Shown: positions 1 to 64,000 of the stretch, in pieces
How positions within the stretch are numbered: position 1 is the stretch's first letter
Layout: the number at the start of each line of letters is the position of its first letter
Virus record (IMG/VR): IMGVR_UViG_3300048014_000353
Span: 62,001-126,000 of that record
DNA: 64,000 bases
Direction: 5' to 3' (one strand)
DNA from: a virus
Position numbers and translations under genes: made by a program
The notes under the pieces: model-generated
Told to the model about the DNA's origin: nothing
Seen by the model: only the letters and a program-made list of their open reading frames with translations
The model's database searches: none

Positions 1-547
1 CCTGCGCGACGAGCCGAGGTCGGATCCACTGCTCCGGCGGGAACTCCGTCTCCGGCACATCCTGATACGGCGATCGACCACCGTAGCCACGCCACGTCGG
101 AAGCGCGATCTGACGCCAACCCGTTGGCATCGTGGGAGTGAGAGTAACGCCGTCCTTGACGGCGGCGCCGTCGCGCTGGACGAGCTCTCCGTCGAAACGC
201 ACGTCCCCCTTTGGTGCATATGCGGCAGCGTAAGACTTCTCGGAGAATAGCCCTAGATCTTCCACGCCCGGGTGAGCCGCCACGCCCGTGTCCCACGCCG
301 TTCCGTCTGCAACGTTGAGGATCCCGATAGTCCCAGCGTCCGTGAGGCACGGGAGCACGTGCCACTGCGACGCGCCCATCATGTCTCCGCGCCCGTACAC
401 GCGCGCTACCACTACGCGCAGCTGCGCGGCGGCAGCGGTTCGCGAAGCGTCGACCGAGCGCGCGACCTCCGAAACCAGCGCCGCCGCTGCGAGATCGCTG
501 TCGTGCATCCCGCGAGCCTCACCGATCGTAAAACCATTGGTTTTCAT
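1..547 (-). CDS. hypothetical protein, C-terminus off the window
   Basis: An open minus-strand frame starts with ATG at 547 (MKTNGFTIGEARG...) and runs off the left edge after 182 codons. A GGGAG ribosome site lies just upstream. Its start overlaps the stop of the preceding zinc-ribbon gene as ATGA, so the two are probably translationally coupled. The first ~60 residues are alpha-helical and Ala-rich; the rest is mixed and rich in Gly and Trp, without a family I recognise. It is the last visible gene of the unit driven by the promoter near 1,400. Confidence 0.6.
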   Translation of the reverse strand, partial: MKTNGFTIGEARGMHDSDLAAAALVSEVARSVDASRTAAAAQLRVVVARVYGRGDMMGASQWHVLPCLTDAGTIGILNVADGTAWDTGVAAHPGVEDLGLFSEKSYAAAYAPKGDVRFDGELVQRDGAAVKDGVTLTPTMPTGWRQIALPTWRGYGGRSPYQDVPETEFPPEQWIRPRLVAQ

Positions 548-771
548 TCGTCGTCTCCCTGGTTCGAATACTCGTTATTTATCGTGCGTCCGTGGAGGGC
601 GAGCGCCAGGCAGTCGCGCGACTCCTCCGACAAGGGGACGAAGCGCGGATCGTCGTAGACCACGCCATGCCCGTCGCAATCAGGGCAGAGCGGAGAGCCG
701 TGGTCCTCATCGGGCACGTGTCCGGTGCCGTCGCAGCGCGGGCAGTCACGGCGCGTGGCTTGGGCGCTCAC
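544..771 (-). CDS. small zinc-ribbon protein (DnaJ-type CxxCxGxG repeats)
   Basis: A 75-residue protein starting at a GTG that overlaps the stop of the upstream gene (GTGA). Two CPxCDGxG motifs near the N-terminus (CPRCDGTG and CPDCDGHG) resemble the paired zinc-binding repeats of DnaJ and of many small phage zinc ribbons. A longer reading from 801 is possible, but the GTG at 771 fits the overlap pattern of this operon. The role is unknown; binding nucleic acid or a host protein is a guess from the fold. Confidence 0.7.
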   Translation of the reverse strand: MSAQATRRDCPRCDGTGHVPDEDHGSPLCPDCDGHGVVYDDPRFVPLSEESRDCLALALHGRTINNEYSNQGDDE

Positions 772-944
772 GACAGGGCCTCGCGTGTCCGCGTCTGGCA
801 CCAGAGCCCATCGACACGTGTCAGATCCTGGCGCAGCACCTCACGCACCTCGCGCGCGTGCTTGCTCTCGACGAGCACCTCGCGGACCCCACCGTCCGCT
901 TGCGGGATGCGCGCGACAACTACCCAGGCCATTTTGATCGTCAT
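768..944 (-). CDS. hypothetical 58-aa protein
   Basis: Starts at ATG 944 (MTIKMAWVVVARIPQ...) behind a strong purine-rich ribosome site (GAGGAGG, with a second GGGG closer in). It ends in TGA overlapping the GTG start of the next gene. The N-terminus is a short beta strand; the rest is charged and helical. No family recognised. Strong start signals and four-base coupling support a real gene despite its small size. Confidence 0.6.
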   Translation of the reverse strand: MTIKMAWVVVARIPQADGGVREVLVESKHAREVREVLRQDLTRVDGLWCQTRTREALS

Positions 945-1023
945 CCCCTCATCCTCCTCTGCGGATCGATGGCCGCGTCCCGGGTCGCCTCACGACGGCC
1001 CGGACCGCGGTCCGCGAGCGCTC

Positions 1024-1296
1024 TCAGCAGTGCCCGCACTCTCCATCCTGCGTCAGCGGCCCGTACGCACCGCACTCCCAGCAGCTCCCCGTTTTGACGT
1101 AGCGCTCGCCCGAGTAGCTACGGCGCGCGTACGACCCACGTCGTCCGGAGGACGGTGCGACGGCACTCGGCGTGGTGGACGGAGCGCAGCTCGCGTGGCT
1201 AGCCTTGACGCCCCTGGACCAGTTGACCTTGGAGCCGACCTGGATAGCAAGTCCGCAGCAGGGGCACTTCGAGTCGAATTTCGCGGTGATGACCAT
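1024..1296 (-). CDS. zinc-ribbon protein
   Basis: A 90-residue protein. I chose the ATG at 1296 because GGAGGG lies just upstream; the frame stays open to 1368. It begins MVITAKFDSKCPCCG and continues with a G..V.W....K..H..C pattern common in small phage and bacterial zinc-binding domains. It ends with a second cysteine cluster (CWECG...CGHC). A low-complexity Ser/Arg/Tyr linker joins the two halves. It is the first gene of the unit transcribed from the palindromic promoter at 1393-1420, with a leader of about 90 bases. Confidence 0.7.
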   Translation of the reverse strand: MVITAKFDSKCPCCGLAIQVGSKVNWSRGVKASHASCAPSTTPSAVAPSSGRRGSYARRSYSGERYVKTGSCWECGAYGPLTQDGECGHC

Positions 1297-1392
1297 GGGA
1301 GAACCCTCCACCAAGTGAGCCGCCCCCGGTCGGGGCGGAGATTCGTGGGCGACATCGTCGCCGCGCACGCCAGCGTGTTGCTGACCAGACTC

Positions 1393-1420
1393 AATCTAGC
1401 ATGCGGTACATACCGCGCAA
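1393..1420 (-). promoter_or_regulatory. promoter with embedded GCGGTA-CA-TACCGC operator, copy 1
   Basis: On the minus strand TTGCGC (1420-1415), a 16-base spacer and TAGATT (1398-1393) form a sigma70-like promoter. A perfect inverted repeat GCGGTACATACCGC (1403-1416) overlaps the -35 box and spacer. About 45 bases around it (1377-1422) are nearly identical to the second copy near 2,780, including a CTGGTCAGCAA stretch downstream of the -10. It should drive the genes at 1296-1. The repeat is where a dimeric repressor would block polymerase. Confidence 0.75.
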
Positions 1421-1422
1421 GC

Positions 1423-1623
1423 CTATTTTACCTTTTTCTTTCGGTCCAACTGCTCGATCGCGAGCGTGACGACCGCCGATCGGCTGAGGCCCAAGGATTC
1501 CGAGAGCCGAGCGATCATCTCCACCGTTTCGGTCGTGAGCGAGAGCGTGACGTTGGGACGCCCCGCCTTGACGCGCTCGCCGTAGGAGCGGGACGTGCCC
1601 GACCGGGACTTCTCAGGCGGCAT
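1423..1623 (-). CDS. ribbon-helix-helix DNA-binding protein
   Basis: A 66-residue protein starting at ATG 1623. The core GRPNVTLSLTTETVEMIARLSESLGLSRS..., in two parts, has the beta strand, helix, turn, helix order of MetJ/Arc-type regulators: alternating strand residues, then two helices around 'LGLSRSAVV'. The N-terminus is basic. Its start overlaps the upstream gene by 11 bases. The TAG stop lies directly beside the palindromic promoter at 1393-1420, so it is the natural candidate to bind the repeated operators; that link is inferred. Confidence 0.75.
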   Translation of the reverse strand: MPPEKSRSGTSRSYGERVKAGRPNVTLSLTTETVEMIARLSESLGLSRSAVVTLAIEQLDRKKKVK

Positions 1624-1912
1624 AAGCGCCCCCGTGGTTCTTTCCCGCGCAGGAGCACTCGCACACCGTGCCCGTCGACGCCTGGCACTTGGCGGAGCAG
1701 ACGTGCGTGGCGCTGAACGTCCCGCGAACGAGCTTCGCCACGCGGGGCTCACCGCACGTGCGGCAGTCGAGCACGATCGAGCCGGTACGGTCGTGTGTGT
1801 AGACCGACCCGGCGCGCTGGGGGTCGGCCTTCGCACGGCGTGCGTCTTGTCCCACGGAGAGGCCCGAGGTCACGCACGCGCAGGCGCGGCACTTGGCGAG
1901 GTAGCGGCTCAC
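1613..1912 (-). CDS. cysteine-rich zinc-binding protein
   Basis: A 99-residue protein from the GTG at 1912, which overlaps the upstream stop (GTGA). It carries many paired cysteines: CRAC near the N-terminus, LDCRTCG in the middle, and a C-terminal VCSAKCQ...CECSCAGKNHG cluster. That last motif recurs in small phage proteins of unknown function. The Cys pairs suggest one or two zinc sites. Part of a four-gene unit behind the promoter near 2,790. Confidence 0.7.
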   Translation of the reverse strand: MSRYLAKCRACACVTSGLSVGQDARRAKADPQRAGSVYTHDRTGSIVLDCRTCGEPRVAKLVRGTFSATHVCSAKCQASTGTVCECSCAGKNHGGAYAA

Positions 1913-2352
1913 GGTTGCGCCTCCAGGCTCCGGCGCTCCCAAACCGAGTCGAAGTCCTCATCCGACTCCGACCAGAGCGGGTCTCCATTGGTCTCGATCG
2001 CGCGCGTGCCGTTGGCGCCTCTCCAACCGACCAGGCGCCCGTCGCCCTCACCACTTTCCCATGCGACCTGCGCGCCGCCGGCCTCACGCGACCACTCGCG
2101 AATCTGCGCGCTTCCCGGCACGGCCTCCGACGATAGGTAGTCAGCGAGTGCCGCCACGTACTCGCGCCAGCCCTCGGCGCGATCCTCGTCGGCACCGTCC
2201 AGGCAAAACTCGAGCAGCGACGCTGCCGTCTGCGCACCCGAGCGGAGTTGCGCGAGATCGTCGAGCGGGAATGCACCCGTCTCGTCGATGTTCGCCTGCG
2301 CGGCCTGGGAGAACCGGAGGGTCCGACCGTCGGACATTGCGTAGCCGCTCAC
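1909..2352 (-). CDS. hypothetical acidic protein
   Basis: A 147-residue acidic protein starting at a GTG that overlaps the previous stop by four bases; an internal ATG five codons on is an alternative start. The first part (MSDGRTLRFSQAAQANID) has the look of a beta hairpin plus helix. The middle is Ala-rich helix and the end is rich in Trp, Asp and Glu. No family recognised. Second gene of the unit behind the 2,790 promoter. Confidence 0.6.
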   Translation of the reverse strand: MSGYAMSDGRTLRFSQAAQANIDETGAFPLDDLAQLRSGAQTAASLLEFCLDGADEDRAEGWREYVAALADYLSSEAVPGSAQIREWSREAGGAQVAWESGEGDGRLVGWRGANGTRAIETNGDPLWSESDEDFDSVWERRSLEAQP

Positions 2353-2735
2353 GACTGAACCTCGCGCTGTACCAAGCGCACGACGCGCGCAATCGCCCCC
2401 AGAGGGACCCGCACGTGCTCGTACGGCAGATCGACGCCACCCTCGCGCCGGAGACCCGCCGAAGCTTGCGTACCATCGTTGTATCGGCGAACGGTCTCAG
2501 TCGGCTCACTCACCACGCGACCATCGTCGTCGACGTACGCAATTACATCGCGGCCACCCCACAAGGGTCCTAGCTCAACAATCGCCTCGCGCATCCACAC
2601 GGTCGTGCGTGCCCGCGTCACCGAGCGATGCGCGCCGCATTCGCAGTACTGGAGGTCCGCCAGCGTACGCACCGCGACATGCGCATGCACACCAGACCTC
2701 ACTTCCCGAGCCGCGTCACAAGTCGAAAACGCCAT
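2349..2735 (-). CDS. hypothetical protein, first gene of an early unit
   Basis: A 128-residue protein starting at ATG 2735 with GAGGAGG upstream. It sits about 40 bases downstream of the -10 of the second palindromic promoter. It has one CEC cysteine pair near residue 32 and a C-terminal half of predicted beta strands (IVELGPLW, VIAYVDDDG). No domain recognised. It overlaps the next gene by four bases. Confidence 0.6.
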   Translation of the reverse strand: MAFSTCDAAREVRSGVHAHVAVRTLADLQYCECGAHRSVTRARTTVWMREAIVELGPLWGGRDVIAYVDDDGRVVSEPTETVRRYNDGTQASAGLRREGGVDLPYEHVRVPLGAIARVVRLVQREVQS

Positions 2736-2774
2736 CCCCGCATCCTCCTCGCCAGCGCCTTGCTGACCAGAATC

Positions 2775-2802
2775 AATCTAGCATGCGGTACATACCGCGC
2801 AA
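2775..2802 (-). promoter_or_regulatory. promoter with embedded GCGGTA-CA-TACCGC operator, copy 2
   Basis: Minus-strand TTGCGC (2802-2797), 16 bases and TAGATT (2780-2775), with the same perfect inverted repeat at 2785-2798. The flanks match copy 1 beyond the core motif, which points to a duplicated promoter cassette rather than chance. It drives the genes from 2735 down to 1423, ending with the ribbon-helix-helix gene, so autoregulation is plausible. Confidence 0.75.
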
Positions 2803-2868
2803 GCCCTGTCGTCTGTTTTCTTCAAAAAAAGGTGCGGCATCCTGGCGGTGGTGAATCGTTCGCGCGCT

Positions 2869-3081
2869 TTAGGTGGACCCCGAGACCGCCGGCCGCCCCA
2901 TTTTGCAGCCGTCGCACCGACCGAACTTCGGCCCATGGTCCTCGCACCAGCCACTGACGCGCCGGTACTTGGCGACGCAGACGTCGCACACCCCGAACCG
3001 TGACGTCGTGACCGTCCCGCAGTCGTGGCAGCGACGCTCGATGCGCGCCCCGGGCAAGTCTGCGCCTCCCATCGTCTTCAC
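2869..3081 (-). CDS. small zinc-ribbon protein
   Basis: A 70-residue protein. Start taken as the GTG at 3081 overlapping the upstream stop (GTGA); an in-frame ATG follows three codons later. Three CxxC pairs (CHDCG, CDVC, CDGC) plus a WCEDHG segment suggest a double zinc ribbon. It follows the 88-aa gene in the unit driven by the promoter near 3,405. Function unknown. Confidence 0.65.
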   Translation of the reverse strand: MKTMGGADLPGARIERRCHDCGTVTTSRFGVCDVCVAKYRRVSGWCEDHGPKFGRCDGCKMGRPAVSGST

Positions 3082-3344
3082 GCCGCCATCTCGAACGGAG
3101 AGACCGTGCGCGGAATGAGCGCGTAGACGGTCCACTTGGCCGAGTGCTCCTCGATCTCCGCGAACTCGAGCGCCATGCGTTCGGTGAGGGCGCCCACGTC
3201 GGCGTCCGCCTTCCGCCCCTCGGCGTTCTTCGCGTCGCTCTTGCCGAGCGCCTCGGCATACGACCGAACGTACGCCGCCCGCGCCTCCACCACCGTCCGC
3301 GCCGCCAATTTCCAGTTCCCAATCGCGTCCTGAAGAGTGCTCAT
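3078..3344 (-). CDS. hypothetical helical protein
   Basis: An 88-residue protein starting at ATG 3344 with GGGGAG upstream, about 48 bases downstream of the -10 of promoter copy 3. The sequence (MSTLQDAIGNWKLAARTVVEARAAY...) is Ala/Glu-rich and almost entirely helical, likely a small helical bundle or coiled coil. No family recognised. First gene of a two-gene unit. Confidence 0.6.
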   Translation of the reverse strand: MSTLQDAIGNWKLAARTVVEARAAYVRSYAEALGKSDAKNAEGRKADADVGALTERMALEFAEIEEHSAKWTVYALIPRTVSPFEMAA

Positions 3345-3391
3345 CGTCGGTTCTCCCCGTGGGCCCCCGGAAGGGCCAGTGTCTAAGAGAT

Positions 3392-3419
3392 AGGATAGCG
3401 CGCGGTACATACCGCGCAA
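3392..3419 (-). promoter_or_regulatory. promoter with embedded palindromic operator, copy 3
   Basis: Minus-strand TTGCGC (3419-3414), 16 bases and TATCCT (3397-3392). The inverted repeat is longer here: GCGCGGTACATACCGCGC (3400-3417) is a perfect 18-base palindrome. The flanks differ from copies 1 and 2, so the conserved part is the operator and promoter geometry. It drives the genes at 3344-2869. Confidence 0.75.
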
Positions 3420-3682
3420 GGGCGAGAGCATCCAAAATCGAAAATATCTGCGAAGTCACTCAACCGATCGATCCCACTGACAAATTCGCCGGTTTTGGCC
3501 TCGTGCGCGACGATGCTGGAAGATCGTGGAGCGTTTCTCCCTCCCGAGGGTGTGGGCGGGCGCTCGCTGGTCGTGCGCCTCGCCCTGGACGGATTGTCTG
3601 CCAGGCGTCAAGCGCTTGAGCGGAACCCGTCGGGGTGGCCGGCAACCGCAGCAGGCGGACCGCATCGCGCGGTCGTAAGCAC

Positions 3683-3892
3683 ATGAATCCTTTGCGCCGG
3701 CAAGTCGACTTCTCCACCATCCGTGTCTTCGACACGACCTTGGCGGAGTCGTCTCACGTGGACGCGCTCCAGCGACTGGGGCGCACGATGGGCAAAGCCC
3801 TCGTCCTTCTCGACAAGAAGGTCCACGAGGCCGGGACCGCCATCGACCGCGAGCTCCACCTCGCCTCCCGGCCCCCCAAGCCGCAGCTCTGA
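3683..3892 (+). CDS. hypothetical protein
   Basis: A 69-residue protein from ATG 3683 (MNPLRRQVDFSTIRVFD...), first of a plus-strand cluster divergent from the early minus-strand units. Its TGA stop overlaps the ATG of the next gene by one base. No clear ribosome site and no recognised domain. The 260 bases upstream (3421-3682) hold no gene I can defend. Confidence 0.5.
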   Translation: MNPLRRQVDFSTIRVFDTTLAESSHVDALQRLGRTMGKALVLLDKKVHEAGTAIDRELHLASRPPKPQL

Positions 3893-4212
3893 TGCGCGTC
3901 CCCTGCGACATGCAGATCGAGAGCCTCGCGACCGCCCTCGTCAACGAGCGGGAAGCGAGCCGCTGGGCGATCCAGATGCAGGCCGAGCACATCGCCCGCA
4001 TCGAGGCCGAGCTCGACGCCGAGATCGGCGCCCGCGCCGCCGCCGAACGGCGAGCCGCCGCCCTGCAGGACGTGGTCGATGCGCTCCGCCCCCCGGCGGC
4101 CCCCTCGCCCCCGCTTCCGCCCCCGAGCGCGCCCGTCGTCACGCACGGCGGCCCTCGCTGCACCAAGCCGTCGCTCGCCAAGGTCTACCCCAGCCCCGGC
4201 CACACGATCTGA
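3892..4212 (+). CDS. hypothetical coiled-coil protein
   Basis: A 106-residue protein. Residues ~8-65 form a continuous charged helix (ESLATALVNEREASRW..., IEAELDAEIGARAAAERRAAAL), probably a coiled coil. A Pro-rich stretch and a short basic tail follow. The start overlaps the upstream stop. No enzymatic motif. The pattern resembles small phage scaffolding or accessory proteins, but a role cannot be assigned. Confidence 0.5.
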   Translation: MRVPCDMQIESLATALVNEREASRWAIQMQAEHIARIEAELDAEIGARAAAERRAAALQDVVDALRPPAAPSPPLPPPSAPVVTHGGPRCTKPSLAKVYPSPGHTI

Positions 4213-4219
4213 CCCCCCG

Positions 4220-4420
4220 ATGAAGCTCGCCCAGTACCGGTTCCTCTCGCGCGTCCTCCGAGGCGAACGCCTCCCGGTCACGCGCTTCTTCAACGCCAGC
4301 ATCGCGGCCAGCGTCGCACGCGGCGATCTCCACGCGCACCACGGCCGATGGGCCGCGACCGAAGCCGGTACGCTCCGCTTCCTCGACCAGAAGCCGAAGA
4401 CCAAGCCGGCCGCCTCGTGA
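4220..4420 (+). CDS. hypothetical small basic protein
   Basis: A 66-residue basic protein from ATG 4220 (MKLAQYRFLSRVLRGER...). The pattern of a helix, a short loop, a second helix and a small beta wing (HHGRWAATEAGTLRF) is compatible with a winged-helix-like DNA-binding fold, but this is only a shape impression. Its TGA overlaps a GTG that starts the next frame. Confidence 0.45.
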   Translation: MKLAQYRFLSRVLRGERLPVTRFFNASIAASVARGDLHAHHGRWAATEAGTLRFLDQKPKTKPAAS

Positions 4421-4724
4421 CTCTTTACGCGGTCGAGCGGACGGAGATGGACGGGTGGTTCGCCTGGGCCGGAGAGGTCGCCGCCGTTCGGCGCGCCGGA
4501 CGCTCCACGCCACCGCCGCTGACGCCGGCCTGCAGTTCTCAGCCGTTCACCTTTGCCACTGCGGCATGGGTCTGGCGCGCTTCCGCGGTGTTCCTTCCGA
4601 GGCCCCGTGGGTCTGCGCGACGGTCCTCCGTGGCGCGACCTCCGCCCCCGGACACCTCCGAAACGTTGCGGCCGTCCACGTGCCGCACGAGCAACCCGGC
4701 ATCTCGACCCGCCTCCCCGCATGA
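4417..4724 (+). pseudogene. small gene apparently split by a frameshift
   Basis: GTG at 4417 overlaps the previous stop (GTGA) and opens MTLYAVERTEMDGWFAWAGE. After about 25-35 codons this frame turns into a shadow of the next gene. A different frame carries a plausible protein end (AVHLCHCGMGLARFRG..., VAAVHVPHEQPGIS) that stops at 4724, overlapping the next ATG as ATGA. The joined length, 308 bases, is not a multiple of three. A -1 shift or a one-base indel somewhere in 4,490-4,530 would restore one ~102-residue protein. The alternative is a short gene from GTG 4455 alone. Confidence 0.4.
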
Positions 4725-4987
4725 ACCCCGACTTCCCCTTCCCCCCGCCGCCCCCCTCGGCGTTTCCGACCTGGAAGCTCCCCGACGTGCTCGAGCTCCT
4801 CGCGCTCGCGCGCGACACGGGCGCCTCGCCGGGCCAGCTCCACGAGGCGATCGTGACGCTCGTTCGGGAGAACCCTGGCACCGAGCCCGCGCAGTACCTG
4901 CTCTGCCTGCGGCTCGGAGCGATGACCGCTCTCGCGGAGAAGCGCCGCGCCGAAGACGCCATCGCTAGGGGGCAGTCCGCAGAATGA
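4721..4987 (+). CDS. hypothetical helical protein
   Basis: An 88-residue protein from ATG 4721, coupled (ATGA) to the preceding frame. It starts with a Pro/Phe-rich segment, then three amphipathic helices (LPDVLELLALARDTG, QLHEAIVTLVREN, AQYLLCLRLGAMTAL). No family recognised. Last gene of the plus-strand cluster, followed by a hairpin and the convergent parB gene. Confidence 0.55.
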   Translation: MNPDFPFPPPPPSAFPTWKLPDVLELLALARDTGASPGQLHEAIVTLVRENPGTEPAQYLLCLRLGAMTALAEKRRAEDAIARGQSAE

Positions 4988-5074
4988 CCGCGATGCCCGT
5001 AAGTCATTGATCCTGCGTTTACTGCTCGCCAAAAGCAGTGTCACTGTACTTTCGTTCACGACACAACGAAACGC

Positions 5075-5096
5075 GCGAGACCCGTTCGGATCTCGC
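5075..5096. terminator. hairpin between convergent genes
   Basis: GCGAGA (5075-5080) pairs with TCTCGC (5091-5096), extended by two inner C-G pairs around a GTTC loop after one mismatch. It lies between the ends of convergent transcription units (4987 and 5130). There is no T tract on either side, so it may act with Rho or only as mRNA end protection. Confidence 0.35.
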
Positions 5097-5129
5097 ACGT
5101 CGAACTGTCGTCGGATGTAGGCGCAGGCC

Positions 5130-5978
5130 TTAGGCTGCGCGCGTCGCGCCGGCCGCGAGGAGCTCGAGGCGGAGTGCCTTCAAGGCCTTCTCCATCATCT
5201 CAAGCTTCTGCGCGAGGACGCCGTTTCGGCCGTCGGTCGTCTGCGCGAGCGCGGCGATCTCCGCCCGGGTGAGCCCACGGCCGATGCGCTCTGCCAGTCC
5301 CTCGATTCGCGCAAGCGCGTCGAGCGCGCGGTCCCGGCTCTCCCCGTCGTCCTTCGGGACAGCGAAGAGATCGACTTGAGCCTCGGCGTCAAGGTGCGCT
5401 TGCACCGTGCGCCGAAGTTCCGCGTACGAGCGGCACTTGCCCGCGCCGATGGCGTCGAAGACAAGGCGCTGTCGGAGCGGCGGGAGTTTCGCCATCTCGA
5501 ACGCCTGCGACGGCGTGAGGATGCCGCGGGCGAGCGCGTCCTGGTACTCTGGAGTCAACTTCAAGAGAGCCGTCCTTTCTGTGACACGCCAGACCTGCTT
5601 CAGGCCGAGCCGCTGAGCGAGTTCCTCGGGGGTGAGCCCCGCGTCGAGGCGACGCTGGAACGCGCGCGCCTCCTCGAGCGGGGTGATGTCCTTGCGTTGC
5701 AGGTTCTCGACGATGGCCGCGTCGGCCATGTCGTCGTCCGTCATCTCGACAACCTCGGCCCGGATGGTCTCGGCGCCGAACACCTGGTGCGCGCGCCACC
5801 GTCGCTCGCCGCAGACAATTTCGTAGCCGTCCCCGGACGGACGGACCTTGATCGCCTGGAGAAGGCCTCTGGCCTGGATGCTTGCTGCGAGCTCCTCGAG
5901 TTCGGCCCGCGGGAAGATCTTCCTCGGCTGATGGGGGTTCGGGCGCACCATGCCCATCGGCAGTTCCCGAAGCGTCAC
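5130..5978 (-). CDS. parB: ParB/Spo0J-type partition protein
   Basis: A 282-residue ParB-family protein. Residues 3-110 are the CTP-binding N-domain, with GERRWRA (57-63) and ENLQRKDITPLEEA (91-104) as the two signature boxes. Residues ~114-155 form the helix-turn-helix region (LTPEELAQRLGL...). A helical C-terminal part follows. ParB loads on parS-like sites as a CTP-dependent clamp and usually acts with ParA; no ParA is in this window. The GTG start overlaps the upstream stop. It could serve partition of a plasmid-like prophage, or act as a regulator. Confidence 0.9.
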   Translation of the reverse strand: MTLRELPMGMVRPNPHQPRKIFPRAELEELAASIQARGLLQAIKVRPSGDGYEIVCGERRWRAHQVFGAETIRAEVVEMTDDDMADAAIVENLQRKDITPLEEARAFQRRLDAGLTPEELAQRLGLKQVWRVTERTALLKLTPEYQDALARGILTPSQAFEMAKLPPLRQRLVFDAIGAGKCRSYAELRRTVQAHLDAEAQVDLFAVPKDDGESRDRALDALARIEGLAERIGRGLTRAEIAALAQTTDGRNGVLAQKLEMMEKALKALRLELLAAGATRAA

Positions 5979-6295
5979 GACGCCACCTCGTACTCTTCGC
6001 CCTTCACCGGGTCGAAGAAGTCGGCGATGCGCTCGGCGTCTGCCTCGAGCGCGTCCAGCCGGGCCCGCGCCTCCCGCGCGCTCGCCGCGATGCCACGGTA
6101 CGCCCGTGCGCGGCTCACCTCGGTCGCAAGACCGACCTGCGGTGTGCTCCCGAGGCGCGCTGCCTGGAGTTCGGCGTCCCGGAGCAATCGGAGTACGCCC
6201 TGAAGTTTCTTCGGAAACGATTCGTTCACGTCGGACCTCGCTTGCGAGAACTCCGTGGAGTTCGTGTGGGTGGATGGGAAACGAGGGTCACTCAC
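5975..6295 (-). CDS. hypothetical helical protein upstream of parB
   Basis: About 106 residues if started at the GTG at 6295, which overlaps the stop of the previous gene. A second GTG at 6229, with AGCGAGGT upstream, would give 84 residues. The C-terminal 80 residues are a long charged helical stretch (LQGVLRLLRDAELQAARL..., ARARLDALEADAERIADF). It overlaps parB by four bases. Function unknown; an accessory to ParB is possible only by position. Confidence 0.55.
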   Translation of the reverse strand: MSDPRFPSTHTNSTEFSQARSDVNESFPKKLQGVLRLLRDAELQAARLGSTPQVGLATEVSRARAYRGIAASAREARARLDALEADAERIADFFDPVKGEEYEVAS

Positions 6296-6546
6296 CACTG
6301 GGCGAGTTCGTTCTCGAGGAAGACGCGGCGCCCGCCGCGATCGTGCGCGATGAGGTAGACCCACGAGCCGGCCTGCAGCGTGGTCTTCCCATCCGGGTGC
6401 TTATCGCCGGCCCCGCGCCACTGCCCGTCCCCGATGAGGTGGCCCAGGTAGCGGACCGGCCCTACGGTCCTGCGGACCATGTCACCGCCGCCGAACTTTG
6501 CTTTCGTGATGGTCTTCGTGGCGGCGTTGGCTGCGCTGCTGTTCAT
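6292..6546 (-). CDS. hypothetical small basic protein, probable leaderless mRNA
   Basis: An 84-residue protein from ATG 6546. The N-terminus is Ala/Ser/Lys-rich; the rest is predicted beta (VGPVRYLGHLIGDG, SWVYLIAHDRGGRRVF), resembling a small barrel. No ribosome site precedes the ATG. The -10 box of the promoter at 6553-6582 ends only six bases upstream, so transcription should start at or next to the A of ATG. First gene of the unit leading to parB. Confidence 0.6.
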   Translation of the reverse strand: MNSSAANAATKTITKAKFGGGDMVRRTVGPVRYLGHLIGDGQWRGAGDKHPDGKTTLQAGSWVYLIAHDRGGRRVFLENELAQW

Positions 6547-6552
6547 ACGTAT

Positions 6553-6582
6553 AACCTAGCACAATGAAGACAGTGTGCACGA
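6553..6582 (-). promoter_or_regulatory. second promoter family, copy 1 (drives the parB unit)
   Basis: On the minus strand TCGTGC (6582-6577), 18 bases and TAGGTT (6558-6553). The block 6557-6582 matches 7291-7316 at most positions, sharing GTGCACACTGTCT and GTGCTA. An imperfect inverted repeat CACAAT-gaag-ACAGTG (6560-6575) sits in the spacer; it is perfect in the other copy. The six-base gap to ATG 6546 predicts a leaderless transcript. Confidence 0.65.
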
Positions 6583-6687
6583 GATAGGCGCACGCGTATT
6601 CGAAGTTTTTTCTCTCGCGGTTTCAGCAGCCTGCGCGCAGGGTCCCCCTTGCGCGGGTGGGGCAGCACCACCGACCGCTCCAAATAA

Positions 6688-6754
6688 CCACGGGCCCTCG
6701 CGCCTCTTGCCGCCGAGCGCATCGGAACGGCGAAGGGGACGCGAGGGCCCGTGG
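6688..6754 (-). terminator. large hairpin downstream of the DUF488 gene
   Basis: Perfect 15-base arms CCACGGGCCCTCGCG (6688-6702) and CGCGAGGGCCCGTGG (6740-6754) enclose a 37-base loop that can itself pair weakly (TTGCCG with CGGCGAA). It begins 26 bases after the DUF488 stop. On the minus strand it is followed by TTATTT, so it fits a transcription terminator. Its size also allows a structured-RNA or protein-binding role. No gene is seen in the surrounding 6,583-6,779. Confidence 0.55.
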
Positions 6755-6779
6755 AAGCCCGGATACCGCGCTTTCGGGC

Positions 6780-7247
6780 TCAACCCGTAAAGAGCGTGCC
6801 TTGGCGTTTGATGTCGAGGGAGCCGGGCGCGGGCGGCTTGGAGATGTCGATCTCCTCGCCGAGCAGCGGTTGCTTGTCCTTGCCGAACGTCAACTCGCCC
6901 ACCTTGACCTGAAGGTGGCGCTCGAACCACGCCGCCACGAGGCGGCGATGGCACCAGTTTTTACCGCCACCGGGTTCGTCGAACGGCGGGATCTCGTAGC
7001 AGAGCAGCACGGGCTCGGCGCCCGCCGCCAGCGTGTGGAGCTCATCCCAGACCGTCTTCGGGTCGAGCGGCCCCAAGATCTCCTTGGCGAAGAGTTCCTC
7101 GTAGCGCGTGCGCGCGACGCTGTTGAACCAGGAGCCAGGCGCGAGCGCCTTGAACTGCCGGTAGCCGGCGGGTGTCCCCCGCGGCGCGAACCGCGCGATC
7201 GAGATGCGCCCCGGCCCCTTGTACGTACGGAATGACCCCGTTTTCAT
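6780..7247 (-). CDS. DUF488 family protein
   Basis: A 155-residue protein; ATG 7247 chosen because AAGGGA lies upstream. Residues ~1-40 (SFRTYKGPGRISIARFAPRGTPAG), the central RYEELFAKEILGPLDPKTVWDEL and 'PVLLCYE' with a following CHRR (near residue 110) match the DUF488 pattern, in which a conserved Cys and Arg pair sit in a small alpha/beta domain of unknown chemistry. It has its own promoter (7287-7316) and a hairpin terminator. Occurs in many bacteria and phages; role here unknown. Confidence 0.7.
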   Translation of the reverse strand: MKTGSFRTYKGPGRISIARFAPRGTPAGYRQFKALAPGSWFNSVARTRYEELFAKEILGPLDPKTVWDELHTLAAGAEPVLLCYEIPPFDEPGGGKNWCHRRLVAAWFERHLQVKVGELTFGKDKQPLLGEEIDISKPPAPGSLDIKRQGTLFTG

Positions 7248-7286
7248 CGTCTTGTCCCTTCGGGTGGATGGTGAGTGGCATTGACT

Positions 7287-7316
7287 AATGTAGCACTGTA
7301 CAGACAGTGTGCACAA
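7287..7316 (-). promoter_or_regulatory. second promoter family, copy 2 (drives the DUF488 gene)
   Basis: Minus-strand TTGTGC (7316-7311), 18 bases and TACATT (7292-7287). The spacer carries a perfect inverted repeat CACTGT-acag-ACAGTG (7294-7309), followed by GTGCAC. Homologous to 6553-6582. The likely start lies ~33 bases before ATG 7247. The operator also lies ~30 bases before the plus-strand modification gene at 7339, so a bound regulator could affect both directions. Confidence 0.65.
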
Positions 7317-7338
7317 GAATTAGACGATCGCGAGCCGA

Positions 7339-8691
7339 ATGTTCGTAGGCGCCATCCCCATCGAGTGCATCGAGCAACTCGCGGCCGTGATGCCGGTCGA
7401 GTCGTGGCGCCTGGTCTACTCGTGCTGCTCCGGAAGCTTCCGTGCTGACGAAGCGCTCGGGTCACGCTTCCCGATGCTCAGCATCACGTCGAACGACGTG
7501 GCCCTGCTGTCGTGCGCGATCGGCAAGCTGGCGGTCGGAGATGAACTCCCGCTCACGTTCAAGGAGCGCCTCGCGTTCGCCGAGGACGCGATTGGCGGCG
7601 CAAAGGCCGACCCGATGGACCGCGTCGCGGCCGTGATGGTCGCCTTCGCGATGAGCAAGTTCAAGGGGAACAATCTCTTCGCGCAAAAGCACTTCGCGCA
7701 CTACCAAGAGCACTTCGCGCACTACGTTGCGGGTGCCCGAGAGCGCCTCGAGAAGCGTCTCAGTTCGATTCGGATTACTGGCTTCAACGCCTGCGACTTC
7801 CGGGAGCACGCCAAAGAAGGCATCGCGCGCGGCGCGGCCATCGTCGCCTTTCCACCCACGTACAAGCGTGGCTACGAGGCGATGTACAAATTCCTCGAGC
7901 AGAACGTCAACTGGACCCCGCCCACCTACGACCTCTGGGACCCGGAGCTTCTGCCGGAGTGGGTCACGAGCCTCGACGAGGCCGGTGCCAAGTACGCCAT
8001 CTGGGCCGACCACCTCCTGCCGGGGCGCGAGCCAGTCGCGGGCTTCTTCTCCAGCACCAACAAGCCCGTCTACCTGTACGGGTCGAGCACGCAGGCGAGC
8101 GTGCGCCGCAAGGTGCATCCGGTCGAGGCCTTCCGCTACGTCGCGGTCACCCCGGAGCAGGTGAAGAAAGACGCCACAGTGTCCGTCGTGCGCGCGACCA
8201 GCGCGCAGATGAACTTCCTGAAGGACCACTACCTCGCCAAGGGGATCGCGCACATCTCGGGGCAGTTCAACTTCCTCGTGCTGCTCTCCGGGCGTCTCGT
8301 CGGCGGGTTCATCCTCGCCCGCGACAAGTTCGGTCACGGCGACTCCGCGTACCTCCTGAGCGACTTCTCGATCGTTCGAGAGAACCGACTCTCCAAGCTC
8401 GTCGCGATGATGGCCACGTCTAGGCCGGTCATCGACATCGTCGAGCGGGCTCTCTTCCAGCGAATCCGCAAGATCTCCACGACGGCATTCACCGACAAGC
8501 CGGTGAGCATGAAGTACCGCTGGATCTTCACCCTCGTGGGTCGCAAAGAGAAGCATCTGAATTACGAAAGCGCCGTGAGGCCTGGTGACTACCAAAGCAT
8601 CTACCGGGAGTGGTTCCGAAAGTACGCCCAAGCCGGCGACCCCGGGGGTCGAGCCGCTCCGGGTGGAGCCGCGCAAGGTTCGCCTTCGTGA
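7339..8691 (+). CDS. methyltransferase-like / Mom-like GNAT fusion, candidate DNA modification enzyme
   Basis: 450 residues with two parts. Residues ~25-200 look like a Rossmann methyltransferase relative: VYSCCSGSFR (27-35) at the motif I position, SNDV (51-54) after the next strand, and AFPPTYKRGYE (170-180) at the catalytic motif IV position. This pattern is known from phage proteins labelled antirestriction adenine methyltransferase. Residues ~285-430 look like a GNAT fold: LVLLSGRLVGGFIL (313-326), SDFSI (341-345), RLSKLV (350-355), then TAFTDKPVSMKYRW. They resemble Mom-type DNA-modification acetyltransferase-fold proteins. Next come a ParB-like gene and terminase. Substrate and product are unknown. 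Confidence 0.6.
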   Translation: MFVGAIPIECIEQLAAVMPVESWRLVYSCCSGSFRADEALGSRFPMLSITSNDVALLSCAIGKLAVGDELPLTFKERLAFAEDAIGGAKADPMDRVAAVMVAFAMSKFKGNNLFAQKHFAHYQEHFAHYVAGARERLEKRLSSIRITGFNACDFREHAKEGIARGAAIVAFPPTYKRGYEAMYKFLEQNVNWTPPTYDLWDPELLPEWVTSLDEAGAKYAIWADHLLPGREPVAGFFSSTNKPVYLYGSSTQASVRRKVHPVEAFRYVAVTPEQVKKDATVSVVRATSAQMNFLKDHYLAKGIAHISGQFNFLVLLSGRLVGGFILARDKFGHGDSAYLLSDFSIVRENRLSKLVAMMATSRPVIDIVERALFQRIRKISTTAFTDKPVSMKYRWIFTLVGRKEKHLNYESAVRPGDYQSIYREWFRKYAQAGDPGGRAAPGGAAQGSPS

Positions 8692-9376
8692 TCTGACTCT
8701 CCTCGAGAAGGAGAAGAACCCCCGGTACATGACCGGGCCGCAGTTCAAGCAGCTTACGAGCAACCTCGAAGCCGACGGTGCCATGACGAGCACCCCGACC
8801 GTCCACAAGGGCATCGTCCTCTCCGGAAACCACCGGGTCGAGGCCGCGCTCAAGGCCGGCATCGAGGAGGGGTGGGTGCTCGAGATCCTGAACGAGGATC
8901 TGCCCGACGATCGAAAGATGGCCATCCAGCTTTCGCACAATGCGATCACTGGCCAGGACGACCCCAACCTACTCGCCGACTTCTACAAGAACCTCGACTT
9001 TAGTTGGGCGAAGTACTCCGGCCTGACCGACGACGTTCTCAAAGCAGCGACCAAGCTCGAGAGCGTGTCACTGACAGTCGGCCCCCCCGAGTACACGGAA
9101 CTGATGATGGCGTTCCTACCCGAGGATGCCGACCGGTTCCTGGCCCACATCGACAAGGTGGCCAAGCACGCGGGACGCCGCCACGTGATGGCGGCGCGCT
9201 TCGCCGACTTCGACAAGGCGTTCGACGCGATTGTGCGCGTCAAACAGCTCAAAAACATTCAGAACATCGCCGTCACGTTCGCCACTCTCGTTGAGATGGC
9301 GCTGGAGCGCATCGAGCAGCTCGAAGCCGAACGGGACGCCGAAGGGGAGGCCGCAGTCTCGGCCCCCGTCCCGTAG
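8585..9376 (+). CDS. ParB-like N-domain protein next to terminase
   Basis: 263 residues from GTG 8585, overlapping the previous gene by 107 bases; GTG 8663 (29-base overlap) is an alternative start. The ParB-like core is at ~30-130: VRLRDLTLLE, NPRYM, then IVLSGNHRVEAAL (77-89), the equivalent of the GERR box with Asn-His in place of Glu-Arg. It has no typical KorB-type helix-turn-helix. The rest is helical with a C-terminal coiled coil (VEMALERIEQLEAERD). Related ParB-like proteins are often found beside phage terminase or base-modification genes. Possible packaging or modification partner; inferred. Confidence 0.75.
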   Translation: MTTKASTGSGSESTPKPATPGVEPLRVEPRKVRLRDLTLLEKEKNPRYMTGPQFKQLTSNLEADGAMTSTPTVHKGIVLSGNHRVEAALKAGIEEGWVLEILNEDLPDDRKMAIQLSHNAITGQDDPNLLADFYKNLDFSWAKYSGLTDDVLKAATKLESVSLTVGPPEYTELMMAFLPEDADRFLAHIDKVAKHAGRRHVMAARFADFDKAFDAIVRVKQLKNIQNIAVTFATLVEMALERIEQLEAERDAEGEAAVSAPVP

Positions 9377-9391
9377 TGCGGTAGGTTTCCG

Positions 9392-9967
9392 ATGTCTCCC
9401 AACGACAATGAAGGCGGGACGCCTTCCCCCGAGATCGCGCCCGTCGTCCCCTCCATCATCGGAGGCGATGGGCCTCCGGGTGGAAGCGCGCCGCCACCCA
9501 CCAAGCGCCGGAGTCCCAACCCCAAGGGGCGAAAGCCGCGCTTCACGATCGCGCAGGTCGAAGAGGCGCTGCGGCACGGCGGCGGACTCTACACGTACGC
9601 CGCGCGCATCCTACACTGCGCGCCGAACACGATCGCGAACTACGTCAACCGGAGCGAGCGTCTTCAGGACGTCCTCTCGGAGTTGAACGTGACGATGCTG
9701 GACCTGGCCGAGGCCAACCTCTTCAAGCACATCGTCGATTCGAACCTGACCGCGCTCATCTTCTATCTGAAGTGCAAGGGGAAGCTGCGGGGCTACGTCG
9801 AGCGTCAAGAGGTCTCCGGCCCTGCCGGCGCGCCGATCGGAGTTCAACTCACCGACGGCGAAGTGGCGAAAATGAGCGACGAGGACATCCTCAGCCGTAT
9901 CGAACAGATCGGGCAGAAGAGTGGGTCCGGAGGAGCAACTTCTTCGTCTAGAGCTCGAAAGGCGTAG
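9392..9967 (+). CDS. terminase small subunit (probable)
   Basis: 191 residues. After a Pro/Gly-rich N-terminal tail and a basic patch (KRRSPNPKGRKPRFT), residues ~52-85 form a helix-turn-helix (IAQVEEALRHGGGLYTYAARILHCAPN in segments). A helical oligomerisation region (~90-130) and an acidic tail follow. This layout, directly upstream of and overlapping terL by 47 bases, fits a small terminase that recognises the packaging site. The ATG at 9392 has GTAGGT upstream. Confidence 0.75.
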   Translation: MSPNDNEGGTPSPEIAPVVPSIIGGDGPPGGSAPPPTKRRSPNPKGRKPRFTIAQVEEALRHGGGLYTYAARILHCAPNTIANYVNRSERLQDVLSELNVTMLDLAEANLFKHIVDSNLTALIFYLKCKGKLRGYVERQEVSGPAGAPIGVQLTDGEVAKMSDEDILSRIEQIGQKSGSGGATSSSRARKA

Positions 9968-11378
9968 GCGTCGGCGCACCAATGAGCCACTCGTGGACTA
10001 TGTCCACGACGTCACTCCTCGTTGGGAGCGCCCCGAACACCTCCTTCCGATCTGCTCGCTCTTCGAGCGAATCAAGAACGGCGAGTCGCTCTTCGCGTGC
10101 ATCTCGGTTCCGCCGCAGCACGGCAAGAGCCAGACGATCCTCCACGGCTGCGCGCAGCTCTTTCAGCGCAACCCGACTGACACGATCGCCTACGTCTCCT
10201 ACGGCGCGACCATCGCCGAAGAACAGAGCCGCGATTGCCAGGCGATCCTACGGCGCGCTGGGGTAGCGCTCAACCCGAATGCGCTGTCGGCCGGAAGCTG
10301 GCAGACCGCCGCGGGTGGCCGCTTCTATGCGGTCGGCGTCGGCGGCCCGCTCACAAGCCGGCCGATCACGCGCCTGCTCATCGTCGACGACCCGTACGAA
10401 AACCGGCAGCAGGCCGAGAGCGCCATCACACGAAACCACATCGTCAGCTGGTTCTCGTCGGTCGGCGTCACTCGTATCCACCCGGGCGCCAGCATCATCG
10501 TAGTCCACACGCGGTGGCACGAAGACGATCTCATCGGTCGGCTCACCCGCGGTCTTACCACCGAGGGCATCCCTGGATGGGAGTACGTCAACCTGCCGGC
10601 GATCGCCGACGGAACGGACCCATCACGTCCCGTAGGGACTGCCCTTTGGCATGCACGGCCGCTCGAACTCTTCACGCGCATTCGCGCGAGCGGGTCGCTC
10701 ACGGACCACGACTGGGAGTCGATGTACATGGGGCGCCCGCGCCCCCGTGGAGCCCAGCTCTTTCGCGGCGTCACATACTACAGCGAGCTTCCCAAGACGT
10801 ACCGCGTCGGCAAGGGCGTCGACCTCGCCTACACGGCCAAGAGCCGCGCCGATCACTCGGCCGGCATCGTGGTCCTGCAGGCGGATGAGAAGTTCTACGT
10901 CGCGCACGTCGAGCGTCGCCAGCTGGAACTCGACCAGTTCATCCCGTACCTCGTGGCCCAGTCACGAACGTACAAGGGGGTCTACCGGTTCTCGACCAGC
11001 AGCACCGAGAAGGGCATCGCCCAGCTCTCGAAGCTGCTACCCGCGGACTCCATCCGCATCCATGGCGAGCTCGCCATGAGCGACAAGTTCACCCACTCGC
11101 AGCGCAGTGCGACCGAGTGGAACGCGGGTCGCATCATGGTCCCCGACGAAGCGGCGCAAGCTCAGCTTCGTGCGCTTGGTCTCGACACCGATTGGGTGAA
11201 ACCGTTCGTCGAGGAGATGAACCGCTTCACCGGTGTCTCTGACCGCGAGGACGACCAGTGCGACGCGCTCTTCAACGCGATCGACACCTTCCCAGCCAAG
11301 AAGAGCAAGCCCCCCGTGACCGGTGGCGGCTTCTATCCCGGCATCCAGCACGACGACCTGCCTGCGGGTTACGGCTGA
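9921..11378 (+). CDS. terL: terminase large subunit
   Basis: 485 residues. The ATPase domain has Walker A PPQHGKS (64-70), Walker B RLLIVDD (151-157) with a following coupling segment and VVHTRWHEDDLIG (~194-206). The RNase H-like nuclease domain starts near GVDLAYT (299-305, first catalytic Asp 301) and ends with DREDDQCDALFNAI near residue 450. It cuts concatemers and pumps DNA through the portal. GTG start at 9921. The length is typical for the family. Confidence 0.95.
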   Translation: MGPEEQLLRLELERRRRRRTNEPLVDYVHDVTPRWERPEHLLPICSLFERIKNGESLFACISVPPQHGKSQTILHGCAQLFQRNPTDTIAYVSYGATIAEEQSRDCQAILRRAGVALNPNALSAGSWQTAAGGRFYAVGVGGPLTSRPITRLLIVDDPYENRQQAESAITRNHIVSWFSSVGVTRIHPGASIIVVHTRWHEDDLIGRLTRGLTTEGIPGWEYVNLPAIADGTDPSRPVGTALWHARPLELFTRIRASGSLTDHDWESMYMGRPRPRGAQLFRGVTYYSELPKTYRVGKGVDLAYTAKSRADHSAGIVVLQADEKFYVAHVERRQLELDQFIPYLVAQSRTYKGVYRFSTSSTEKGIAQLSKLLPADSIRIHGELAMSDKFTHSQRSATEWNAGRIMVPDEAAQAQLRALGLDTDWVKPFVEEMNRFTGVSDREDDQCDALFNAIDTFPAKKSKPPVTGGGFYPGIQHDDLPAGYG

Positions 11379-11434
11379 TGCCTTTCCACTGACCCGCGCC
11401 ACGACTGGCGCGCCCGAGAGAGCGCGCGAGCGGA

Positions 11435-13753
11435 ATGGCCACCAAGCGAACCAAGCTCCGTCGCACGCCGAAGACCGTGCCGATGGCCTCGCGCGGGACG
11501 CGCCCCGCGTCCTCGGTCATGCCGAAGACCAAGGCGGCGCCCGAGCCGACGTTCCCGATCGCGGTCAATCCGACCCCGGGCGTCCTCGCCCCGCCGCCGC
11601 TCATCGACCGCTACCCCCTCGTCCAGGGGCAGCAGCTCACCTTTACCTATCTCGCGAGCATCTTTCGGCTCGCGACGACGGGCTACCGTCAGCAATTCGT
11701 CGACCTGCTCCGCGAGCTCGTCGAGAACGACGGGCACCTCCTCTCGGTCCTTCAGAAGCGGATCCTGGCAGTCGCAAACGGCCGGATTCGGTTCACGCCT
11801 GCGGTGGATGAGGACCATCCGGAGTCGGAGCTCGCCAAAGAGGTCTGCGAGCTCTGTGAGATTGAGGTCCTCCGGATCCCGAACCTCACGCAGTCGCTGG
11901 CGACGTTGCTCTGGGCGATCTACTACGCGGCCAGCTGCGCAGAGATCATCTGGTCGCGCGATACCGCAGGCTGGCACGTCGACCGGCTCGAGTTCGTGCA
12001 CTCGCGCCGCATTTCGTGGCCGGACTCTCAGTCCTGGGACGCCTACATCTGGGACCAGGGCCAGGTCTACGGGTGGCAGTCCCCGTGGGGCGCGGCGGCC
12101 ACCAATAGCGGTGTTTTCGGTCTTCGGATCGGAAACTGGCCCGGCAAGTTCGTCTTCTACGCGCCCCAGATTCAGGGCGATTACCCCACGCGCGACGGCC
12201 TCGGCCGTCAGGCGGCCATCTTCGCGCTCTTCAAGCGCATCGGTGTTCGTGGCGCCAGCTCGTATCTCGAGCGGTTCGCCAAGGGGTTCATGGACGTCTC
12301 GTACAAGACGTCCCACTCTGACGAACATCCGGACGCCCCCCGCGAAGCGACCGCCGACGACATCGCGATCGCCAACCAGATCGCCGCAGCGCTCGGACCG
12401 GGGAGCGGCAGCTACGCCGCTCACCCGGACTCGATCTCCATCAGCCCGCAGTCGTTCGACGGCGGGTCATCGACCAAGATCACCTGGCAGGAGTGGATCG
12501 GCCTCTGCAACGCGGAGATGAGCAAGCTCGTTCTCGGCGGCACGCTGGGAACGGAAGCGGGCAAGGGCGGCGGCAACCGCGCCCTCGGCGAAGTGATGGA
12601 GCGCGGCGAGGTCGAGCTCCAGCAGTTCGACGCGACGACGCTGGCCGAGACGCTCAAGCGCGACCTGGTCTCGTGGATCGTACGGCTCAATCGGCCCGAC
12701 GCGATTCACCTCGTTCCGAACATCGCGATCCACACGGAGAGCGACCCGGACCCCAAGGCGCTCATCGAGAACGCCGAACGCGTCACGGGGATTGGTGGAG
12801 CGGTCGATCTCGACCAGCTGGCTGAGGACACGGGCGTGCCGCTCGTTCCGAACGAGACGGGCAAGCCGCGTCGCTCGTTCAAGAGCGACATGATCAAGCC
12901 GGAGCTCGTGCAGGACGACCTGCTCAGCCCTGAAGCCAAGAAACAAGCCGCCGCCGACTCCAAGGCCAAGCTGGCCGCCGCCACGCGCCCTCAAGTCGTT
13001 GCGTCCACGCGCTCCAACGGCGTGGACACGGACGACGACCAGGCCGACGACGGCAAGCGCGACCCGAAGAAGGCCCCGGCCGCGAAACCCAACGCCAAGC
13101 CCTCGGGTAAGGTCGCCCCTAAGCCGTCCAAGTCTTCCAAGTCGTCCCCCAAGGACAAGGCCGAGAAGGCGGAGAAGCCTTCGAAGGTCAAGAAGGCGAC
13201 CGACGGTCTCTCCTGCGAAGAGGTGGCGCAGGCCGATGCCTTTCGGAAGTTCCTCTTGTCGTCGAAGCGCGACGACAAGGAGATGGCGTACGCCGTCTAC
13301 GAGGAGCTCCTCGAAGATTATCCGCCCGCGGCGCTCGATTGGATCCTTGCCGCGCACTGGGAGGGTCCGATGGAGATCCCGCTCGACCAGATCGACTTCT
13401 CCCAGAGGAAGACCTGGCGCGCGGACACCGACGACCTCACGCCCTACCGCGACCGCCTCAACAAGGCGCTGGCGGGCAACGGTCCGCGCAAACCCGTCAT
13501 CATCGTCAAGACCCCGGGTAATCCGCTCTACCTCATCGTTGACGGCCACCACCGGACGCTCGCCTGCCTCCTGGAGGGCGTTCCTGCCTGGGCCTACGTC
13601 GCCGAGGTACACGTCGACAACGGCCCGTGGCGCCGGCTGCACGCCGAACAGAAACGCGGCAGCAGCAAGAACGACACGTCCGTCGTCGGCTCCTCCCACG
13701 TCTACAGCCCGGACGGTGATGACGGCCTGCCGGAACACGACGACGAGAGCTGA
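11435..13753 (+). CDS. portal protein (DUF935/Mu gp29-like) with C-terminal ParB-like domain
   Basis: 772 residues. Residues ~60-480 match the DUF935 portal type: TYLASIFRLATTGYRQQFVD (in part), LQKRILAV, and the later GNRALGEVMERGEVELQQFDA region typical of the portal stem. A Lys/Ala/Pro/Asp-rich linker covers ~505-590. Residues ~645-735 form a ParB-like domain: IPLDQIDFSQ, a following RKPVIIVKTP strand, LIVDGHHRTLACLLEG (DGHHR at the GERR position), then AYVAEVHVD. A ParB-like domain fused to a portal is unusual. The tail is acidic and Ser-rich. The portal forms the 12-mer DNA channel. Confidence 0.9.
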   Translation: MATKRTKLRRTPKTVPMASRGTRPASSVMPKTKAAPEPTFPIAVNPTPGVLAPPPLIDRYPLVQGQQLTFTYLASIFRLATTGYRQQFVDLLRELVENDGHLLSVLQKRILAVANGRIRFTPAVDEDHPESELAKEVCELCEIEVLRIPNLTQSLATLLWAIYYAASCAEIIWSRDTAGWHVDRLEFVHSRRISWPDSQSWDAYIWDQGQVYGWQSPWGAAATNSGVFGLRIGNWPGKFVFYAPQIQGDYPTRDGLGRQAAIFALFKRIGVRGASSYLERFAKGFMDVSYKTSHSDEHPDAPREATADDIAIANQIAAALGPGSGSYAAHPDSISISPQSFDGGSSTKITWQEWIGLCNAEMSKLVLGGTLGTEAGKGGGNRALGEVMERGEVELQQFDATTLAETLKRDLVSWIVRLNRPDAIHLVPNIAIHTESDPDPKALIENAERVTGIGGAVDLDQLAEDTGVPLVPNETGKPRRSFKSDMIKPELVQDDLLSPEAKKQAAADSKAKLAAATRPQVVASTRSNGVDTDDDQADDGKRDPKKAPAAKPNAKPSGKVAPKPSKSSKSSPKDKAEKAEKPSKVKKATDGLSCEEVAQADAFRKFLLSSKRDDKEMAYAVYEELLEDYPPAALDWILAAHWEGPMEIPLDQIDFSQRKTWRADTDDLTPYRDRLNKALAGNGPRKPVIIVKTPGNPLYLIVDGHHRTLACLLEGVPAWAYVAEVHVDNGPWRRLHAEQKRGSSKNDTSVVGSSHVYSPDGDDGLPEHDDES

Positions 13754-13756
13754 GAC

Positions 13757-13783
13757 CGCGCGCGCCTGAGAACGGCGCGCGCG
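13757..13783. terminator. strong GC hairpin after the portal gene
   Basis: CGCGCGCGCC (13757-13766) and GGCGCGCGCG (13774-13783) form a perfect 10-bp stem with a 7-base loop. It follows the portal stop by three bases and has no T tract. It may act as attenuator or mRNA processing/stabilising structure at a head-gene boundary, where expression ratios change. Confidence 0.4.
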
Positions 13784-13838
13784 CCGACTCCGCGCGGGCG
13801 CACACGCCCGCCTCACACCCTTCCGAGGACACACGACC

Positions 13839-14270
13839 ATGCAAGTCAACAACGTCAACGACGTCGGCATCACGCTCGCCACCGCCTGCCCGCTCTTCTC
13901 CGCGCAGATCGCAGCCGGCACCACAGCGGTCGCCGAACAGTCGGTCGGCTCGGTCGGCCCCGGCCCGCAGCAGGTCGCGATCGGCGCGATCATCCTCCAG
14001 CCCACCGGCGCGCTCGCCATCTCGGGCTCGGCGTACATCACGGTCAACGTCTACAAGCGCACGGCCGGCGGGTCGCAGACGCTCATCGGCACCATGACGA
14101 CCTTCACCGGTGGCACCGCGCTCGTCGCGTTCACGCCTGTCATGCTGACGCTCCAGTCGGGCGCGGGCTCGTACCTGTCGCCCGGCGACACGGTCACGAT
14201 CGCCGTCACCAACACCGGCGCCGCGTCGCAGCCGCAGTTCTCGATCAGCGGCTTCACGAAGGCCAACTGA
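13839..14270 (+). CDS. beta-rich virion protein, possible head decoration or fibre
   Basis: 143 residues, nearly all predicted beta strand with Thr/Ser/Gly/Val bias (SAYITVNVYKRTAGG, TMTTFTGGTALVAFTP, GDTVTIAVTNTG). This is the composition of jelly-roll or Ig-like virion surface proteins. It lies between portal and protease, where Mu-type phages put other small head genes. No signal peptide or catalytic motif. Assignment as a capsid surface protein is inference from position and composition. Confidence 0.55.
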   Translation: MQVNNVNDVGITLATACPLFSAQIAAGTTAVAEQSVGSVGPGPQQVAIGAIILQPTGALAISGSAYITVNVYKRTAGGSQTLIGTMTTFTGGTALVAFTPVMLTLQSGAGSYLSPGDTVTIAVTNTGAASQPQFSISGFTKAN

Positions 14271-14278
14271 CCCGGCAC

Positions 14279-16843
14279 GTGCCCGCCGTGACGACGAAAC
14301 CCATCCTGCTCGACCTCGCGCCGAGCGACGTGCACACGCCGTCGTCCATGGCGACGGTGAGCGCCGCCAAGCCGGGTCTCCTGGCCAAAGCCGCGCTCGC
14401 CGTCGTCCACGACGACGGCGGTCGCATCCTCACCGTCGCCCGCCCCGAGCCGCCTCACGAGATGGCCCTTCCGGGCGGGATGATCGAGGACGGCGAGACC
14501 GAGGAAACCGCCGCCGCCCGCGAGCTGACCGAGGAAACCGGCATCAAGGCCGATGTCCTCGAGCACATCCTCGACACCCGGAGCCCCGTCGACGGCCGCG
14601 TCGTCTCGATCTTCCGCGTCACGCGGTGGTCGGGCGAGCCGTCCGCCGCCGAGGGCAACCCGGTCCAGTGGATGAAGCCGATCGACCTTGTGGCCCAGGC
14701 CACCCACTTCCGCCCGACCTTGAGGGAACTCATGCCGCACATCCTCCCCGAGGGCGAGATGGCCGAGCGCGCGAACCTCATCGACGCCGCCAAGCGCAAC
14801 GCCCTGGCCGAGTCGAAGTTCGCGCTCCCCGCCCAGCGCAAGTACCCGATCGACACGGCCGCCCGCACGCGCAACGCCGCCGCGCGTCTTGAGCAGCAAA
14901 GGAAGGCCGGCAAGATCTCCGACGCCGACTACAAGACCGCGCGCGTTCGTATCGCCGCCGCCGCGAAGTCGTTCGGCATCGACAGCGAATTCAACGCGCG
15001 CGCCGGCTCGCCGCCGGCCGCCGCCGCCAAGCGACCCGCAGGACGCGGGCGCGGAACCATTCACGTCCGGGCCGACCTGGCTCCCGGGGGAGCTCTCCAC
15101 GTGCGCCATATGACGACGAGCGAGGACGGCGCGCAGGCCTTCGTCCAACTGAGTGACGGAAGCATCGGCCTCCGCGACATCCGCGCGATCAAGCAGGGCG
15201 ACGAGGTCGATCCGGCCACCGCGGGCGTGAAGCTCATCGGCAAAGCCACCTGGAGCGACGGGACGCCCAAGACCCTCGTGTGGATTCAGGTGGCCGAGTG
15301 CGGCGCCTGGCGCGGTCACCCGGCCGGTCCGTTCGAGATGACGCCCAAGACGTTCGCCGAGATCAAGGCCAACTTCGACCAGCGCGGTCTCCCGGTCCCC
15401 TTCGACTACGAGCACGCGAGCGAGCAGGACGCGACGAGTGGCAGCATCCCGATCTCGGGCGCGCCCGCGCCGGGCTGGGTCCACAAGCTCGACAACCGCG
15501 GCATCGGCGGGCTCTGGGGCCTGGTCGAGTGGCTCGACGCCGCGCGCAACGCGATCAAGGAAGGGTCCTACGCCTTCCTGTCGCCTGCCATCCGCTTCGG
15601 GTGCAAGCACCCGGTGACGGGGCAGCCCATCGGCGCGCGGCTCACGTCGGTGGCGCTCACCAACCAGCCGTTCCTGACGTCGCTCGACGACCTTCGCGCG
15701 GCGAAGGACGACTCGGCGCGCGAAGCGCTGCTCGCGAAGTCGCCGCTCCTGTTGAAGGGCTTCGGTGAGAACGTCATCGCCGCCGGCGGCAGCGCGCTCC
15801 TCGACCGTATGGTCCATTCCCCGTCGGGGATCCTCCCCAAGATCAAGGCGGCGCTGAAGCTGCACCCGCTCGCGACGCTGGACGACGTGTCGGGGCATCT
15901 CGGCAAGCTCCGCGAGGCCTGCATGTCGGCCGACGCGGGCGGGTCGTACTGCGGCGAGCCGCTCAGCGACTACTTGGGGCCGCTCACCGACCTCGCGAAC
16001 CCCGGCCTTGGGGCGACCTACACCAACGTCCTCGACGCGCTCGACGCGTTCGTGGACGCCGAGATCGAAAAGCACGTCTTCCAAGGCGTGCCCATGCCGG
16101 ACCCGCCTTCTGCGGCGATGGACGACGACTTTGATGACGGCGGAGGAGACCTCTCCGACCGCCCGGAGAAAACCATGTCCGACAAGACCGCCACGACCCT
16201 CAAGGACGCTCAGGACGAACTCGCCAAGGTCACCGCCGTCAAGGAGTCGGTCGAGGCCGAGCGTACGCAGCTCCTCGCCGACAAGCAGACCCTCGCGACG
16301 GAGAAGACCAACCTCCTGGCGGACAAGGTCAAGCTCGAAGGCGAGAACTCGACGCTCACCCTGCAGCTCCGCGACGCGACGCAGAAGGCGACCGAGGCGG
16401 GCGAAGCCCTTTCGACTGCGAACGCGTCGATCGCCGCCGCTTCCACTGCGCTCGTCCTGAAGGACAAGGAGACGCTCGCCGAGGGTGCCGCGCGCATCGT
16501 CGCCGACAACGTGCGCCTGGCGAAGGAAGTCGCCGACATCAAGGAGGCGGGGCTCGTCGCTGCCGTAGACGACGCCTTCGCGGCGTACAGCGAGAGCAAG
16601 AAGCTCCGCGCCGAGGACAAGCCCATGATGCTCCGCTCGGCCCGCGCCGACCGCGAAGCGTTCGATGCGCTCTACCCGCCGGTCAGCGCCGCGCACCGTC
16701 ACCTCCTCACGACCGTCGTGACCCCCGAGAAGCGCCCGGAAGTGGAGCAGGCGGAGGCAAGTGACCCGATCAAGGTCATGAGCGAAACCGGCTGCAATTA
16801 CGCCGAGGCGCTCGCGCGTATCAACCGCAAGAAGCCCGAATGA
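14279..16843 (+). CDS. fusion of Nudix hydrolase, DUF6582-like, Mu gpI-like protease and scaffold
   Basis: 854 residues. Residues ~35-165 are a Nudix hydrolase with a complete Nudix box (G67, E73, R81-E82, E85-E86, G88). Residues ~187-235 contain KYPIDTAARTRNAAARL and KISDADYKTARVRI, a DUF6582-like domain common near phage proteases. Residues ~335-475 match Mu-like capsid proteases: WIQVAECGAW, PVPFDYEHAS, SYAFLSPAIRF, LTSVALTNQPFL. Residues ~633-854 are a long coiled-coil scaffold with an internal start at 16175. The protease would cut itself, scaffold and capsid during maturation. A Nudix domain on the precursor is rare; it might hydrolyse nucleotides or cap-like groups. The N-terminus carries LDLAPSDVHTPS, also seen in the capsid proteins. 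Confidence 0.85.
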   Translation: MPAVTTKPILLDLAPSDVHTPSSMATVSAAKPGLLAKAALAVVHDDGGRILTVARPEPPHEMALPGGMIEDGETEETAAARELTEETGIKADVLEHILDTRSPVDGRVVSIFRVTRWSGEPSAAEGNPVQWMKPIDLVAQATHFRPTLRELMPHILPEGEMAERANLIDAAKRNALAESKFALPAQRKYPIDTAARTRNAAARLEQQRKAGKISDADYKTARVRIAAAAKSFGIDSEFNARAGSPPAAAAKRPAGRGRGTIHVRADLAPGGALHVRHMTTSEDGAQAFVQLSDGSIGLRDIRAIKQGDEVDPATAGVKLIGKATWSDGTPKTLVWIQVAECGAWRGHPAGPFEMTPKTFAEIKANFDQRGLPVPFDYEHASEQDATSGSIPISGAPAPGWVHKLDNRGIGGLWGLVEWLDAARNAIKEGSYAFLSPAIRFGCKHPVTGQPIGARLTSVALTNQPFLTSLDDLRAAKDDSAREALLAKSPLLLKGFGENVIAAGGSALLDRMVHSPSGILPKIKAALKLHPLATLDDVSGHLGKLREACMSADAGGSYCGEPLSDYLGPLTDLANPGLGATYTNVLDALDAFVDAEIEKHVFQGVPMPDPPSAAMDDDFDDGGGDLSDRPEKTMSDKTATTLKDAQDELAKVTAVKESVEAERTQLLADKQTLATEKTNLLADKVKLEGENSTLTLQLRDATQKATEAGEALSTANASIAAASTALVLKDKETLAEGAARIVADNVRLAKEVADIKEAGLVAAVDDAFAAYSESKKLRAEDKPMMLRSARADREAFDALYPPVSAAHRHLLTTVVTPEKRPEVEQAEASDPIKVMSETGCNYAEALARINRKKPE
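16175..16843 (+). CDS. nested capsid scaffold protein (internal start)
   Basis: An in-frame ATG at 16175 (MSDKTATTLKD) is preceded by GGAG nine bases upstream and sits right after an acidic Asp/Gly-rich linker. It would give 222 residues: about 110 residues of coiled coil (DAQDELAKVTAVKESVEAE... with regular Leu/Ala spacing), then a globular C-terminal part that would bind capsid protein. Internal starts of this kind are known in lambda C/Nu3 and Mu I/Z. Here it is inferred from the ribosome site and domain boundary. Confidence 0.65.
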   Translation: MSDKTATTLKDAQDELAKVTAVKESVEAERTQLLADKQTLATEKTNLLADKVKLEGENSTLTLQLRDATQKATEAGEALSTANASIAAASTALVLKDKETLAEGAARIVADNVRLAKEVADIKEAGLVAAVDDAFAAYSESKKLRAEDKPMMLRSARADREAFDALYPPVSAAHRHLLTTVVTPEKRPEVEQAEASDPIKVMSETGCNYAEALARINRKKPE

Positions 16844-17901
16844 TCCTCGTCCGCGACATCCAAGGGAACCCCCTCTTCTATCTGGAGGGGGATGTCGCGC
16901 GCGACAGTAGCGGCAAGCCCGTGGCCGTCGCGGTCGACAAGGACGGTGAGTCCAGACGGCTCACGAAGCACGCCGCGCGCGTGATGACCGCCACGTCGCC
17001 GGAGAGCGTCCTCATGGACCTAGCCCCGGGCGACGTGGTGACGCCGTCAACGCAGGACGTCTACGCTATGCCCTTCGGGGACTTCGTCGCCGACCAGGTT
17101 AGCCAGGTTCGCTACGTCAAGAACGATCGCGGCGTCTACTACGCCGAGAACGTCGCCGATGCGACGAGCCTCGTCATGGCAGTGGCGGCTGCCGACGGGA
17201 CGCCGAGCGAGATCAACCCGGGCTTTGGCTCCGGATCGTTCAAGACGACAGGCTACGCGCTTGCGACGCGGCTCTCGCGTTCGCTCGTCAACAACGCCGA
17301 CTTCGACCTCAAGGCGATCGCGCTCCACCGGCTGATCATCGCGCTCCGGCTCGGGCGCGAATACCGGCTCGCGCAGCTCCTCACGACCGCCGCGAACTGG
17401 GCGACCAAGAACCAGATCACTGCGACCGCGAAGTGGAATGGCGGCATCACCGCGAACCCGCTCGCGGACCTTTTCGCCGCGCTCGCCGCTTCCGCGCTCC
17501 CCGCCAGCATGGTGGTGATGCCGGAGCTCGCCGCGCAATACTTTTTCCAGAACGCCAACTCCACCGCCATGCGCGACTACGTGCAGTCGGGCGGTGAGAT
17601 GCCCAAGGTCGTCTTCGCCCGCGCGAAGTTCACGAGCGCGGGCAACGCAGCGTACATCTGGGCGCCGACGCTCCCCGCGAACGTCGCGATGGTGCGCTCC
17701 ACCGACCACTTGCCGACGACGACCACCTACCGGTGGCTCGGCGACGACAAGTGCAAGGACGGCGAGCGCGCCGAAGGGATGCTCGTGCGGCAATTCTGGA
17801 GCAACACCGATGATTCGTACTGGATCATCGCAGCTCACAACGATGCCGAGCTGATGATCGCACCCACGGTGGGAGCCATCATCACCGGCGCGATGGCGTA
17901 A
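16840..17901 (+). CDS. major capsid protein A (HK97-fold, probable)
   Basis: 353 residues. It aligns by eye with the protein at 18543: RLGREYRLAQLLTTAANW against RLEREYRVASLLTTSGNW, then WNGGITANPL against WDGGAAADPL, and GMLVRQFW...AHNDAEL against GLLVRTYY...THNDSEQ at the C-terminus. The N-terminal ~60 residues precede VLMDLAPGDVVTPS and may be a cleaved delta-like domain. The ATG overlaps the protease stop. The phage thus has two capsid paralogues, perhaps for hexamers and pentamers, or major and minor forms. Confidence 0.75.
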   Translation: MILVRDIQGNPLFYLEGDVARDSSGKPVAVAVDKDGESRRLTKHAARVMTATSPESVLMDLAPGDVVTPSTQDVYAMPFGDFVADQVSQVRYVKNDRGVYYAENVADATSLVMAVAAADGTPSEINPGFGSGSFKTTGYALATRLSRSLVNNADFDLKAIALHRLIIALRLGREYRLAQLLTTAANWATKNQITATAKWNGGITANPLADLFAALAASALPASMVVMPELAAQYFFQNANSTAMRDYVQSGGEMPKVVFARAKFTSAGNAAYIWAPTLPANVAMVRSTDHLPTTTTYRWLGDDKCKDGERAEGMLVRQFWSNTDDSYWIIAAHNDAELMIAPTVGAIITGAMA

Positions 17902-17921
17902 CCAACCGATAGGGCCGCGCC

Positions 17922-17939
17922 CGCCACGAATGCGTGGCG
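17922..17939. other. hairpin in the capsid A / decoration gap
   Basis: CGCCACG (17922-17928), loop AATG, CGTGGCG (17933-17939): a perfect 7-bp stem 20 bases after the capsid A stop. No T tract. The rest of the 165-base gap (17902-18066) is GC-rich, with a ribosome site (AAGGAG) before the next gene and no ORF worth calling. Possibly an mRNA stability or attenuation element. Confidence 0.35.
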
Positions 17940-18066
17940 CGGGTTTCCACAACCACAGGGCGGCCATGCGTGGCCTCCGGACACGTCCTCCCATGCGCGC
18001 ACTAGGGCGCGCGGAGCGGGCGCGTGCGGGGGACGGGCGCCTTTTTGTCTCGTCAAGGAGTCCTCC

Positions 18067-18492
18067 ATGTCCGCGACCGATTTCATTTGGGGTGGGCTGC
18101 CGATCTTCGGCGCCGACTGGACCGTCAAGAACACGAGCGGCACGGCCATGACCTCGGGTCAGACCGTCAAGCTCGACGCCTCCAACCCGCTCTCGGCGGC
18201 GCAGGCCGCGCCCGGCGTCGTCCTCACGGCCGCCGTGACGGACTACCCGCTCGGGGTCCTCATCGAAAACATCCCCGTCGCGTCGTACGGCCGCTGCCGC
18301 GTCGAGGGGGGAGCCGTGGCCATCGCCGCCGGCGCGATCTCGGCCGGCGCCATCGTCGGCCCGTCGGGCGCGACCTCGGGTGACGTCACGACCTACACGG
18401 CCGGCGACCCGTCGCTCGGCCAGGCCCTGTCGGCCGCGCTCAACGCCGCCGACCCCATCGCCGTCCGCATCGCGATCTCCAAGAACGCCTGA
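18067..18492 (+). CDS. head decoration protein (DUF2190-like, probable)
   Basis: 141 residues, Ala/Gly/Val/Thr-rich and beta. The pattern GQTVKLDASNPLSAA..., VVLTAAVTDYPLGVLIENI, CRVEGGAVAIAAGAI and a final DPIAVRIAI is that of trimeric capsid cement proteins. It is flanked by the two capsid paralogues, as such proteins usually are. AAGGAG ends five bases before the ATG. Confidence 0.7.
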   Translation: MSATDFIWGGLPIFGADWTVKNTSGTAMTSGQTVKLDASNPLSAAQAAPGVVLTAAVTDYPLGVLIENIPVASYGRCRVEGGAVAIAAGAISAGAIVGPSGATSGDVTTYTAGDPSLGQALSAALNAADPIAVRIAISKNA

Positions 18493-18542
18493 GCGCGGGA
18501 CGCGGTCCTTTTCCACCTTTCACACGTTCGAGGACATTCCGA

Positions 18543-19841
18543 ATGTCGACGCAAAAGCTCGTCTCGCTCAAGGACGTCAAGTCCAACAAGATCCAGTATC
18601 TCGACCTCGCGAGCGGCGCGCTCTACGCCGATCCGGAGGGTCGCCGCACGATCCGTCAGCTCACGCCCACCGAGGTCGTCCTCGGCGACCGCGGGGAGCC
18701 GGTCCGTCACCCGAACGGGGATCTGATCCACTGCTCGGAGCTCGCGAACATCGCGGTCGAGCACTACGCGCGCGGCATGGCGATCTCGATGGGTCGTTCC
18801 GTGCCTTTCGAAGTCACGCGGATGGACGGCTCCACGTCCAAGATGATGTCGTTGCGTGACGGACGCGTCGTCACCATGGACCTCGGTATCTCCGACGTAC
18901 ACACGGCCGCGACCCTGCCGAACTACGTCGGCGGGTACCACATCGCTGACGGGGTCGCGGACATCGCGTCGCCCAGCATCCTCGTGCCGAAGGCCACGGA
19001 CGTCTACTACACGTGGAACGCGACGTCGGACTTCAACCGGAAGATCCCGAACATCACGTCCCCCGGCGGGGCCGTGCCCGAAGTGAACCCCGGCATCGCG
19101 AACGCGACCTACAACACGGTCAACTACGCGCTCGGCGGGTTCCTGCCGACCGAAGTGCAGTCCAACGCGGACGCGCCCCTTCGCCCCTTCGCGAAGATGA
19201 CGCAGATCATCGTGGACGGCATCCGGCTCGAGCGCGAGTACCGCGTGGCGTCGCTGCTCACGACGAGCGGCAACTGGAACAGCAACCTGGTCCAGACCAT
19301 CGCGGCAGGCGCGCAGTGGGACGGCGGCGCGGCAGCCGACCCGCTCTACGTGCTGCACAAGGCGATCGAGCAGTCGTACATGGAGGACAACCTCCGGATC
19401 ATCTGCTCGACGCAGCTGCTCCACGACTTCCTGCGGTCGCCGGCGATCCAGAAGTACTTCCAGTTCAAGGACAGCGTCGCAGGCGTTCCGTCGGCGCAGG
19501 CCGTCGCCGACACCCTGGGCCTCCCGCCCATCTACGCGGCGCAGATGAAGTACATCACGGGCGGCGCGCTCAACTACGTGTGGGGTTCGTCGGTCCTCCT
19601 CGTGCGCGTCCCCAAGGAGACGCCCCCCACGAGCCAGATGGAAGTCGGCACGTCGTACACCATGCGGTGGAACGGCGGCGACGCCCCGGACGGCACGGTC
19701 TCGGGCGGGCTCCTCGTCCGCACGTACTACGACCAGAAGCGCGGTGGGCGCGGCGGCACTCAGGTCGTCGTCACGCACAACGACAGCGAGCAGATGACCT
19801 CCGGCCTCGTTGGCGGACTCCTGCTCAACGTTCACCAGTGA
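18543..19841 (+). CDS. major capsid protein B (HK97-fold)
   Basis: 432 residues. N-terminal ~95 residues (SLKDVKSNKIQYLDLASG...) are probably a removable or accessory domain. The HK97-like core includes VPKATDVYYTWNATSDF, RLEREYRVASLLTT, WDGGAAADPLYVLHKAIE and a C-terminal GLLVRTYYDQKRGG...THND. MDLGISDVHT matches the DL..DV.T motif of capsid A and the protease N-terminus. It is longer than A and probably the main shell protein. Two hairpins follow the gene. Confidence 0.8.
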   Translation: MSTQKLVSLKDVKSNKIQYLDLASGALYADPEGRRTIRQLTPTEVVLGDRGEPVRHPNGDLIHCSELANIAVEHYARGMAISMGRSVPFEVTRMDGSTSKMMSLRDGRVVTMDLGISDVHTAATLPNYVGGYHIADGVADIASPSILVPKATDVYYTWNATSDFNRKIPNITSPGGAVPEVNPGIANATYNTVNYALGGFLPTEVQSNADAPLRPFAKMTQIIVDGIRLEREYRVASLLTTSGNWNSNLVQTIAAGAQWDGGAAADPLYVLHKAIEQSYMEDNLRIICSTQLLHDFLRSPAIQKYFQFKDSVAGVPSAQAVADTLGLPPIYAAQMKYITGGALNYVWGSSVLLVRVPKETPPTSQMEVGTSYTMRWNGGDAPDGTVSGGLLVRTYYDQKRGGRGGTQVVVTHNDSEQMTSGLVGGLLLNVHQ

Positions 19842-19847
19842 GCCTTG

Positions 19848-19922
19848 TGAGACGTGACTCGAAAGCGAGGCGCGTCTCACCTCGCTGCTGTACGTCCTGC
19901 CGCCTTGAGGTGCGGGACGTAC
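19848..19922. terminator. tandem hairpins after capsid gene B
   Basis: First hairpin 19848-19879: TGAGACG pairs with CGTCTCA, with an inner CTCG/CGAG stem. Second 19890-19922: GTACGTCC pairs with GGACGTAC. Neither has a T tract. A double hairpin right after the most highly expressed head gene suggests partial termination or 3'-end protection. The remaining gap to 19963 has no gene. Confidence 0.5.
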
Positions 19923-19962
19923 GGCGGCGAGCACCTTCTCTCTCTTTACGAAAGAAAGACGA

Positions 19963-20400
19963 ATGCCTCCCAAGAGCCTCGCTGGTTGGTACAAGCTGAA
20001 GAATTGGCTCTTCCGCGGTGGCGTTCATCACGCACCCGGAGATGTCGTGGAACTCTGCCACGAAGATGCCGAGACGGTGCTGAAGCACGGTACGGCGGAG
20101 TCTCACGCGCCCGTCCCGCCCGCGTCCGCCAAGGCCGTGGAGCCCGCGCCCGAGGCCCCCGCAGCCTCCGACCCGCCGGCGCCTTCGGCCGTGACGAGCG
20201 TGTCGATCACCCCCTCCGCACCCGACGCGCAGTCCGGCAAGCGCGGCGGCCCGCAGGGCCGTCCGTCGCAGGCACCGAAGGCCGACCGGTCTGTGTCCGC
20301 CAAGGACGAGAAGCCGGCGGCGAAGGACGACGACAAGTCGCCCGAGGCCGACAAGGCCGCGTCATCGGCGCAGGGCACGCTCAGCGCTACCTCCAAGTAA
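19963..20400 (+). CDS. small head-region protein with disordered tail
   Basis: 145 residues. The first ~45 (GWYKLKNWLFRGGVHHAPGDVVELCHED in parts) form a compact beta domain like those in short phage capsid-neighbour proteins. The other 100 are Ala/Pro/Lys/Asp-rich and likely disordered. No enzyme motif. Position after capsid B fits a head-completion or accessory protein; not proven. Confidence 0.55.
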   Translation: MPPKSLAGWYKLKNWLFRGGVHHAPGDVVELCHEDAETVLKHGTAESHAPVPPASAKAVEPAPEAPAASDPPAPSAVTSVSITPSAPDAQSGKRGGPQGRPSQAPKADRSVSAKDEKPAAKDDDKSPEADKAASSAQGTLSATSK

Positions 20401-20527
20401 TTCGCCGCTCCGTACCGGAGCAGCAGCTCGGACCGTGATCGGGAACGTCGTCCTGGTCCGGGCTTCGTGTGTGCCGTGACGTTTCCGCCCTCGTCTAGGG
20501 GCGCCTGCTCCCGTGAGACCCGACCCC

Positions 20528-20974
20528 ATGAATTCCACTGCGTCCGAGTCGCCGAAGAAGCCGAAGAAGGCGAAGAAGTCCCTCGCTACGCCCGCCGCCG
20601 CCGCGCCCCCCCCCGCGAAGGCCCCCCCCGGCGTGCGCGTGCTCAAAGAGGGCAACGGCGTGATGAGCGACGAAGACCGTCTGCTCCGCACCAAGAAGCC
20701 GACCGCTGCGGAGCGCAAGCTCGGCGGCCAGTATCGGCTGATTCACGGCAGCATCGTACTTCCGGTCCCGGAGTCCGAGCGACTTCTGCCGGACGGTACG
20801 CTCAACCCGAACGTCCAGACCGTGCGCTACGTGCAGGCCGGCGCCGAGATCGAGCTCGACGACGAGGAGGCGGCGCGTCTCGAGGACGCGGGGCTGATCG
20901 AGCCCCTGAGCGTGAGCCCCCGCCACAGCCGCCTCGGCAAGGTGTGGAGCCCGCCGGTCAACCAGCGGATGTGA
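20528..20974 (+). CDS. small head-region protein with basic/Pro-rich N-terminus
   Basis: 148 residues from ATG 20528 (an ATG at 20513 is also in frame). A Lys/Ala/Pro-rich tail (KKPKKAKK...) leads into a domain with YRLIHGSIVLPVPESE and a C-terminal AGAEIELDDEEAARLEDAGLIEPL, the latter typical of short phage head/connector-region proteins. The upstream gap 20401-20527 holds a GCTCCG-tac-CGGAGC hairpin and no gene. Confidence 0.55.
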   Translation: MNSTASESPKKPKKAKKSLATPAAAAPPPAKAPPGVRVLKEGNGVMSDEDRLLRTKKPTAAERKLGGQYRLIHGSIVLPVPESERLLPDGTLNPNVQTVRYVQAGAEIELDDEEAARLEDAGLIEPLSVSPRHSRLGKVWSPPVNQRM

Positions 20975-21012
20975 TTCGGCCCGTCCCGTTCCCCTTTCGG
21001 AGGTCTTGAGCC

Positions 21013-21507
21013 ATGGCGTCGATCTTCGGCCTCACGGCGACCGACCTCGCGAACGCGACGAGCAACGACACGTTGCTCGCGTGTACGGACGACTCGACCC
21101 CGACGTCGCCCGGGGGGACCGGAACGCCGAACCCCACCATCATCGCGGCTCTCATCGATCGCGCCGAGCAGGAGGTCATGTCGTGGCTCGTCACCGAGCT
21201 CGGCCCGCCTCCGCTCAGTAGTGTGCTCATGGCGCAGCTCGCGGCCGACCCGTTCCTGAAGTACGCGGCGCTCGAGTACGCCGTCGCGCTCATGTACGAC
21301 CGGCACCCGGAGTATACACGCACCGGCACCGATCGCAGCGAGCGCATGAAGCGCGCCGACCAGCGCATGGAGCGCGTGCTCGACGCGCGTCAGCGCCCAC
21401 CCACGGTCCCCCAACCGCCGGCGAACGTCGGCGGCACGGTCGTGGACAACGGGCCGCGCATCTACATCGACAGCGCAAACGGCACAAAAAATGCCGGCGA
21501 TTACTAG
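21013..21507 (+). CDS. head-tail connector (Mu gp36 / DUF1320-like)
   Basis: 164 residues. An N-terminal FGLTATDLANAT helix and 'IIAALIDRAEQEVMSWL' are followed by LAADPFLKYAALEYAVALMYDRHPE and a run of charged helix, as in DUF1320 proteins. The length is near that family's norm. A Pro/Gly-rich tail ends the protein. AGGTCTTGAGCC precedes ATG 21013. Should join portal ring to tail. Confidence 0.7.
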   Translation: MASIFGLTATDLANATSNDTLLACTDDSTPTSPGGTGTPNPTIIAALIDRAEQEVMSWLVTELGPPPLSSVLMAQLAADPFLKYAALEYAVALMYDRHPEYTRTGTDRSERMKRADQRMERVLDARQRPPTVPQPPANVGGTVVDNGPRIYIDSANGTKNAGDY

Positions 21508-21528
21508 CCCGCGCGCGTGGAGGCTCCG

Positions 21529-22011
21529 ATGACGTCTCCCATCACGATCACCATCGAGGGGCCGGAGGAGATCGACCGCGCGTGGAAGTCGGAGTTCGTG
21601 CCGCACCTGCGCGTCGCCTGCCTTCGCGCGGCGATGGCGGCGGCGAACGAAGGCGCCGCGCTCGCCAAGCGCCTGGTGCCCGTGAGCCTCGTGCCGCGCG
21701 GTAGCCACCTCCGCGACGTCATCTACGCGCGCATCGTGGACGTCGACGAGAAGGGGGTAACGACGGAGATCGGTGCGCCGAAGCCGTACGCCATCTTCGT
21801 CGAGCAGGGGACCAAGCCCCACACGATCACCGCCAAGAGCGGCAAAGCTCTCCGGTGGACCGGCCCTGACGGCGCGGTGCACCTGGCCAAGAGCGTCCAC
21901 CATCCCGGTACGAAGCCGCACCCCTTCATGGGGCCGGCGTACCTGAAGGCCGAGCGCGCACTCCCGGCCGTCCTCGAGACCGAGATCGAGGCGGTCATCG
22001 AACGCTTCTGA
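21529..22011 (+). CDS. tail-completion / neck protein (HK97 gp10-like)
   Basis: 160 residues from ATG 21529, preceded by GGAGG. The order is a helical N-terminus (LRVACLRAAMAAANEGAALAKRLVP), GSHLRDVI, GAPKPYAIFVEQGTKPHTI and a HPFMGPAYLKAERALP motif near the end. This matches the HK97 gp10 fold family used as neck or tail terminator. The VEQGTKPH motif is especially characteristic. Confidence 0.8.
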   Translation: MTSPITITIEGPEEIDRAWKSEFVPHLRVACLRAAMAAANEGAALAKRLVPVSLVPRGSHLRDVIYARIVDVDEKGVTTEIGAPKPYAIFVEQGTKPHTITAKSGKALRWTGPDGAVHLAKSVHHPGTKPHPFMGPAYLKAERALPAVLETEIEAVIERF

Positions 22012-22028
22012 ACGAGGACCATCCGCAC

Positions 22029-22496
22029 ATGCCGCGCTACTCCATCGGCTTCACCCAGGCGACCGCGCCTTCGACGCTGGCCCCCTGGGCGGTTCTTCGT
22101 GCGCCCGCCGGCGGCCGCGTCCTGCGTGTCCGGCAAATCCAAGTCGTGACCGCCGCCGCGACGGTCGCCCAGGTCGGTATCGCCTGGGCCGGGGCAACCG
22201 TCACCCCGGTCGTCTCGAGCAGTCAGTCTCCGCCGCCGCGCGACCCGCGCGACGTCGCTGCGACCGCGCTCCTCGACGTGGCGTGGGGCACTGCGCCGCA
22301 GCTTCCTTCGGTCCCCGTGTACCTGAAGGAAGCGCTCATCGGCGGCGTACAGGGCAACGGCGCGACGTTCCCCTTCGACGAGCCTCTCATTGTGGTGCCG
22401 AGCGCGCTGCCGAACGCGACGGGGATGCTGGGCATCTGGAACATGGGCGGCGGCAACGGGCCCAGCCTGCTCATCAACGTCGACTACGACGAGTGA
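22029..22496 (+). CDS. beta-rich virion protein
   Basis: 155 residues, mostly beta strand with small residues (VLRVRQIQVVTAAATVAQVGIAW, GIWNMGGGNGPSLLINVDYDE). No family recognised. Position between neck and tail genes and coupling to them suggests a structural role. Composition resembles the protein at 13839 but no alignment is evident. Confidence 0.5.
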   Translation: MPRYSIGFTQATAPSTLAPWAVLRAPAGGRVLRVRQIQVVTAAATVAQVGIAWAGATVTPVVSSSQSPPPRDPRDVAATALLDVAWGTAPQLPSVPVYLKEALIGGVQGNGATFPFDEPLIVVPSALPNATGMLGIWNMGGGNGPSLLINVDYDE

Positions 22497-22516
22497 TCTG
22501 AAGAGGAACGACGCCC

Positions 22517-23629
22517 ATGATGCTCGGCGACAGCACGTTCCTGACGCCGGGGCACGTGGAGGGGGCGGAGGCGTCGGCGCTCCACGCGCCCCCGCCGCCC
22601 CCCGTCCTCACGTCGCTGGATCTCGGCGCGGACGTCGTCCCCTTCGAGGGGGTGGCCGAGATCTGGGGGTCGGTCTCGATCCCCACCCAGCCCGCGATCG
22701 CCGGGCAGGTGAGCGGCGACGGTCTCCTCAGCATCTACCTCTCGTACCTGAAGGCGTTCCTCCAGACGGACGGCAACGCGACGGGGGGATGGAGCGCGAT
22801 CGCGCCCGGTCGCCCCATCGTCAACCGGGTGCGTCCTCACAACCCAAACGACTCCGACGCCGAGCCCGACGGCCTGGGATTCGACACCAAGGACCTCCCG
22901 GCGCTCTACCTGTGGCGCGGCGGGCAGCACGAGAGCACCAAGGTCGAGTACATCGCGGAGGACTGGCAGATCGGCACCGCGATGCTGAAGCTCCTCTGGG
23001 TCTTCCCCCTGGGAGTCATCTCGCACCAGCGCGTGCGGCAGTCGTTCGGCGACGCCGTCGCCAAGGCCATCATCACGGCGATCGAGCTCGGTCGGACGCC
23101 GAGTTGGCAGTGGCCCGGGGACCCCGATCCGCTGGCGCCGGCGTTCGGGTCGTTCGTGCACACGTTCACCAACGTGTTCTCGCTGAACGTCACCGAGTGG
23201 AAGCCGGAGTCGGTGGACATCATCATGACCGCCGACGACAAGAGCTCTCGGCGACTTCGCTACCCGGCGATCGAGGTGACTCTCGAGCTCGTCGAGAACC
23301 GCCAGCGCGACGTGCGGCGCTGGAGCGCCCCGTCCGCGCTTCAGCAGACGTTGACCGGCGGTCGCCCTTCGCTTCCCGCGTGGGCTCCGGGCCAGGTCTA
23401 CGCGTCGAACGACTTCATCCAGGCGACGCCCGTCGGGTCGAGCACGCCGTTCGCCTACAAGGCGTACTCGCTCTCGGGAATGGGCGTCACCGGCAACCAG
23501 TCCCCCGCGTGGCCGACGGTCGTGGGGGCGACGGTCGCCGACGGCGCGAGCCTGACCTGGACGTGCAAGGGCGCGGTGCCGCCGTCGGTCATCAGCCGAG
23601 TGGGCGAGGGGGGCGTGGCCATCCAATGA
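22517..23629 (+). CDS. tail-region structural protein carrying one copy of the GTSG/TWP module
   Basis: 370 residues. Residues ~30-270 are a mixed domain (VSIPTQPAIAG, ALYLWRGGQHEST, GVISHQRVRQSF...) of unknown family, possibly tail-terminator-like. Residues ~289-352 (23382-23574) are one copy of the module repeated across this phage: AWAPGQVY, FAYKAYSLSG, WPTVVGATVADG, WTCKG. The C-terminus is short. The stop overlaps the next ATG. Confidence 0.55.
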   Translation: MMLGDSTFLTPGHVEGAEASALHAPPPPPVLTSLDLGADVVPFEGVAEIWGSVSIPTQPAIAGQVSGDGLLSIYLSYLKAFLQTDGNATGGWSAIAPGRPIVNRVRPHNPNDSDAEPDGLGFDTKDLPALYLWRGGQHESTKVEYIAEDWQIGTAMLKLLWVFPLGVISHQRVRQSFGDAVAKAIITAIELGRTPSWQWPGDPDPLAPAFGSFVHTFTNVFSLNVTEWKPESVDIIMTADDKSSRRLRYPAIEVTLELVENRQRDVRRWSAPSALQQTLTGGRPSLPAWAPGQVYASNDFIQATPVGSSTPFAYKAYSLSGMGVTGNQSPAWPTVVGATVADGASLTWTCKGAVPPSVISRVGEGGVAIQ

Positions 23630-23895
23630 TGCACGAGGAAGCCTCCATCTCCCCGGCCGAGCTCCTGCGCGAGATGCGCGCCTGGTTCCCGCGAATCGAG
23701 CGCGGCGCGGCGGTCGACTTGGTGCTGAAGCACGACGAGCTCGGCTTCACGCTCTCGGCCGCGCGCGCCGACAACGGCCGCCCCGTGCACGCGAAGACCT
23801 TCACCCCCGCGTCGATCGCGGCGTTCCCCCGCCGCCCCTGCGACCACGCACGCGACTTCCTGCGCGAGTGCCTCGTCCGCCGGGGGGCCGCATGA
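23626..23895 (+). CDS. hypothetical protein
   Basis: 89 residues starting at a double ATG (23626) overlapping the previous stop. Helix-strand pattern: ISPAELLREMRAWFPRIERG, LVLKHDELGFTLSAA, HARDFLRECL. No recognised domain. Its own TGA overlaps the ATG of a tiny membrane protein. Confidence 0.55.
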   Translation: MMHEEASISPAELLREMRAWFPRIERGAAVDLVLKHDELGFTLSAARADNGRPVHAKTFTPASIAAFPRRPCDHARDFLRECLVRRGAA

Positions 23896-23993
23896 CGTCC
23901 ATCGATCGGGACCTCGCGCGCTGGACCATGGCGACCATCGCCTTCGGCACCGCGTTCTTCGCGTCGGCCGCGTGGCTCTGGCTCACGCAGTAG
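23892..23993 (+). CDS. 33-aa single-pass membrane protein
   Basis: Starts ATG 23892, overlapping the upstream stop (ATGA), and ends TAG 23991. A basic N-terminus (TSIDRDLARW) precedes one hydrophobic segment of about 18 residues (ATIAFGTAFFASAAWLWL). Tiny coupled membrane proteins occur in many phages; role unknown. The following 157 bases (23994-24150) are non-coding, with a small CTCGCC/GGCGAG hairpin. Confidence 0.5.
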   Translation: MTSIDRDLARWTMATIAFGTAFFASAAWLWLTQ

Positions 23994-24150
23994 CGCGCCC
24001 GCCCGCCGGTCTTTAGGCCGCGCGCCCGCCCGCGCCTTTCTCGCCGCCGTCTCGCCGCGGGCGAGAGGCGCGCCTTTCCACTCACGACCTCAGGAGCAGC
24101 TGCCCGCCGCGCGAACGCGCGCGCGCGTTGGCCGCGGAGACACGACGCCC

Positions 24151-24861
24151 ATGCCGAAGCTTCCCACGCTCGCCGTGTATGCCAACCCGTGGCACGGCCC
24201 GCTCGATCACAACCACCGTGCGTGCTCGGCCGTCCCCTGGGACCCGAGCGACAACCCGCAGCGCGTGCACGTGGGCGCCGCTCACCGCATGGTCGGCTCC
24301 GGCGAGCAGGCAGAGATCTACTTCGAGTACTCCCAGTACGAGGGGACCGACGGCGTCGCGCTGACGCTCCGCAAGGGTCACGAGGGCATCACCCTCCCGG
24401 CGACCCGCTACTTCCTCGAAGCCATCCGCAACGGCTCGCTCTGGCCGGCGGACGAGAAGACCCACAAGCTCGCCTTCGGCAACCTCGCGCACTACCGCCC
24501 CGTCGCGGACCGCGCGAAGGAAGCGCCGGGCCACGCGCTCGCCGGTCATAAGTACCGCACGGGCGAGGACGCCGAGCCCTCGCCGCGCCCCGCCGTGGGT
24601 GAAGGGGGCCTCGGTCCGCAGCACGCGCACCGCCTCCTCTCCAGCGTGAACACCGTGCACGCCGCGGCGCAGGAGGAGCTCCGCCTCGCCCTCGCCGAGA
24701 GCGCCAAGAAGCAGACCGACGAGGTCGAGAAGACGCGCCTCGTGCTCGCCGACGAGCGCGCGAAGCACGACGCGGCCGATGCCGCGCCGGCGCCGACGCG
24801 CATCGCGCTCACGGCCGACGCCCACCCCGATGACACCGCGCACGAAGGAGGTCACCAGTGA
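24151..24861 (+). CDS. hypothetical tail-region protein with coiled-coil end
   Basis: 236 residues. The first ~130 (LAVYANPWHGPLDHNHR, AEIYFEYSQYEG, GITLPATRYFLEAIRNGSLWP) form a mixed domain. Residues ~165-215 are a charged coiled coil (QEELRLALAESAKKQTDEV...). Coupled to the sheath gene by a four-base overlap. May be a small head-tail or sheath-associated protein; no family recognised. Confidence 0.5.
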   Translation: MPKLPTLAVYANPWHGPLDHNHRACSAVPWDPSDNPQRVHVGAAHRMVGSGEQAEIYFEYSQYEGTDGVALTLRKGHEGITLPATRYFLEAIRNGSLWPADEKTHKLAFGNLAHYRPVADRAKEAPGHALAGHKYRTGEDAEPSPRPAVGEGGLGPQHAHRLLSSVNTVHAAAQEELRLALAESAKKQTDEVEKTRLVLADERAKHDAADAAPAPTRIALTADAHPDDTAHEGGHQ

Positions 24862-26558
24862 GCCCCCAATTCGTCATCGCTGGCTTCCCCAGCACCGACT
24901 TCACCCCTGGCGCGTACGGCAAGGTCTCCTACGGGGGCGGCGCCACCAGCGCGGCCAGCATCCCGCTGAAGCTCCTGGTCGTCGGCATGAAGGCCTCGAA
25001 CACGAGCGGCACCTCCGTGCAGGACTCGGAAGTCGACCAGGTCTTCACCGTCTCGCAGGCCGACACCCTCTACGGCATGGGCGGGCAGATCACCCGCGCC
25101 TGCCAGGCCGCGCTCCAGACCCAGGGCGTCAGCGTCTACGGCGCCCCGTGCGCCGTCCCCGCGAGCCCGACCCAGGCCTCGATCCAGTTCTCCATCGTTG
25201 CCGCGCAGACCATCGCCGGCACGCTGACCGTGCGCCTTGGCGGCCTGTCGGTGCAGTGCGGCGTCGGCTCATCGGACACGGCGACCACCATCGCGACGAA
25301 CCTCGCGGCCGCCATCAACTCGGTCCTCCGAATGCCGTTCACGGCCACGTCGTCGGCCGGCATCGTCACCGCGACCTGCATCACGCCCGGCGCCGACGGC
25401 AACGCCTACTTGGGCGCGGTGGACGTCACGCAGTGCGCGGGCGTCACCTGCTCGATGACCGGCACGGTCCGCGCGAACACGACCGCGTACCTCCTCAACG
25501 CGCTCGTCTCGCCGGCCACGGCCAACGGGTACTACTACCAGGTCACGACCGCAGGCACGACCGGCGCAACCGTCCCCACGTTCCCGACGACGATCGGCAC
25601 GACGGTCAGCGACGGGTCTGCCGTCCTCACGTGCGTCGGCAAGGTCCTCACCGGAGGCATCGTGACGGCGTTCGGCGGCGCGGGCGTCGAGAGCGTCGCG
25701 AACGTCCTGGCCGTCATCCAGAACCAGCAGTTCGACCGCATCGCGCTCTGCCAGAACGACGCGACGAACCTGGGGCTCTGGCACACGCAGGTCGATGCGC
25801 AGGCCGGCCCGCTCTCCATCATCCTGCAGCACGTCGTGTGCGCGACCAACGGCACGCTGGCGACGGCGACCTCCCTCGCGCAGACCACGCTCAACGACCA
25901 GCGCTTTCAGGTCATGTGGTACCTGAACGGTGAGACGCACTACTCCGAGATGGCGGCGACCTTTGCCGCGATCCGGACGTCGTACGAGCAGACCGATCCG
26001 GACCACGCGTACGACAACATGGTCCTGCCGGGCGTCGCCCCGCAGTCCCAGCGTCCCGACTGGCCCATCCACGCGACGCTCGTGTCGGCGCTCAACAACG
26101 GCGTCACCCCCATCGGCACGACCCCGTCGAGCCAGGCGTACGTCGTCCGCAGCATCACGAGCCACTCGCTCAACGGCACGACGCCCGACTACTCGTGCCT
26201 CGACACGTCCGAGTCCGTGGTCGCCGACTACTGCCTGGTCTCGCTGCTCCTCTACTGGACCAACGTGTTCCTGCCGAGCAACCCGCGCTGCGGCCCGGAC
26301 CTTCCGGCCAACCAGCCGGCGTACCCGTCGGGGGTCGGCTACCCGACGCTCTGGAGCAAGGTCGCGACGGCCGTGCTCATCGACTTCGAGAACGGCAGCG
26401 TGGGTGGCGCGACCATCCCGCCCATTCTCTACAACGTCGAGGCGAACCCGGTCGTGTCCTCCTGGGACCCGGTGGCTCAGCGCATCATGAGCGCGGTCAC
26501 CGTGCATCCGATGCCGAATCAGCATCAAATCGGAGTATCGGTGAGCCAAAGCCCTTGA
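24858..26558 (+). CDS. contractile tail sheath protein (Mu gpL-like)
   Basis: 566 residues. N-terminal 'FVIAGFPSTDFTPGAYGKVSYG', the middle FGGAGVESVANVLAVIQNQQFDRIALCQND and LGLWHTQVD, and the C-terminal domain (ATAVLIDFENGSVGG, IMSAVTVHPMPN) follow the Mu-type sheath layout. A copy of the phage's repeated module (NTTAYLLNALVSP..., YYYQVTTAGTTGA, FPTTIGTTVSDG, ~residues 206-263) is inserted in an outer domain, so it should be displayed along the tail. The length is a little above the family norm for that reason. Confidence 0.85.
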   Translation: MSPQFVIAGFPSTDFTPGAYGKVSYGGGATSAASIPLKLLVVGMKASNTSGTSVQDSEVDQVFTVSQADTLYGMGGQITRACQAALQTQGVSVYGAPCAVPASPTQASIQFSIVAAQTIAGTLTVRLGGLSVQCGVGSSDTATTIATNLAAAINSVLRMPFTATSSAGIVTATCITPGADGNAYLGAVDVTQCAGVTCSMTGTVRANTTAYLLNALVSPATANGYYYQVTTAGTTGATVPTFPTTIGTTVSDGSAVLTCVGKVLTGGIVTAFGGAGVESVANVLAVIQNQQFDRIALCQNDATNLGLWHTQVDAQAGPLSIILQHVVCATNGTLATATSLAQTTLNDQRFQVMWYLNGETHYSEMAATFAAIRTSYEQTDPDHAYDNMVLPGVAPQSQRPDWPIHATLVSALNNGVTPIGTTPSSQAYVVRSITSHSLNGTTPDYSCLDTSESVVADYCLVSLLLYWTNVFLPSNPRCGPDLPANQPAYPSGVGYPTLWSKVATAVLIDFENGSVGGATIPPILYNVEANPVVSSWDPVAQRIMSAVTVHPMPNQHQIGVSVSQSP

Positions 26559-26572
26559 GTTACGAGTAGTTA

Positions 26573-26590
26573 GCGCCGCCTCGGCGGCGC
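26573..26590. terminator. hairpin after the sheath gene
   Basis: GCGCCGCC (26573-26580), TC, GGCGGCGC (26583-26590): a perfect 8-bp stem 14 bases after the sheath stop, followed by TCCTCGCTTTCC. A weak terminator or 3'-end protector between sheath and tube genes. No gene in 26,591-26,724. Confidence 0.4.
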
Positions 26591-26724
26591 TCCTCGCTTT
26601 CCCAATCGCGCGGTCCTGAGCCCCTTGCGTCGCCGTCTACGGCGCGAGGGCGCTCGGGGGTGCGCGCCCACGTCTCCGTCTCTCAGCCCGCGCAGCTCTC
26701 GCGCGTCGGCTTCCGCGAGGAACC

Positions 26725-27099
26725 ATGGCGAACATCAAGGTCAAAGCCGCATCGATCTTCATCAACAGCAAGAAGGCCGGCACGCTCGAGGGAACGGACT
26801 ACGAGTACAACTCGGGCGACGAGCCGGTGTTCGGCGACCCGGGCTACGTGACGTCGTCCGACGGCGCCATCACGACGCGCGTGACCGCGACCGGCTTCAA
26901 CCCCGTCCCCGGAAGCGGACTTCTGCTCTTCCAGGCGATGAACAACAAGCAGGACGTGGACGTGTCGCTCTTCCCCATCGACGGGGGTGTGCACACGATC
27001 ACCATGCGGCCGCTGACGGGCAAGGCGCAGTCGAGTCACAAGACCGGCATGCAGTCGAGCAATTACACGTTCATCGGGGGCCAGCCGAAAATTTCTTAG
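26725..27099 (+). CDS. tail tube protein A (Mu gpM-like)
   Basis: 124 residues. Starts MANIKVKAASIFIN and continues KKAGTLEGTDYEYNSGDEPV, TTRVTATGFNPVPGSG, DVDVSLFPIDGGVHTITMR, SSHKTGMQSSNYTF. It is clearly homologous to the protein at 27983 over its whole length. The size fits a Mu-type tube protein. Its TAG stop overlaps the stop of the convergent endonuclease gene. Confidence 0.75.
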   Translation: MANIKVKAASIFINSKKAGTLEGTDYEYNSGDEPVFGDPGYVTSSDGAITTRVTATGFNPVPGSGLLLFQAMNNKQDVDVSLFPIDGGVHTITMRPLTGKAQSSHKTGMQSSNYTFIGGQPKIS

Positions 27100-27926
27100 T
27101 GACTCGAAAGCTTGGCGCCACGGTATCGGCTGCCACCGGGTGGAAGTATCGGCGTTGTGATCGCTTCTTCCGGCGTCATTCCGCGAAAAAGGCGGTTGCG
27201 GAGCACGTTGGTCGTGGTACCAAGATGCTTCGCCCATTCGGCGAGAGTCATCAACTCGCCGTTGACGTCGATCTTGCCGAGCTTCCGTCTCACCGGAATC
27301 GTCACGGCATCTTCCTCTGACCAGCCGGTTCGCAGACGTGCCGACACGGTGATGCGGTCTGTAACGAGTTCATCCGCCCATCCGGCGAGATGTCTCCGCT
27401 CACTGTTGACCGTAACGAATCGGTTGTTCGAGCGATTGCGACCCTGCTGCTTCGGGCTGGCCCAGCAGCAATTCGTTTGAAGGATGCCGCGCGATACGCA
27501 GTCGTCGCAGTGGCCGCACGCGTAATTGCCGTCATTGTCGATTCGCTCCAGCCAGAGTCCTGGATGCGGCTTGATGCCGATATCGAAAGCGAAGTTCTCA
27601 TAGCCCCACGGCCGTTGCCATCTTGCGCAGACGGAGATGCCTCGAGCCCCATACCGTTTGTAGAACGGATGCTCCGGCCGGAAGCAGCGGTCGAGCATTG
27701 CTTCCCACGCTTTGTGGGTCGCCCTCCGAAGCGGGTCGAGCTTCTCCACTCCGCGGTCTGGCAAAGGAGTCGTGTCGCACCAGTAGCAGGCGACCGGAAT
27801 CGGTGCGCCACCAGGCGTGCAGAAGACCAGAAGCTCGCGGCCACAATCGCAGCGTGCCAGCCGTGTGTTGCGAATCGAGGAACCGGTCAGGATTTGGAGC
27901 ATGGGGCCGACGGGCGTAAAGGCCAT
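27096..27926 (-). CDS. HNH homing endonuclease-like protein
   Basis: 276 residues on the opposite strand, filling the gap between two tube genes. C26/C28 and C47/C50 suggest an N-terminal zinc ribbon. Residues ~72-165 follow the phage HNH pattern: AWEAMLDRCFRP, YKRYGARGISVC, LERIDNDGNY (126-135), CCWASPKQQGRN. Two C-terminal repeats (near 176-211 and 222-260) share a WA..L....I..R...GW..E.A...P pattern like NUMOD DNA-binding modules. Codons are less GC-rich than in neighbours. Such genes insert beside conserved target genes. Confidence 0.8.
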   Translation of the reverse strand: MAFTPVGPMLQILTGSSIRNTRLARCDCGRELLVFCTPGGAPIPVACYWCDTTPLPDRGVEKLDPLRRATHKAWEAMLDRCFRPEHPFYKRYGARGISVCARWQRPWGYENFAFDIGIKPHPGLWLERIDNDGNYACGHCDDCVSRGILQTNCCWASPKQQGRNRSNNRFVTVNSERRHLAGWADELVTDRITVSARLRTGWSEEDAVTIPVRRKLGKIDVNGELMTLAEWAKHLGTTTNVLRNRLFRGMTPEEAITTPILPPGGSRYRGAKLSSH

Positions 27927-27982
27927 CGGTCCACTCTGGCAGAGCGGTCGAGTACCGCAATCGGTAAACGGAAGGAGCGGCC

Positions 27983-28408
27983 ATGGCGAACGTCAAGGTC
28001 AAGGCCGCCTCCATCTTCCTGAACGGGAAGAAGGTCGGCAACCTGCAAGGCACCGAGTACGTCGTCGAGAGCGGCGACGAGCCCGTCCTCGACTGGTCCG
28101 GCTGGGCCGGCACCACCGACGGCGTCACGACCACGCGCGTGACCGCCTCGGGGTTCAACCCCGTGCCCGGCGGCGACGTGGACATCTTCGCGCAGATCCT
28201 CGCGCACTCCGACATCGACGTCGCGATCTTCCCGATCGACGGCGGCATTCACGTCGTGACGATGCGCGCCCTCAACGGCACGGCGTCGTCCAATCACAAA
28301 TCCGGCTCCCAGGCCTCCAAGTACGTGCTGGTCGGCGGCGCTCCCAAAGTGCTCGGCCGCCGCAACTCGGCGGGCGCGAGCAACGGCATCTCCAGCAACG
28401 GCTCCTGA
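27983..28408 (+). CDS. tail tube protein B (Mu gpM-like)
   Basis: 141 residues. Begins MANVKVKAASIFLNGKKVG; shares ESGDEPV, TTRVTASGFNPVPGG, DIDVAIFPIDGGIHVVTMRALNG and SNHKSG with tube protein A. It is extended by an Arg/Ser/Asn-rich tail of ~17 residues. AAGGAG precedes ATG 27983. Either A or B could be the main tube protein; the other may be a minor ring, tip or terminator protein. Confidence 0.75.
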   Translation: MANVKVKAASIFLNGKKVGNLQGTEYVVESGDEPVLDWSGWAGTTDGVTTTRVTASGFNPVPGGDVDIFAQILAHSDIDVAIFPIDGGIHVVTMRALNGTASSNHKSGSQASKYVLVGGAPKVLGRRNSAGASNGISSNGS

Positions 28409-28435
28409 CGCTTCCCCTCCCGCGATAGGACACGG

Positions 28436-29172
28436 ATGAAGTTCGCCATCGCCCTTCAGGGCAAACGGGCGGAGCGCAAGCTCTCGTTCCCCGTGCCGTC
28501 GAACGACGGCACGATGAAGCCACTTGCGTGCGTGTGCGTCCCGCTCACGTCCACGGAGGAATCCGAAGCGCTCGAGTACGCGATGGCGTTCTCGCGGCGC
28601 AAGGGGGTCGAGGCGCCCAAGGTCACCGACCCGCTCTACGACCTCGGGTACATGGCGAAGATCGTGTCGATCGCCGTGCGGGATCCGGACGCCGGCGTCC
28701 CGGGCGAGCGGCCGCCGACCTTCTCGGACGTCGAGGAGGTCCACTCGCTCACGCGCGAGACGGTGACCTACCTCTACACCATCGTGTCCGCGTGGTGCGA
28801 CGAGTGCTCGCCGCTCCGCCGCACCCTTTCCGACAGCGCGATCTACGCAGGAATGCGTGCGCTGGCGAGCGAAGGGGATGACGGTGCGCGTTTTTTCGAT
28901 GGGTTGGGGCCCGCTTTGCAGCGCAACTTCATGCGTATTTTGGCGCGCCAGCTTCTCAGCTTTCTCGAGCCCAAATCGCCGCCTGGCACGCCGCCAGCGA
29001 GCTCGGACACGAAGAGCCCCGCTACGTCGTCGCCCTCACGGCCGCCCAATACAGCGCGTTCAAAGAGCGTGCGTCGGGTGACGCCGAAGGCGACGCGCAA
29101 AAGCTGAAGGACGCGATCGCCGCCCGCGACGCTGACAACGAGATCCCTCTCGACCGAAGACCCAAACCATGA
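28436..29172 (+). CDS. tail assembly chaperone with -1 frameshift product
   Basis: The zero frame (28436-29107) encodes 223 residues: MKFAIALQGKRAERKLSFPV..., LTSTEESEALEYAMAF, a tail-chaperone-like helical domain. After the slippery T TTT TTC at 28891-28897 its last part becomes basic, Ser/Pro-rich and unnatural (SSPSRPPNTARSKS). The -1 frame instead reads a well-formed helical sequence (LSRAQIAAWHAASELGHEEPRYV, YSAFKERASGD). Its TGA at 29170-29172 overlaps the next ATG (29169). The shifted product would be 245 residues. This matches the lambda G/GT type of chaperone, which sets tail assembly on the tape measure. Confidence 0.7.
28891..28897 (+). promoter_or_regulatory. -1 ribosomal slippery heptamer T TTT TTC
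   Basis: The zero-frame codons are CGT TTT TTC (28889-28897), giving the classical slippery phase T-TTT-TTC. It lies in the tail chaperone gene, where -1 shifts are common. A run of six T in this GC-rich genome is striking. The new frame stays open for 91 codons and ends in ATGA coupling with the next gene. Confidence 0.7.
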
Positions 29173-29813
29173 GCGCATTCACCAAGGTCACCGTCCGCAA
29201 GCCGGCCCGGACCCTCGTGATCCCGGTGACGATGTTCGCCGACGATTGGTACGGCAGGCCCACAGCGTCGATCGCTGTGGGCCTTCGTCTTTTGTCCGAG
29301 CACGATCTGGAGGTCGCGACCGCCTGCGCCCACCGCTTCGTCGCGGACATGCAGGATCCGGAGCGGCCGGAGAACCGGCTCTACGAGGAGGTCTTCGGTG
29401 CGCGCCTCGCCGCCGAGGCGGTCGCCCGCGCCATCTGCGACCCGAACGACGTGTCGATGAGCCACTCGGTGTTCCCCGCGAGCGAGGACACCATCCCGAC
29501 CGCGCTCACGCCGAAAGGCATCGAGCACGTGTGGGCCGCCCTCGAGCGGATGCACATCGAGCTCAACCCCGCGCTCCTGCCCATCCGGGACCCGGGCGTG
29601 CGGCTGCTGCGCGCGCACCTGCGCGCCGGCTCGCTGGATCGATTGGGAGAGGCGGGACTCGGCATCCGCAAGCTCCTCACCGTCGTGCTCGAGAAGTTCG
29701 TCGAAGCGGCCCCCACGGTCACCGCGGCGGACGTGGACGACGAGGACGCGGAAGACAGCGGAGAGCCGCTCTCGACCTACGCCGTGACGCTGCATGCAGG
29801 AGTGGCTCAGTGA
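29169..29813 (+). CDS. tail-region protein, unknown
   Basis: 214 residues: KVTVRKPARTLVIPVTMFADDWYG, a helical middle (DLEVATACAHRFVADMQDP, ARLAAEAVARAIC) and a C-terminal acidic part. No recognised family. It lies between the frameshifted chaperone and tape measure, the usual place for further assembly chaperones. Coupled at both ends by four-base overlaps. Confidence 0.55.
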   Translation: MSAFTKVTVRKPARTLVIPVTMFADDWYGRPTASIAVGLRLLSEHDLEVATACAHRFVADMQDPERPENRLYEEVFGARLAAEAVARAICDPNDVSMSHSVFPASEDTIPTALTPKGIEHVWAALERMHIELNPALLPIRDPGVRLLRAHLRAGSLDRLGEAGLGIRKLLTVVLEKFVEAAPTVTAADVDDEDAEDSGEPLSTYAVTLHAGVAQ

Positions 29814-30004
29814 GCGACGCGAACGACTACGAAGAGCGCTTCCCGTACGGCCTGTATTCGCGGCCGGCGGCGCACGTGGCGGACCGCGCGCCGTTGGATA
29901 GGGAGGCCTTCGACCTCTGGCGCCAGGTGGCCGAGAACGGAGGGCTCGTGCTCTACACGCTCGCTGACGGCGAGGTCGTCGTCTACGCGCAGGAGAGCCG
30001 ATGA
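29810..30004 (+). CDS. hypothetical 64-aa protein
   Basis: GTG 29810 overlaps the previous stop and has AGGAG upstream. FPYGLYSRPAAH near the start recurs as FPYGLYARAS in the gp45-like protein at 35098. A helix follows (DREAFDLWRQVAENG), then a beta hairpin (LVLYTLADGEVVVYAQ). Function unknown. Confidence 0.5.
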   Translation: MSDANDYEERFPYGLYSRPAAHVADRAPLDREAFDLWRQVAENGGLVLYTLADGEVVVYAQESR

Positions 30005-30129
30005 GCCGCGCACGCAAGGCGTGGCGCTGGCTGGCGCTCTGGGTGCTCGGCCCCGCGTGCCTTCGGCAGCGGGAGCGCTGGGCCCCGAGTCTGCACCGTA
30101 CGCTGTACGCGGGGCGTGACCGCGCGTGA
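30001..30129 (+). CDS. 42-aa small basic protein, possibly membrane-associated
   Basis: ATG 30001 overlaps the preceding stop and TGA 30127 overlaps the next GTG. The sequence starts MSRARKAWRWLALWVLGPACL, a short Trp-rich hydrophobic helix between basic ends, then a basic tail. Too short for a full transmembrane certainty. Supported mainly by the double overlap. Confidence 0.45.
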   Translation: MSRARKAWRWLALWVLGPACLRQRERWAPSLHRTLYAGRDRA

Positions 30130-30512
30130 GTACGACCGCTCGCATCTTGGTGGCGGGCGTCCCCTCCGGCGGCAAGACGACCTTCGCGCGGAAGCTCGCG
30201 GCGCTCTCCCACGTACCCGTGCGCGCGACCGACGACCTCATCGATCTGGGATGGTCGGAGGCCAGTGAGCGCGTCGCGCAGTGGATGACCGAGCCGGGGC
30301 CGTGGATCATCGAAGGCGTCGCCGTCGGGCGCGCGCTTCGCAAGTGGTTCAGTGCCCACCCGACCGGGCGCCCCGCCGACCGCGTGTTCTGGCTGGGGCG
30401 TCCCCACGAGAAGCTGACCGATGGCCAGTGCCGAATGGCACGCGGTTGCGAAACCGTTTTCAAGGAATGCACGCCGGAGCTCCTCGTGCGGGGGGTGCCG
30501 ATCCTCTACTAA
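30126..30512 (+). CDS. P-loop nucleotide kinase-like protein
   Basis: 128 residues from a GTG overlapping the upstream stop. Walker A GVPSGGKT (11-18) follows strand ARILVA. ATDDLIDLGW (34-43) resembles the substrate-side Asp motif of adenylate/shikimate-type kinases. WIIEGV and RVFWLGRP are later core strands, with an Arg-rich lid (QCRMARGCE). Small P-loop kinases of this type are met in phages; the substrate is not predictable. It is oddly placed just before the tape measure. Confidence 0.7.
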   Translation: MSTTARILVAGVPSGGKTTFARKLAALSHVPVRATDDLIDLGWSEASERVAQWMTEPGPWIIEGVAVGRALRKWFSAHPTGRPADRVFWLGRPHEKLTDGQCRMARGCETVFKECTPELLVRGVPILY

Positions 30513-32852
30513 ATGGCCGCGACCGTTAGAATTCGGATCGTCGCGAACGTGGACGCCTCCTTGGCGAACGTGTTCACGCCCCTCACCACCGCGGCGAAGC
30601 GTGCGCGCGCCGCCGTGGGCGAAGAGATGGGCGCCGCTGCGGCGGCGGTCGGTCCGTACCGCACCGCCGCCCAAGGGGCTGCCGCGGCGACGACCGCGAT
30701 CGCGACGACGGCGAAGCACACACAGACGGCGCTCGGGTCGCTCGCCGATGGCGCGGGCGAGAAGTTCGCGCATCTCGCGCGCGGCATCAAGGAGCTCCCG
30801 GCTGACCTCCGCACCGTGGCCTCGGTCGCGCAGGCGGAGCTGGCGAAGATCGAGCGCGCGCAAGCACGCGCGGCGCTCGGACTCGGGCCGCAGCCGGGTG
30901 CGGCGTTCGCGCGATCGCTCGGCGGCGGCATCGGTCGCCAGATCGGCGGTCCGATCGGCAGCGCGCTCGGGCGCGAAGCCGGTAGCGCGCTCGGCGTCGG
31001 CGGCATGATCGCGGCGTTCCCGCTCGCGCGCCTCGCCATGGGCGCGGTGTCGGGCGCGGCGCGTCTCGGCGGGGACCTCATCCAGGGGCTCGGCGTGAAC
31101 ACGGACATCTCGTCGATGTTCGCGCAGCAGAAGAGCCTCGAGAGCCTCGCGACCAACGTGAGCGCGTTCGGTTACATGCCGAACGATCCACGCAACAGTA
31201 CGCGCGTCGACTCGCAGGAGCTGGTCCACGAAGCGCGCGCGATCGGCGTCAGGACCGGCATCGATCCCACCCAGGCGCTGGAAGGCCTCGAGAAGTTCGT
31301 CGGCAAGACCGGCGACCTCAAGACCGGCCGCGATGCGCTTGAGGACCTCGCGCGCCTCTCGAAGGCATCCGGCGCAAACCTCAACCAGATGGTCAGCGCG
31401 GCGGGCGACGTCTCGAACGTTCTCGGCGACATCCCAGACAAGGGGAAGGTCATCTACGACGTGATGAAGCAGGTCGCCGGCGAAGGCAAGACCGGCGCCG
31501 TGCTCATCAAAGACCTCGCCACGCAGATGGCGAAGGTCGCGTCGGCCGCGCAGATGTTCGAGGGCGATCGCTCAAAGAACATCGGCGTCCTCGGCGCCAT
31601 CGCGCAGGAGGCACGCGGACGCGGCGGCGCGGCGAGCGCCAACCAGGCCGCGACCGCCGTGCAGGGGTTCACGAACGTCTTCGGCAAGCACGCGCGCGTC
31701 GAGGCGTTCAAGGGCTTCGGCGTCGAGCTCCGCGGCAAGACCGGCCAGCTCCGGGAAGCCGACGACATCATCGTGGACACGCTCAACGCCGCCATGCGTG
31801 GCGGAACGAAAATGAGCGGAGGGAAACACTCTCACGCGGTGAAGATCGACGGCGGCGTCAAGGAGTACGCGAACAACTGGCGCCAGATGTTCGCCGACGT
31901 GAGTTCCCAGCGGGCCGTCGCCGGCTTCAGCGCCACGTACCTCGATGCCTACAACGCGTCGAAGGCCAACACGCAACAGGGGCGGATGGAGGAGGCGACT
32001 GCCGCGGTCCGCGCGGAGTTCGAGCGCCTCACCTCGTCCGCCATGAGCGAGAAGGAGGTCCAGGACTCCTTCGCGAAAGCGATGGCCACGAGCGAGAGCC
32101 AGGTCACGGTCTTCAACAACCAGATCTCCGACACCGCCGCGAACCTCGAAAAGGCACTCCTCCCGGCGCTCCTCGAACTCGCGCCCGACCTCGTTCTTCT
32201 GGCGCAGGGGGCGGCCGGCGCCGCCGCCGCGCTTCTCGGCGTCAGCCTTCCGAAGCCGAAGAGCGCCGAAGACCGCGAGCTCGATCGGGACAAGGGCGGC
32301 GTGCGCGCGGCCCAGGAGGCACTCGACAAGGTGCAAGCCGCCGACGACGCGCGTGCGGTCCCCGGTCAGGAGTTCGAGTACGGCAAGGGGCCGATCGCCC
32401 CGAACAAGCTGCTCGACCTTCCGCTCCCGGTGAAGCCGACGCCGTTTCCCGACGAGGTCGCGCGCCAGATCAAAGAGACCGAGGCGCGCGAGTTTGGAGA
32501 GCGGACCGAGGGCGAATCGAAGATCGCGGGCGCCCGACAGAAGCTCGCGGCGCTCGGCGTCCCGGTGGACAAGATCACCGACGACGACCTCCAGAACCTC
32601 ACCAAGTACGGCTCGTCGGGAATCACCGACGGGATGCACATCGACGCGACTCAAGTGCAGGAGGCCTCCAAGCAGATGCAGGAGGGCAAGGCCGAGGTCG
32701 CCGACGCGCAGAAGAACATCGACCTCGCCAAGGCGGTCGAGAGCGGCGTCGTCGCGGCCTTCAACCGCGGCCTCTTCGTGAAGACCGACGCTCCGCCGGT
32801 GACCGCACCGGACCCGAACGCCAGCAAGCGTATGCCGGCCGACTCCCAGTGA
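30513..32852 (+). CDS. tail tape measure protein
   Basis: 779 residues. Ala-rich helical N-terminal third, a Gly/Ala hydrophobic region (~136-185, GGGIGRQIGGPIGSALG), a central helical part (LEGLEKFVGKTGDLKTGRDALEDLARL), a hydrophobic helix ~557-580 (LLELAPDLVLLAQGAAGAAAALLG) and a charged C-terminus. The size and position between chaperone genes and baseplate are those of a tape measure. At ~1.5 angstrom per residue it predicts a tail of roughly 115 nm (inference). Confidence 0.85.
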   Translation: MAATVRIRIVANVDASLANVFTPLTTAAKRARAAVGEEMGAAAAAVGPYRTAAQGAAAATTAIATTAKHTQTALGSLADGAGEKFAHLARGIKELPADLRTVASVAQAELAKIERAQARAALGLGPQPGAAFARSLGGGIGRQIGGPIGSALGREAGSALGVGGMIAAFPLARLAMGAVSGAARLGGDLIQGLGVNTDISSMFAQQKSLESLATNVSAFGYMPNDPRNSTRVDSQELVHEARAIGVRTGIDPTQALEGLEKFVGKTGDLKTGRDALEDLARLSKASGANLNQMVSAAGDVSNVLGDIPDKGKVIYDVMKQVAGEGKTGAVLIKDLATQMAKVASAAQMFEGDRSKNIGVLGAIAQEARGRGGAASANQAATAVQGFTNVFGKHARVEAFKGFGVELRGKTGQLREADDIIVDTLNAAMRGGTKMSGGKHSHAVKIDGGVKEYANNWRQMFADVSSQRAVAGFSATYLDAYNASKANTQQGRMEEATAAVRAEFERLTSSAMSEKEVQDSFAKAMATSESQVTVFNNQISDTAANLEKALLPALLELAPDLVLLAQGAAGAAAALLGVSLPKPKSAEDRELDRDKGGVRAAQEALDKVQAADDARAVPGQEFEYGKGPIAPNKLLDLPLPVKPTPFPDEVARQIKETEAREFGERTEGESKIAGARQKLAALGVPVDKITDDDLQNLTKYGSSGITDGMHIDATQVQEASKQMQEGKAEVADAQKNIDLAKAVESGVVAAFNRGLFVKTDAPPVTAPDPNASKRMPADSQ

Positions 32853-32867
32853 GGCTGACGTGATCCG

Positions 32868-33809
32868 ATGCCCGGACCTTCCCCGCAGGACAGCCTTCAG
32901 CCGTTCTCCTTCGCAGGGAGCATCTTGCCCTGCGAGGACTATGAGGTGGAGGGCGGTCTGAGGGACCACGTCCACGAATACAGCCACGTGGACGGCGGAG
33001 ACCCGGAGAAGCTCGGCCGTTCGCTCTACCAGATCACGGCGACCATCAACTTTCAGGCGAAGTTGACCCGTTATCCGGGGCTCTGGCCGAACATCCTCAA
33101 TGCGCTCACGACGATGTGGGAGCAGGGAACGACGTCCACGCTGGTCGTTCCGTCGATCGGTCCCATCCAAGCCTACGCGCTGAAGTGGAACCGGAAGTGG
33201 ACCGCGCGCGTTCGAAGCGGCGAGCGCGTCACGCTCCGCTTCCGCGAAGACGCCACCAACCTCCCGCTGCCCATCACGGTGAGCCAGCCCTCGCCGGCGT
33301 CGATCGCGACGGGCGCGAGCGCGTTGTCGGCCACGCTCGCCCAGGCGCAGGGTCTCGACACGACAGACACGAACCTGTTCGACCAGCTGCAAACGCTGGT
33401 CAACAGCCTCACCGCCGTCACCGACACCGCGTCGCTCTACGGCAACCTCGTCGCCGCGCGCGTGCAGCAGCTCATCTCGCTCTGCCAGCAGATCGACGCG
33501 CTGCCGCATATGCAGTCGCCGCTGAACTGGCCGGTGATGGAGGCTCTCCACCAGGTCTGGGGGAGCTCGGTGCAGTACTCGACCGACCTCCAGAGCCAGA
33601 ACCTCACGCTGTCCTTCTGGACCGTGCCGACCCTCATGACGATCGCCGCCATCTCCGTCCGCCTCTACGGCGACTCGAGCCAAGTGCCGAACCTCCTCGC
33701 CAACAACACCGGCGCCTTCGCGGACCCCCTGGCCATTCCGGCTGGCACCGAGATCGCGTACTACCCGTCGGTCGCGAGCCTCGCCCTCAGCAATCGGGTG
33801 AGCGGATGA
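32868..33809 (+). CDS. DNA circularisation / baseplate protein (Mu gpN, DNA_circ_N-like)
   Basis: 313 residues. The opening FSFAGSILPCEDYEVEGGLRDHVHEYSHVDGGDPEKLGRS (in parts) matches the N-terminal domain of gpN-type proteins: tail core, a GR/HE-Y motif, then a Gly-rich LGR turn. A middle helical part and C-terminal beta domain follow. In Mu-like phages this protein links tube and hub. Overlaps the next gene by four bases. Confidence 0.75.
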   Translation: MPGPSPQDSLQPFSFAGSILPCEDYEVEGGLRDHVHEYSHVDGGDPEKLGRSLYQITATINFQAKLTRYPGLWPNILNALTTMWEQGTTSTLVVPSIGPIQAYALKWNRKWTARVRSGERVTLRFREDATNLPLPITVSQPSPASIATGASALSATLAQAQGLDTTDTNLFDQLQTLVNSLTAVTDTASLYGNLVAARVQQLISLCQQIDALPHMQSPLNWPVMEALHQVWGSSVQYSTDLQSQNLTLSFWTVPTLMTIAAISVRLYGDSSQVPNLLANNTGAFADPLAIPAGTEIAYYPSVASLALSNRVSG

Positions 33810-35098
33810 CGCGCGGGCCGGATGTCGGAGGGATCAACGACCGCGTGCGCCTGATCCTGGGCGGCGATGAGGTACTCATCGCGGAAGACTGGGACGTGTA
33901 CGAGGGCGTGCTCGAGACCCCCGGCACGTTCTCCCTCACGCTCGGCGCCAACACGCCGTTCGTGGACATGTTCATCCGGCCGCAGCTTCAGAGCCCGTAC
34001 CCCTACGGCCCAAAGTACCCGCCCGGCGTCCCGTTCGTGCTGGAGGTCGATGGCCATCCGCAGATGGCGGGCAAGTACGAGGGGTGGCACTTCGCCGAGG
34101 GCGACTCCAACCGCATCACGCTGAAGGGGCGTGACCAGCTGGGGTCGCTCCTCAAGGCGCACTCCGAGTCTCAGCGGAGCTTCCTCAACGGGACCTACAG
34201 CGAGATGGTCCAGTGGGCCATCGACCAGGTCGCCAACGGTCAGCAATACACGCTCGTCCAATCGAACGCCGCCTCCCGCCAGATCAAGGCGGGCATTCCG
34301 ATCTCCGTCATCTCCGAGCCGACGCTCGTGGACGAGGTGAACTCGGGCGCGACGAGCGGAGGGGAATTCGACGGGACCGACGGCGCGACCGTCGGCGCCG
34401 TCGTCACGACCGAGAAGCAAAACCGCATCCACGAGAACCTCCTGCACTTCTGCCGCAGGCACCTGGATCGCGCGGGGCTGTTTCTTTGGTCGGGCCAGGC
34501 GCCCGGGCTCTACATCCTCTCGCAGCCCAACGGGCAGCAGAAGCCGATCTACCGCATCACACGGAAGCGCGGCCAAGTTCAGAACTCCAACGTCATCCGG
34601 GCGTCGTATTGGTACGACACCTCCGACCGGCATTCGCAGTACACGGTCTACGGGCGGGGCGGGGGAGGCGTCGCGGGTCGGAGCAAGGTCCATGAGACCT
34701 ATACCGACGACGAGATGTACAACTTCTCGCAGCTGCCGGGGAACCTCGGCTTCAACGAGGAGATCCTCTACCGCGACGTGAACGTCGAGAACCGGCAGCA
34801 AGCCGCGTTCTACGGCCTTCGCAAGGCAGCGGAGGAACGTCGGCGCGGCTGGGGCCTGGTCTACACCGTGCGCGGTCACCGCGCGCCGGGCATCAACCCG
34901 GGCGACCCGTGGCCGGTGCTCACGATCGACACGACCATCATGGTCGACGACGACGAGTTTGCACTCGGTCCGTCGGACCCGGAGGGCGGGATCTACTACG
35001 TCGAGAGCGTGCGGCGCATGCGCCGCCCCGAGACGTGCACGCAGATTCGGCTCATGCGCATCCGCGACCTCATCTTCGGAACCGGCGGGATTGCCTGA
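33806..35098 (+). CDS. baseplate hub protein (Mu gp44/gpP-like)
   Basis: 430 residues from ATG 33806 coupled to the previous stop. RVRLILGGDEVLIAEDWDVYEGVLETPGTFSL is the N-terminal hub domain pattern; GKYEGWHFAEG, ITLKGRDQLGSLL, then FCRRHLDRAGLFLW and a VYTVRGHRAPGINPGDPWPV strand pair complete a gpD/gpP-type hub. Length is near the family norm. The stop shares a base with the next ATG. Confidence 0.8.
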   Translation: MTRGPDVGGINDRVRLILGGDEVLIAEDWDVYEGVLETPGTFSLTLGANTPFVDMFIRPQLQSPYPYGPKYPPGVPFVLEVDGHPQMAGKYEGWHFAEGDSNRITLKGRDQLGSLLKAHSESQRSFLNGTYSEMVQWAIDQVANGQQYTLVQSNAASRQIKAGIPISVISEPTLVDEVNSGATSGGEFDGTDGATVGAVVTTEKQNRIHENLLHFCRRHLDRAGLFLWSGQAPGLYILSQPNGQQKPIYRITRKRGQVQNSNVIRASYWYDTSDRHSQYTVYGRGGGGVAGRSKVHETYTDDEMYNFSQLPGNLGFNEEILYRDVNVENRQQAAFYGLRKAAEERRRGWGLVYTVRGHRAPGINPGDPWPVLTIDTTIMVDDDEFALGPSDPEGGIYYVESVRRMRRPETCTQIRLMRIRDLIFGTGGIA

Positions 35099-35946
35099 TG
35101 GCGAACGCATTCGAGTGGGATATCGGCGTCGCGATGCTGACGACGTACGACCCCGACGGGTTCGTATCGACGCAGGTGGACGCGCCGGGCGAGAACAACG
35201 CGCAGGTTCACTCCTACGAGAACCACTTCCCGTACGGCCTGTACGCGCGCGCGAGCGACGCGCCGCTCGACGGCAACTCCGCCCCCGACCCGACCAAGAG
35301 CCATCAGGTGCTCTACGCGCTCGAAGGGGGGCAAGGCCACTCCTGGCCGATGGAGAACCCGAGCATCATCTCGCTGCTGCCGACGCTCCAGCCGGGCGAG
35401 TCGCTTTTCTACGGCCCGATGGGCCAGTTCGTTCGCACGACCATCGACGGCCACATTCTCATGTGGACGCCCGGGACCGGCGGCGGCCCCGACCAAAGCC
35501 TGATGTTCGGGCCCGACGGATTCTCGGTGAGCGGCAGCTGGGGGAAGATCCAGCTCGACGAGAACGGCATCACGCTCCAGACGGCCGCGGGCGCGCGCAT
35601 CGACCTCGGCGCGGCCGGCGGCATCCCCGCGCCCACGTCGGCCATCGGCACGCACATCACGATGCAGGCCGGCGCGATCGACGCGCAATGCACGGGCTTC
35701 TCCGCCGGGCCCGACACCTCCGCCGGTGGCATTGCGGCGCCCCTGCCCAACGGGATCTTCCTGATGGCGTGGATGCTGTCGGTGAACGCGGCGCTCACGG
35801 CCATCGCGAGCACGATTCAGGCGGGGGGCGTCACGTCGATGGGCCCGGCTCAGTTCCCGACCGCCGCTGCGGTCGTGGCCGCGGTCGCGTCGGTCATCCC
35901 CCCGACGCCCGTCACGCTCTACACCAACGCCAACGGGATGTTCTGA
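35098..35946 (+). CDS. baseplate spike/assembly protein (Mu gp45-like)
   Basis: 282 residues. Residues ~30-55 carry NNAQVHSYENHFPYGLYAR. An OB-fold-like part with PGESLFYGPMGQFVRTTIDGHILMW and GSWGKIQLDENGITLQTAAGARIDLG has the alternating strand pattern of spike beta-helices. The Ala/Met-rich C-terminus is helical. The place after gp44 and before gp46 fits the membrane-puncturing spike. Confidence 0.7.
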   Translation: MANAFEWDIGVAMLTTYDPDGFVSTQVDAPGENNAQVHSYENHFPYGLYARASDAPLDGNSAPDPTKSHQVLYALEGGQGHSWPMENPSIISLLPTLQPGESLFYGPMGQFVRTTIDGHILMWTPGTGGGPDQSLMFGPDGFSVSGSWGKIQLDENGITLQTAAGARIDLGAAGGIPAPTSAIGTHITMQAGAIDAQCTGFSAGPDTSAGGIAAPLPNGIFLMAWMLSVNAALTAIASTIQAGGVTSMGPAQFPTAAAVVAAVASVIPPTPVTLYTNANGMF

Positions 35947-35949
35947 CCG

Positions 35950-36213
35950 ATGCCGGATCCGCAGCGCTGCATCTCGCCGCCGAGCGTCTCGGTGCCCAGC
36001 CTGCCCGGGCCGTTCTCGGCCAAGGCCTCCTTCTCGCTGAGCATCTCCTACAACCCAAAGTTCTGCTGCAAGCTCCCGCCGCTGCCCAGCCCCCACATTC
36101 CCGTGAACCTGCCGGCGATTCTCATCAATCCGGCCATCACGGTGATCAAGCAGGTCACGGCCATCATCCAGGCGTTTCTGAACCAGTTGCAGGTTCGTTG
36201 CCCGAGGCTCTAA
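35950..36213 (+). CDS. small Pro-rich baseplate-region protein
   Basis: 87 residues: a Pro/Ser-rich N-terminus with a few cysteines (QRCISPPS, FCCKLPPLP), then a hydrophobic helix (INPAITVIKQVTAIIQAFLNQLQV). Not a PAAR protein by any motif I can see. It lies between spike and gp46-like genes, so a small baseplate part is likely. Confidence 0.5.
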   Translation: MPDPQRCISPPSVSVPSLPGPFSAKASFSLSISYNPKFCCKLPPLPSPHIPVNLPAILINPAITVIKQVTAIIQAFLNQLQVRCPRL

Positions 36214-36217
36214 CCCC

Positions 36218-36769
36218 ATGGGTGCAGGTATCTTCCCGGCCGGCGTCGGCCGCGCGGGGTCCAATCCCGTGCAGGCGCCATCGCCGCAGTACACCGCGCC
36301 CTTCTACGGCGGCCTCGTCGCCGCGGTCCCGGGAACGTACCCGCTCGTGCTCGAGTACGTGCCCAGCCCCCAAGGGGGACCCGGCTTCGTGCAGAACACC
36401 AACGGCACGCTGAGTGGTGTCCATCCCGTCGACCAGCAGGTCGCGCTCGCGCTCTTCATCGAGCTCGGCAGCATCCCGAGCGCGCCGGAGATCGGCTCGA
36501 AGCTGCGCACGGTCTTGTCGCGCACCGATCCGCAGCAGGCCTACCAGACCGCGCTCGATGAAGTGAACCGGGCGCTCGCGCTTCTCTACGCCCAGAAGGC
36601 CATCACGCTCCTGTCCTTCGCGCTCGACCAGAGCACGCCGGGACGCTCCATCCTCGCCATCGGGTACACCAACTTGCTCGACCCTCGCTACAACCCCAAC
36701 AACCCGGCGCTGAGCAACACGGGAAGCGTGGGCGTGGCGGGGAACCGTACGCTGACGGGGAGCGCCTAA
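36218..36769 (+). CDS. baseplate wedge protein (Mu gp46-like)
   Basis: 183 residues. VHPVDQQVALALFIELGSIPSAPEIGSKLRTVL is the core of gp46/gp25-type wedge proteins, with DPQQAYQTALDEVNRALALL after it. A Gly/Pro/Tyr-rich N-terminal arm precedes it. Its TAA shares the A with the ATG of the baseplate J gene, as in other Mu-type modules. Confidence 0.75.
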   Translation: MGAGIFPAGVGRAGSNPVQAPSPQYTAPFYGGLVAAVPGTYPLVLEYVPSPQGGPGFVQNTNGTLSGVHPVDQQVALALFIELGSIPSAPEIGSKLRTVLSRTDPQQAYQTALDEVNRALALLYAQKAITLLSFALDQSTPGRSILAIGYTNLLDPRYNPNNPALSNTGSVGVAGNRTLTGSA

Positions 36770-38268
36770 TGCCGCTCGACACCCTTCCCGGATCGCTCAC
36801 CGTCCCCGGCCGAAACCAAGAGCGCGATCGCTACCGCTCCAACTACCTGCTCCGGAACCCGGGCGTCCCGACCGGGGAGGGGACCCAGGTGTGGATCGAC
36901 GCGAGCGTGACGGCCGACCAGACGGCGGTCATCTACGCGAACGCGGTCCTCATCGCCAACAGCGTCACGCGCGCGACCTCCATTGGGCCGCAGCTCGACG
37001 CGTGGGCGGCCGCCGCCGGCACGATTCGCCAGCCCGCGGTCGGCGCGAGCGGCTCGGTCATCATCACGGCGGGGGCGACCGGCACGCAGATCCTGGCCGG
37101 CGACGAGCTCACGGTCAACGGCACCCGCTACGAGTGCGCCGCCACGGGCACGTACCTCGACGGCGCGAACGTTCCGGTCACCGGAATCGACACAGGCTAC
37201 GGGACCAACCAGCCCCCGGGCACGGTCCTCACGTGGACCGCGCCCCGACCGGGGTGCGCCACGACCGCGACTGTCTACGAGCAGGAGGACGGCGACGGGC
37301 TCACGGGCGGCGCGCCCGCCGAGACCGACTTCCAGCTCCGGACGCGGCTCGACAACCTCGCGGCCAACCCGCCGGCGAGCGGCAACGACGCGCAGTACCA
37401 GCTCCTCATCGGCACGACGCCGAACGTGGCTGTGCAGCAGCCGTTCACCTACCCGTGCATCAAGGGAGCGGGGAGCAAGGGGATCACGGCCACCCTGCGC
37501 CCGGCGCAGAGCGGCGCATCGCGCATCCCGAACAGCACGCAGCTGAACGCCATCGCGTCGTGGTGCAAGGGGCAGATGCCCGCCGACGACGGGATCTTTC
37601 TCATCACGCTGGTCGCCAACCCGGTCAACGTGAACATGGAGCTCGCCTGGACACCGGGCGCCGGCTCGTGGGCGGACGCCGCGCCCTGGCCTCCGTACGT
37701 GTCGGGCGCGCAGATCGCGGTCGATGCCTCGCAGCCCGCGACCGCGACCAGCTTCTCGCTCACGGGGAACAACGGTACGAACGTCGCCCCCGTCGTCGGG
37801 CAGTCCATCGCCATGCTCGACCTGCCAAACCTCGTATTTAGGCAGAAGAAGATCCTGACGGTGACGGCGTCCGGCACCGACTGGGTCATCACGGTCGATA
37901 CGACCAACGGGGTCTCCGACACGAGCTACACCCCGTTCGGTGGCCAGATCGTAGGCCCGTGGAGCACGGCGCTCAACAGCGTCGTGCAGACCGCCGTGGG
38001 CTACTTCGACGGCCTCGGACCCGGCGAGATGGTCAACTCCTTCGTCGACCCGGGCCTGCGCCAGCGCCGCAGCCCGTCGTCCCCCGGCACCTGGCCGAAT
38101 CAGATCACCAACCGCGTGCTGTCGGCGCTCTTTGACCTCGACGCGATCGAGGACGTCGCGCTCCTCGACCCCGCGATTCCGTTCGTGGCGCCGTCGGGTA
38201 ACCCGGGCGTGAGCGCCTATATGAACACGCTCAACAACCTCGCGTTCTTCGCCGAGGCGCTCACGTGA
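36769..38268 (+). CDS. baseplate J-like protein (Mu gp47-like)
   Basis: 499 residues. RNQERDRYRSNYLLRNPG, then GTIRQPAVGASGSVIITAGATGTQILAGDELTVNGTRYEC (in parts), TGYGTNQPPGTVLTW, and ETDFQLRTRLDNLAANPPASGNDAQYQ show the baseplate J pattern, including the conserved ExD..R.R segment. Forms the wedge with gp46. Overlaps the next gene by four bases. Confidence 0.85.
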   Translation: MPLDTLPGSLTVPGRNQERDRYRSNYLLRNPGVPTGEGTQVWIDASVTADQTAVIYANAVLIANSVTRATSIGPQLDAWAAAAGTIRQPAVGASGSVIITAGATGTQILAGDELTVNGTRYECAATGTYLDGANVPVTGIDTGYGTNQPPGTVLTWTAPRPGCATTATVYEQEDGDGLTGGAPAETDFQLRTRLDNLAANPPASGNDAQYQLLIGTTPNVAVQQPFTYPCIKGAGSKGITATLRPAQSGASRIPNSTQLNAIASWCKGQMPADDGIFLITLVANPVNVNMELAWTPGAGSWADAAPWPPYVSGAQIAVDASQPATATSFSLTGNNGTNVAPVVGQSIAMLDLPNLVFRQKKILTVTASGTDWVITVDTTNGVSDTSYTPFGGQIVGPWSTALNSVVQTAVGYFDGLGPGEMVNSFVDPGLRQRRSPSSPGTWPNQITNRVLSALFDLDAIEDVALLDPAIPFVAPSGNPGVSAYMNTLNNLAFFAEALT

Positions 38269-38966
38269 GCTTCGCGCAGCTGAGTCCCGGCCTGTCCCCT
38301 TGGGACTTGCCGACGGCGCGCCGCCCGATCCTCGCCGACTTCAACAACTGCCCCGTCCAGAACGACGCGCTCAACCCGCCCATCCCGGGCGCGATGATGA
38401 CCGCACCGCAGTGGCAGATGACCGACGCCCTGATGGTGGCGCTGGCGCGCGTCACCCCCAGCGCACGCATCAGCGTGGCCGCAGGCACGACTCCGAAGAT
38501 CGTTGGGTGCCAGACGGCCGGCAACACCCTGTCGTCGGCCAACTTCGTCGTCACGCGGAACGCGGCGGGCGACTACTCGATCACCTGGGCCCAGCCCTCG
38601 AGCGCGACCACCTGGTCGCCCGCGTCGACGTACGCGACCGGCGCGTTCGTGCTGCCCCCCCAAGCGACGGGATTTTACTACAAGGCGACGACCGGCGGCA
38701 CAAGCGCGATCACGCAACCCATCTGGCCGATGGCCGTGGGCGCAACGGTCACCGACGGCACCACCACCTGGACGTGCTGGGGCATCGTGAGCTCGCTCCC
38801 CACACCGGCGTCCCAGCCGAGCGCGCGGCTCAACGCGCCCGCCGGGCTCACGAACCTGAACACGGCCGCGTCGGTGAGCGCCATCAACATCCCAAACGGC
38901 GTGCGCGTGACGACCGCGCTGCAGACGCTGCTCGCGGACGTCAACTTCACCGTCGATCTCTGGTGA
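38265..38966 (+). CDS. baseplate-distal protein, first of a tandem pair, with one module copy
   Basis: 233 residues from GTG 38265. Residues ~90-115 read NFVVTRNAAGDYSITWAQPS and ~205-220 ISAINIPNGVRVTTA... in near-identical form to the next gene. Between them sits one copy of the phage-wide module (WSPASTYATGAFVL, FYYKATTGGTSA, WPMAVGATVTDG). The host domain seems to be a small beta domain into which the module was inserted. Likely a tail-tip or fibre-attachment protein. Confidence 0.6.
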   Translation: MSFAQLSPGLSPWDLPTARRPILADFNNCPVQNDALNPPIPGAMMTAPQWQMTDALMVALARVTPSARISVAAGTTPKIVGCQTAGNTLSSANFVVTRNAAGDYSITWAQPSSATTWSPASTYATGAFVLPPQATGFYYKATTGGTSAITQPIWPMAVGATVTDGTTTWTCWGIVSSLPTPASQPSARLNAPAGLTNLNTAASVSAINIPNGVRVTTALQTLLADVNFTVDLW

Positions 38967-38973
38967 CCCACCC

Positions 38974-39708
38974 ATGACCACGGCTGTCATCGAATCCAGC
39001 CCCGGCATCAGCACGTGGGACGTCCTGCCGACGCCCTACCGCCCCGGGGTCGCGGACTTCAACGGCGCGGCCCTCACCGACGACCCCGACGCGCCGCCGA
39101 ACCCGAACGAGTTCCCGACCGCCAACCAGATGAACACCGAGGCGCTGGTGCTCGTCTCGATCGGCAAGATGGTGCCGAACGCGCGCCTCAGCATTCTCGC
39201 CGGCGCGACGCCGTCGATCCTCTACTGCACCGCGGCCGGCAGCAACGTGACCGCGTCGAGCTTCGTCGTCACGCGGAACGCCGCGGGCGACTACTCGATC
39301 ACCTGGGCCCAGCCCTCGGGCACGCTCACGTGGTCCGCCCTCACGGCGTACGCGGTCGGCACGTTCGTGCAGCCGACGAGCGCCGCGACGACGGGCTTCT
39401 ACTACAAGGCGACGGCGATCTCCGGCACCGGCACATCGGGCACGACGCAGCCCACGTGGCCGACGACGATCGGCGGCACGATCGTGGACAACGCGGGTGC
39501 CAATCAGATCACATGGACGTGCATCGGCCCCATCACGCCGATGCCCGCGCCCGTCGCGCAGCCCGACGCGTACATCAACCTCGCCTCGGGGCTCGATGGC
39601 GTGCACGCGTTCTCGATCAGCGCCATCAACATCCCAAACGGCGTGCGCGTGACGACCGCGCAGGGAAGCGCGCTCACTGACATCAACTTCACCGTGAGCA
39701 TGTACTAA
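38974..39708 (+). CDS. baseplate-distal protein, second of a tandem pair, with one module copy
   Basis: 244 residues, paralogue of the previous gene. The DNA for VTRNAAGDYSITWAQPS and for SAINIPNGVRVTTA is almost identical in both, while the module copies differ more (FVQPTSAATTGFYYKATAISGTGTSGT, TWPTTIGGTIVD). This suggests recent duplication or gene conversion of the framework with faster change in the module. Confidence 0.6.
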   Translation: MTTAVIESSPGISTWDVLPTPYRPGVADFNGAALTDDPDAPPNPNEFPTANQMNTEALVLVSIGKMVPNARLSILAGATPSILYCTAAGSNVTASSFVVTRNAAGDYSITWAQPSGTLTWSALTAYAVGTFVQPTSAATTGFYYKATAISGTGTSGTTQPTWPTTIGGTIVDNAGANQITWTCIGPITPMPAPVAQPDAYINLASGLDGVHAFSISAINIPNGVRVTTAQGSALTDINFTVSMY

Positions 39709-39711
39709 GCC

Positions 39712-41187
39712 GTGCCGCACTTCCTCTCGGCGTTTACCCCGATGGGGATGCTCCGCTTGTCCAGCAAGCTGAGCCCCGTCGAGCTCTGGTACAACGCGAT
39801 CAACGATGCCTACGGCCCCGGCTACAGCCCGGTGGCAGGGTCGCATCAGGACGCGAGCAACTACGCCCGCGCGCGCGCCTTCGCCCGCGCCGACGCCGCC
39901 GCGCAGCGCGCGGGCAACAACCGCAACGGCGCGACCGCCCTCGAGCTGATCCCGCTCCTCGAAGCGGACTACGAGATCTCGCCCGCCGCGACCGCGACCA
40001 TCACCCAGCGCCAAGCGGCCATCGCCGCCGCCCAGGCGCTGCCGGGGGGGGCGAGCTTCTCGAACGTCGCCGCCGTACTCGCGTCAGTGCTGGGTACCGA
40101 CTTCGTGGCGTACCGGCCGCTGGCGACCACGGAGGCGTCAACGTACCCCGTCTGGCCGGGCGCTACAGCGACGCTGAAGAGCAACCCGACCCTAGGGATG
40201 CAGCCCGTCAAGATGTGCGTCTTGACCGAGCCCGTGGGCCAAACCATCCCCGTCAACGGAGAGCCCACCCTCGTCGGGTACACCGATCTGCAGCCAGCGC
40301 CCAAGGGCATCGACGCGAGTGGCAGCCTGCTCGCCCTCTCCGCCTGGGCGTCGACGACGTCCTACACCACGGGCCAGATCCTCGGTCCGCAGAGCCCCAA
40401 CGGCTTCGCCTACGTCTGCACGACCGCAGGCACCAGCGGGACGCTCGAGCCATCGTTCCCGCGCTTCGCGCGTGCCAACGTAACCGATGGTTCGGTCGTC
40501 TGGACGTGCATCGGCACGACCCAGAGCGTCGGCGGGTCGCTGCTCGCCTACCCGTCTCCGTGGAGCGCTAGCATCCCGGCCCTGGCGGCGATCGTGGTCC
40601 AGCCCGACGCGCAGCCCAACGGCCTCGCCTACCAGTGCACGACCGCGGGCGTCACCGGCGCGACCGAGCCGACGTGGCCCACGGTCGTGGGACAAACCGT
40701 CGTCGATGGGACTGCGGTGTGGGAGTGCGTCTCGGTGCTGGCTCCCACGCCCGGCGAAACGGACCTTGCCGCCGGCGACGTCGTCGTCGTGCAGGGCGAG
40801 AACACGTGCCTATCGGAGGTCGTGACCGTGATCGCTACGGTGGGCACCGGTTCGCAGCGGTACTTCTATGCGCCGTTCCAGTACGCGCACGACGCGGGCG
40901 CCACCGTCACGACGATGGACTGGCCCTATGCGTGGTCCACGCAGCGCTTCGCCTTCGTCGTCGTCTCGGCCGCCGCCGCCGTCGATCCGGTGCGCCGGAA
41001 TCTCGTACACACGTGGATGCGCAAGCTCGCCCGCGGTGTCTCGCAGTGGGCCATCGTCCCCGCGGGCGTCCCCATCGGCGGGGCGGGGGAGTCGCTCATT
41101 ACGCCGTTCGCCTTCGGCACGTCCCCGCTGGGCACGGCGCCCCTCGGCAACACGTTCGAGTACTGGCCGACGCAAGCCGGGCGGTGA
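39712..41187 (+). CDS. gp48/DUF2313-like tail protein with two module copies
   Basis: 491 residues from GTG 39712. The N-terminal ~130 residues (VELWYNAINDAYGPGYSPVAGSHQDASNY, LELIPLLEADYEISPAATATITQRQAAI) resemble Mu gp48/DUF2313-type proteins that end the baseplate module and hold fibres. Two module copies follow at 40343-40515 and 40558-40733. A beta C-terminal domain (FAFVVVSAAAAVDPVRRNLVHTWMRKLARG) closes it. Confidence 0.6.
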   Translation: MPHFLSAFTPMGMLRLSSKLSPVELWYNAINDAYGPGYSPVAGSHQDASNYARARAFARADAAAQRAGNNRNGATALELIPLLEADYEISPAATATITQRQAAIAAAQALPGGASFSNVAAVLASVLGTDFVAYRPLATTEASTYPVWPGATATLKSNPTLGMQPVKMCVLTEPVGQTIPVNGEPTLVGYTDLQPAPKGIDASGSLLALSAWASTTSYTTGQILGPQSPNGFAYVCTTAGTSGTLEPSFPRFARANVTDGSVVWTCIGTTQSVGGSLLAYPSPWSASIPALAAIVVQPDAQPNGLAYQCTTAGVTGATEPTWPTVVGQTVVDGTAVWECVSVLAPTPGETDLAAGDVVVVQGENTCLSEVVTVIATVGTGSQRYFYAPFQYAHDAGATVTTMDWPYAWSTQRFAFVVVSAAAAVDPVRRNLVHTWMRKLARGVSQWAIVPAGVPIGGAGESLITPFAFGTSPLGTAPLGNTFEYWPTQAGR

Positions 41188-41192
41188 ATCGA

Positions 41193-41224
41193 GCTTGCGG
41201 TGCATCCGACTCGGATGCGAGGCA
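41193..41224 (+). repeat. 32-base element upstream of gene 41247, copy 1
   Basis: Matches 63501-63532 at 29 of 32 positions by my count. Inside it GCATCCG (41202-41208), ACT, CGGATGC (41212-41218) form a perfect 7-bp hairpin. It sits 23 bases before an ATG with CGGAGG. The same arrangement, just upstream of a small gene, occurs at the second copy. Possible promoter-proximal or RNA regulatory element. Confidence 0.55.
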
Positions 41225-41246
41225 TCGGGACCCGGAGGTTTTTCCC

Positions 41247-41528
41247 ATGGCTGCTTGGGTTCACGACGTTCTCACGTTCATCGCTCGCCGCACGCAAACG
41301 CTCGTCTCGGCCGGCAAGCCGCTCCCGATCGCGCAAGCGATGGCGACGGCCGAAGCCTCCGCCCCTCCGGGGTTTGCGAGCGGCCCCTCCCAGAACGCGC
41401 CCTCGTGGTACGGCGAGCACGCGGTCTGCCCCGCTCCCGACTGCGACTGCGCCATCTCGCGGGCCATGAAGAAGTGCGACCGCAAGCGCGCCCGGCGCCT
41501 CGAGCTTGCGCAAAGGAGCGGAGCATGA
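41247..41528 (+). CDS. hypothetical protein with Cys pair
   Basis: 93 residues from ATG 41247, with CGGAGG upstream. N-terminal helix (AAWVHDVLTFIARRTQTLVSAG), an Ala/Pro middle, then CPAPDCDCAISRAMKKCDRKRARRLEL, a Cys-rich and very basic end that could bind zinc. No family recognised. Preceded by the 32-base repeat and coupled to the next lipoprotein. Confidence 0.55.
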   Translation: MAAWVHDVLTFIARRTQTLVSAGKPLPIAQAMATAEASAPPGFASGPSQNAPSWYGEHAVCPAPDCDCAISRAMKKCDRKRARRLELAQRSGA

Positions 41529-41746
41529 AGGCCCTCGCAAGCCTCGCCGCCCTCGCGCTCCTCATGTCGATGGCGTGCGGCACTCCAAAGCCTCCCGTCG
41601 AGCCGCCCATCGCCGAAACGGTGGCAAAGCCGGCGCCCGGGGCGCCCGAGCCTGCGGCGGTACCCCGCGCCGCGCCCGCACCGAGCGCCGAACCCCTAGA
41701 CGCTCCGGCCGAACCGCCCCCCGTCCGGCACGACGGCCGCGGGTAA
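41525..41746 (+). CDS. small Pro-rich lipoprotein (o-spanin-like?)
   Basis: 73 residues. A basic start plus hydrophobic helix (MKALASLAALALLMSMAC) ends in a lipobox-like MSMAC, so the mature chain would begin at a lipidated Cys18. The mature part is ~25% Pro (PKPPVEPPIAE...). Length, lipid signal and Pro content resemble outer-membrane spanin subunits, but the gene lies in the tail-fibre region rather than beside a holin. Start overlaps the previous stop (ATGA). Confidence 0.6.
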   Translation: MKALASLAALALLMSMACGTPKPPVEPPIAETVAKPAPGAPEPAAVPRAAPAPSAEPLDAPAEPPPVRHDGRG

Positions 41747-41784
41747 AAGGCAAGGGGTGGGGGAGGACGGCGCGCGGTCTCCTT

Positions 41785-42420
41785 TCAGTACGGCGAGCCG
41801 CCCGCCGCGCAGCACTCAAGCAGCCCGTTGCCGTTCGACCCGACGGTCACCTCTTCGCCGTCCGCGAGGGTGCCAACGATGAAGGTGATGCCTCCGTAGA
41901 TGATGGGGTTGCACGCCGTCTGGGGGATGCCTCCGTCCTCCTCGTAGAGACAGCCCCAGGGGTTGGTCCCGCAGGCCGGAGGGTACGCCCCGTTCGCCGA
42001 CCCCTTCACGCACCGGGCCGCGGCGGCGATGTTCGCGTCGGGCGTGACCGCGGCGTCGTCCGGCGCGGAGTCCCCCCCTGCCTCAAGCCCTGCGTCCGGA
42101 GCCGACTGGCCGTCGAGTCCCGCGTCTGCGCCATCGAGGGGCGCATCGCGCGCCGCGTCCATCGCCTCCAGCGGGGCGTCGGTCGCGCCCGAGTCCGATG
42201 GCGTCGCGTCGACGGGCGGAGCGTCGGCCTGCGCCTCAAGAGGGGCGCCCCCCGCGTCCTCCGGCGCCGCGTTCACGGTCGCATCCGGCGCGCCTGCGCC
42301 GAGGTGCGTCCCCGCGTCAAGCGCCACCTCCTGCGCGATCACGTCCGTCGTCTTCGACGAGCAGGCTCCCATCACGACCCCGGCCCCCACGACCCCCACC
42401 AGCGCCAGCACGATCCGCAT
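41785..42420 (-). CDS. Asp/Ala-rich lipoprotein, host-like moron on the reverse strand
   Basis: 211 residues from ATG 42420. The signal peptide MRIVLALVGVVGAGVVMGAC ends in lipobox VMGAC (Cys20). Residues ~25-130 are a low-complexity Asp/Ala/Pro/Gly stretch (DAARDAPLDGADAGLDG), typical of surface lipoproteins in Polyangiales-type Myxococcota. The C-terminal ~80 residues form a Cys-containing domain (CGTNPWGCLYEEDGG, LLECCAAGG). It is the only long reverse gene among the fibre genes, so it probably has its own promoter and came from a host. May alter the lysogen surface. Confidence 0.75.
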   Translation of the reverse strand: MRIVLALVGVVGAGVVMGACSSKTTDVIAQEVALDAGTHLGAGAPDATVNAAPEDAGGAPLEAQADAPPVDATPSDSGATDAPLEAMDAARDAPLDGADAGLDGQSAPDAGLEAGGDSAPDDAAVTPDANIAAAARCVKGSANGAYPPACGTNPWGCLYEEDGGIPQTACNPIIYGGITFIVGTLADGEEVTVGSNGNGLLECCAAGGSPY

Positions 42421-42501
42421 GCTTCCCACCATCCGCTGCACCCCGCGACCATGCAAGGTGAACGTTCGTGCGGTGGTCGCATGTCGTAAGGACGTGCGCC
42501 C

Positions 42502-44505
42502 GTGATCGTCATCACGGGTCACTTCCTGCCGACCTTGCCCGAGTGGTCGGCGTCCACGGTCTTTGGTCAGCCGAACGTCCAGCCGAGCCCCCCCAACGGC
42601 TATTACTACCAGTTTCTCAGCACGGGAACGTCCGGTGCCACGCAGCCCGTCTGGCCGACGACCACGGGCGCGTCGGTGAACGACGGCACTATGGTCTGGT
42701 ACTGCCAGGGCTACCTCGCCGCGCAGTTCCAGCTGCAGACGTGGGACCAGAAGCAGGCGCAATCCGTCAACGGAGACCTCGGCGGATGCTGGGCCCCGTC
42801 CACGACGCTCACGATCAGCTCCGCTTCGGGTGGATTTCTTGACGTGACCGGGCCGACGGTCCTGTCGGGCTATGGCCAGCTCGAGACGCAGAGCAGCGCG
42901 CTCGTCTACCTGGACACCGGCGACTTCCCCCAGCTCGCATCGAACCACGCGGGGCAGTACCGCCGCATCCGTACCGACTGCGCGCTCGCGGTGTCCAACC
43001 ACCCGCTCAGTCTGCGGCAGGACTTCGCGCTCTCGGGGCTGCGCGCGACGGCGTGCACGCTGCAGACCTATACGACCGGCCCCGTACTCGGTATCGGCGC
43101 CTGGGCGCCGGCGCTCGTGGTGAGCGTGAACAACATCACGCTGTCGGGCGAGCAGTTCATCGACGGGGTGAGCACGTCGAGCTCGCGCGTGCTCGTGGTC
43201 GGCCAGTCCACCGCGAGCCAGAACGGAATCTACACGAGTGGCTCCGGGGCGTGGACACGCACGAGCGACGCGAACACCGGCGCACTCTTCACCTCCGACA
43301 AGTCGATCAACATTCTGTCCGGGGCGGCGTACGCCGGCTCCACCTGGGCGTATTCGAGCGCCACGACGCCGACCCTCGGCACGTCGGCCGTGTACTTTGC
43401 GCTGGCCAACGACCAGTCGGTCATCGTCACGACGACGCCCGTGCAATGGCAGATGTCCTTGCGGGTGCATGACGGCGCCACGCTCGTAGACGCCGTGCTG
43501 TCTTATCTTGCGACCCTCGGCACACCCAAAGCGCGTGTCGTGGCCGTGAGCGCGCTCGGCGCCGTCACGCCCCTCACGAGCACCTCCGCGGGGGCGGACG
43601 TCAACGGATGGGTGACCGCGCCGACCGCGAGCTCCTCGACCATGATGCAAGCGTGGTCGATTCCCATCGACGGCGGCGCCGCGGGCAACGCCGTCGTGTC
43701 GGTCGCCTCCGACACCTATCTCCTGCAGGTGATAGAGGACCAGACCCAGACCGCGTACCCGGGAGTGATGCCCGTCTACACGAGCGTCTACGCCGCGACG
43801 ACGACCGCGATCGATATGGCCAACGCGCCCGCCACCATCGACGGGGTCACGCTCACGGTGGGACAACGCGTTCTCATCAAGAACCAGACCGACCCGACGC
43901 AAAACGGGGTCTATCTTTACCCCGGCGCGGGCAACTCCTTCGCCTACAAGGGTGAGGCGCCGATCCCCGTCTGGACGCCCAACACCGCCTACGCGGTGGG
44001 CACGAACGTCCAGCCCGGATTCTACAGCTCCGGCGGCCACGTCCTCAGCAAGTCCAACGGGCTCTACTACCAGTGCACCGCCACGTCGGGCACCGGCACC
44101 AGCGCCTCGGCGCCACCGATTTGGCTTACCACCGCGGGGGCCGTCGTCATCGACAACCCCGGAGCCAATCAAGTCACTTGGACCTGCGAGGGCGCACTTC
44201 CTTCGGGCCTGTACACGCAGACGATCGAGATTCGGACCTACGGCCTGCTCCAGGGGGCCGTCGTACCGGTGGTCAACGGCGCGACCAACGGCGGCACGCT
44301 CTGGCAGTACGGAGGGACGAGCATTACGCCGAGCAGCGTGGGAGCGTTGCCCGCGTCGCCGTGGGGCACGATCCCGACCGGACTTGTCAGTGGAACGACC
44401 TCTGACGTTTCGCAGGTGGGCTCTGGCATCTTCTCAGCACCCGGCAATCTCTACAACGACGTCGCCGTCGACCACGTCGATATCGCCGACCAGAGGTTCC
44501 AGTAA
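42502..44505 (+). CDS. tail fibre/adhesin with two TWP modules and two NGVY modules
   Basis: 667 residues from GTG 42502. Order: TWP-type module (42541-42711); a VNGDLGGCWAPST domain shared with the next two genes; an NGIY module (43132-43275: SRVLVVGQSTASQNGIY); a beta domain; a second NGVY module (43817-43930: DGVTLTVGQRVLIKNQTD, QNGVYLY); a second TWP module (43970-44194); and a C-terminal beta domain ending DIADQRFQ. No chaperone or enzyme motif seen. Probably binds the host surface. Confidence 0.6.
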   Translation: MIVITGHFLPTLPEWSASTVFGQPNVQPSPPNGYYYQFLSTGTSGATQPVWPTTTGASVNDGTMVWYCQGYLAAQFQLQTWDQKQAQSVNGDLGGCWAPSTTLTISSASGGFLDVTGPTVLSGYGQLETQSSALVYLDTGDFPQLASNHAGQYRRIRTDCALAVSNHPLSLRQDFALSGLRATACTLQTYTTGPVLGIGAWAPALVVSVNNITLSGEQFIDGVSTSSSRVLVVGQSTASQNGIYTSGSGAWTRTSDANTGALFTSDKSINILSGAAYAGSTWAYSSATTPTLGTSAVYFALANDQSVIVTTTPVQWQMSLRVHDGATLVDAVLSYLATLGTPKARVVAVSALGAVTPLTSTSAGADVNGWVTAPTASSSTMMQAWSIPIDGGAAGNAVVSVASDTYLLQVIEDQTQTAYPGVMPVYTSVYAATTTAIDMANAPATIDGVTLTVGQRVLIKNQTDPTQNGVYLYPGAGNSFAYKGEAPIPVWTPNTAYAVGTNVQPGFYSSGGHVLSKSNGLYYQCTATSGTGTSASAPPIWLTTAGAVVIDNPGANQVTWTCEGALPSGLYTQTIEIRTYGLLQGAVVPVVNGATNGGTLWQYGGTSITPSSVGALPASPWGTIPTGLVSGTTSDVSQVGSGIFSAPGNLYNDVAVDHVDIADQRFQ

Positions 44506-45311
44506 TGGCTCACGGTACACGCATCCGCACCGATGCGGCCTGGGCGGTTGGCTCGCCCTGGCTCGACAGCGAGCGCATCGCGATGGACGCGGCCCTCACG
44601 AGCGCGCTCAACGGCGACGGGGGCGGGACCTACACGCCCACGGCCAACCTCGTCATCGCGGGGGCGGGGCTTCGGCTGCTGGCGACCACGCACACCCTCT
44701 CGGGGTCGGGCGCGTACCTGGCCACCTCCATCTCTGGCAACAAGCACCTCGTCCACGGGGACAGCGACTATTGCGTGCTCGGGTCGGGGCACTCCGGCAC
44801 GAGTCGCGTCGTCGAAAGTCCCATCACCCGCGCGCGGTACGCTAACGGCTGGACGACCGGCTCCAGCATGATCGTGTCCACCGAGTACGGGGCGACTGCG
44901 CGCATCCCGCTGAACGTCCACGACGGCGCGCAGTTCAGCAGCGTGGCCTTCAACTTTCTGGTCGCAACGAACACCGGGGAGTGCCCCGACGAGACGCCCG
45001 CGCGCTTCGGCGTCTTTGCCAAGGACCAGAACGGCGTCACCTATCCGCTGAGCGCGTCGATGCCCTACCAGGGGCAGCCGAACTACACGAGCGTGGCCGC
45101 TTGGTACAACAGCGGCCTGCCGCAGCAGTTCGTCTACGTCTGCGACGCGTACGCAAGCAACCCGTACGTCCTCGTGGACACGTCCCGGTTTACGTACTTC
45201 GCCGAGATCGTCGAGGCCTCAAGCGTCGTGCAGGCCGACTTCCTGGGAGCGACATGGTTCCAGGACATCCAGTCCGGGTTCGAGAACATCCCCAACCTCG
45301 CGCCGCAATAA
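44505..45311 (+). CDS. tail fibre/adhesin paralogue without modules
   Basis: 268 residues. Residues ~35-85 share a domain with both neighbours: LNGDGGGTYTPTANLVIAGAGLRLL, then HTLSGSGAYLAT and HLVHGDSDY. The rest is beta (IPLNVHDGAQFSSVAF, FGVFAKDQNG). No repeated module. It may be a shorter member of a fibre family or a fibre partner. Confidence 0.55.
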   Translation: MAHGTRIRTDAAWAVGSPWLDSERIAMDAALTSALNGDGGGTYTPTANLVIAGAGLRLLATTHTLSGSGAYLATSISGNKHLVHGDSDYCVLGSGHSGTSRVVESPITRARYANGWTTGSSMIVSTEYGATARIPLNVHDGAQFSSVAFNFLVATNTGECPDETPARFGVFAKDQNGVTYPLSASMPYQGQPNYTSVAAWYNSGLPQQFVYVCDAYASNPYVLVDTSRFTYFAEIVEASSVVQADFLGATWFQDIQSGFENIPNLAPQ

Positions 45312-45314
45312 GCT

Positions 45315-46523
45315 ATGCCGCACAACGACTTCGTTCGACCCGACGGCCAGTGGCCGCTCGAGACGGTTCCCACTCCGGGTGACGCGCGCGCGCTCGACGT
45401 GGCCCAATACCAAGCCGTCAACGGCGACGCGGGCGGCACCTGGTCCCCCGCGACAGCCATCTCTCTAGGAGGGCGCGGACTCGCCCTCACCGGCGGCCTG
45501 CACCAGATCGCCGGCGGCGTGCGCACGCAGGAAAGGGGCCGCGTGGTCCTCGGGCACAGCGACTTTCCGACATTCAAGACCGCCGCGTCGCGCGTGCTCA
45601 CCGTTCCGCTGCTCGACTACGGGCTCTATTCCTTTCCCGACCAGGTCCCCGCACCCTCGATGGTGCAGCTCGCCCGGTCGCTTTCGCCGCCGGGCACCAT
45701 CTTCTCGTCGTCCTCGCTGCAGTCGGCGGTCTTTCCGATCGATAAGCGTTACATGCACAACGGCGCCACGCTGGCCTCGGCGCTCATCGCGATTGCGATC
45801 GGTCAGTCGCATGCGGTCGTGCCCGCGACACAGCCACAGGCGCTCGTTCTCCGCGACGACTTCATCGTGGGGTCGGCATGCTTTCCGTTCGTAGCGGGCG
45901 CGAACTACAGCCTCCAAGAGTACGTCGTTCCGCCCACGCCGAACGGGTACTTCTACTCGGTCACCACGGGGGGTACGGCGGGCGCCGCGCCCGGCTCGTG
46001 GCCGACGACGTACGGGACGACCATCAACTCCGGGCCGGTGATGTTCACGTGCGATGGGCCCACGTGGTCCGGCGCCTACGCGAGCTTTGCCGATCCGCAC
46101 GGGTGGGCGCCCACCGCGAGCGCCCAGGCCGGGCGACTCATCCAGCCGAGCCCCGCCACCGGGCAGTTCTTCGTCTGCACCGAGACCGGCACGACCGGAA
46201 CGACGCAGCCCACCTGGCCCACCGCGTACCTGTCAGAGGTGAGCGACAATACGACGACCTGGCAAAACCTTGGGTCGATGCTTCCGATTCTGAGCGGGCA
46301 GATGGGGGCCGGAAGCGCCGCCGCTTACTTCAATGGCGGCGTCGCGCAGTCGTTCAGTCTCGCAGCCGTGACCGGGGGCCCGTCGCTCATCGACACGACC
46401 AAGTTCTCCTACGCGCTGCTCGTGGTCGACGAAAACGGCACGAACGCGTTTCTACCGAGCCTCAACATCCTCATCGCGGCCCAGCTCACCTACACGGGAA
46501 TCGCAGACATGCGATTCGAGTGA
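45315..46523 (+). CDS. tail fibre/adhesin with two TWP modules
   Basis: 402 residues. Begins with an arm and the shared domain VNGDAGGTWSPATAISLGGRGLAL, HQIAGG, VVLGHSDFP. Two module copies follow (45900-46059: NGYFYSVTTGGTAGA; 46101-46275: FFVCTETGTTGTTQPTWPT). Ends in a beta domain with GIADMRFE, similar to the end of the 42502 protein. These matching ends support common ancestry with changing middles. Confidence 0.6.
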   Translation: MPHNDFVRPDGQWPLETVPTPGDARALDVAQYQAVNGDAGGTWSPATAISLGGRGLALTGGLHQIAGGVRTQERGRVVLGHSDFPTFKTAASRVLTVPLLDYGLYSFPDQVPAPSMVQLARSLSPPGTIFSSSSLQSAVFPIDKRYMHNGATLASALIAIAIGQSHAVVPATQPQALVLRDDFIVGSACFPFVAGANYSLQEYVVPPTPNGYFYSVTTGGTAGAAPGSWPTTYGTTINSGPVMFTCDGPTWSGAYASFADPHGWAPTASAQAGRLIQPSPATGQFFVCTETGTTGTTQPTWPTAYLSEVSDNTTTWQNLGSMLPILSGQMGAGSAAAYFNGGVAQSFSLAAVTGGPSLIDTTKFSYALLVVDENGTNAFLPSLNILIAAQLTYTGIADMRFE

Positions 46524-46529
46524 ACCCCA

Positions 46530-47900
46530 GTGCCGACGCCCCCCTACGCTCAACTCCAGGTTCAGATCAACGGAGGCTCCTACCAGCCGTCGGGGATTGT
46601 GACCGTGGCCGCAGCCCAGGTCATCACACTCTCGGCCGCGAGCACGGTCGGCGTGCGAACATGGCTGTGGGAGATCTACGACTACCCCATCGGCTTCTCC
46701 CTGCCGACAGGCTGGTCGTACGAGAACGGCGCAGGTAGCGCGATGCAGTACGCGGGGGGGGCCAACCCTCCGACGTTCACGATCCCCACGCTCGGGAGCA
46801 CGACGTGGGGCAAGTTCATGCTCCGCCTACGGGTCAACGGCAACCCGCTGCAGTACCAGTCGTCGGGGACGCAGAACACCGGCTTCACCCCGCAGCTGAC
46901 CGACGAGTCCACGTGCCTCAGCCTGTTGTCGGCCAACGGATTCGAAGGCCTGGGGTTCGGCGAGAGCACGCAGGGCGATGTGCTCCGCTCCTGGGCAGGC
47001 ACGATCATGCGCCTCGCGCGCGCGATCACGCTCGCGGGCGGCAGCTTCACCGCCGCCGGTGACCTTTCGGGCACGAGCGCCAATCAGACCGTCGTGGGGC
47101 TCAACACCGTACCTCTGAACACCGCGGACACGTCGGGCGCGCAGTCCGAGGTGTGGATCTACGACACGTCCAACAGCAAGATGAACCTGCGGCAGGCGAC
47201 GACCGATGACCTCGGCGCCGCGTTCTCGCCGACCCTTGCGAGCACGACGGGCGGATCGGGCGTCGTGCAGATCGGCACGTCCTGGCAGCCGACGGTGACA
47301 CCGAACCCGCTCACGAATGCCTCGGGCATCTCGGGCTGCACGCTGCAGGACAACGTCGGCAACAGCCAGTCGGTGAGCTCCGGAGGAGCGCTCGCAGCGC
47401 CCATCTCGGGCGGGATCTACACGAGCGCGAACACGGCGAGCATCAATACGCCGGGCACCTCGATCTCGCTCACGGTCACCGAGACCAAGGGGGGCGTCAC
47501 ACGGACGACCAACCCGGTCACCGAGACCTACGAGGCGCTCGCGTTTGCAGGGCACGGCGCGTCCACGACCGCGACGGGGCTCACGCAGTCGGGCGGGAAC
47601 GCGACGGTCACCGGCCCGGCGGCGGCGCTCGCGGGCGTCTTGCTCGCGTCGCTCACGGGGAGCTCGGCGCCGTTCGGGTCGATCACGCCGTACAACGACT
47701 ATCTCTGGCTCGCGTGGCACTCGAGCTTCGGCTCGACGCACATCATCAAGGACGCGCTCAGCGGGGGGTTTCAGATCGACATGCAGGCGCCGACGTCGTT
47801 CACGACCACGACGTCTACGGGCGTGTCCTGCACCTACTACGTCGCCCGGTCTACGAACAACCTCGGCACGACCGCGATCGAACCGTACTTCTCCACCTGA
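46530..47900 (+). CDS. tail fibre protein with Ig-like and fibre-shaft segments
   Basis: 456 residues from GTG 46530. N-terminal ~120 residues form an Ig-like beta domain (VQINGGSYQPSGIVTVAAAQVITL). Then come AGDLSGTSANQTVVGLNTVPLN and SEVWIYDTSNSKMNLRQATTDD, phrases usual in phage fibre shafts. The C-terminal half is further Ig-like beta (ISLTVTETKGGVTRTTNPVTE, PYNDYLWLAWHSSFG). Probably a distal or tip fibre part. Confidence 0.6.
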   Translation: MPTPPYAQLQVQINGGSYQPSGIVTVAAAQVITLSAASTVGVRTWLWEIYDYPIGFSLPTGWSYENGAGSAMQYAGGANPPTFTIPTLGSTTWGKFMLRLRVNGNPLQYQSSGTQNTGFTPQLTDESTCLSLLSANGFEGLGFGESTQGDVLRSWAGTIMRLARAITLAGGSFTAAGDLSGTSANQTVVGLNTVPLNTADTSGAQSEVWIYDTSNSKMNLRQATTDDLGAAFSPTLASTTGGSGVVQIGTSWQPTVTPNPLTNASGISGCTLQDNVGNSQSVSSGGALAAPISGGIYTSANTASINTPGTSISLTVTETKGGVTRTTNPVTETYEALAFAGHGASTTATGLTQSGGNATVTGPAAALAGVLLASLTGSSAPFGSITPYNDYLWLAWHSSFGSTHIIKDALSGGFQIDMQAPTSFTTTTSTGVSCTYYVARSTNNLGTTAIEPYFST

Positions 47901-47909
47901 GGCGGGCAC

Positions 47910-48371
47910 ATGAAATTGTCGATCGGAAAGCTCGACGCCCACGGCGTCGCGAGCTGCGGCCACACCTTGTCCTCGGAGGACCCAGTCCTGTCGTTCGAGC
48001 ACGGCGGGGAGGTGGGGTACGTATGCATGCGCCGCGAGTGCTACCGCCTCTTCGTGGAGGCTGACGCACGCGTCGACGCCGCGGGCGACGGCCTACGCAC
48101 GAAGGCGGAAGCAGCGGCTTCCGCGGCCATTGCGGAGAAGCGCGCGGAGTGGAACGACGCCGAGGACAACGCGGCGCGGGCAGCCGAGCTCGCGGACAAG
48201 GCGGCGGAGGAGGCCAAGTGGTCCCTCTCCCTCACGAAGCGGCGCGCCGCCGTTCACGCCCGCACGGCCTCTGACCGGGCCAAGGCGCAACTCGCTCACC
48301 ACCGCGCGCATGAGCGCACGCCCGCGTTCCACGGCGCGATTGTCTGGGCGCTCGTCGCGAGGGACGCATGA
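47910..48371 (+). CDS. hypothetical coiled-coil protein with Cys/His N-terminus
   Basis: 153 residues. N-terminal part has SCGHTL and VCMRREC, which could bind zinc. Residues ~50-135 are an Ala/Glu/Lys/Arg-rich coiled coil (AEAAASAAIAEKRAEWNDAED). GAGGCGGGCAC precedes the ATG. Lies between two fibre genes; may be a fibre chaperone or attachment protein, but no family is recognised. Confidence 0.5.
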   Translation: MKLSIGKLDAHGVASCGHTLSSEDPVLSFEHGGEVGYVCMRRECYRLFVEADARVDAAGDGLRTKAEAAASAAIAEKRAEWNDAEDNAARAAELADKAAEEAKWSLSLTKRRAAVHARTASDRAKAQLAHHRAHERTPAFHGAIVWALVARDA

Positions 48372-49693
48372 CGATCAACATCACAGGCACGCTCGTCCCG
48401 GCCTCCGCGACGTTTGGGATCGCCAACGCGAGCGACCTCGTCGGGGGCTTTGCGTCCTACGCGAGCCCGAGCGCGATCGGCGCCATCGCGTCCGGGCGCC
48501 TCATCCTCGGCCAAGAAGCGTACGACCAGTCCACCGGCATTCTCTACCAGCTGACGAGCCTTACGCCCGGCGGCGGCTTCGCCAACGGGACGTGGATCCC
48601 GCTCGTCATTCCGAACGGCGGCGCGTGGTCGCCGGGCGTAGCGACGGTCGCGACCGCGAACATCACCCTCTCCGGTGAGCAGACGATCAACGGCGTCACG
48701 ACGTCGGCGTCGCGCGTGCTCGTCGTGGGGCAGAATTCGACGGCGGCCAACGGCCTCTACACGACCGGAACAGGCGCGTGGACATACACGAGCGACGCGA
48801 ACGTCGCGTCCGACTACATCCTCGGCAAGCAGGTCGCGGTTCTCGGCGGCACCTACGCCGGCACGATCTACGTCTGCAACGCGGTCCCGGCCACACTTGG
48901 CACGAACCCCGTCACGTTCGTCGCCAACGGCACGGGCGGCACCAGCTTCAACGCGGCAAGCCCGCCCCCCATCGGCAACGTCGCCCCCAGCACGGCCTTC
49001 TTCTCGCAGCTCACGCTGAGTGGCCCTGGTCTTTGGGCCAGCGGCGTCGCGCCGCTCGACGGATTTGTCTCCGCGGCCGTCACCGACTCCGGTACGGCGA
49101 CCACGCTTTCGGCCACGCAGTACAACGTCCGCACGATCGCGCTCACCGGGGCCTTGACGGCCGTGCGGACCGTCATCATCCCCACGCAGACCTCGTCGTC
49201 GTACGTGCCGTGGTGGTGGTTTCGAAACGCCTCCACGGGCGGATTTAGCATCACGATCTCCATCGGGTCGGGCGCGACCGTGTCGCTCGCGTCGGGCCAG
49301 ACGGCGATGTGCTGGACCGACGGCACGAACGTATACATCTCGGGCGGTGGTGCGGGCGGTAACACGCTCGTTGGCACGGCGAAGACCGCGGCGTTCACGG
49401 CTTCCGCCGGCAACGATTACAAGATCAACACGACCGGCGGGACCTTCACCGGCACGATGCCGGCGGTCACCGACGGCGCGATCATCTCGTTCATCGACAC
49501 CGAAGCGAGCTGCGGATCGTCCGCATTCAGCGTGACGGCCGCGGGCACGGACAAGGTGATGAGCCCCGCGACGATGACGCTCTCGAGCGCCGGCGGCACG
49601 GTCGTCTGCTTGAACCGCAACTCGCAGTCGGTCCAGTACGAGGGAATCGTGTCCGCGACGCTTGGCAACTACTGGTACCCGAGGAGCAACTGA
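48368..49693 (+). CDS. tail fibre/adhesin with one NGVY-type module
   Basis: 441 residues. N-terminal beta arm with ILGQEAYDQSTGILYQLT, a module at 48658-48805 (SRVLVVGQNSTAANGLYTTGTGAW) close in DNA to that at 43132, then beta segments TLSATQYNVRTIALTGAL and SFIDTEASCGSSAFSVTAAG of the kind found in fibre heads. The start overlaps the previous stop (ATGA). Confidence 0.6.
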   Translation: MTINITGTLVPASATFGIANASDLVGGFASYASPSAIGAIASGRLILGQEAYDQSTGILYQLTSLTPGGGFANGTWIPLVIPNGGAWSPGVATVATANITLSGEQTINGVTTSASRVLVVGQNSTAANGLYTTGTGAWTYTSDANVASDYILGKQVAVLGGTYAGTIYVCNAVPATLGTNPVTFVANGTGGTSFNAASPPPIGNVAPSTAFFSQLTLSGPGLWASGVAPLDGFVSAAVTDSGTATTLSATQYNVRTIALTGALTAVRTVIIPTQTSSSYVPWWWFRNASTGGFSITISIGSGATVSLASGQTAMCWTDGTNVYISGGGAGGNTLVGTAKTAAFTASAGNDYKINTTGGTFTGTMPAVTDGAIISFIDTEASCGSSAFSVTAAGTDKVMSPATMTLSSAGGTVVCLNRNSQSVQYEGIVSATLGNYWYPRSN

Positions 49694-50487
49694 TGCAACG
49701 CGTTGGACTCTACATCGTCATCGCGTGGGTCACGTGTGCGTCGATCCTCCTCTGCGTTCTTGGGCGTTGGGCATGGGTGACCGACCAGCGCGTGCAGGGC
49801 GCCGGCGCGGAGCCTCCGTGGCGCCTCGGGTCACGTCCAGACCCGACGGGGAACGGCTTCGTAACGACCGTGGGCGGCGAGCTCGCGGCGGCCGGACGAA
49901 ACATCGGTGCGGCCGACCTCGACGCGGCGCTTGCCTCGCCTCCGTGCGTGGGGTGCTCGGTGGCCAACAGCGTCGCGGCGACCTCCTTGTCGGTCGACGC
50001 CGGCGTCACGACCTGCGCGAGCTCGAACGCGCCCGTTCAGGACACCTGCGGGTGGTCGGCGATCACGACGGCCGGCTGGACCCTCGTGGACCAACAGGTC
50101 GCTCCGCCCGCGAACACCTACCAGACTTGGAACACCAAGGTCACCCTCGGTGAAACGACGACCGGCGGGAACGTGACCGGCAACCACTTCGACTCTTTCA
50201 TCACGTTCACTGCATTCACGCTTGTGGACGGCGGCACCTACCTCGTTCCGCAGGGCGGCGCGGCGACACCCACCAAGGTGGCGAGCTTGTCCGTGGTTTC
50301 GGGCACGGGCTGCGCGGGCTGCGTCTACGGGACCGGGTGCACGTGCGGCAATACGACGGGGCTCTTCACCTACGAGGCCATCGTGGACGGCGGATACATC
50401 CAGCTGCAGGTCGAGCAAGCAACCTACGACGCGAGCAGCAACTACTATGCTCGGGCGTCGGTAGACACTCCGGTGCTGCTGCCGTGA
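49693..50487 (+). CDS. membrane-anchored Cys-rich protein
   Basis: 264 residues. One N-terminal transmembrane or uncleaved signal segment (GLYIVIAWVTCASILLCVLGRWAW, residues ~5-28). The exported part has several Cys pairs (PPCVGCS, CAGCVYGTGCTCG), compatible with disulphides, and is mostly beta. Unlike cytoplasmic fibre proteins it should leave the cytoplasm. Function unknown; coupled to the large exported protein that follows. Confidence 0.5.
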   Translation: MQRVGLYIVIAWVTCASILLCVLGRWAWVTDQRVQGAGAEPPWRLGSRPDPTGNGFVTTVGGELAAAGRNIGAADLDAALASPPCVGCSVANSVAATSLSVDAGVTTCASSNAPVQDTCGWSAITTAGWTLVDQQVAPPANTYQTWNTKVTLGETTTGGNVTGNHFDSFITFTAFTLVDGGTYLVPQGGAATPTKVASLSVVSGTGCAGCVYGTGCTCGNTTGLFTYEAIVDGGYIQLQVEQATYDASSNYYARASVDTPVLLP

Positions 50488-52781
50488 GTACGCGAAGCCT
50501 CAGGGCGGCATGGGCAGCGCTCCTTACCCTCCTAGGTCTCTTCGGGGCGGGGGCGGCCGCGGGAGTCGTGTGCGAAGCGACGGCGCCCGCGGTCCACCCC
50601 CACGTCGTCCTCGAGCGGGCACACGACCAGCGCCGCGGCTATCGCGTCCTCGCGAGCGCGATCGACGTCTTCGTTCCGAAGGCGCAAGCGTTTCCGTACG
50701 GCACGATGATCCAGCCCGCGGCCACGGCGATGAACGTGACCTCGTTGAGCAGCGTGCTCAACACGGGAGGCAGCTCCTACGGTCTGGGCACGAGCATCGG
50801 GTGCCCGGTCACCGCGACCCTGTACCAGAACGGTTCGATCGTTCTTTCCGGACTCACCGTCGTCGCGTGCACGTCCACCACGTTCCAGCTCACGATTCCG
50901 CCCTTGGCGGCGGGACTCTACGACCTGTTCTTTGCGGGTGCGGGGGGCAGCTGGGTCTTCAATCCAGGCCAGCTCTCCGTTACGACGGCGAACAACCCTT
51001 CGACGATCGTGGGCGCCATTCTTCGCGCCGACTGGCCCGCGAAGTCGAACTACTGCGGCGGCACCTCCGCGTGCACGACGACCGGCCAGACGATCACCTC
51101 CATCGTCGATACGAGCGGCAACGGCAACACGTGCGTCCCGGTGGGGTCGCCCACTGTGGACATGAATTCGCCGTACTCGCGGATGCCCAACATCCAGACG
51201 ATGGCGTTCTCGGCGGCATCGTCTCAGTATTGCTCGGTCTCGTCGTTCAGCCTCGGGACGACGAACAAGCTCTACGTGATGGGCGCGTATTTCGTGCGCG
51301 GCACCACGGGCGCGAACCAGGCCCTCTCCGCCACGGCTTCCGGCGGACAGGAATTCTACGTCGCCGGGAGCACTGGCTACGCGGCCGCCTACAATAACGG
51401 CGGCGGGCTCACGCTCACCGATTCCTCGGCGAGCCGCTACAGCACGAACATCGTCTACTACGGCGGCGTCGACGCGTCGGGTTCGAACTACGTCCCGCTG
51501 CTCAACGTGAACGCGACCGGCGCGCTCACGACGAGTGGCGGCTCCTCCCCTTCGATCCCAAATAACTCCGCTTTCGCGATGGGCGCGGTTCCAGGCGGCG
51601 GCTCGTATTTCAACGGGGAGATCTGCGAAGAGATCGTGATGAACGCGGCGCCGACGTCGACGCAGCTTTCGCAGCTCTATTCGTACTTCAACGGGTCTTG
51701 CGGCATGGTCGGTCCCCCCGTGTTCGTAGGGATGACGACCGTCCAAGCCCTGACCGCGAACGCGCCGGCCAACATCGCGGTGACCGGAGTAATGGGAACG
51801 CCCACGGTCGCCGCGAACATCGGCGGCACCTCGACGCCGCTCACGGTGGTGGCGAGCGGAAGCACGTGGATCCAAGTGCAGGTCCCGAGCACGGCCGTCG
51901 GGACGTACGACATCACGGTGACCAACCCGATCGGAGCCGGCGCGACACAAGCGAACGCCATGTCTGTGAGCGCGGGGACGCCGACCCCCGAGATGTGTCT
52001 CGGAGCGAACCTCATCGCATGGTCCGAGGGGGTTCCAACCTGCAACGGGAGTCCATGCCTCGGGGGTAGCCTTGTCTCGGCGTGGCCCGACCTCTCTCAG
52101 TTGGGCAACACGTGGGTCCAAGCGACGGGGGCTGACCAACCCCTGGTCAACAGCCTCGCCGACTCGAACTTCAACGGGTATCCCTCGCTGTCATTCGGCG
52201 GTTCGCCGCAGCAGATGCAGATCGCGAGCTGGACGATCCCCGGCACTCCGACGGCGACCTACGCCTGGATGGTGGCTCGGCTTGGGTCCCTAGGGATTCA
52301 GGTGCTCTTCGACTTCGCGATCGCCGGGAGCGTCCAGGTCCAATACAACACGTCGGCCGGCGTACGCGAGGTCTACAACTCGACGACCGCTCCGTACGGC
52401 ATCCTTACGACCGCGCTGACTCACTTCCTCGTGGGGCGTACGTCGGGGACGGGGACAGCGACGCTCGGGATGAACGTCGACAACGGTACCGAAGCCACCA
52501 ACACGGTGTCGGCCACGCCGGCCTACGGATCGCCAAGCACGAGCTACCTAGGGTCGAGCGGGGGCTCCAACTACGGGACGTTCACGATCGCGATGATCGC
52601 CGTCTCGGGCGGCACGTCGCCGAACATTTCGTGCATGAACACGTACGTCCAGAAGTTCGGAGCGGGGCTCAACATATCCGGCGAGCGCCCCGCGAACGAC
52701 AATGGGCGATTCGTCGCGATGGGACTGGCCGCACTCGCCGTTGCGGTTCGTCGAAGGAAGGCGGTGAAGCGTGCAGCCTGA
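50484..52781 (+). CDS. large exported protein with two LamG-like domains, an IPT/TIG-like domain and C-terminal anchor
   Basis: 765 residues from GTG 50484 overlapping the previous stop. N-terminal signal/TM segment (AAWAALLTLLGLFGAGAAAGVV), an Ig-like domain (ATLYQNGSIVLSGLTVVAC), a concanavalin/LamG-like domain (~175-400: FSAASSQYCSVSSFS, YFNGEICEEIVMN), an IPT/TIG-like beta domain (~410-495) and a second LamG-like domain (~510-730). It ends with a hydrophobic stretch and a basic tail (GLAALAVAVRRRKAVK), like bacterial C-terminal sorting anchors. Looks like a host-style surface protein placed in a phage. Confidence 0.6.
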   Translation: MSTRSLRAAWAALLTLLGLFGAGAAAGVVCEATAPAVHPHVVLERAHDQRRGYRVLASAIDVFVPKAQAFPYGTMIQPAATAMNVTSLSSVLNTGGSSYGLGTSIGCPVTATLYQNGSIVLSGLTVVACTSTTFQLTIPPLAAGLYDLFFAGAGGSWVFNPGQLSVTTANNPSTIVGAILRADWPAKSNYCGGTSACTTTGQTITSIVDTSGNGNTCVPVGSPTVDMNSPYSRMPNIQTMAFSAASSQYCSVSSFSLGTTNKLYVMGAYFVRGTTGANQALSATASGGQEFYVAGSTGYAAAYNNGGGLTLTDSSASRYSTNIVYYGGVDASGSNYVPLLNVNATGALTTSGGSSPSIPNNSAFAMGAVPGGGSYFNGEICEEIVMNAAPTSTQLSQLYSYFNGSCGMVGPPVFVGMTTVQALTANAPANIAVTGVMGTPTVAANIGGTSTPLTVVASGSTWIQVQVPSTAVGTYDITVTNPIGAGATQANAMSVSAGTPTPEMCLGANLIAWSEGVPTCNGSPCLGGSLVSAWPDLSQLGNTWVQATGADQPLVNSLADSNFNGYPSLSFGGSPQQMQIASWTIPGTPTATYAWMVARLGSLGIQVLFDFAIAGSVQVQYNTSAGVREVYNSTTAPYGILTTALTHFLVGRTSGTGTATLGMNVDNGTEATNTVSATPAYGSPSTSYLGSSGGSNYGTFTIAMIAVSGGTSPNISCMNTYVQKFGAGLNISGERPANDNGRFVAMGLAALAVAVRRRKAVKRAA

Positions 52782-53403
52782 GAAGAGACGAGCGGTCATC
52801 GCGGCGTGTGCCGGACTCCTACTGGTTCTTAGTACGGTCGTTCTCGTGCTGACTACGCGCGACGCCAAACCGAACGCCGAAGCGGGAGGCCCGGTGCGCG
52901 TTGCGGAGACGTACCGCACTGGACTCGACGCCGGAGCGGACGTCTCCCACTACATCCTATTTCAGACGGATGCGGGATCGATCGGCGGAGCGGCGCTGGC
53001 CCTTCTCCGTCGCGCCGACCTCGATCTCATCCCCGAGGGGGGCATCCCATCCTACCTCCCAGACGGGACGATCGATCCCTCGCATCCGACGCTGCACGAA
53101 CTGGACATCCTCGCGAACTGCTACGTCCCAGGGGAGTACGCGATCGTCCTGCGGACCAACCAGTTGCGAAACGACCTCGCATGGGCTCAAGCGCTACTCG
53201 CGCGCTGCCAGGGCATCGTGGACGCCGGACAGGCAACCGGCAACGAGGCGGCGTGCCTCGCGGTGGTCACGGCGACCGTGACGCTGACACTCCCCGCGCG
53301 CTGGGCAGCGGACGGTGGTGCGTGCTGGTGGTGGCCGACCGACGGGGGGGTCCCAATGCCGCCCCCACTCCCCGCCGACCTCTACGACGGTGCGACGCCC
53401 TAG
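52771..53403 (+). CDS. single-pass membrane protein
   Basis: 210 residues from GTG 52771. Basic start and one TM segment (VIAACAGLLLVLSTVVLVLTT, ~9-29), then an exported domain with a few Cys (LDILANCYVPGEYAIVL, LLARCQG, EAACLAVV) and a Pro-rich end. Overlaps the previous gene by 11 bases. No family recognised. Confidence 0.5.
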   Translation: MQPEKRRAVIAACAGLLLVLSTVVLVLTTRDAKPNAEAGGPVRVAETYRTGLDAGADVSHYILFQTDAGSIGGAALALLRRADLDLIPEGGIPSYLPDGTIDPSHPTLHELDILANCYVPGEYAIVLRTNQLRNDLAWAQALLARCQGIVDAGQATGNEAACLAVVTATVTLTLPARWAADGGACWWWPTDGGVPMPPPLPADLYDGATP

Positions 53404-53475
53404 GGGGCACCAGAACGCGAGGAGGTCATTGGTCTTTGTCATCGCCTTGAGTCCGCGTCGTGAGGCGGAGCCAAC

Positions 53476-54087
53476 ATGAACGAAGTCGAACGTGACGCGG
53501 CGATCGCTGCACTTCCCGAGATCCTCGATCACCTCAAGACCATCAAAGCCAACACCACACTCACCGCGGAAGAGGTCAAGCGCCACGGCGCACGTCTTAC
53601 CCATCTGGAGGAGGACGTGCAGGGCCTGAGGGCCAGCGTGACCACGCTCGAGCAGGAGGTCCGCGCGGGCGTGAACCTTTCCAATGCGGTCGAGGCACCC
53701 ACCGCGGTGGAGCCGTTGCCCTCACCGCTCCCGCCGACATCGGCGGTCCTGGCCCCGATGCGCGCTCCAAGCCGCAGCGTCACGAGCGAGGTGCGGGAGA
53801 GCCTCCGCGCGACCGAGATGGAGACCAAGGCGCAGACGCCGATGCTCCGTCAGATCCTCACCGGTCAGCAGGGGTCCAATGCTCGTCAGGCCGTGAGCGT
53901 GTTCGTGGGCATGACCCTCGCGGTCGCCGTTGCGAACCTCGTCACCTGGTGCCAGCCGGCGATGCCTGCGTCGCCCTTCCGGCAGAACCCCCCGCAGGTG
54001 GCTCCCGCGCCGCGCACGTACGCGCCGCCGCCCGCCGAACTGCCCGCGCCCGCGCCCATTCCGCTGCCGTCACCGCCCACGCGGTGA
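53476..54087 (+). CDS. coiled-coil membrane protein of the lysis/envelope region
   Basis: 203 residues. Residues ~12-65 form a coiled coil (LTHLEEDVQGLRASVTTLEQEV), then a Pro/Ser linker, one TM segment at ~139-157 (AVSVFVGMTLAVAVANLVTW), and a Pro-rich tail of ~45 residues. The layout fits a spanin- or holin-associated protein, but the TM is near the C-terminus, unlike classical i-spanins. GGCGGAG lies upstream. Confidence 0.5.
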   Translation: MNEVERDAAIAALPEILDHLKTIKANTTLTAEEVKRHGARLTHLEEDVQGLRASVTTLEQEVRAGVNLSNAVEAPTAVEPLPSPLPPTSAVLAPMRAPSRSVTSEVRESLRATEMETKAQTPMLRQILTGQQGSNARQAVSVFVGMTLAVAVANLVTWCQPAMPASPFRQNPPQVAPAPRTYAPPPAELPAPAPIPLPSPPTR

Positions 54088-54151
54088 GGTCTCGTCGCGC
54101 GCTCCGTCGAGCGCGCGTCGCGTCTCCGTAACCCGAACCAAGGACAACCCC

Positions 54152-54931
54152 ATGCTCCGAACGAACGCTGTGCGCGTGCGTGACGCCGCCGTGCGTCTTT
54201 TGCCGAACCGTAGCGAGATCTCGCTCACGGTGATGAGCTTCCTGGCGCTCTCGACCATGATCATCTTCAGCCGTGTGGCCTTCGCGCAGCAGGTGGCGCC
54301 GCCCGCCGCCCTCGCGACCGGCACGCCGATCATGCTCTGGGCGAGCGTCGCCGGCATCCTCGTGCACGCGGCCATGAGCCTCGTGGCCCCCGGCACCCCC
54401 ACGCCGTGGAATCTCCCGGCCAGCACGCGCTTTTACCTCGGCGCGGCGCTCAGCGCACTGTCGGGGCTCGCGAGCCTCCTGCAGACCGGCGCCACGGTCC
54501 AGAGCGCGCTCCTCACGTCGCTCGGAACCCTCATCGCCGCGCTCGTCGCCCACGCCCCGCAGCTCGCCGCGAAGGACGAGCCCCGTCCGGGCAACGGTGG
54601 CGGCGGTACGCTCGGCGCGCTCAGCGCGGGTGCGCTCCTGGCGGCAGTCGCGATCGGCGCTTCGGGGTGCACGGCGGCGCAGTCGGCCAACGACCAGAAG
54701 ACCGCCAACTCGGTCCTCTCGGGGCTCCAGCAGGCGTGCGTCGACGCCGAGATGCTCGCGCCAGTCCTCGATCCGTCGCTCTCCGCGACGGACCTCGCCA
54801 CGATCAAGACCACGTGCGGACTCGAGGCCTTCGCCGACAGCGTCATTCAGCAAGCCGAAGCCCTCTTCGCCGCTCAGCCCGCCGTCGCCGCGCAGATGAA
54901 GAAGGTCGCGGCCGCCAAGGCCCACAAGTGA
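54152..54931 (+). CDS. multi-span membrane protein, holin candidate
   Basis: 259 residues from ATG 54152 (AAGGAC upstream). Hydrophobic segments at ~25-45, ~58-78, ~92-135 and ~155-172 (LSAGALLAAVAIGASGC), separated by short loops, then a soluble helical domain of ~85 residues. The last hydrophobic part ends in a lipobox-like ASGC. Holins often have 1-4 TM segments, and this gene starts a run of coupled envelope genes, so a holin or holin-fusion is a fair guess. Confidence 0.5.
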   Translation: MLRTNAVRVRDAAVRLLPNRSEISLTVMSFLALSTMIIFSRVAFAQQVAPPAALATGTPIMLWASVAGILVHAAMSLVAPGTPTPWNLPASTRFYLGAALSALSGLASLLQTGATVQSALLTSLGTLIAALVAHAPQLAAKDEPRPGNGGGGTLGALSAGALLAAVAIGASGCTAAQSANDQKTANSVLSGLQQACVDAEMLAPVLDPSLSATDLATIKTTCGLEAFADSVIQQAEALFAAQPAVAAQMKKVAAAKAHK

Positions 54932-55221
54932 ACCGCCCCCTGTCGGACGCGTGGTTCGTCCTTGGCGCGCTCGTCGCTCTCTCGCCGGTGCTCTTCGCGT
55001 GCGGGGGCGAGAAGTGGCTGCCGGCGGACACGGCGAGCGCGACGGTCGCCGTGCGCGCCGAAGTGCGCGTCGAGGAGATCTGCGCGGCCGACGGGGGCTC
55101 GTGTGACCCGGCCCTGGTGCGCGCGCTCGTGCGCATGCCGCTCTGCGAGCACGCCTCGATGCTCGCGCACCACGGGCAGACGGTCCCCGACTTGCGAGGT
55201 GTCGCGTGCCAGCCGAAATGA
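54928..55221 (+). CDS. small lipoprotein
   Basis: 97 residues from GTG 54928. Signal segment (DAWFVLGALVALSPVLFAC) with lipobox LFAC; mature part has three Cys (EICAADGGSC, LCEHAS). Possible outer-membrane partner in lysis (o-spanin-like) by size and place, although it is not Pro-rich. Coupled on both sides. Confidence 0.55.
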   Translation: MNRPLSDAWFVLGALVALSPVLFACGGEKWLPADTASATVAVRAEVRVEEICAADGGSCDPALVRALVRMPLCEHASMLAHHGQTVPDLRGVACQPK

Positions 55222-55493
55222 GATTCGACGAGAGCGTCGTCGCCCAGCACTTCGCCGAGCTCTCGACGCTCACGGGCATGACGCAGCAGGAGTTCGCGGA
55301 CTTCGAACGGCTCTTGCCCGCCGATCAGGCGCTCGTCGTCGAGGGCATGCGCGTGCAGGTGTGGACCCGCGGAGGCGCAAGCGCGCTGCCGAGGATTCTC
55401 GCCATCTTGCAGGTCTTGGCGACGGTCGCGGGCGTGGTGACGGGCGTGAGCGGAGCCATCAGTGCGGTCAACGCGCTCCGAGGGGTGCTCTAG
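55218..55493 (+). CDS. small protein with C-terminal membrane segment
   Basis: 91 residues from ATG 55218 (ATGA overlap). A soluble helical N-terminus (FAELSTLTGMTQQEFADFERLL) is followed by one long hydrophobic segment (ILAILQVLATVAGVVTGVSGAI, ~62-84). May be a holin, antiholin or tail-anchored accessory. No family recognised. Confidence 0.5.
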   Translation: MRFDESVVAQHFAELSTLTGMTQQEFADFERLLPADQALVVEGMRVQVWTRGGASALPRILAILQVLATVAGVVTGVSGAISAVNALRGVL

Positions 55494-55859
55494 ATGAAGC
55501 TGAAACCCGTCCGATCCACCTACGGCGATCCCTACGGTCACTCGTTCTACTGCCCCGGGTGCAAGGAGTCGCACACGATTCCGACCGTGGGGGATCATGC
55601 CTGGGGATTCAACGGCGACGTTGAGACCCCGACGTTCACCCCCTCGATTCGCGTGTCGTACACGTACGGCGCCGAGCGCATCGAGGTCGTCTGCCACTCG
55701 TTCGTCGAGAGCGGCAAGATTCGTTTCCTTCACGACTGCACGCACGCGTTGCGGGGGCAGACCGTGGAGCTCCCGCAATGGGACGAGAGCCAGTTCGAGG
55801 GCGGCCCCGACGAGGGACCGCGCGCCCTCGCGCTGAAGGCTCTCCTCGCAGATCAATGA
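55494..55859 (+). CDS. DUF6527-like protein
   Basis: 121 residues. FYCPGCKESHTI, WGFNGDVETPTFTPSI, VCHSFVESGKIRFLHDCTHALRGQTVELP match the DUF6527 pattern widely seen in phage genomes: a CxxC pair, the TPTFxPS motif and an H-SFV...FL-DCTH core. Two Cys and two His suggest metal binding. Function unknown. Starts directly after the previous stop. Confidence 0.8.
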   Translation: MKLKPVRSTYGDPYGHSFYCPGCKESHTIPTVGDHAWGFNGDVETPTFTPSIRVSYTYGAERIEVVCHSFVESGKIRFLHDCTHALRGQTVELPQWDESQFEGGPDEGPRALALKALLADQ

Positions 55860-55877
55860 CCTTCCGGAGATTGACCC

Positions 55878-56402
55878 ATGGGTGACTTTCGACTCGAAGT
55901 AGACGCGACCGGCGGACACGGATGCGACCGCGACGCCCATGAAGGGGAAATCGTCCGCGCGTGTGGCCGGCAGGGGTGCCCCGACTGCGAATTCCGGCGC
56001 TTCCTCGCGCAGCCGACGGTGATCGGCACGCTCCGCAGCGCCAAGCTCGTGCACTGGCCGGGGCAGACCTGTGAGGTCGTCGACGAGTACAGGCCGGTCT
56101 ACTACGTCGGCAGCTCCTCGCCGTACATCGAAGCGCGGCGCGTGAAAGGCTCGTTCAAAGCGCCGCCTGCCCCGGCGCCGTCCCCCGAGGTTCCCCCGCC
56201 GGACGTCATCGCCGAACCGGTGAGCGCCCAGCCGCTCGAGACCGCGCCGACCGACCCATCGCCGGCGCTCCTTGCCGAAGCGGCCCCCGCGGCGGCCCCC
56301 GCGCTCAACGGAGATGAGACCGGCAACTCTGCGCCGGGCGTCGCGATCGTCATCGCTGACGCCGCACTCCCCGCTCCTGAGGAGCCCAAGCCGTCGCCGT
56401 GA
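55878..56402 (+). CDS. hypothetical protein with Cys/His N-terminus and Pro/Ala tail
   Basis: 174 residues. The first ~95 residues hold GHGCDRDAHEG and CGRQGCPDCEFRRF, a likely zinc site, and beta strands (LVHWPGQTCEVVDEYRPVYYV). The last ~80 are Pro/Ala-rich and disordered. A small phage protein of unknown role beside DUF6527. Confidence 0.5.
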   Translation: MGDFRLEVDATGGHGCDRDAHEGEIVRACGRQGCPDCEFRRFLAQPTVIGTLRSAKLVHWPGQTCEVVDEYRPVYYVGSSSPYIEARRVKGSFKAPPAPAPSPEVPPPDVIAEPVSAQPLETAPTDPSPALLAEAAPAAAPALNGDETGNSAPGVAIVIADAALPAPEEPKPSP

Positions 56403-56732
56403 GCTGGAGCTGCGTCCTTGTGGACGTGACGCGCAAGACGCCGGAGGAGCGCATGCGGCTCCCGGTCGGAGCGATGTACTTCGCGCCCTGGCTTCTTGCG
56501 CGGCAGTCCGGTCTTTCCCGACAGTACCTGCGCGATTGGATGGGCAAGCGCGCCCCCATCGTGCTCTGCCTGCCGGGTGCGGGGCTTCACTGCCTGGATC
56601 GGGAGTGGTATCCGTACGTCACTCGGCATCGGCCAGCGCCCCGAAGGCGGGTGGCTCTATCACGGCTGGCTGAAGGCCGGCGTCCTGTCCGACGACCTCG
56701 ACGGGCGTACCTATCCGCCGCGTGTCGATTGA
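56399..56732 (+). pseudogene. phage protein gene interrupted by a +1 shift
   Basis: GTG 56399 overlaps the previous stop and opens MSWSCVLVDVTRKTPEER..., LPVGAMYFAPWLL, LRDWMGKRAPIVLCLPG, CLDREWYPYVT. This is a family in which the protein normally ends with a WYHGWL..G.L..D..GR.Y segment. Here that end (YHGWLKAGVLSDDLDGRTYPP) is in the +1 frame, reached near 56,600-56,625, and stops at 56732. The total of 334 bases is one more than a multiple of three. Either a one-base insertion, a sequencing error or a +1 frameshift. Confidence 0.6.
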
Positions 56733-56766
56733 GTACCGATTGCGGGCCCCTGGTCGAATCGGGTTA

Positions 56767-56794
56767 GGTGAGCGTGGAGAGGGACACGCTCACC
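56767..56794 (+). promoter_or_regulatory. 10-bp hairpin with purine-rich loop before a small gene
   Basis: GGTGAGCGTG (56767-56776) pairs perfectly with CACGCTCACC (56785-56794); the loop is GAGAGGGA. It ends three bases before the ATG at 56798. The only ribosome-site-like bases (GGAGAGGGA) are in the loop. It may terminate upstream transcription or set translation of the following gene. Confidence 0.45.
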
Positions 56795-56797
56795 CCC

Positions 56798-56941
56798 ATG
56801 TTCGACTTCCCGGATTCGGAGGGGGCACGCACGGAGACACGCGCGCACATGCGCGGCCTGGCGCGCGCGAGCGTGTGGGCCGTCGTCGGTCTTGTTCTCG
56901 CTCTCGCGCTCTACGCCTTCCTCTCCCGAGGGACCCCATGA
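56798..56941 (+). CDS. 47-aa single-pass membrane protein
   Basis: ATG 56798 to TGA 56941, which overlaps the ATG of the peptidase gene. A soluble N-terminal part (MFDFPDSEGARTETRAHMRG) is followed by one hydrophobic segment (ASVWAVVGLVLALALYAFL) and a short basic end. Size and place next to a putative lysin suit a holin or pinholin-like protein; speculative. Confidence 0.5.
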   Translation: MFDFPDSEGARTETRAHMRGLARASVWAVVGLVLALALYAFLSRGTP

Positions 56942-57870
56942 CGACTGCCGCATACGAAGCGATCTCCCGCCAGCACGCCGCCGGCGTGACCCACATCAAC
57001 GGCCGTGGTCTTGGAGGACGCCCCGACCATGCGTCGCGCGCGCCGATGTACGGCGCGGCGCGCACGCTCATCGGCGACTCGCCAGCCCCCAACGGGAGCG
57101 CGTCGCTCGCGCGGTACGAATGCGCCTGCCTCGACCAGGGGCAGACGGGGAGCTGCACGGGGCACGGAACCGTCCAGGCGCTCGCCTGTTCGCGCGCACT
57201 CTCGTTCGTGGCGTCGCCCAACGGGATCTACTGCGGCATCCGGTGCGAGGAGCGGACTCCGGGCCCCAACGGCGTCCTTCCGCCGCTCACGGACTCGGGC
57301 GGGATGCCCGCCGACATCGTGACCGTGCTGCAGAAGATCGGGGTGCGCCCGATCCAGGCGCCAACCGCCGACGGGCGCTACAGCGACGTCGATCCGGCCA
57401 CGGTCAACAACGAGCCGGAGCTCAACGATCTCGCTACCGCAGCGATGACGGTCGAGACTGGCGCGTACCTCATCGACTTCACGGCGCCGAACGCGTCCGA
57501 CCAGATCGCCGCCGCGCTCGACGCCGGCTACGCGATCGGCATCGCAGTCTTCGTGGACTCGGCGTTCGAAGCGTGGGGGTCCAACTGGACCCCGACGACC
57601 GCGCCGGTCAACGACGTGAACCTCAATGACCCGAACGGCGGGGGGCACTGGATGTGCCTCAACGAGTACACGTCCATCAACGGCGTGCGCGTGTTCGCGG
57701 GGATCAATTCGTGGTCGACCAGCTGGGGCGCACCCGCGATGGTCGATCCGGCAAACTGCCCGAACGCGGGCGGTCACTACCGCGTGACCGAGGCATGGCT
57801 CCTGAAAGCCTGCGCCCAGGCGGTCATCTTCCAGTTCGGCGCGGTCGCGTCGAAGAAAGCGGCGGTCTGA
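56938..57870 (+). CDS. papain-like (C1 family) cysteine peptidase
   Basis: 310 residues. CLDQGQTGSCTGHG places an oxyanion Gln67 five residues before catalytic Cys73, the same spacing as papain Gln19/Cys25. GGGHWMCLNEY gives His237 and INSWSTSWG gives Asn257 in the papain N-S-W form. So the full catalytic set is visible, with no signal peptide. Extra cysteines could form disulphides. In this position it may cut host envelope proteins or peptidoglycan cross-bridges, or process virion proteins. C1 peptidases are rare in phages. Confidence 0.8.
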   Translation: MTTAAYEAISRQHAAGVTHINGRGLGGRPDHASRAPMYGAARTLIGDSPAPNGSASLARYECACLDQGQTGSCTGHGTVQALACSRALSFVASPNGIYCGIRCEERTPGPNGVLPPLTDSGGMPADIVTVLQKIGVRPIQAPTADGRYSDVDPATVNNEPELNDLATAAMTVETGAYLIDFTAPNASDQIAAALDAGYAIGIAVFVDSAFEAWGSNWTPTTAPVNDVNLNDPNGGGHWMCLNEYTSINGVRVFAGINSWSTSWGAPAMVDPANCPNAGGHYRVTEAWLLKACAQAVIFQFGAVASKKAAV

Positions 57871-58178
57871 TGCGAACGCTCCTCGCTCTCCTTTGCGCGG
57901 CCGCCACCATCGCGTGCTGCAAGCCGACTCCAACGACGCTCGCGGGCCCCGCGGCCGCAGGCGACGGCGGCCCGACGCCCGCGTCGTTCGCCGATGAGGG
58001 CACGGCCGTGTGCGCGCATCTCTCGGCCATCGGGTGCGCGATGCCAGCGACCTGCGTGCAGGTGTTCCACGACGACCAGGGGAAGCTCACGGACTTCAAG
58101 CCCGCGTGCCTCCTGGCCGCCGCGACGCCCGCCGCCGCGAACGCGTGCGGAACCCTTCGCTGTCCGGTGACCCCATGA
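57870..58178 (+). CDS. small lipoprotein
   Basis: 102 residues. Signal MRTLLALLCAAATIAC with lipobox-like ATIAC; then a Thr/Pro/Ala/Gly linker and a small domain with paired Cys (VCAHLSAIGCAMPATCVQVF, ACGTLRCP). Looks like a host-style disulphide-containing lipoprotein. Its ATG shares a base with the peptidase stop, so the two may act together at the envelope. Confidence 0.6.
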   Translation: MRTLLALLCAAATIACCKPTPTTLAGPAAAGDGGPTPASFADEGTAVCAHLSAIGCAMPATCVQVFHDDQGKLTDFKPACLLAAATPAAANACGTLRCPVTP

Positions 58179-58513
58179 AGTATCTCTCGTTCGACTACCT
58201 GATCGTCGCCCTCTGCGGGGCGCTCTTTGCCGCGATCGCGCTCACCCCCGGGTGCAGCGCGAGCTTCAATGGCGCGGCGACGGCCGCCGCTCCGGGGGAC
58301 TGCGGCGGGCACATGACGTGCGGCAGCTTTTGCTGCACGGAGGCCGAGGACGGCGCGACGGACTGGGAGTGCGGCGGAACCTGGCCCGAGTGCAAGGCCG
58401 GCACGTGCTGCTACACGGGCGAGGGTGCCGTCGGCCCCGGCGACCACAGCGCGACCTTCGGCGGCGCGCGCGCGCCGGTGAGCCGCGTCGTTCCGTTGAC
58501 GGCGCGAAGGTAG
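58175..58513 (+). CDS. small Cys-rich lipoprotein
   Basis: 112 residues. N-terminal hydrophobic segment (LIVALCGALFAAIALTPGC) with lipobox TPGC. The mature part has many Cys (CGGHMTCGSFCC, ECGGTWPECKAGTCCY), a knot-like compact exported domain. Coupled by ATGA to the previous lipoprotein. No known family. Confidence 0.6.
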   Translation: MKYLSFDYLIVALCGALFAAIALTPGCSASFNGAATAAAPGDCGGHMTCGSFCCTEAEDGATDWECGGTWPECKAGTCCYTGEGAVGPGDHSATFGGARAPVSRVVPLTARR

Positions 58514-58519
58514 GCGCGC

Positions 58520-58714
58520 GTGACGCACACGGTGGCCTTTCTCTTCATCCTGGGCGCGTGCCTCGCGGCGTGCGCCGAGTTCTCGGACGCGGCCGACATC
58601 CCGTGCTCCGACGAGCCGGGCATGGTCCAGGACCATGCGACATGCCTTCCGGAGAAGTTCGCGGCGCCACGGCCGCACGTCGCGCCCACGGACGCAGGGA
58701 AGGGCGCGCGATGA
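58520..58714 (+). CDS. small lipoprotein
   Basis: 64 residues from GTG 58520. Signal VAFLFILGACLAAC with lipobox LAAC; short mature part with Cys (IPCSDEPG, ATCLPE) and a Pro-containing end. Fourth lipoprotein within 4 kb; one of these is probably the o-spanin. Overlaps the next gene (ATGA). Confidence 0.55.
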   Translation: MTHTVAFLFILGACLAACAEFSDAADIPCSDEPGMVQDHATCLPEKFAAPRPHVAPTDAGKGAR

Positions 58715-58896
58715 CGACCCATCGGCGGCTCACCTACTGCGACTTCAGGACGCTTGCCGAGGGGCGCCGTCGGCAGCGCAACGAGGACGTATCGCTTCTG
58801 CGGTTGCGGGCGGAAGAGAGTTCGCCGCTTGTGCGCGACCTCCTCAACTCTCTCGCCGACGAGATCGTCGCGCGTGCGGAGAAAGCCGGCGCATGA
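58711..58896 (+). CDS. hypothetical small charged protein
   Basis: 61 residues, basic N-terminus (TTHRRLTYCDFRTLAEGRRR) then an acidic helix (RDLLNSLADEIVARAEKAG). Coupled at both ends by ATGA. Predicted helical. Unknown function. Confidence 0.5.
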   Translation: MTTHRRLTYCDFRTLAEGRRRQRNEDVSLLRLRAEESSPLVRDLLNSLADEIVARAEKAGA

Positions 58897-59096
58897 GTCT
58901 CCGGATGGATCGCCGTTCCGTCTCGCGCGCGTCGCCCGAGGCGCTCCGGCGACTGGCGAGCTTCATCGGCGTCGCGTCGCGCGCGTGCGACTGCGACCGC
59001 TGCCACGCGCGCTTGGCCGAGCTCGTGGTGCGTAAGCTCGACGCCATCGAGCGGGTCGAGGTCACGCGCAAGAGCCGGCGCGAGGTCGCCGCATGA
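58893..59096 (+). CDS. hypothetical small protein with CDCDRC motif
   Basis: 67 residues. ALRRLASFIGVASRACDCDRCHARLAELVVRKLDAIERV: a helix, a CxCxxC plus His cluster that may bind metal, and a second helix. Basic overall. Coupled on both sides. No family recognised. Confidence 0.5.
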   Translation: MSLRMDRRSVSRASPEALRRLASFIGVASRACDCDRCHARLAELVVRKLDAIERVEVTRKSRREVAA

Positions 59097-59548
59097 GGAA
59101 CGACCCGATGGGTGAACGCGACATCGTCGATCTGCTCGCGAAGCACGAGGGGCGAGCCCGACCCGCGCTCGGGCCGCCGCGCACCACGATGGCGCAGATC
59201 GACGCGGCCCTCGCGCGCGCCCACGCGGCCGAGGCCGCGCGCCTCCGTCGGCACGAGGCCGAGGACGCGGCCACGCGCGCGCGCGAGGCGAGCACGGTGC
59301 CCACGCCCGTCGAGCCCGCGCCTCGCCCGGCCCTTCCGCGCGTGCCCCGTCGGCCGAAGGCGGAAGCCGCGCCGAAGCCCGAGCGCGAAGCCCGAACGCC
59401 GACGGCCCCCGAGGGAAGCCGGCTCGCGCAGGTGCAGGCGCGGGTGGAAGAGTTGGCGGCCGCCACGGCGCAAGCGGCACGGCGCAAGAAACTTCAGGAG
59501 GGGATCCAGGCGCAGCGCGCGCGCCTGTTGCGCAAAGCGGGCTGCTAG
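59093..59548 (+). CDS. hypothetical Ala/Arg-rich coiled-coil protein
   Basis: 151 residues, highly charged: helix IDAALARAHAAEAARLRRHEAEDAA, a Pro-rich basic linker (PRVPRRPKAEAAPKP), then helix QVQARVEELAAATAQAARRKK. Likely a coiled coil binding nucleic acid or a partner. Ends at 59548; the 80-base gap that follows has no gene. Confidence 0.5.
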   Translation: MRNDPMGERDIVDLLAKHEGRARPALGPPRTTMAQIDAALARAHAAEAARLRRHEAEDAATRAREASTVPTPVEPAPRPALPRVPRRPKAEAAPKPEREARTPTAPEGSRLAQVQARVEELAAATAQAARRKKLQEGIQAQRARLLRKAGC

Positions 59549-59628
59549 CCGCAGCGGACACGCCGAGGCGCGACGTCACGGTTCTTGGAGCGAGGAGACC
59601 CACCCTGTCCGTACCCCTTGGGAAGCCG

Positions 59629-60006
59629 ATGATCCTCACCTGCCTGCGTCACCGGACTGCGTCGTGCGACCCCGCGAACAGCTCCATCTGGGAGATGGAC
59701 GTCCGACGCGGCATTCATCCCCCGCGGCCGATCATCATCGCGCGCATCGTGCTCGGCAGCGCACTTCCCATCGACGTCGAGATCCCCATCTGCACCTCGC
59801 GCGTTCCGCGCAAGCTCTCGTGGCCGATCCAGTTCGTCGCGAACGGAACCTGGCGCATCGCGCTCGCCCGCTACGGCCATGACCTCCGTGAGCTCACCGA
59901 GCCCATGGAGTTCGATGATCGCCTTCCCATCGGGAGCCTCGATCTCCTTTGCTGCCCGCCCGACGTGCAGAACGATCTGCTGGGCATCGACGAGCTGCCG
60001 CTATGA
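59629..60006 (+). CDS. hypothetical protein
   Basis: 125 residues from ATG 59629 with GGGAAG upstream. Mixed strands and short helices (PIIIARIVLGSALPIDVEIPICTS, WPIQFVANGTWRIALARYG). No domain recognised. Coupled to guanylate kinase by ATGA. Confidence 0.5.
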   Translation: MILTCLRHRTASCDPANSSIWEMDVRRGIHPPRPIIIARIVLGSALPIDVEIPICTSRVPRKLSWPIQFVANGTWRIALARYGHDLRELTEPMEFDDRLPIGSLDLLCCPPDVQNDLLGIDELPL

Positions 60007-60635
60007 CCGACCCGCTCCTCGTGTGCCTCGTGGGCCCGAGTGGGGTAGGGAAGAGCACGCTCGCGCAGCGCCTTCTCGCGGAGCGACCGGACTTCACCCG
60101 AAAGATCTCCCACACGTCCCGCAAGCCGCGCGGCTCCGAAGTGCGCGACGTGGACTACCACTTCGTGACGCGCGAGGCGTTCCTGGCGGACGTGCACGCG
60201 GGTCACTTTCTCGAGCACTCGAACGTCTACGACAACCTGTACGGAACGAGCCGCTCGGAAGTCGCGCGCGCCGTCGGCACGGGGAAGCGCGGCCTCGTGC
60301 TCGAGCTCGACGCCTATGGCGCGTCGCAGATGCGAGCGAGCGCGCCCGCGAGCACGGTCGTGGTCTTCATCCTCCCTCCATCGCTGGAGACGCTCGGGCT
60401 TCGCCTCCGGCAGCGAGCCACCGAGGACACGGCGACGATCGAGCGGCGCACCGCGGACGCCCGCGCCGAGATCGTCTTGGTCGATTCCGTCGCGGACTAC
60501 GTGATCGTCAACGACGACGCCGCGAGAGCCGGCAAGACGCTCTCGGCCCTCGTGGAGGCCGAGCTCCTCAAACGCACGAGCCCTGCCTGGGGCGACATGG
60601 CCGCACGTCTTCTGAGGAACGGAGCCATCGCTTGA
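60003..60635 (+). CDS. guanylate kinase-like enzyme
   Basis: 210 residues. P-loop GPSGVGKST (10-18), then ISHTSRKPRGSEVRDVDYHFVTREAF (35-60), the GMP-binding signature of guanylate kinases, HFLEHSNVYDNLYGTSR, and later VVVFILPPSLETL and RRTADARAEI of the lid and helical end. It should phosphorylate GMP or dGMP to feed phage DNA synthesis. Slightly longer than bacterial Gmk. A role with modified nucleotides is possible but unsupported. Confidence 0.9.
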   Translation: MTDPLLVCLVGPSGVGKSTLAQRLLAERPDFTRKISHTSRKPRGSEVRDVDYHFVTREAFLADVHAGHFLEHSNVYDNLYGTSRSEVARAVGTGKRGLVLELDAYGASQMRASAPASTVVVFILPPSLETLGLRLRQRATEDTATIERRTADARAEIVLVDSVADYVIVNDDAARAGKTLSALVEAELLKRTSPAWGDMAARLLRNGAIA

Positions 60636-60997
60636 AGCTCGCCATTCTCGAAAGCCCCTTCGCAGGCAACACCCGTCGGAACAAGGCCTACGCGCGCGCG
60701 TGCCTCACTGACAGTCTCCGTCGCGGCGAGGCCCCACTGGCATCCAACATCTTGTACACGCAGACCGGCGTGCTGAACGACACCGATCCGGGCGAGCGAC
60801 GGCTCGGCATGGAAGCCGGCTTCGCGTGGGGGAAGGTCGCCGACCTCGTCGTCTTCTACGTCGACTTCGGCTGGAGCGCCGGGATGAACGAGGGACTCCG
60901 GCGCGCGCGCGAGCGCAACGCACACGTGCGGACCCGGACGCTCGGCGGCCCGTGGAGCGCGCTCGCCCCTTCGGACGCCCACTTCTCGGCAGGCTGA
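60632..60997 (+). CDS. DUF7768-like phage protein (nucleoside deoxyribosyltransferase-type fold)
   Basis: 121 residues. Started at TTG 60632, which overlaps the upstream stop as TTGA; no other start fits. LAILESPFAGNTRRNKAYARACLTDSLRRGEAPLAS, YTQTGVLND, ERRLGMEAGFAWGKVADLVVFYVDFGWSAGM match a common phage family with a Rossmann-like fold akin to deoxyribosyltransferases. Next to guanylate kinase, so nucleotide metabolism is likely. Confidence 0.75.
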   Translation: MKLAILESPFAGNTRRNKAYARACLTDSLRRGEAPLASNILYTQTGVLNDTDPGERRLGMEAGFAWGKVADLVVFYVDFGWSAGMNEGLRRARERNAHVRTRTLGGPWSALAPSDAHFSAG

Positions 60998-61027
60998 TCC
61001 ACCCAAAAGCTGAAGGAGGCACACGGC

Positions 61028-61525
61028 ATGGCGCGCGAGCTTCTCGTCAAGGATGCGGTGGTGGTCGAGCCCGTCACGCGCGTACGCCGTCGTCGCGTCA
61101 TGCCGAAGGTGCCGAAGTTCTACGGCGAGAAGCCTCTCTACTGGTGGAGCTTCGATGCCCCCGAAGGGGAGTGGCACTACGGCTTTGCCCACGGCGAGAC
61201 GATTCAGCAGGTGATGGGGATCACGTCCCCGATCTGGGCGGTGACGACGCATGACCTGCGGTGGGTCCTGTTCGACGAGGTCCTCCTCGAGCCCGACCGG
61301 CGCAGGCACCTGCAAAACCTCTTTTGGCACGAGACCAACCACGTGCTGCCGTTCGGGATGCTCCATCAGCACGCGATCGCGCGCCTGTTGGGCGGCCGTC
61401 GAAACGAAGAGGGCTGGTGCGACCACCTCGCGATGGCGTCGATGCCTCTGTTCGACGCGAAGGTCATTCGTCTCCCGCCGTTGCCACGTCCGAAACGGAT
61501 CGCCGACTGGAGGGCCGCCGTATGA
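61028..61525 (+). CDS. zincin-like protein with HETNH motif
   Basis: 165 residues, AAGGAGG before ATG 61028. LFWHETNHVLPFGM (98-111) contains HExxH (His101, Glu102, His105), the core of zinc metallopeptidases. A further His-rich stretch (LHQHAIARLL) follows and DHLAMASM could give a third ligand. The N-terminus is basic. May be a small protease or a fold relative of SprT; specificity unknown. Coupled to the phosphatase. Confidence 0.6.
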   Translation: MARELLVKDAVVVEPVTRVRRRRVMPKVPKFYGEKPLYWWSFDAPEGEWHYGFAHGETIQQVMGITSPIWAVTTHDLRWVLFDEVLLEPDRRRHLQNLFWHETNHVLPFGMLHQHAIARLLGGRRNEEGWCDHLAMASMPLFDAKVIRLPPLPRPKRIADWRAAV

Positions 61526-62970
61526 ACCCGCACTGGACCGAAGCTGAGCTCCGCCGCCTCAAGGAATCGCTCCGCGGCTGCCGCACGAAGGACGAAGCGA
61601 CCATCGCAGCGCAGCGCATCCGGCGCGGCATCACCGCGACCGCGCTCGACATGGTGTGCACGAAGAAGTTCGGCCGCACCCTCACGCGAATTCTCTACGA
61701 TAACATCAACGGACGGTCGGAGGCACCGGCCGCGCCGGAGCTCGGCCCCACGACCCACGACACCGAGCGCGAGATGCGCGCGGTGCGCGTGCCCGCGGTC
61801 GAGGTGAGGCGCGCGGAGCCCGCGCCGTTGCCGAAGGTCATCGTGCAGCCGGAGGACTTCGAGATCCCGGTCGAGGCCGAGGGGTTCGAGGACCTCGCGG
61901 CGAACGCACCCGCCGACGCGACCCGGGCGCTCAACGCGCTTTCGGAGGATGTGCCGACCGATGCGCGCCAGAGCGAGGCGCCGCTCACGGACCTCGAGCG
62001 GCATCGCCTCGTGCGATCGGTCTCGGAGCTCACCGCCGCCCGCAAGCGGCTCGTGGCCGAGCTGGCCGATAAGGAGGAGCAGATCTCCATCCTCTCGGGC
62101 CTGAAGGCCGCGCCGCCGGCGAAGATCGTCGCGCCCCAAGGGCGAGGGGAGGGGCGCCAGCGCCTCGCGGTGCCGGTGATGCTTCTCTCTGACTGGCACG
62201 TCGAGGAGCCGGTCGACCCCGAGAGCGTCTCCGGTCTCAATACCTACAATCTCGACATCGCCGACGCGTGCATCACCAAGTGCGCCGAAGCGTTCGAGTG
62301 GCTCGTGCGTGACCCGCGCTTCGACATGCGCACGGCCATTGTCGCGATCATCGGCGATCTTTACTCAGGCTACATCCACACGGAGCTGGTCGAGAGCAAC
62401 TTCCTGTCGCCGGTGCAGGCGGTCGTGTGGCTGCAGGAGCGGATCGAGCGAATGCTCCGTCGCATCCTGGCGACGACCGACTTCGAGCGCATCATCGTTC
62501 CCTGCAACGACGGGAATCACGGGCGCCTCACGGACAAGATCCGCGTCTCGACCCGCACCGCCAACAGCCTCGAGTGGTTGCTCTACAAGACGCTCGCCGC
62601 GCGCTTTCAGGACGAGCCGCGGATCGAGTTCCACATCGCCGATGGCGAGTACAACTACATCGACGTCTTCGACCAGACGTACTGCTTCTTTCACGGCGAC
62701 TCGGTGCGGTACATGGGCGGCGTCGGCGGCCTCCTCATCCCGATGAAGCGCGGGCTCAACGAGCTGCGCAAGTACCGGAAGGTGGATCACTTCGCCTTCG
62801 GGCACTTCCACCAGCGCATCGACATTCCGGAAATGTCCGGAAACGGCTCGATGATCGGGATCAACGCCTACGCGATGCGGCTCAAGGTCACTCCCGAGCC
62901 GCGCCAGCAGTCGTTCTTCCTCATCGATGACCAGCGCGGGAAATGCCAGAGCACGCCGATCTGGCTGTGA
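61522..62970 (+). CDS. calcineurin-like metallophosphatase with helical N-terminal extension
   Basis: 482 residues. The first ~200 hold a helix-rich DNA-binding-like start (WTEAELRRLKESLRG, TALDMVCTKKFGRT) and a coiled coil (LTAARKRLVAELADKEEQI). The metallophosphatase domain follows: SDWHVEE (~222), GDLYSG (~277), CNDGNHGRL (~330), HGDS (~391), GHFHQR (~426), the usual D-H, GD, GNH, H, GHxH metal ligands. Phage members of this family act on nucleic acid or nucleotides; the substrate here is unknown. Confidence 0.85.
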   Translation: MNPHWTEAELRRLKESLRGCRTKDEATIAAQRIRRGITATALDMVCTKKFGRTLTRILYDNINGRSEAPAAPELGPTTHDTEREMRAVRVPAVEVRRAEPAPLPKVIVQPEDFEIPVEAEGFEDLAANAPADATRALNALSEDVPTDARQSEAPLTDLERHRLVRSVSELTAARKRLVAELADKEEQISILSGLKAAPPAKIVAPQGRGEGRQRLAVPVMLLSDWHVEEPVDPESVSGLNTYNLDIADACITKCAEAFEWLVRDPRFDMRTAIVAIIGDLYSGYIHTELVESNFLSPVQAVVWLQERIERMLRRILATTDFERIIVPCNDGNHGRLTDKIRVSTRTANSLEWLLYKTLAARFQDEPRIEFHIADGEYNYIDVFDQTYCFFHGDSVRYMGGVGGLLIPMKRGLNELRKYRKVDHFAFGHFHQRIDIPEMSGNGSMIGINAYAMRLKVTPEPRQQSFFLIDDQRGKCQSTPIWL

Positions 62971-62996
62971 CGTTCGACTCAGGAGGAGGCACGACC

Positions 62997-63497
62997 ATGG
63001 AGAAGAAACTCGGCGCACTCCAAGGGATGCTCGACCGCGCGCGGCTCGCGCTTGCCCACCGCGCCGGCGTCCCTGCCGAACGCCTCCGTCACACCATCCG
63101 CGAGCTCCAGACGCTCGCGGACTTTATCAAGGACCATCCGGAAGACAGGACGGTGGAGCGCATCTACGTCCTCGCCGAGCGCGTCGGGGACCTGCATGCG
63201 CGCGTGCGGGAGTGGGCGACGGAGAACCGGGTCTACTACCCGTCCATCGACAGCTCTCCGACGGTGCCCACGCTCTCGAGCGCGGAGATCCAGAGGGCGA
63301 TCGCCGCCATGCCCAAGGGCGCGTCCGAGCCCCCGCCGGCCGTGAGCGCGCAGATCATCGAGGCCATCCGCGGCCCCGAGGACTCGTGCCATGACCACGA
63401 CGGCTTCGCCGACGGCACCGACGCGCGCGACTCGGCCCCCCCGAGCGCGCCGACCTTGCCGCGCCTCGACGACCCCGAGGAAGACGAGCCGGCGTGA
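62997..63497 (+). CDS. hypothetical helical protein
   Basis: 166 residues. ATG 62997 chosen because AGGAGGAGG lies just upstream (an earlier ATG at 62943 is in frame). Residues ~1-75 are helices (LGALQGMLDRARLALAHRAG, TIRELQTLADFIKD, AERVGDLHARVREW). The C-terminal half is Pro/Asp-rich and acidic. Unknown role. Confidence 0.55.
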   Translation: MEKKLGALQGMLDRARLALAHRAGVPAERLRHTIRELQTLADFIKDHPEDRTVERIYVLAERVGDLHARVREWATENRVYYPSIDSSPTVPTLSSAEIQRAIAAMPKGASEPPPAVSAQIIEAIRGPEDSCHDHDGFADGTDARDSAPPSAPTLPRLDDPEEDEPA

Positions 63498-63500
63498 AAC

Positions 63501-63532
63501 GCTTGCGGCGCGTCCGACTCGCATGCGAGGCA
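63501..63532 (+). repeat. 32-base element upstream of gene 63553, copy 2
   Basis: Second copy of the element at 41193-41224 (29 of 32 identical). Its hairpin is weaker here (one mismatch and one G-T pair). It follows the stop of the previous gene by three bases and ends 20 bases before the next ATG, matching the first copy's geometry. Confidence 0.55.
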
Positions 63533-63552
63533 ATCAACACGCGGGAGTAGCC

Positions 63553-64000
63553 ATGGCCACGAAGAAGAAGCGCACGATCCTTCCCGCCGAGAACGCAGCC
63601 CTGCGCGCTGAAAACGCGCGCCTGAGGGACGAGAACCTGGGCCTGAGGTTCGCGCTCGAGCTTACGCAGAAGATGGCGTCGGCCGCGGCAGCTGCATCGC
63701 TTCCGTCGATCGGAATGTCGGCGCCCGTGCCCCCGATGCCGCCCGTGCCCATCTGCACCCACGACTTCCCGTCGCACATGGTCGGCCCGAGCCCGTGCCG
63801 AAAGTGCGTGATGTGGCCCTACCCGCTGGAAGTCACGTGCTACCCGGAGCCCTATTCGATCTCGGGTGACGGCGTCGCTGCGTTCGTTCTGCGCGACGCC
63901 GTCATGGGCACGCTCACCACGAACCCCGACGGCACGACCACGTTCGAAGACAACAGGGGCAACGTCACGCACGGCGTGTCGCCGCTTCTGAAGGGGGGCG
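63553..64000 (+). CDS. hypothetical protein with coiled coil and zinc-like motif, runs off the right edge
   Basis: ATG 63553 with GGGAG upstream; 149 codons visible, no stop. A basic start (MATKKKRTI) and a coiled coil (AENAALRAENARLRDENLGLRF) with heptad Leu, then a Pro/Met-rich linker and CTHDFPSHM...CRKCVMWP, a likely zinc site. The remainder is beta. Incomplete; no family recognised. Confidence 0.6.
   Translation, partial: MATKKKRTILPAENAALRAENARLRDENLGLRFALELTQKMASAAAAASLPSIGMSAPVPPMPPVPICTHDFPSHMVGPSPCRKCVMWPYPLEVTCYPEPYSISGDGVAAFVLRDAVMGTLTTNPDGTTTFEDNRGNVTHGVSPLLKGG

Follow-up and report, generated by a model that had tools for sequence, protein, structure and literature searches.

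A conserved phage gene module centred on a DAM-like/GNAT-like fusion protein, a candidate DNA-modification enzyme

What might be the function of a 450-residue phage protein in which a methyltransferase-like half is followed by an acetyltransferase-like half, encoded just ahead of a ParB-like protein and the terminase? The question is raised by a 64,000-nucleotide stretch of DNA (hereafter, the window; positions 62,001 to 126,000 of IMGVR_UViG_3300048014_000353) that sits within a 138.5-kb IMG/VR virus record. A preliminary description of the window had proposed that this protein joins a methyltransferase-like domain to a GNAT domain resembling Mom of phage Mu, and that it may make a new modified base on packaged DNA. 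Coordinates of the relevant features are given in Table 1.

Table 1. Features of the fusion gene, its product and the adjoining genes; coordinates are those of the window, residues those of the fusion protein
Feature	Coordinates	Strand	Basis
450-aa DAM-like/GNAT-like fusion protein	7339..8691	+	Pfam PF22555 and PF22559; PHROG 7858; AlphaFold2 model, pLDDT 92.8
DAM-like (adenine-methylase-like) half, residues 2-266	7342..8136	+	PF22555; Foldseek
Motif I (SAM site) CCSGSF, residues 29-34	7423..7440	+	C-[SA]-G-[NS]-F conserved, 63 distinct members
Motif II-like N-D-V, residues 52-54	7492..7500	+	D53 in 61/63, V54 in 56/63
Motif III-like D153	7795..7797	+	D in 58/63
Degenerate motif IV FPPTY, residues 171-175, replacing [DN]PP[YF]	7849..7863	+	Alignment, 63 members
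GNAT-like half, residues 279-429	8173..8625	+	PF22559; GNAT-only model, pLDDT 92.5; top 50 PDB matches are GNATs
R-L-S-K-L at expected CoA loop, residues 350-354	8386..8400	+	K353 in 60/63, L354 in 63/63
Signature PVSMKYRW (family consensus PVSMKYRG), residues 388-395	8500..8523	+	Near-invariant; W395 in this copy only
ParB/Srx-like partner	8585..9376	+	Overlaps end of fusion; phrog_7405, E 1.3e-52; ParB PHROG 620, E 6e-10
DUF488-like partner, divergent, C-Y-E ... C-H-R	6780..7247	-	PF22751; conserved signature
Putative small terminase	9392..9967	+	phrog_309, E 0.0023, weak
Large terminase	9921..11378	+	phrog_38, E 6e-64, clear

The fusion of methyltransferase-like and acetyltransferase-like halves, as first described, is real. 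Its reading frame of 450 codons starts with ATG, fills the interval exactly and has a coding-like third-position GC content (GC3 0.86 vs. GC2 0.45). Both Pfam profiles of the family exceed their gathering cut-offs in the family order, DAM-like before GNAT: PF22555 (“DAM-like-phage1”) covers residues 2–266 (E 7.8e-49, 166.8 bits vs. a cut-off of 27) and PF22559 (“GNAT-phage-like”) residues 279–429 (E 2.1e-40, 138.7 bits vs. 27), while PHROG 7858, to which PHROG assigns no function, covers the whole protein. Searches with AlphaFold2 models found a methyltransferase-like fold and a GNAT fold. The strings singled out in the preliminary description (SGSF, residues 31–34; FPPTYKRGYE, 171–180; SDFSI, 341–345; RLSKLV, 350–355; SMKYRW, 390–395) are, judged from the alignments, conserved motifs of the two Pfam families, well above chance. 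A sequence search for kinship to a solved structure gave none for the fusion protein, and the PADLOC defence models matched neither it nor the DUF488-like gene. A carbon–nitrogen hydrolase match on the fusion (PF00795, E 0.12) was discarded as noise.

Relatives were collected in two ways. A tblastn search returned 15 cultured phage records (Mycobacterium, Gordonia, Faecalibacterium) and 10 plasmid records, and pattern scans with a five-member alignment located loci in both viruses (209) and bacterial genomes (85), 80 of each kind being retained for study; with the window protein as sole query, the viral scan found no relatives. The fetched members, which span many phyla in the tree, collapse to 63 distinct sequences, the window's included. 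It should be noted that two seemingly rearranged or frameshifted loci (L081 and L142) were excluded from inferences. The window copy clusters with two viral contigs (L009 and L031, support 99/86) and is otherwise an ordinary member, its nearest relatives being 48–49% identical. Cultured carriers, with Gordonia rubripertincta and Mycobacterium smegmatis as hosts, include Gordonia phages Clawz and Sting and Mycobacterium phage Argie, and cultured-phage copies are annotated “hypothetical protein” or “(DNA) methyltransferase”. The fusion is also found in many Streptomyces chromosomes (L107–L158, Streptomyces and relatives), and one supported clade (L139, L140, L143, L146, L147) comprises desulfobacterial and other proteobacterial genomes.

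The genes surrounding the fusion provide the first line of evidence. Of 165 loci, 160 have an adjoining ParB-like gene: in 155 it follows the fusion, usually with an overlap, and in five it precedes it. L139 and L143 show the upstream order. Terminase usually follows: among the PHROG matches of the first large downstream reading frame, the 25 most frequent families include 22 of terminases. The arrangement noticed in the preliminary description, with a ParB-like gene and terminase directly after the fusion, holds in the window and reflects a linkage conserved across phyla. The ParB-like partners share SG[NH]HR and QLSHN...G-x-D-D motifs, and the window gene has a weak PADLOC match to MTase_II (E 0.0013).

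The preliminary description was silent on the DUF488-like gene that lies just upstream of the fusion. In the window, this gene scores 20.4 bits against PF22751 (DUF488-N3a), under the cut-off of 27, and carries the C-x-E...CHR signature; homologues in L159, L145 and L139 exceed the cut-off. Among distinct loci, 55 extended far enough upstream; when the whole fetched locus was searched, a DUF488-like gene was found in 43 of them, mostly within about 1 kb upstream, and none was found in the other 12, in which the ParB-like gene and the fusion persist. All 44 DUF488-like sequences compared, the window's among them, share C83 and C99-H100-R101, and 40 have E85. Judged by gene order and sequence conservation, the DUF488-like, DAM–GNAT fusion and ParB-like genes are a conserved three-gene phage module. 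The window carries all of its parts, with the DUF488-like gene on the opposite strand, and both the putative small and the clear large terminase gene.

The second line of evidence comes from the DAM-like half, whose best PDB match in Foldseek is the rRNA methyltransferase AviRa (E 1.5e-5). Its motifs I–IV are named after their presumed counterparts in Dam. The conservation of motif I, D53 and D153 is as expected of a SAM site. The motif IV acid, however, is lost in most members: position 171 is F in 46, Y in 10, N in two and D in one of the 63 members, and the catalytic D/N of [DN]PP[YF] is replaced by F or Y in 56. Dam-type N6-adenine methyltransferases are similar in their methyltransferase fold, motif I and the acidic residues of motifs II and III, yet differ in having kept the motif IV D/N where most fusions have F/Y and the window has FPPTY. 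In the tree, the two members with NPPTY group as a clade with full support; five further fetched loci also read NPPTY, and DPPYF occurs in the family as well. Judged from these motifs, those with NPPTY or DPPY may be genuine methylases, in which case the family would be a mixed one.

Genes for SAM synthetase are located near the fusion in FP_Brigit (L004) and in L163, both of them NPPTY loci. In L165, a related locus with CPTY, a divergent SAM synthetase (6933-7721 of that locus) stands directly upstream of the fusion. As a general partner SAM synthetase was rejected, these three loci of the N/C-PTY clade being the only ones. An intein interrupts the fusion directly after FPPFFK in L082 and L095, which hold the same Pseudaminobacter sequence (6657-8804 in the locus); it has C...HN followed by S at its junctions and matches TIGR01445 from residue 176, below the cut-off of that model. 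The intein also contains a LAGLIDADG-like stretch (LSGIFDGEG). Inteins favour functional sites, and the presence of one at motif IV in a single lineage is circumstantial support for the view that the motif still matters.

The C-terminal half is, by its predicted fold, a GNAT. The PDB matches of the GNAT-only model include Naa60, SpeG, HP0935, RimI and other ordinary GNATs, and this half holds the densest near-invariant set of the fusion among the 63 members (G322, D342, K353, L354, T381, PVSMKYRG, Y409 and W425). W395 of SMKYRW is unique to the window copy, as G is found in the other 62 distinct members. CoA-binding GNATs usually carry R/Q-x-x-G-x-G/A. Here, R-L-[SA]-K-L occupies the place that the strand–helix order of the model would assign to the CoA pyrophosphate loop, and the glycines are absent; thus, the half has the GNAT fold and not the pyrophosphate-loop motif of CoA-dependent GNAT acetyltransferases.

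A specific link of this half to Mom was not borne out. The tests were a Pfam search, two fold searches, and hhalign with a 13-member Mom profile, for which 21 ordinary GNAT proteins served as controls. The Mom profile aligned collinearly over 145 columns, with a probability of 2.8% and a P of 0.0055 against 0.037 for the best control, although a profile was here compared with single sequences, so that the comparison is not level. The Pfam Mom family (PF25680) had no match to the fusion protein. In the fold searches, which favour ordinary GNATs, the Mom structure (8BV8) ranked 47 with the whole model and fell outside the top 50 PDB matches with the GNAT half. On these grounds, specific kinship was rejected as a claim of membership: the fusion is no closer to Mom than to ordinary acetyltransferases. 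Mu Mom shares with it the GNAT fold and a phage origin and differs in that it has no methylase-like half, no significant profile kinship and no place among the top structural neighbors. The Mom-like gene of Microbacterium phage Appa overlaps a ParB-like gene, as the fusion does.

The third line of evidence is a variant architecture of three Bacteroidales loci (L159, L162 and L164), assigned by Pfam for the first two and by similarity for the last, in which an N-terminal amidoligase domain precedes DAM-like-phage2 and, after it, the same GNAT-phage-like domain. The DAM half is most degenerate in these loci, yet PVSMKYRG, K353, T381 and Y409 are kept; this pattern of conservation points to the GNAT as the probable constant catalytic part of the variants. 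An alanine-dehydrogenase/PNT-like gene lies near the variant fusion in L159 and L164, and together with the amidoligase it hints at amino-acid-derived groups. In L162, a gene with no Pfam match is found just ahead of the variant fusion. Amidoligase as a general partner was rejected, being confined to these three loci, and neither amidoligase nor SAM-synthetase genes were seen in the window.

In the reading that we favour, at about even odds, the fusion modifies phage DNA: its DAM-like half would present a base for the GNAT half to modify, with help from a ParB-type NTPase; its substrate, donor and product we infer. Against this reading count the action of GNATs on proteins, tRNA and small molecules as well, the possible presence of true methylases in the family, and the small number of loci with amidoligase or SAM-synthetase genes. 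The reading draws support from the conserved ParB-like, DUF488-like and terminase neighbors, from SAM motifs kept where the motif IV acid is lost, from the motif IV intein, the SAM-synthetase loci and the amidoligase variant, and from the roles of other ParB-like proteins. Such proteins belong to the DNA-modification systems Dpd (DpdB) and Dnd (DndB) (PMC12839542, PMC10853773), and binding of ATP, GTP or CTP has been reported for proteins in which a ParB fold is joined to a methyltransferase, acetyltransferase or DUF488 domain (PMC12704722). DndB, DpdB and the ParB–methyltransferase and ParB–acetyltransferase fusions are similar to the module in pairing a ParB-like NTPase fold with modification enzymes; the difference is that the ParB-like protein here is encoded by a separate, overlapping gene beside the DAM–GNAT fusion.

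According to the DNA-modification reading, the 450-residue protein would be the core enzyme of a nucleic-acid-modification module that includes the DUF488-like and ParB-like proteins. The DAM-like half would bind SAM or another adenosyl ligand and hold a flipped adenine of phage DNA, presumably with no Dam-like methylation in most members, while the GNAT half would attach to the presented base an acyl or amino-acid-derived group, bulkier than methyl. The ParB-like NTPase fold could load or spread the enzyme on DNA ahead of packaging, and the modification might protect phage DNA against host nucleases. A modified base on packaged DNA, as proposed in the preliminary description, is plausible. 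More tentative is the specific proposal of a new non-methyl base, acyl or amino-acid-derived, made by an acid-less methylase fold that serves as a SAM-binding base presenter, a GNAT with no ordinary CoA loop and a spreading ParB-type clamp. Such a base would enlarge the set of DNA modifications that phages are able to make, and it would be a case of a methylase fold repurposed for base presentation.

The enzyme could instead still be a DNA adenine methyltransferase, its aromatic motif IV tolerating or altering catalysis and its GNAT half being a DNA-binding or regulatory appendage. Retention of motifs I–III, the NPPTY and DPPYF members and the SAM-synthetase genes of the N/C-PTY clade agree with this, but the exchange of the motif IV D/N for F/Y in most members and the persistence of the GNAT signature beside the most degenerate DAM halves make it unlikely. 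Somewhat less likely again is a module that processes DNA ends or nucleotides in packaging or conflict, in which the DUF488-like protein would act on terminal phosphates or sugars and the fusion would mark or seal ends, not genome-wide bases. Such a role would suit the invariant catalytic-type cysteines of the DUF488 partner and the adjoining terminase, and DNA-end processing was reportedly predicted for the DUF488 clade by Burroughs and Aravind in a 2023 survey of the rhodanese–phosphatase superfamily; the loci in which the ParB-like gene and the fusion persist with no DUF488-like gene found argue against it, and no end-binding feature was seen in the module.

Action on a host protein or tRNA, as a takeover or counter-defence acetyltransferase, is improbable. 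Host proteins are indeed targets of some phage GNATs (Rac of phiKMV-like phages, as cited in PMC7824862), and the top GNAT fold matches are protein and small-molecule acetyltransferases, but this protein is fused to an adenine-methylase-like half and tied to a ParB-like gene beside terminase. The least probable reading, in our opinion, is a Mom-type enzyme producing N6-carbamoylmethyladenine: beyond the shared GNAT fold and a collinear alignment that scored slightly above the ordinary GNAT controls in a comparison that is not level, the profile, Pfam and structural results and the missing DAM-like half of Mom all oppose it.

The novelty suggested in the preliminary description is weakened. Pfam has names for both domains, for a second DAM-like family and for the subclade of the DUF488 partner; the family was thus already catalogued and its parts were known. 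Its names presumably trace to the 2023 survey mentioned above, which is said to have predicted DNA-modifying phage systems. The window copy has the domains of the PF22555 + PF22559 family (PHROG 7858), their order and the ParB-like and DUF488-like neighbors, and differs from it in the W at the near-invariant G395 and in a DUF488 partner under the Pfam cut-off. New here are the finding that the catalytic acid of the methylase is lost across the family, the motif IV intein, the linkage counts, the SAM-synthetase genes beside the NPPTY/CPTY clade and the negative test of Mom kinship. The loss of the acid calls for caution with the annotation “methyltransferase”, and as the module is present in cultured phages, its product is directly testable by LC-MS.

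Several other genes of the window deserve mention. A second, classical ParB (ParB_N + HTH_ParB; 5130-5978, minus strand) is encoded close to the module. The plus strand encodes a Mu-like portal (11435-13753) whose C-terminal ~130 residues are ParB/Srx-like (VDGHHRTLA; weak PHROG ParB matches, best E 0.005), a protein in which NUDIX and DUF6582 domains are fused ahead of a Mu-like head protease (14279-16843), and a guanylate kinase (59949-60632; PF00625, E 1e-37).
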